From assembly GCA_903958915.1 (NCBI GenBank), contig CAJBVC010000033.1, positions 1 through 15,166 of the forward strand: a DNA stretch of 15,166 bases, in the 5' to 3' direction. The position numbers and the translations under genes are program-made. The notes below the pieces were generated by a model. It searched no databases, was not told where the DNA came from, and was given only the letters and a program-made list of their open reading frames with translations. Source of the stretch: an uncultured beta proteobacterium. Lineage in GTDB: Bacteria; Pseudomonadota; Gammaproteobacteria; Burkholderiales; Burkholderiaceae_C. Below are positions 1 through 15,166 of the stretch, piece by piece; within the stretch, counting starts at the first letter, position 1, and each line of letters opens with the position of its first letter.

Positions 1-999
<999 letters not shown>

Positions 1000-1076
1000 G
1001 AAGTTTCCCCTAGTCAGTTGGGGGCAGAGCTGAAGGTCTGTCCCGCAAGGTCTTTGTTTGTTACGCTTGCCAGATT

Positions 1077-1769
1077 ATGACCATGATTGCCGAGAATCTC
1101 CATCGCGTACAAGCGCGCATAGCGCAAGCCTGTACCCAAGCCGGGCGCGACGCGGCTACTGTGTCCTTGCTGGCGGTGTCAAAAACCTTTGGGGTCGAAT
1201 GGGTAGAGGCCGCTTTCGCGGCGGGGCAAACCGCGTTTGGCGAAAACTACATTCAGGAGGCAGTGGAGAAAATCCAGCTCCTGCGGCACCTGCCGCTGCA
1301 GTGGCACTGCATTGGCCCGGTTCAGAGCAACAAGACGCGCCTGGTGGCCGAGCATTTCGATTGGGTGCACACCGTCGATCGCCTGAAAATTGCCCAGCGC
1401 CTGCATGAACAGCGACCCGCACACCGCATGCCGTTGAACATCTGCATCCAGGTCAACGTGGATGGCGGCACCACCAAGTCGGGCGTTTCGCCGCCGGACG
1501 TGCTGGCGCTGGCTCGCGAAGTCGTGCAGCTGCCCCGTTTGCGTCTGCGCGGCTTGATGTGCATTCCCGAACCTGCTCCTGATTTTGTAGCTGCCTGCGC
1601 TGTGTTTCAGAGCGCCAGAGCCGTTTTTGATGCAGTAAACGCAGCAGGCATTGCGCTGGATACGCTGTCCATGGGTATGAGCGCGGATCTGGAAGCGGCG
1701 GTTGCCTCGGGCAGCACCCTGGTGCGTGTCGGCAGCGCTATTTTTGGTGAACGTGCACCAAAAGTCTGA
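1077..1769 (+). CDS. yggS: YggS/PROSC family pyridoxal phosphate homeostasis protein
   Basis: A 230-aa PLP-binding protein of the YggS/PLPBP family, a single-domain cytoplasmic TIM barrel like alanine racemase N-terminal domains, which buffers free pyridoxal 5'-phosphate and affects amino- and keto-acid balance. The expected PLP lysine is K36 in LLAVSKTFG. Other family blocks are [12 protein letters not shown] (54-65), [11 protein letters not shown] (76-86), [13 protein letters not shown] (125-137) and [17 protein letters not shown] (197-213). Length matches the family (E. coli about 234 aa). Two ATGs (1077 and 1083) are possible and neither has a strong Shine-Dalgarno sequence; 1077 is chosen by length. 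The start lies 77 bp from the divergent pilT start, so the two promoters share that gap. Residues about 169-185, in a variable part of the family, coincide with a dispersed repeat-like segment (see 1581-1630). Confidence 0.93.
1581..1630 (-). repeat. Repeat-like segment inside yggS (core GCGCAGGCAGCTAC on - strand)
   Basis: Read on the minus strand, 1600-1587 is GCGCAGGCAGCTAC. The same 14-base core, with one or two changes, recurs at 12581-12594, 13534-13547 and 14768-14781, and inverted at 11575-11588. Here it sits in frame within yggS codons for about residues 169-185. The wider 50-bp segment resembles short dispersed repeats I remember from Comamonadaceae genomes; that link is inference. 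The core recurrence is seen directly. Confidence 0.45.
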
Positions 1770-1773
1770 GGCA

Positions 1774-2034
1774 AGCAACCCCATGGGGGAAGACTTTGAC
1801 TACGCCAAGGGAGTCCAGTCGCCGGATCTCGATGCCGTGGTGAAGGATCTGCGTTGATGGCAGCGATGCCAACGCATCCCGCATTCGTCTAGCCCCCAGA
1901 AAGTCTGGGCTGTCAATGCGCCCGCCCAACTCGCCAAAGTGTTGCAAGCGCTGGAAGCGATTCAGACGGAGTTCAACCGTGCACAACGCGGCGGTAAGAA
2001 GATCTCGCTGGCTGATTTCATCGTGCTGACCGGC
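1774..2034 (+). pseudogene. katG: katG (catalase-peroxidase) remnant, deleted and frameshifted
   Basis: Directly after the yggS stop, three short stretches read as KatG, the bifunctional haem catalase-peroxidase. Block 1 (1774-1854) gives [15 protein letters not shown] then [12 protein letters not shown] and ends at TGA 1855-1857; it matches the KatG N-terminal region just before the distal-haem domain. Block 2a (1859-1894) gives [12 protein letters not shown]. After loss of one C in the C-run at 1893-1897, block 2b (1897-2034) continues [16 protein letters not shown] and [15 protein letters not shown], matching the KatG C-terminal domain. Normally about 400 residues, including both haem-ligand and catalytic segments, lie between the blocks, so the gene is dead. 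Homology stops 3 bp before the stop codon of the converging CopD-like gene. No other gene is visible in this interval. Confidence 0.85.
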
Positions 2035-2037
2035 TCC

Positions 2038-2508
2038 TCAGCTCACCAGCCGAAGCGCCGCGATGGCCAGCCAGCCCAAAATGAAGTTGGTGACCATCAT
2101 CGTATGCACCTGCGCTGCCGCCTTGCCAGCCAGCGGCCAATCCAGTGCGACCATCGCACGCTTGAAGTTTGGATAAGTGACACCGTAGAGGTAGGCAAAT
2201 ATCAGCATCATCAACAGACCCAACCCCAGCATGAGGTTCCACCCTAACGGCACGTAACCCTGGCCCGTGGCCTCTTTGACGGCCCGAAACAATGTGGTGT
2301 ACAAATTGGCGCCGGTCGCGAACAAGGCGATGGCAGACACAAGGACAACTGGGAAAAATCGTTTCCATACGGCCCCCATCAACATCAGGCGTTCGGGCGG
2401 TTGCAGCAAGGCGATGGCCGCCGGCCGCAGCGCCATCAGCATGAATGCCATACCGCCCATCCACAGAATGGCGGCCACAAGATGAATCAGTTTCACAAGA
2501 TCAAACAT
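2038..2508 (-). CDS. CopD-like integral membrane protein
   Basis: A 156-aa polytopic inner-membrane protein. Four hydrophobic helices are visible at about residues 5-27, 51-70, 92-111 and 133-153. The pattern ([15 protein letters not shown] at the start, RFFPVVL in the middle, a final [13 protein letters not shown] helix) resembles the CopD/copper resistance D-type family, some of which are linked to copper import. H9 and H135 could be metal or haem ligands, but this is inference. The start at 2508 is chosen because M-F-D-L begins the first helix and GGGAA lies just upstream; a longer reading to 2556 adds a polar leader not expected in the family. It is the last gene of a minus-strand operon and overlaps the preceding 37-aa ORF by 8 bp. 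Its stop abuts the converging katG remnant. Confidence 0.6.
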
Positions 2509-2614
2509 ATTTTTCCCGGAATGGATCGGACATAAGCAGGGCGAAGAGTATGCCAATATGCATGCTCAACACATCAGGAAGCACATGGCGGAATCGGCGA
2601 TGTTTCGTGTTCAT
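2501..2614 (-). CDS. Possible 37-aa small membrane ORF bridging two genes
   Basis: This short frame begins at ATG 2614-2612, overlapping the TGA of the DUF2062 gene as ATGA, and ends at TGA 2503-2501, overlapping the start of the CopD-like gene by 8 bp. The product has a basic N-terminus (MNTKHRRFRH) followed by a short hydrophobic stretch (LSMHIGILFALLM) and a charged tail. No Shine-Dalgarno sequence is visible; expression would depend on translational coupling from the upstream gene. The exact double overlap is the only positive argument. It may simply be the intergenic spacer. Confidence 0.3.
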   Translation of the reverse strand: MNTKHRRFRHVLPDVLSMHIGILFALLMSDPFREKYV

Positions 2615-3135
2615 CGGCTCGAGCGACGCGCCCGCAGCGTGATCCAGATGCGCAGGCGCCACAGCATCTTGACACCAAAATACCCGAGGGATGCACCGCC
2701 CACTGCGAACATGCCCATACCCAGCACAGTGGGCCATCCAAACTCGCCCAGCCAGGACTGCGGACCTGCGTCCAGGGGAACGCTGGGTGCCACGGGTGCG
2801 CCCAACACCAGAGTACCGAGTTGGTATGCCAGCCAGAGCCAGAAGCCAATCGTCAGAGGGTTGGTGACCATCGTCATGGCTGCAGCGGCCGGAATATTGG
2901 CACGCCACACGGTGCAATGTGCCGCCGCCACGACGATCTGGCCGACCGGAATGACGAAGGCCCAAAACGTGCCAACCGCTACTCCGCGGGCAACCGCCTC
3001 ATGCTGAAATCTCCAGAGCTGCGGATGGAGCAACCGGTCTGCAACCGGACGCAACCAGGGGTGGGCAGACAAAACATCCCGGTTGGGCAGCGACTTACTC
3101 AGCTGTTCCCACCAGCCTGTACTGCTACGCTTCAT
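2611..3135 (-). CDS. DUF2062 domain membrane protein
   Basis: A 174-aa protein with the hallmarks of DUF2062: the leader HPQLWRFQHEAVARGVAVG (37-55), a first hydrophobic segment FWAFVIPVGQIVVAAAH (57-73), the conserved RANIPAA (78-84) and TNPLTIGFWLW (91-101), then further membrane segments near 95-112 and 134-156 and a basic C-terminus. The biochemical role of this family is unknown; members are small inner-membrane proteins. The start at ATG 3135 forms TGATG with the stop of the upstream gene, which fixes it and implies translational coupling. Reading further upstream to 3246 would run into the previous gene. Confidence 0.8.
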   Translation of the reverse strand: MKRSSTGWWEQLSKSLPNRDVLSAHPWLRPVADRLLHPQLWRFQHEAVARGVAVGTFWAFVIPVGQIVVAAAHCTVWRANIPAAAAMTMVTNPLTIGFWLWLAYQLGTLVLGAPVAPSVPLDAGPQSWLGEFGWPTVLGMGMFAVGGASLGYFGVKMLWRLRIWITLRARRSSR

Positions 3136-3512
3136 CAGGCAGCGGCACGGCGCGACACGGAAATCAGCGCATGTAACAACGCTGCGCCCACCGCAAGAAT
3201 CACTAACCCGACTCCCCACACCGTCCAGGCCAGTGGCGATAGCCAACTGCCGACCGACGGCAGTGCCTCAAGGGCAGACTCCACCCACGGCAGAACGCCT
3301 GCGGCCGTTGCCTTGACGGCCAGAACCAGCTCAGACGGTATCCACACCGTGATCCAGTCGGGAATGGGTAAGCGATCGATCTGCTGTGTCTGACCCACCA
3401 CCGACCCAATGCCCGTCAAGGACCAGCTCGCAAGGGAGTGCGCTATCCAGATGCAGGCTGACCAGATGGCAAGAAGCGTCAGAACAAAGAACCATGAAAC
3501 AATGTAGAGCAT
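3135..3512 (-). CDS. Hypothetical membrane protein, 125 aa
   Basis: First gene of the minus-strand operon, preceded by AAAGGA (3523-3518) at 5-nt spacing from ATG 3512. The product starts with a strong membrane helix (MLYIVSWFFVLTLLAIWSA, 1-19) and has a second one near 91-115 (SPLAWTVWGVGLVILAVGAA), separated by an amphipathic, proline- and tryptophan-containing loop that is probably periplasmic. The C-terminus (SVSRRAAA) is basic. I do not recognise a family. Coupling to the DUF2062 gene (1-base overlap) suggests a joint function. Confidence 0.7.
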   Translation of the reverse strand: MLYIVSWFFVLTLLAIWSACIWIAHSLASWSLTGIGSVVGQTQQIDRLPIPDWITVWIPSELVLAVKATAAGVLPWVESALEALPSVGSWLSPLAWTVWGVGLVILAVGAALLHALISVSRRAAA

Positions 3513-3648
3513 AAAAATCCTTTCACGCTGTGGTGTGATTGAGGGCCAATGATGCGGATCCTGGCGGGTCAATTGAAGCAGGCAAATGCGCGATGACGCT
3601 CCTGTTTTTACGAACCAAATATCCGGTTAACTCAGCATAAATAAGCTT

Positions 3649-3725
3649 CTACAGCGCTAAACTTGGTCATCGCATTGGCTGTAGCGTGTTCGGCTACAGC
3701 ACAAACCAGGCACCCGAACTGGGTG
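3649..3725 (+). promoter_or_regulatory. Structured leader upstream of the TerC/Alx gene
   Basis: The 240 bp between the divergent starts (3513-3752) hold no gene. Close to the TerC start lie three complementary segments: CTACAGC (3649-3655), GCTGTAGC (3678-3685) and GCTACAGC (3693-3700). The middle one can pair with either neighbour (7 bp or 8 bp, the latter with a 7-nt loop), so two hairpins exclude each other. A further small hairpin CACCC/GGGTG (3711-3715/3721-3725) follows, then the ribosome binding site AAGGG near 3743-3747. This switch-like layout suits leader control of terC/alx, which in other bacteria carries the yybP-ykoY manganese riboswitch. The hallmark GGGGAGUAG of that riboswitch is not seen here, so I do not assign it. 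No promoter could be placed with confidence. Confidence 0.4.
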
Positions 3726-3752
3726 ACTGTTCTCCAACTTGTAAGGGTCTTT

Positions 3753-4712
3753 ATGCAAACCATCGCTCCCCTGTGGCTGTGGGCCACTTTTGGCGGCATC
3801 GTGCTGGTGTCGCTCTTCATCGATTTTGTCGTGCTCAAAAAGCAGGGCTCGCACGATATTGGCGTCAAAGAGGCGCTGAACTGGTCCATGGTCTGGATCG
3901 GCCTGAGCTTTTTATTCAACGGGCTGTTCTGGTGGGCCGTGAAAGACAGCACCGGTTCCACCGAGATGGCCAACACCAAGTCGCTCGAGTTCCTGACCGG
4001 CTACCTGATCGAAAAATCGCTGGCGGTGGACAATATTTTTGTCTTCCTCATGATCTTTACCTACTTCGCTGTGCCCTCGCACTTTCAGAAGCGGGTGTTG
4101 ATGATTGGCATCATCGGCGCCATTGTGTTGCGCACCATCATGATTCTGGTGGGTGGCTGGTTGCTGGCCCAGTTCCACTGGATTCTGTACGTGTTCGGTG
4201 CCTTCCTGATTCTCACCGGTGTGAAGATGTGGTGGGCGGCTGGCAAGGAGCCCGATCTGGATGACAACCCCGCACTCAAACTGCTGCGCAAGCTGCTGCC
4301 GGTCAGTAAGAACTACGATGGTGAGAACTTCTGGACGGTGGAGAACGGCAAGAAAATCGCTACGCCGCTGTTCATGGTGATCTGTCTGATTGCGCTCACC
4401 GATGTGATCTTTGCGGTGGACTCGATCCCCGCCATTTTCGCCATCACCAGTGACCCCTTTATCGTGCTGACCAGCAATGTGTTTGCCATATTGGGCCTGC
4501 GCGCGATGTATTTCCTGCTGGCAGCGGTGGCCAACAAGTTCCACCTGCTGAACTACGGTCTGGCGGTGATTCTGGTGTTTATTGGTACCAAGATGTGCCT
4601 GATCGACATCTACAAGATCCCGGTGCTGTTCTCACTTGGAGTTGTGGTTGGCATTCTGGCGCTCACGATGATGCTCAGCGTGCGCTCTGCTCCGGCGCAG
4701 ACCAAAGGGTGA
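3753..4712 (+). CDS. TerC/Alx family integral membrane protein
   Basis: A 319-aa polytopic inner-membrane protein very like E. coli Alx (about 321 aa). Family signatures are EKSLAVDNIFVF (87-98) and the repeat counterpart ALTDVIFAVDSIPAIFAIT (214-232). Their acidic residues (E87, D93, D217, D223) lie in membrane helices and are thought to take part in metal handling; the two halves suggest the usual internal duplication. TerC-family proteins are linked to Mn(II) export or metal loading of exported enzymes, alkaline stress and tellurite resistance. The start ATG 3753 has TAAGGG at short distance; the frame is open upstream to 3663 but that extension lacks similarity. The small membrane gene follows after 20 bp, so co-transcription is likely. 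Confidence 0.88.
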   Translation: MQTIAPLWLWATFGGIVLVSLFIDFVVLKKQGSHDIGVKEALNWSMVWIGLSFLFNGLFWWAVKDSTGSTEMANTKSLEFLTGYLIEKSLAVDNIFVFLMIFTYFAVPSHFQKRVLMIGIIGAIVLRTIMILVGGWLLAQFHWILYVFGAFLILTGVKMWWAAGKEPDLDDNPALKLLRKLLPVSKNYDGENFWTVENGKKIATPLFMVICLIALTDVIFAVDSIPAIFAITSDPFIVLTSNVFAILGLRAMYFLLAAVANKFHLLNYGLAVILVFIGTKMCLIDIYKIPVLFSLGVVVGILALTMMLSVRSAPAQTKG

Positions 4713-4732
4713 ACACGAAAGGACAACCCACG

Positions 4733-4903
4733 ATGAACAACATCATCGCACCTGACGTCGCCATCGGCGCACTGGCATTGGCGCTCGTCGTGCTCTACGC
4801 TGCGTGGCATGAAGCCAGAGCGAAGAATGTACGCGACGCCAGATTGCTGGCTGCAGTGGGTGCAGTCAGCCTGATGGGCGGCGCTGCGGCGTGGTTGCAA
4901 TGA
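4733..4903 (+). CDS. Small membrane protein, 56 aa
   Basis: Begins 20 bp after the TerC-family stop, with AAAGGA (4718-4723) 9 nt before ATG 4733. The product is two hydrophobic helices (about residues 8-24 and 38-55) joined by a charged turn (WHEARAKNVRDARL), a typical small hairpin membrane protein. I recognise no family. The good ribosome binding site and tight spacing argue for a real gene co-expressed with the TerC protein, perhaps as a partner. Confidence 0.6.
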   Translation: MNNIIAPDVAIGALALALVVLYAAWHEARAKNVRDARLLAAVGAVSLMGGAAAWLQ

Positions 4904-5019
4904 GTTTCTTGCTTGCGTCAACACGACCAAAAAACCCAATGCAGTGCCTATACTGCCCTGGTAATGCAGCATCAACGGGGTGTCGAAATCGGGTCCTGAC
5001 TGACGCGTAAGCTGTACCG

Positions 5020-5994
5020 ATGCAAAGCTTCTTCGACCCCGCCATCCTGTTTTTTGTTTTTGGCATCCTTGCGGGTTCGCTGAAGTCGAATCTGGAGATA
5101 CCGCCCCAAATTTCGCGGTTTCTCTCTTTGTATTTGCTGATGGCCTTGGGCCTCAAAGGCGGCTTTGCCCTGGCGCAGACAGGCTTGACATCGGACGTGC
5201 TGATCAGCCTCGGCGCGGCGCTGGGCATGGCTGTGCTGGTGCCCGTGCTGGGGTATCTGCTGCTGCGCCGTTTTCTCACGGGGTTTGATGCGGCTGCCAT
5301 TGCAGCGACCTACGGCTCTGTCAGTGCCGTGACCTTCATAACCGCGGTGCAGTACCTCGATCAGCACGGCATCGACTACGGTGGGCACATGGCTGCGGCC
5401 ATGGCTTTGATGGAGTCACCCGCCATCGTGCTGGCGGTGGTGCTGGCCAACCATGCACGCCAACAATCGAGTGCCGCCGATGGAGCCGGTGCGAGCGTGG
5501 CAAGCCCACCGCTCAAGCACATCCTGCATGAAGCTTTGACCGACGGCGCACAACTCCTGCTGCTGGGGGCAATGCTGATCGGTGTACTGACTGGCGAGTC
5601 GGGGCAGGCGGCCATGAAGCCCTTCTCGGTGGACTTGTTCAAAGGCATGCTGGCCTTCTTTCTGCTCGATATGGGCCTGCTGGCCGCGCGCAACATGGGC
5701 AAGCTGCGTGGGCAGTCGGCCTGGTTGCTGGTGTACGCGATCGCGGGTCCCTTGGTGCATGCGGGCATTGCGCTGGCCCTGGGTACCTGGTTGGGTATGT
5801 CGGTCGGCAATGTGGCGTTGCTGATGGTGTTGGCGGCCAGTGCGTCCTACATCGCCGTACCGGCAGTCATCCGCCATGCGATTCCCGAGGCCAATCCATC
5901 GCTGTACTTCGGCATGTCGCTGGGGTTGACGTTTCCGTTCAACATCCTGGTCGGAATTCCGCTGTATGTGCTCATCGCCCAACGCCTGGGGTGA
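5020..5994 (+). CDS. sbtA: SbtA-type sodium-dependent bicarbonate transporter
   Basis: A 324-aa inner-membrane protein of the SbtA (DUF897) family, Na+-dependent bicarbonate symporters first known from cyanobacterial CO2-concentrating mechanisms and widespread in heterotrophs. It shows the inverted two-domain plan: the first half has YGSVSAVTFITAVQYLD (98-114) and MALMESPAIVLAVVL (128-142), the second half FLLDMGLLAARNM (214-226) and LAASASYIAVPAVIRHAIPE (271-290). A hydrophilic linker (146-165) separates the halves, as in SbtA. Length is slightly below the cyanobacterial proteins. The 116-bp upstream gap has a TATACT (4949-4954) as possible -10 without a good -35, and the ribosome binding site is weak. 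The PII-like partner SbtB is not encoded next door. A carbonic anhydrase lies 1.2 kb away on the other strand. Confidence 0.88.
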   Translation: MQSFFDPAILFFVFGILAGSLKSNLEIPPQISRFLSLYLLMALGLKGGFALAQTGLTSDVLISLGAALGMAVLVPVLGYLLLRRFLTGFDAAAIAATYGSVSAVTFITAVQYLDQHGIDYGGHMAAAMALMESPAIVLAVVLANHARQQSSAADGAGASVASPPLKHILHEALTDGAQLLLLGAMLIGVLTGESGQAAMKPFSVDLFKGMLAFFLLDMGLLAARNMGKLRGQSAWLLVYAIAGPLVHAGIALALGTWLGMSVGNVALLMVLAASASYIAVPAVIRHAIPEANPSLYFGMSLGLTFPFNILVGIPLYVLIAQRLG

Positions 5995-6119
5995 GATGCA
6001 GGTTTTTACGAAGTCTTGATTCTGGAGAAGCTACTTTCCCAAACGGCTGGAACGGCAAACAATCACACTTTGATTTTGATGGCAGTAGCCCACATTCAAC
6101 CAAAAGTTAGGAACGAGAA

Positions 6120-6553
6120 ATGCGCAAATATGCCCAGAATAGCCCACAGGCCGCAGCAAGAATTGTTGCCTTGACCCTGGTCGCGGACGGCGACGTGGGC
6201 AAGGCAGAGTTTGCGTTGCTTGACGAAATCGCGGTGCACCAGCAGCTGGGTTTGGAGCGTGATGCCTTGCACGATGTTGTCGATGCATTTTGCGAGGACT
6301 TGTTGTCCAGCAAGCAACTTGCCTGGGCCGACGCCTGCCCGGTCGATGACTACACTCTGGCCGAACTGATGGAAGAAATTGACGATCCCGTGTTGCGCCG
6401 TAAAGTGCTGGATCTGTGCGTCAAGCTTGCTGCGGTGGATGGGCACGTGGCGCTGGGGAGTCGATCGTGCTGGTGTCGGCCATAGAGCATTGGGGTCTGC
6501 ATGACCACATGTTGCGTGCGCCGGATGCAGCACTGATGCAGCAAGCCAATTGA
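6120..6553 (+). pseudogene. TerB-like protein gene with a single frameshift
   Basis: The frame from ATG 6120 (AGGA at 6109-6112) reads as a TerB/tellurite-resistance-like small acidic helical protein: NSPQAAARIVALTLVADGDV (7-26) and DDPVLRRKVLDLCVKLAAVD (88-107). At residue 112 it leaves the family pattern and stops at 6483-6485. One base earlier, in the next frame, the sequence continues GESIVLVSAIEHWGLHDHM down to TGA 6551-6553, which restores a normal C-terminus of about 144 aa in total. The change lies in GCTGGGGAG (6452-6460): five G instead of four would give A-L-G-E-S and an intact gene. Either a true loss or a homopolymer sequencing error. TerB domains bind metal ions and act near membranes in Ter-type systems; a role next to a TerC protein is plausible. 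Confidence 0.7.
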
Positions 6554-6573
6554 CTGCGTGAGAGGAGGCTTCC

Positions 6574-7188
6574 ATGAAAACACCTGAATCTTCACAATCC
6601 GTTGGCTCCAGGCGAAACCTGTACTGCAGCCTGGTTGCCGCGCTGGCGTTGCCTTTAAGCGCTATTGCCGCTGAAAGCGACTGGAGTATTGGCACCTACG
6701 CGGGCAAGTACTACGACACCGAGCCTGCAGGATTTACCCAGGGGCGGGCCAACTATCTGGAGCATTACCTGGTGGCGGTCACCGCCAAAAAGACCCTCTG
6801 GCAATCGGCTACTTTGCCACTGTCGCTGGAACTTGACGGCATGCTGGGGCTGCAAAACGGCGTTGCAACGCTGGGTGAAGTGGCAGTTGCGCCAGCACTT
6901 CGATGGAGTGGATTCCCCTGGAACAACACGGTCCACACCAGCTTCAGTGCGGCACCCTTTGGTATCTCCTACACCACGTCCGTCAGCCCCCTCGAGCTGG
7001 GAAAGGACGGCAAGGGGAGCCGCTTCCTGAACTGGTTGTTTCTGGAGGTGGCGCTCTCCCGCCCCCAAGACAAGTCCACCGAAGTGTTCATGCGGCTGCA
7101 CCATCGCTGCTCGGTATATGACCTGTTGAACAACTACGGCGCCAACGGAGAAGACTTTGTTGCCTTCGGAGTGCGACGCCGGTTTTAA
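6574..7188 (+). CDS. Outer-membrane beta-barrel protein, PagL/acyloxyacyl hydrolase-like
   Basis: A 204-aa exported protein. A signal peptide is visible: RR-containing n-region, hydrophobic core LYCSLVAALALPLSA, cleavage after AIA (about residue 32). The mature part has alternating strands and ends in VRRRF with a terminal Phe, the usual outer-membrane targeting signal. The end segment VFMRLHHRCSVYDLLNNYG followed by GEDFVAFG resembles lipid A deacylase PagL and related barrels, in which a His-x-Ser plus Glu triad is catalytic. Here H177-R178-C179 puts Cys where the related proteins would have Ser, and E193 could be the acid; activity is therefore uncertain. Start ATG 6574 has a strong AGAGGAGG (6561-6568). 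Its stop is only 3 bp from the converging carbonic anhydrase stop. A generic outer-membrane protein is the alternative. Confidence 0.55.
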   Translation: MKTPESSQSVGSRRNLYCSLVAALALPLSAIAAESDWSIGTYAGKYYDTEPAGFTQGRANYLEHYLVAVTAKKTLWQSATLPLSLELDGMLGLQNGVATLGEVAVAPALRWSGFPWNNTVHTSFSAAPFGISYTTSVSPLELGKDGKGSRFLNWLFLEVALSRPQDKSTEVFMRLHHRCSVYDLLNNYGANGEDFVAFGVRRRF

Positions 7189-7191
7189 CGA

Positions 7192-7911
7192 TCAGGCAAA
7201 TATCTCGACCTTGCCATCGTCCAGGTCATAGCGACCGGCAACCACCTTGACTTTGCCCTTCTTGACCAGGTCGGCAACGATCGGGCTGCCGCTGGCGATC
7301 TTCGCGGCCGTGCGAATGGCACTTTCGCGCACCGCGTTTTCGACGAAATCGCCCGGCTTCCCCTTTACGGCTTTTGCGGCTGGCACGATGGCATCCACCA
7401 TCGGCTTGATGTTGGACGGGAATTTCGTATTCTTTTCGACGACTTCACAAGCTGCCGCCACCGCGCCGCAGCGCTCATGACCCAGCACCACAATCAGTGG
7501 AATGCCGAGCACGGCTGCGCCGTATTCGATGGTCCCCATGGTTGCCGTGTCCGCCATATTCCCCGCATTGCGCGCAACGAACAATTCACCCACACCGAGT
7601 CCGCCAAAAAGCAACTCCGGTGGCACCCTGCTATCGGCGCAGGAGACGATCGTGGCCCACGGGGTCTGGCTTTTAGCGGATTTGTCGCGCTGGTTGGTGA
7701 GTTCTCGCGCGCACAACTCGGGCCCTTTGACATATTTTTCGTTTCCAGCTTTGAGTTTGGCCAAAGCTTCATCGGGAGTCACACTGGTCGTTGGACCGCC
7801 CGCTGCAAAAGCCGGGACGGAAGTCATCGCAATACCGGCAACCGCACCGGATGCCGCCATCGAGAGAAAACCGCGCCTGGACGAAAGACGCGCAACACAA
7901 ATTTCACACAT
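7192..7911 (-). CDS. Beta-class carbonic anhydrase with Tat signal
   Basis: A 239-aa beta-carbonic anhydrase, interconverting CO2 and bicarbonate. Zinc and active-site residues are present: C91, D93 and R95 in VSCADSR, then H145 and C148 in GHERCGAV. The N-terminus has a twin-arginine signal (SSRRGFLSMAASG, 10-22; hydrophobic stretch; AFA cleavage near residue 37), so the folded zinc enzyme should be exported to the periplasm. Start ATG 7911 has AAGGGG at 7-nt spacing; the longer frame to 8061 would bury the signal peptide and is rejected. Upstream (7912-8101) is a 190-bp gap holding its promoter, with a TATAGT on the minus strand at 7992-7987 as a weak -10 candidate, and a small CGCGCT/AGCGCG hairpin. 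Together with the bicarbonate transporter it suggests handling of inorganic carbon across the envelope. Confidence 0.93.
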   Translation of the reverse strand: MCEICVARLSSRRGFLSMAASGAVAGIAMTSVPAFAAGGPTTSVTPDEALAKLKAGNEKYVKGPELCARELTNQRDKSAKSQTPWATIVSCADSRVPPELLFGGLGVGELFVARNAGNMADTATMGTIEYGAAVLGIPLIVVLGHERCGAVAAACEVVEKNTKFPSNIKPMVDAIVPAAKAVKGKPGDFVENAVRESAIRTAAKIASGSPIVADLVKKGKVKVVAGRYDLDDGKVEIFA

Positions 7912-8101
7912 GAGCTTGCCCCTTTTTGTAATCGTTGACAGGTCAGTTGGCCCAAACGCTCGATGCGTAAGGCTCGACCCGTCGCCACTATATCCACGAT
8001 CGCGGTTTTGCGCTTGGTCTCCTATGCTGCACTGTAAAAACGCATTGCGACGCTCATGCAATCGCGCTCAGAAGCGCGAGCTCAGACGCATTGAAGCGCC
8101 A

Positions 8102-9817
8102 TCAATGTGGCATCGTGTATTGGCCCTGCATGGCACGCACATGTTGCGTCCACACCGCCTCATACCGCGTCGCATCCACGATGGGTTTCTTGATCATCTT
8201 CAGGCACTGGGCCATCTGGCCTTCTGAACTGCTCGGTTTGGAATACAGCTGCAGGGCGAACTTGGAAAAGTCGCGCACCATGAAGTCAAAGATCTGGTCG
8301 ACCAATGCCGCGTCCATGCCGTAGATTTTCGCGTTCTCCAGGATCAACTGGCCGTACACCACCAGCGTGAACATCTCGCCTGCGGTGAGCAGAAAGTCGA
8401 TGTCCTTGGCCTGCTCTTTGCTGGGTGGCGCCTTCATCGCCATTTCCTTGAACAGTGCAATCTGTTCCTTGAAGACAGTGAGGTTGGGTAGCTCGAAGCT
8501 GTTGTAGGCCTGCTGGTAGTCGTGGAACTGGATGCTGCCGAGCCCCTTGGTCGGACCCTGGTTGAACAGGAAGTCGTCGTTGGAACCATCGTCGCGGCGC
8601 GGCACCTCGGGGTAGGTCTTGGGGTTGAAGAAGTAGTTGGCCATGAACTTGATGATGAGCGCCATGTTGACGTGCACCGTGCCCTCGAGCTTGGGCAGGC
8701 AGCGGATGTCGGCGGCGGCCATGGAGAAGAACGGCTCCTTCTCGAAGCCCTTGGCGGCAATCACGTCCCACAGCAGGTTGATGACTTCTTCGCCCTGGGT
8801 CGTGACTTTCATCTTCACCATCGGGTTGAACAGCAGGTAGCGCCGGTCCTCTGCGTTTGCGGTTTTCATGTAGTCGGCGGCGCGCAGGGCAAACAGCTTC
8901 ATCGCCACCAGGCGCGTGTAGGCGTCGGTGAAGAGTTGCCTGACGTGCGGGAAATCGGTGACGGTCTTGCCGTACAGGTGGCGGTTGGAGGCGTGGTCTA
9001 TGGCCTCGTAAAACGCATGCGTGCACATGCCAATGGAGGCCCAGCCCAGGTTGTACTTGCCCACATTGATGGTGTTGAGCGCAGCGTTCCAGGCATCGTC
9101 GCCATGGTGCAATACCTCGGCTTCGGTAAACGGGTAGGCGTTGAGACGGTACTCGGCCACGAAGTTCTGGCTGTAGACCGTGTTTTTCACCAGCTCGTAG
9201 TTGGGATGCTGCGAGTTGGCGACAAAAAAGATGTATTCGCCGGCATTCTCGCCACCCTCGGCCATCTTGCCAAAGGTGGACACCATGGCCGCCTTGTTGG
9301 CGTTGCCGATGTAGTACTTGCCGCCATTGGCCTGGTAGCTGCCATCGGGCAGTTTGGTGACGATCATGTCCGACGAGTAAATGTCCGCGCCGTGTTCCTT
9401 TTCCGAGAGGCCAAAGGCAAAGATCTCACCCTGGTCCAGCAGTGCTTTCGCCTTGGCTTGCAGCGCCGTGTTCTTGCTCATCCAGATCGGGCCAATGCCG
9501 AGCACTGAGACCTGGTAGGTGTACCAGTAGCACAGGCCAAAGAAGCCCAGCACTTCGGCAAAACCACAGACGCGCCAGCTATCCCACACCGCGCCTTCGC
9601 CGGGCTTGCCGTGCTGCGCGGGTGTCATCACCGAACTCAGAATGCCTTCGGCCTTGCAGAAGTCCAGAAAGTCGGCATACCAGACGGCACCGTTGTAGTC
9701 TTCCTTGAGCTTGTCGAGACCCTTCTTTTCGAAGAAGGCAATGGTCTTGGCCATGATCTCGCGGGAACGCGCATCGGGGTAATGGCGGTCGTTGTGGCGG
9801 GGGTTGAGCAGAAACAT
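8102..9817 (-). CDS. Acyl-CoA dehydrogenase family protein
   Basis: A 571-aa FAD-dependent acyl-CoA dehydrogenase, longer than the classical 380-400 aa enzymes. The N-terminal helical domain (about 1-130) is followed by the flavin-binding beta domain with FAFGLSEKEHGADIYSSDM (133-151) and YQANGGKYYIGNANKAAM (161-178). The helical C-terminal domain holds RHLYGKTVTDFPHVRQLF (279-296), the cofactor and partner-subunit region QGEEVINLLWDVIAAKGF (341-358), and LPKLEGTVHVNMALI (374-388), in the place of the usual GGTSEIQ motif. An extra C-terminal helical extension runs from about 430. Substrate cannot be told from sequence; fatty acyl- or branched acyl-CoA is likely. Start ATG 9817 is supported by AAGGAGT at 6-nt spacing and by the loss of similarity further upstream. 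It lies 121 bp downstream of the Lrp-like gene in the same direction. Confidence 0.88.
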   Translation of the reverse strand: MFLLNPRHNDRHYPDARSREIMAKTIAFFEKKGLDKLKEDYNGAVWYADFLDFCKAEGILSSVMTPAQHGKPGEGAVWDSWRVCGFAEVLGFFGLCYWYTYQVSVLGIGPIWMSKNTALQAKAKALLDQGEIFAFGLSEKEHGADIYSSDMIVTKLPDGSYQANGGKYYIGNANKAAMVSTFGKMAEGGENAGEYIFFVANSQHPNYELVKNTVYSQNFVAEYRLNAYPFTEAEVLHHGDDAWNAALNTINVGKYNLGWASIGMCTHAFYEAIDHASNRHLYGKTVTDFPHVRQLFTDAYTRLVAMKLFALRAADYMKTANAEDRRYLLFNPMVKMKVTTQGEEVINLLWDVIAAKGFEKEPFFSMAAADIRCLPKLEGTVHVNMALIIKFMANYFFNPKTYPEVPRRDDGSNDDFLFNQGPTKGLGSIQFHDYQQAYNSFELPNLTVFKEQIALFKEMAMKAPPSKEQAKDIDFLLTAGEMFTLVVYGQLILENAKIYGMDAALVDQIFDFMVRDFSKFALQLYSKPSSSEGQMAQCLKMIKKPIVDATRYEAVWTQHVRAMQGQYTMPH

Positions 9818-9938
9818 GAGGGGACTCCTTGCTGTTATGGCGAAACTGTGACGGCAGCAGTTGCGTGCTGCAGTTTCGCCGGGCAGTGTGCCACGAAGGT
9901 GCACGTGTGATTGGAGCGCGGGGCCTAAAGCGATGGGG

Positions 9939-10424
9939 CTACCGCAGCGGCAGGCGGGTGGTGTCTTTCACTTCTTCCATCACCGCATAGGTGCGCGTTT
10001 CTCGCACGCCCGGCAACTGCCACAGCACGGTGCCGGCAAAGTGGCGGTAGGCCGCCATGTCGGCCATCCGGGTCTTGAGCAGGTAATCAAAGCCGCCTGC
10101 GACCATATGGCACTCCATGATTTCGGCACGCACCTGCACGGCGGCGTTGAAGGCATCAAACACGTTGGGCGTAGTGCGGTCGAGCAGTATTTCCACAAAC
10201 ACCATCATTCCCGCGCCCAGTTTGAGCGGGTTGAGTCGCGCCTCGTAGCCGAGGATGTAGCCGTCCTTAGTGAGTCTCTGTACCCTGGCCAGCACTGCCG
10301 TGGGCGACAGGGACACCGACTCCGCCAGTTTGAGATTGGAGATGCGGCCGTCTTCCTGCAGGCATTGCAGGATTTTGATGTCGATACGGTCAAGATTTTC
10401 TGAGGACAAAGTTGTTCCTTCCAT
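9939..10424 (-). CDS. Lrp/AsnC family transcriptional regulator, probable regulator of putA
   Basis: A 161-aa regulator with an N-terminal winged helix-turn-helix (LDRIDIKILQCLQEDGRISN, 11-30, then LAESVSLSPTAVLARVQRL, 33-51) and a C-terminal ligand-binding RAM domain (about 75-150) containing GGFDYLLKTRMADMAAYRHF (110-129). Lrp-type proteins form octamers, bind amino acids and often control a divergent gene; here the divergent gene is putA, which strongly suggests proline-responsive control (PutR-like). The ATG at 10424 has AAGGA only about 4 nt upstream; an in-frame TTG six codons in, also preceded by AAGGA, is an alternative start. The inverted-repeat element at 10437-10701 begins 12 bp upstream of the ATG, so the promoter must lie in the element or be supplied by it. 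Confidence 0.9.
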   Translation of the reverse strand: MEGTTLSSENLDRIDIKILQCLQEDGRISNLKLAESVSLSPTAVLARVQRLTKDGYILGYEARLNPLKLGAGMMVFVEILLDRTTPNVFDAFNAAVQVRAEIMECHMVAGGFDYLLKTRMADMAAYRHFAGTVLWQLPGVRETRTYAVMEEVKDTTRLPLR

Positions 10425-10436
10425 TCTTCCTTCTTA

Positions 10437-10701
10437 ACTCCCCACTCCCCCCCGCCCCTCGCCCCCGTCGGGCGAGGGGAGCTTTTAACAGCCGATTTGG
10501 TTTCCTCTATCAGTGAGGGCCTTACGGTCCAGCGATCAATTCGTTGCGTGACACGGCGCCTGACAAGACCACGCAAACACTTCCGGACACATGCTTCACA
10601 CAAGCATCGACCGTAAGGCCCTCGCTGCAACCGGGTGGTCAAATCGGCTGTTAAAGGCTCCCCTCGCCCGACGGGGGCGAGGGGTTGGGGGAGTGGGGAG
10701 T
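10437..10701. repeat. MITE-like element with ~62-bp terminal inverted repeats
   Basis: Left arm 10437-10499 and right arm 10640-10701 are inverted copies differing only at a short CCG/AA spot and one T/C. Each arm itself holds a perfect 10-bp hairpin, CCCCTCGCCC/GGGCGAGGGG, with a 5-nt loop. Inside the arms a second perfect 15-bp inverted pair is found, GAGGGCCTTACGGTC (10515-10529) with its complement at 10609-10623. Further small dyads are TGCGTG/CACGCA (10545-10550/10570-10575) and ATGCTT/AAGCAT (10591-10596/10602-10607). The 265-bp unit thus folds as nested hairpins. It has no credible gene and no clear target duplication at its ends. It could be a transposase-dependent miniature element; it may also act as a two-way terminator between the Lrp-like gene and putA. 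Confidence 0.85.
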
Positions 10702-10733
10702 CAAAAAGAGTGGGTTGTCAAAAAAAAACTGTC

Positions 10734-10776
10734 TTTCACTAATTAATGTCTACAAGAAAGCATAAGTTTAGTGAAA
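10734..10776. promoter_or_regulatory. Candidate operator dyad and promoter of putA
   Basis: The 135 bp before putA are AT-rich, unlike their surroundings. TTTCACTAA (10734-10742) recurs inverted as TTAGTGAAA (10768-10776), with about 25 bp between them, a layout expected for two half-sites of an Lrp-type regulator on one DNA face or on a wrapped octamer. A possible promoter is TTGTCA (10715-10720), 17 bp, ACTAAT (10738-10743), overlapping the first half-site. The second half-site is also part of GTGA-N8-TCAC (10771-10786). The dyad is seen directly; regulator and promoter roles are inferred. Confidence 0.45.
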
Positions 10777-10836
10777 TATCAATCACAAGATAGAAGAATA
10801 TAGCGACTTAGTCCAAAAATCAGTCCGGAGATAACC

Positions 10837-13800
10837 ATGCCCGTCGCCCAACGCCTGCCCTTCCCCTATCGCCCCGAAGCCGAAGTCGTCGCCAACTGCC
10901 TGCAAAGTGTTCACCAGGCACTCGACTGGGCTGCCGCAGCCCGGATGGCCACCCCATGGGTGCAGTCGGTGCGCGACAACCCGCCGCCGTTCTGGGCGAT
11001 GGAAAGCCTGCTGCGCGAGTACCCCATTTCCAGCGCGGAAGGGTTGGCGCTAATGCGCCTGGCCGAGGCGCTGCTGCGGGTGCCCGATGCCGAAACGGCG
11101 ATTGCCCTCACCGCCGACCAACTCGGCCGCGCCGATTTCGAGAGCAGTGGCGACAAGGTCTTGTCGCGCCTGTCCAGCACGGCGATCGCCATGTCCAAAC
11201 ACTTCCTGCCCGACCCGCAGACTGGCGCCGGTCCCGCGAATGAACCGGGCCTCATGGCCAAGCTCGGCGCCAAAACGGTGGTGGCAGCAACCTTGCGCGC
11301 CGTGCAATTGCTGGGGCGCCAGTTTGTGCTGGGGCAGAACATGAAGGAAGCGCAGGCAAATGCCAATAGCGCCCGCAAAGCCCACCTGCCGGCGCGGGAA
11401 GGGCAATTTGCCGCCGGGCCGCCCCAAGGCAAATTAGCCCCCTTGGGGGGCAGCGACCCGCAAAGCGGCGGAGCGTGGGGGCTCCGATTTTCCTACGACA
11501 TGCTGGGCGAAGGTGCACGCACCGACGAGGACGCCTTACGTTACCTGAAGAGTTACACCGCCGCTATTGAATCCATAGCTGCTTACGCAAGCAGGACGGG
11601 CGCCATGGAGGATAACGATGGTATTTCCATCAAGCTGAGTGCGCTGCACCCACGATTTGAGGATGCGCAAAGCCAGCGCGTCATGGCCGAGCTGGTGCCC
11701 CGCGTCTGGAGCCTGTGCGAAAAGGCAGCGGCGGCCAACATCAACCTGACCATCGATGCCGAGGAAGTGGACCGCCAGGAGCTCACCCTTGAGGTGTTTG
11801 ACGCGCTGCTCTACAAGGTGTCGCTGCACTGCCCGCAGTGGAAGGGCTTTGGCATGGCGATGCAGACCTATCAGACGCGTTCGCTCGAACTCATAGCGCA
11901 CACCATCGCGCTGGCGCGGCGCTACCACCTGCGCCTGATGTGCCGCCTGGTGAAGGGTGCCTATTGGGACGCAGAAATCAAGCGCGCCCAGGAACTGGGT
12001 TTGCCCACCTACCCGGTGTTCACCCACAAGCACCATACCGATGTGTCCTACCTGGCGTGTGCACGTGCGCTGCTGGACGCGCCGGATGCCATTTACCCGC
12101 AGTTTGCCAGCCACAACGCGGCCACCATTGCCGCCATCATCCAGATGGCAGCGCGTACCGGTGCGCCTTTTGAGCTGCAGCGCCTGCACGGCATGGGCGA
12201 GGGGCTGTACCGCGAGGTGCTGAAGAACCCCACGGTAGCCTGCCGCGTCTATGCCCCAGTGGGTGCGCACCGCGACCTGCTGGCCTACCTGGTGCGCCGG
12301 CTGCTGGAGAACGGCGCCAACTCGTCGTTTGTGCACCAGATGGCGGATGCCTCCGTGGACATGCAGGACCTGCTGATCTCGCCGTTGCGCCTGGAGCCCA
12401 ATTCTTCACTGCCGCTTCCGCCCGACCTGTTCGGCACCCACGCCGGTGCTCGCAAGAACAGCGTTGGCGCCGACCTGACGGTGCCGGCCATGCGCGAGCC
12501 GCTGCTGGCAGCCCTGTCCACGCCGGTACCGGTGGTTGCAGAGTTTGATGTCAAAAACATCGCCAGCGCTTACCAGACAAGCGCAAGCAGCTATCAAAAG
12601 TGGAGCATCACCGACGTCGCTGAGCGCTCGACCATTATGCGCAAAGCCGCTGACGCGATGATGGACCAACTGGCTCCGTTGTGTGCTTTGCTAGTCAAGG
12701 AAGCGTTCAAGACCTGGGGCGACGCGGTGGCCGAGGTGCGTGAGGCGGTGGACTTTCTGCGCTACTACGCGGATGAAGCCGAGCGCATCATGCAGCCCAT
12801 TGCCTGCCCCACCATCCACGGCGCGCAAGTGGGGTTCACCTATGGCGTGACGGGTGAGACCAACACGCTGCGCCTCACGGCACGCGGTGTCTGGGTCTGT
12901 ATCAGCCCGTGGAATTTCCCGCTCGCAATTTTTGCGGGCCAGGTGGCCGCAGCACTGGCCACCGGCAACACGGTGCTGGCCAAACCCGCTGAGCAGACGC
13001 CGGGCGTGGCCAAGGCGGCCGTGGACATCCTGCATGCGGCAGGTGTCCCGTTGGACGTGCTGCAACTGCTGCATGGCCCCGGTGAAACCGTGGGTGCCGC
13101 GCTGGTGGCGCAACCAGGGGTGGCAGGTGTGGTGTTTACCGGCTCAACCCAGGTGGCCAAAATCATCCAGCGTGCGCTGGCCATGAAGGACGGCCCGATT
13201 GTTCCGCTGATCGCTGAGACTGGCGGCATCAACGCCATGCTGGTCGACTCCAGCGCACTGCCCGAGCAGGTCATCGACGCGGTGGTGATGAGCGCGTTCC
13301 GCTCGGCCGGGCAGCGCTGCTCGGCACTGCGCCTCTTGTGTGTGCACGAGGGCATCGCCGATGGCGTCATTGAAATGTTGCAAGGTGCGGCCAAGGAACT
13401 CAAGGCGGGTGATCCGTCCGACGTGGCCACGGATGTGGGGCCCGTCATCGACGTCGAAGCCCATGACAACATCCAGCGCCACATCGCGCGCCTGAAGTCT
13501 GAAGCAAAAGTGCTGGTAGCGCCCGCAGAGCAAGCGCAGGCAGCTACTCATTCAATAGCAAATCTGATCGCTCCGCACGCCTTTGAGGTGGCACGCATTG
13601 CTGACGTAAAAGCCGAGATCTTCGGCCCGGTGCTGCAGGTGGTGCGCTGGACGGGCGAGCCCGGCGACGTCATCGCGCAGATCAACGCGTTGGGCTATGG
13701 CCTCACGCTGGGCATCCAGACCCGCATTGACTCCCGAGCCCAGGCGCTGGCCCATGCGGCGCATGTCGGCAACGTTTACATCAACCGCAACATGATTGGC

Positions 13801-13962
13801 GCGGTGGTGGGTGTGCAGCCGTTTGGTGGTGAAGGTTTGAGCGGTACTGGCCCCAAAGCGGGTGGGCCGCACTACCTGTACCGTTTCTGCGCCGAGCAGA
13901 CGGTGACGGTGAATACGGCGGCGGCGGGTGGGAATGCGGCGCTGCTGGCGGCGCAGCATTAA
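10837..13962 (+). CDS. putA: Bifunctional proline dehydrogenase / L-glutamate gamma-semialdehyde dehydrogenase PutA
   Basis: PutA oxidises proline to pyrroline-5-carboxylate (FAD) and then to glutamate (NAD+), with substrate channelling, at the inner membrane. At 1041 aa it is of the short class, lacking the N-terminal ribbon-helix-helix DNA-binding domain and the C-terminal extension of long PutAs (about 1300 aa). PRODH barrel: ISIKLSALHPRF (261-272), RLVKGAYWDAEIKRAQ (370-385), FASHNAATIAA (423-433), LQRLHGMGEG (447-456), RVYAPVGAHRDLLAYLVRRL (470-489). ALDH part: SPWNFPLAIFAG (690-701), FTGSTQVAK (767-775), E794 in AETGG, catalytic C828 in GQRCSA, EIFGPV (927-932). Start ATG 10837 has GGAG at 10827-10830. 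Residues about 183-215 are an insertion encoded by a palindromic repeat, and three further repeat-like segments lie in frame. The divergent Lrp-like gene is the likely regulator. Confidence 0.95.
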   Translation: MPVAQRLPFPYRPEAEVVANCLQSVHQALDWAAAARMATPWVQSVRDNPPPFWAMESLLREYPISSAEGLALMRLAEALLRVPDAETAIALTADQLGRADFESSGDKVLSRLSSTAIAMSKHFLPDPQTGAGPANEPGLMAKLGAKTVVAATLRAVQLLGRQFVLGQNMKEAQANANSARKAHLPAREGQFAAGPPQGKLAPLGGSDPQSGGAWGLRFSYDMLGEGARTDEDALRYLKSYTAAIESIAAYASRTGAMEDNDGISIKLSALHPRFEDAQSQRVMAELVPRVWSLCEKAAAANINLTIDAEEVDRQELTLEVFDALLYKVSLHCPQWKGFGMAMQTYQTRSLELIAHTIALARRYHLRLMCRLVKGAYWDAEIKRAQELGLPTYPVFTHKHHTDVSYLACARALLDAPDAIYPQFASHNAATIAAIIQMAARTGAPFELQRLHGMGEGLYREVLKNPTVACRVYAPVGAHRDLLAYLVRRLLENGANSSFVHQMADASVDMQDLLISPLRLEPNSSLPLPPDLFGTHAGARKNSVGADLTVPAMREPLLAALSTPVPVVAEFDVKNIASAYQTSASSYQKWSITDVAERSTIMRKAADAMMDQLAPLCALLVKEAFKTWGDAVAEVREAVDFLRYYADEAERIMQPIACPTIHGAQVGFTYGVTGETNTLRLTARGVWVCISPWNFPLAIFAGQVAAALATGNTVLAKPAEQTPGVAKAAVDILHAAGVPLDVLQLLHGPGETVGAALVAQPGVAGVVFTGSTQVAKIIQRALAMKDGPIVPLIAETGGINAMLVDSSALPEQVIDAVVMSAFRSAGQRCSALRLLCVHEGIADGVIEMLQGAAKELKAGDPSDVATDVGPVIDVEAHDNIQRHIARLKSEAKVLVAPAEQAQAATHSIANLIAPHAFEVARIADVKAEIFGPVLQVVRWTGEPGDVIAQINALGYGLTLGIQTRIDSRAQALAHAAHVGNVYINRNMIGAVVGVQPFGGEGLSGTGPKAGGPHYLYRFCAEQTVTVNTAAAGGNAALLAAQH
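11383..11481 (+). repeat. In-frame palindromic repeat insertion within putA
   Basis: Codons 183-215 of putA encode a Gly/Pro/Ala-rich stretch (HLPAREGQFAAGPPQGKLAP and onward to GGAWG) between ARKA and LRFSYDMLGE, which are contiguous or nearly so in ordinary PutA. The DNA contains CCCCAAGG (11422-11429) pairing with CCTTGGGG (11441-11448) across an 11-nt loop, then CCGC/GCGG (11458-11461/11465-11468). The wording of this DNA resembles a GC-rich intergenic repeat I recall from Comamonadaceae; here it has become coding. It lies before the PRODH barrel, where a loop could be tolerated. The hairpins are seen; the mobile-repeat origin is inferred. Confidence 0.6.
11563..11588 (-). repeat. Repeat-like segment in putA, inverted relative to 13534-13559
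   Basis: The reverse complement of these 26 bp matches 13534-13559 at 21 of 26 positions, sharing the GCAGCTA core and the end ATTCAATAGC. It lies in frame in PRODH codons just before the SIKLSALHPR motif, within a helix-forming stretch (AAIESIAAYASR). Short repeat material kept in coding frame is one explanation; chance plus similar amino-acid usage is less likely for both strands. Confidence 0.5.
12564..12600 (+). repeat. Repeat-like segment in the PRODH-ALDH linker of putA
   Basis: CAGCGCTTACCAGACAAGCG followed by CAAGCAGCTATCAAAAG holds the core GCGCAAGCAGCTAT (12581-12594), shared with the segments at 1587-1600 (inverted) and 13534-13547. It encodes IASAYQTSASSYQK (about 576-588) in the linker between the two catalytic domains. 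Flanking AGCGCT and AGCGC half-sites make it partly palindromic. Confidence 0.5.
13534..13559 (+). repeat. Repeat-like segment in the ALDH part of putA
   Basis: GCGCAGGCAGCTACTCATTC plus AATAGC is the direct-strand partner of the inverted segment at 11563-11588. It encodes part of a poorly conserved surface stretch (AQAATHSIAN, about 900-909) before IAPHAFEVARI. The related copy at 14768-14793 in the truncated putA shows that it was in place before the two putA copies separated. Confidence 0.5.
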
Positions 13963-14022
13963 GCCGACCCGGTATATTCTGGGTACGGATCGTTGAGTAT
14001 TACCTTTGAAATAGGGGGCACC

Positions 14023-14244
14023 ATGCAAGCTTCTCTGAGCGCTGAACTCGCACAATTGCCAGCCATGGACCGCCTGCAATTGGCGCAGGACCTGATTGCC
14101 AGCGTTACCAGCGAGCAAGGTGGTTTTCTCGCCAATGAAGCACATCGGCACGCGGCTCAGGAACGCATGGGGCACTATTTGGCGCATCCTGACGAGCCGA
14201 CCGTTTCGTTGACCCAGATTCGCGCTTCCCTCGGACTTCGTTGA
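14023..14244 (+). CDS. Type II antitoxin, addiction module component family
   Basis: A 73-aa protein of the small helical antitoxin family typical of RelE/ParE partners (addiction module component, PF09720-like). The pattern LSAELAQLPAMDRLQLAQDL (5-24) followed by a hinge, then HRHAAQERMGHYLAHPDEPT (41-60) and SLTQIRASLG (62-71) fits: an N-terminal helical segment and an extended C-terminal toxin-wrapping tail. ATG 14023 is chosen over the in-frame ATG-like start at 13993 because AGGGGGC lies just upstream. The gene is coupled to the toxin by TGATG. In such pairs the antitoxin, or the complex, often represses its own promoter; the 60-bp gap after putA contains TATATT (13973-13978) and an imperfect ACCC/GGGT dyad but no clear -35. 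Confidence 0.82.
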   Translation: MQASLSAELAQLPAMDRLQLAQDLIASVTSEQGGFLANEAHRHAAQERMGHYLAHPDEPTVSLTQIRASLGLR

Positions 14245-14564
14245 TGCCCTTTGTTGTGCGCTACAGCGCACTTGCGGCACATGAGTTGAGAGAAGCCTTT
14301 GCTTGGTACAGCGATCAGGCGGGAGAGGCAGTTGCCTTGCGTTTCCTGGAAGAAGTGGAGCGGGGAGAGTCCCATCTACGCAGCAATCCCCATCTCTACC
14401 AGCGCATCAACGCCGAAGTGCGCCATCTGGTCTTGAGGCGCTTCCCCTATGCGCTGATCTACGCAATTTCAGACGATTTCGTAACAGTTCTTGGTTGCCT
14501 TCACAGCAGTCGCGAGCCATTATCGTTGGCGGATTGGCTGGCGCGAGACCTGCCAAAGCAATAG
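14244..14564 (+). CDS. Type II RelE/ParE family toxin
   Basis: A 106-aa toxin of the RelE/ParE fold: N-terminal strand VVRYSALAAHELREAFAWYS (4-23), a helical hairpin (25-46), and the C-terminal strands RHLVLRRFPYALIYAISDDF (60-79) and VTVLGCLHSSREP (80-92). The RRFPYALIY and final H-S-R-E-P pattern is typical of ParE-like members; whether it attacks gyrase or mRNA cannot be decided from sequence. The start ATG overlaps the antitoxin TGA (TGATG), so it is translationally coupled. Antitoxin-first order is normal. It lies between putA and a truncated putA copy, 30 bp before the latter. Confidence 0.85.
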   Translation: MPFVVRYSALAAHELREAFAWYSDQAGEAVALRFLEEVERGESHLRSNPHLYQRINAEVRHLVLRRFPYALIYAISDDFVTVLGCLHSSREPLSLADWLARDLPKQ

Positions 14565-14594
14565 CAAGACGGAACGACCTGCGGTCTCCCTATT

Positions 14595-15166
14595 TGAGCG
14601 CCTTGCGCCCGGCTGGCCAACGCTGTTCGGCATTGCGCCTGCTGTGCGTGCACGAGGGAATTGCCGATGTCGGCCCGGTCATCGACACCAAAGCCTTTGA
14701 CAGCATCCAGCGCCATATCCAGCGCTTCAAATCAGAGACTAAAGAGCTGGTGGTGCTCGCAGAATGTGCGCAGGCAGCTAGCAATTCAGTAGCAAATCAG
14801 ATCGCTCCGCACGCCTTTGAGGTGGCACGCATTGCCGATGTGAAAGCCGAGATCTTCGGCCCGGTGCTGCAAGTGGTGCGCTGGACCGGCGAGCCCGGCG
14901 ATGTGATCGCGCAGACCAACGCGTTGGGCTATGGCCTCACGCTGGGCATCCAGACCCGCATCGACTCGCGAGTCCAGGCGCTGGCCCATGCGGCGCATGT
15001 GGGCAACGTCTACATCAACCGCAACATGATCGGCGCGGTGGTGGGGGTGCAGCCGTTTGGTGGTGAGGGATTGAGCGGTACCGGCCCCAGAGCGGGCGGG
15101 CCGCACTACCTGTACCGCTTCTGTGCCGAGCAGACGGTGACGGTGAATACCGCAGCAGCGGGTGGC
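14595..15166 (+). pseudogene. putA: Truncated second copy of the putA 3' region (continues past window)
   Basis: From about 14597 the sequence aligns with putA 13291 onward, beginning SALRPAGQRCSALRLLCVHE, so the catalytic Cys of the aldehyde dehydrogenase is kept but the PRODH domain and over 800 residues are absent. A 72-bp, in-frame deletion removes copy-1 positions 13364-13435, between two GATG tetramers. The remaining frame is open to the window edge. No start codon with ribosome binding site is seen (only TTG 14594-14596). By hand count, 13 of 73 positions differ in the first stretch, but 27 of 372 from 13561/14795 to the end. It may be a relic of a tandem or second putA whose 5' part was replaced when the toxin-antitoxin pair arrived. 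Confidence 0.9.
14768..14793 (+). repeat. Repeat-like segment in truncated putA copy
   Basis: GCGCAGGCAGCTAGCAATTC plus AGTAGC is the counterpart of the putA segment at 13534-13559 and keeps the GCGCAGGCAGCTA core exactly while the flanking bases differ strongly. Confidence 0.5.

Follow-up and report, generated by a model that had tools for sequence, protein, structure and literature searches.

An ~84-bp dispersed hairpin repeat occurs in frame within putA and other conserved genes of Burkholderiales

The 15,166-nucleotide stretch that we analysed, hereafter the window, belongs to the genome of an uncultured beta proteobacterium and carries a putA gene coding in one open frame for a bifunctional proline dehydrogenase/P5C dehydrogenase. 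A Pfam scan identified the PF14850 (Pro_dh-DNA_bdg), PF01619 (Pro_dh) and PF00171 (Aldedh) domains, and the best solved relatives of the protein are 4q72 and 3haz. The initial annotation had described a GC-rich, Gly/Pro/Ala-rich segment in frame between the ARKA and LRFSYDMLGE motifs of PutA, which is indeed present. It had been delimited as positions 11383 to 11481 and sized at about 33 codons. The insert is in frame as described, but its net size is 31 codons, with 38 residues between the anchors as opposed to 7 in the sister protein, and the repeat proper corresponds to positions 11405-11482, since ~20 nt at the 5′ end are absent from other copies. These limits were obtained by BLAST with positions 11370-11490, of which query positions 36-113 are common to other copies. 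Except for one chance-level 14-base match (E 5.7), the 5′ part of the net insert had no match in other copies, and the sister, whose linker is shorter, has nothing equivalent to it. The match to our covariance model, R1, is 85 bp long around a core of 78 bp, and the repeat copy corresponds in frame to PutA residues 189-217. The coordinates of these features are collected in Table 1.

Table 1. Features of the putA gene and of the repeat copy that it harbours (positions in the window)
Feature	Position	Strand	Remarks
putA, bifunctional proline dehydrogenase/P5C dehydrogenase	10837..13962	+	Host gene, 1041 aa, one open frame
5′ part of net insert	11383..11401	+	Not common to other copies (BLAST and sister comparison)
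Repeat copy in putA	11402..11486	+	Covariance model R1 match, 89.7 bits; core 11405-11482
Stem I, 5′ arm AATTTGCC	11405..11412	+	Pairs with 11428-11435
Constant apical hairpin GGGCCGCCCC	11416..11425	+	Inside the loop of stem I; invariant in 26 copies of alignment A1
Stem I, 3′ arm GGCAAATT	11428..11435	+	Pairs with 11405-11412
Hairpin II, GCCCCC/GGGGGC	11437..11451	+	Conserved
Hairpin III, CCGC-AAA-GCGG	11458..11468	+	Differs in sequence and length among copies; folded copy by copy
Conserved 3′ end GTGGGGGC	11475..11482	+	Followed by host sequence CTCCGA

The window harbours additional repeated sequences. An inverted repeat with 52-nt arms, 94% complementary and 140 nt apart, is found upstream of putA (10448-10691). 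Downstream, a 107-aa ORF (14241-14564) precedes a partial second putA 3′ half (14595-15166), with 89% identity to residues 865-1032; part of the gene thus appears to have been duplicated. A second short repeat-like family (GCTATTGAAT..TAGCTGC.TGCGC) is present in coding sequence at positions 1574-1617, 11563-11603, 13519-13559 and 14751-14794. The 11563-11603 copy has 11 other matches of 27-45 nt in the genome at E<=0.01 and causes no gap in the PutA alignment, and the length of the 13519-13559 segment varies among relatives.

The segment at 11405-11482 is one copy of a dispersed repeat of ~84 bp. BLAST of positions 11370-11490 against the own genome retrieved 41 places at E<=1.3e-4, own copy counted (40 others). 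A 19-mer with at most two mismatches gave 43 matches, own copy counted, and its reversed control none. R1, which was built from 26 copies including that of putA itself, has 57 matches at E<=0.1 in this genome. In a set of 61 genomes, at least 30 are positive, namely the own genome, at least 28 of 36 same-genus relatives and one of 24 genomes from other families; no R1 match was found in eight same-genus genomes in this strict-filter search. In a broader Burkholderiales sample, at least 50 of 399 genomes, own included, are positive and represent 13 family codes, although three of these 50 have E >1e-4 and the model is only roughly calibrated. The searches of sets of more than 40 genomes used stricter filters and a ceiling on the candidates taken from each genome (73 in the 61-genome set, 11 in the broader sample), and their counts are lower bounds. 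The many copies in the own and related genomes bear out the expectation of the initial annotation.

Copies of 75-95 nt (80 of 91 in two genomes) have a mean GC content of 73%. In several genomes, the repeat forms tandem arrays in which adjacent copies start 81-87 bp apart. Copy number follows genome size (Spearman 0.70 over 37 same-genus genomes including the own one, many of them drafts, with at least 73 copies in three). The window has no match to Rfam families at the gathering threshold, and the repeat has no match in a phage collection. It is found in three plasmid records. On a Rhodoferax antarcticus plasmid (NZ_CP019241.1, 24218-24290; L285 1501-1573), a copy is located within an annotated Fic family protein.

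We determined the structure of the repeat by covariation. Folding of single sequences was abandoned as evidence of structure because shuffled sequences fold equally well; the 11383-11490 segment alone folds no better than its shuffles (z 0.01). Of 34 copies found by the core pattern, one without 5′ flank and seven shortened or irregular ones, the latter removed before the covariation count, were left out of alignment A1, leaving 26. These copies share a common plan, with a stem of variable sequence round a constant loop containing GGGCCGCCCC, followed by GCCCCC-GGGGGC, a variable third hairpin and a 3′ end near AGCGTGGGGGC. Stem I shows compensatory changes at all eight of its pairs. In contrast, the counted pairs of hairpin II are almost invariant, which makes covariation uninformative either way. 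Over the whole structure, 95.1% of cells are paired as compared with a shuffled mean of 79.1%, and the covariation score is 0.403 against 0.124 for shuffles, none of 500 of which scored as high. Shifting the partners by one to three columns abolishes the signal. The count of pairs changed on both sides is eight, a value reached by 17 of 500 shuffles.

We added 36 copies, 35 of them distinct, taken from loci in 27 genomes that belong to other genera and families. They are 97.0% paired, with a score of 0.580, in an alignment made by fitting to the model and therefore biased towards the structure by construction; among the 35 distinct copies, stem I has compensatory changes at seven of eight pairs. 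The supported structure is thus a hairpin with a variable stem and a constant loop, with strong covariation. The initial annotation had proposed two stems. The CCGC/GCGG one is present in this copy (11458-11461 and 11465-11468). The 8-bp CCCCAAGG/CCTTGGGG stem can also be drawn here (11422-11429 and 11441-11448), but we rejected it as a feature of the family, as it shows no covariation and has one pair that is disrupted in 17 of the 26 copies.

We then compared PutA proteins. Among the matches listed from named genomes, 13 of 80 PutA relatives have a model match in the open frame of the gene (L061, L070, L075, L076, L083, L085, L089, L102, L117, L121, L124, L125 and L131). Those of L083 are weak (E 0.007 and 0.022 only), and the copies of L131 sit just upstream of its aligned part. 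PutA matches in L201, L203, L204 and L205 run across one TGA. The mapped inserts lie at window residues 26-29, 105-106, 183-217, 437-444 and 662-668, on either strand, so that PutA has insertions at five or more places and in both orientations. Of the 82 PutA rows compared, 76 have a 183-217 linker of 7-9 residues and the other six have one of 35-38, and no row is intermediate. The low-complexity Gly/Pro/Ala composition of the segment, and its shuffle-like folding when taken alone, would suit native linker variation or codon expansion that involves no mobile repeat. However, the dozens of near copies in the genome refute this explanation and the linker leaps in length without intermediates, so that its probability is negligible. 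The 437-444 loop harbours the repeat in six of the 82 rows, and L091 and L102 also have long inserts there, without model match at that place.

In a PutA tree built without 13 partial or distant rows, and in which three of the G rows come from genomes that it contains twice (zero-length end branches), the sister of the window protein is that of genome G013 (SH-aLRT 100; 88% identity), which is empty at 183-217 and filled at 437-444. The insert is thus absent at this site from most orthologues and from the sister, the latter being an outcome that the initial annotation had named as support, and neither of the outcomes that it had named as contrary, conservation in most orthologues or absence of other copies from related genomes, appeared. 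For each of the two loops, the tree requires six changes for six filled rows; the tree does not give their direction, which we infer to be gain at the putA linker. Most simply, the insertion would have taken place in the lineage of the window once that of G013 had diverged from it. L061 and L125 have the same insert junctions, and neighbouring rows (L066, G006 and G014) lack the insert, which makes loss or precise excision indistinguishable from repeated gain; one gain followed by later losses is possible for this pair.

PutA is one of many host proteins. We scanned 30 own-genome ORFs besides PutA with Pfam, and in 20 of them the insert is either flanked on each side or spanned by domains. With PutA included, this amounts to 21 in-gene copies in 20 genes. 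The hosts are PurL, UvrA (two copies), FdhD, an Fmt-like formyltransferase, a HutH-like aromatic amino acid lyase, LeuS, an alpha/beta hydrolase, a DUF3025 protein, a DEAD helicase, an AMP-binding enzyme, an FAD-linked oxidase, a metallo-beta-lactamase-fold protein, PEP carboxylase, PurK, RecJ, IlvD/Edd, the NAD-dependent DNA ligase LigA, a class I tRNA synthetase, the nitrate reductase alpha subunit and PutA. Names in '-like' are identities that we presume on top of the Pfam family. Five scanned ORFs have no Pfam match (L188, L182, L185 and two of L006), and five have a match on one side only (L019, L013, L011, L184 and L022). Several of the repeat-carrying enzymes are usually essential.

The one-contig genome G007 has eight copies in seven genes with Pfam support, out of 10 ORFs. 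They encode RelA/SpoT (two copies), an FGGY kinase, a RadA-like ATPase, UvrA, a MurG-like transferase, a glutathione S-transferase and an APH-family protein; L277 has a match on one side and L279 has none. For FdhD, Fmt, PEP carboxylase, LigA and the first RelA copy, one of the two sides was inferred from a second matched stretch. UvrA has two copies of the repeat in the own genome (contig C845, 10536 and 11581) and one in G007 (3838096, L267). The genome of the window is a draft of 982 contigs with 6.06% contamination, which could raise the suspicion of an assembly or binning artefact. Nevertheless, G007 shows the same in-gene pattern, and inserts in the same PutA linker are present in records not marked as MAGs, i.e. 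Rhodoferax lacus IMCC26218 (L061) and, with a weak match, Hydrogenophaga sp. NFH-34 (L083). An artefact is therefore hardly conceivable.

We applied a codon-usage classifier, trained on 14 ORFs that are themselves repeat-carrying, to the surroundings of 91 copies, 53 from the own genome, of which the four weakest of the 57 matches were left unclassified, and 38 from G007. For 28 of the 91 copies, one open coding frame extends on both sides (19/53 in the own genome, or 19/49 away from contig ends, and 9/38 in G007). Another 35 copies have same-strand coding sequences on both sides. In 31 of these, the upstream stop codon is found at -53 to +3 nt of the element start, and many of the between-gene copies start only a few nucleotides from it. 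In the remaining four, the upstream frame stops past the element (92-98), overlapping the start codon of the next frame in three cases according to our heuristic analysis. The other 28 copies, with coding sequence on one side, opposite strands, non-coding surroundings or a contig edge, fall outside the broken-frame test, and at least three of them are in-gene by Pfam (Fmt, the second UvrA copy and DUF3025). Unit length modulo 3 shows no visible pattern. Element frames are stop-free in 71% of cases as opposed to 67% in mononucleotide shuffles; we rejected an adaptation of the element to reading frames, as base composition accounts for the open frames.

These data bear on whether the insert is present in the protein. 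A structured, covarying element amid conserved enzymes might be cut from the mRNA in the manner of an intron or be bypassed by the ribosome, yielding a PutA protein of normal length. However, such removal needs no open frame, yet 28 copies lie in one that is open on both sides. Similarly, the heuristic detected no clear out-of-frame gene interruption among the 35 same-strand copies, although not all element frames are stop-free, and L083 has a decayed repeat (21.9 bits) with one codon fewer than that of L075 and an intact frame. We thus regard removal or bypass as very unlikely. Translation of the insert as part of PutA is most likely, because it keeps the frame and has no stop codon.

We also looked at the fate of the encoded segment. 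In the AlphaFold model of PutA (mean pLDDT 71.4, pTM 0.62), the insert is located between the helix 169-182 and the strand 216-222, and residues 185-213 have pLDDT values <50 and no secondary structure. It is thus predicted to be a disordered loop that connects the first strand of the proline dehydrogenase domain to the last helix preceding this domain. All five insert places of PutA lie between helices and strands in this model, 662-668 being in a low-confidence stretch. The alignment of the window PutA with 3haz and 4q72 splits at the insert, covering residues up to 173 and then from 208. A search for solved structures related to the repeat-encoded peptides found none (one match, E 1.6). In three inserts, pN/pS is 0.40, 0.51 and 0.92 as compared with 0.21 and 0.15 for the whole gene pairs, in two gene pairs with small counts. 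The inserts keep the frame and appear to evolve faster than the gene, which fits toleration rather than a selected function. The term 'domesticated' used in the initial annotation is therefore too strong, as the evidence points to toleration under relaxed constraint.

The insert might nonetheless have been recruited, its loop or mRNA hairpin serving in partner binding, regulation or translational pausing. The same two PutA loops have been hit repeatedly, with six filled rows each out of 82, and pN/pS is below 1 in the three inserts. Conversely, constraint on them is weaker than on the rest of the gene, insertion in both orientations and several frames yields unrelated peptides, sister lineages lack the insert and the loop is predicted to be disordered. 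Recruitment thus appears unlikely.

The explanation that we consider highly probable is that a mobile structured repeat has inserted in putA as elsewhere, that the surviving in-gene copies are in frame, and that this one is translated as a disordered loop of ~31 extra residues that PutA tolerates. The small dispersed repeat would insert often, and selection would eliminate the insertions that break genes, such that the surviving copies would be those next to stop codons or in frame within loops. In putA, the ribosome would read through the insert and produce a protein with a longer loop, which PutA presumably tolerates.

Unrelated stem sequences with compensatory changes round the constant loop are found both within one genome and across the order. 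The covariation in dispersed copies suggests that spread may require a folded nucleic acid, RNA or single-stranded DNA. Y1 transposases were rejected as candidate mobilisers, as the Y1_Tnp profile does not track copy number. Thus, G030 and G011, with at least 63 and at least 11 copies, have no Y1_Tnp match, and the eight copy-free same-genus genomes, in a set with many drafts, have one each. Reverse transcriptases (RVT_1) do not track copy number either and were similarly rejected. We tentatively propose, as a possibility of somewhat less than even probability, that the repeat is a mobile element dependent on its folded form, that its mobiliser is neither a Y1 transposase nor a universal host reverse transcriptase, and that it has steadily supplied central enzymes of Burkholderiales with linkers of ~28 residues, PutA and UvrA being hit recurrently.

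The repeat family probably corresponds to the Beta-proteobacterial repeat element (BRE) described in Bordetella and other betaproteobacteria (Hot et al. 2011, PMC3110155), a likeness based on size, GC content, taxa and arrays, not on the letters of the sequence. According to the parts of that article covered here, full-length BREs are 75-91 bp long and GC-rich (63.7-78.9%, mean 69.0% in Bordetella), form tandem arrays whose units abut or are a few nucleotides apart, and are mostly intergenic, with some wholly inside coding sequences; they occur in Comamonadaceae (Polaromonas, Rhodoferax, Delftia) as well as Bordetella, and their function was left open. The unit size and GC content of our repeat agree with these values, and its tandem arrays and its spread in Comamonadaceae and other families are alike. 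The same parts of the article propose no structure, do not analyse reading frames and do not list the genes in which BREs reside. A motif scan of loci L141-L170 and L219-L247 found no neighbouring lexA, the gene sought as a possible link to BREs. The Rhodoferax ferrireducens genome paper (PMC2755013) mentions, in the parts covered, CRISPR repeats only, and, among the papers listed, our literature search found none on in-frame insertion of this repeat family beyond the remark in PMC3110155.

The initial annotation had also likened the insert to Rickettsia palindromic elements. These are described, in the parts of the two articles covered, as ~150 bp long and inserted in frame in unrelated genes, each encoding a conserved peptide (PMC10969869, PMC3733652). 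The resemblance holds for behaviour, as palindromic repeats enter unrelated conserved genes in frame in both cases. However, the present repeat is of ~84 bp, GC-rich, found in Burkholderiales and read on both strands and in several frames. It seems to work like those elements by analogy, and we do not class it as one.

REPs with GTAG or CGTC tags have been reported inside ORFs of several bacteria (2013, PMC3733652), and in the part of that study covered, their hosts include UvrA with double inserts, DNA ligase, RNA helicases and tRNA synthetases. UvrA and other hosts are thus shared with our repeat. Intergenic REPs were likewise described to lie close to gene 3′ ends and to start near upstream stop codons, as our between-gene copies do. 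In contrast to those REPs, the unit is longer here, with three hairpins, and its copy number does not follow Y1 transposases; each tag is found within 12 nt of an end in one of 26 copies. MITEs, according to the part covered of PMC10969869, are small and dispersed and can fuse to ORFs, as do the copies described here. Inspection by eye of alignment A1 and the putA junctions, with few exact empty/filled pairs, revealed no terminal inverted repeats or target duplication. The initial annotation had pointed out that the insert is in a betaproteobacterium and in a central catabolic enzyme. Insertion of this kind is not confined to putA and had been seen before in bacteria other than Rickettsia (PMC3733652, PMC3110155); given the known in-gene REP and Rickettsia repeats, the present case is an extensive fresh one of a known phenomenon.

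Comamonadaceae thus show extensively a process best known from Rickettsia, the capture of palindromic repeats in frame. In PutA, several loops provide a natural series in which sites are empty, filled or decaying, and with which the cost and fate of insertions can be measured. Protein annotation and modelling in Burkholderiales should expect inserts of about 30 residues, and the covarying hairpin provides a handle on the mobiliser. If the mobile-element reading is true, PutA and UvrA would be recurrent acceptors of the repeat.
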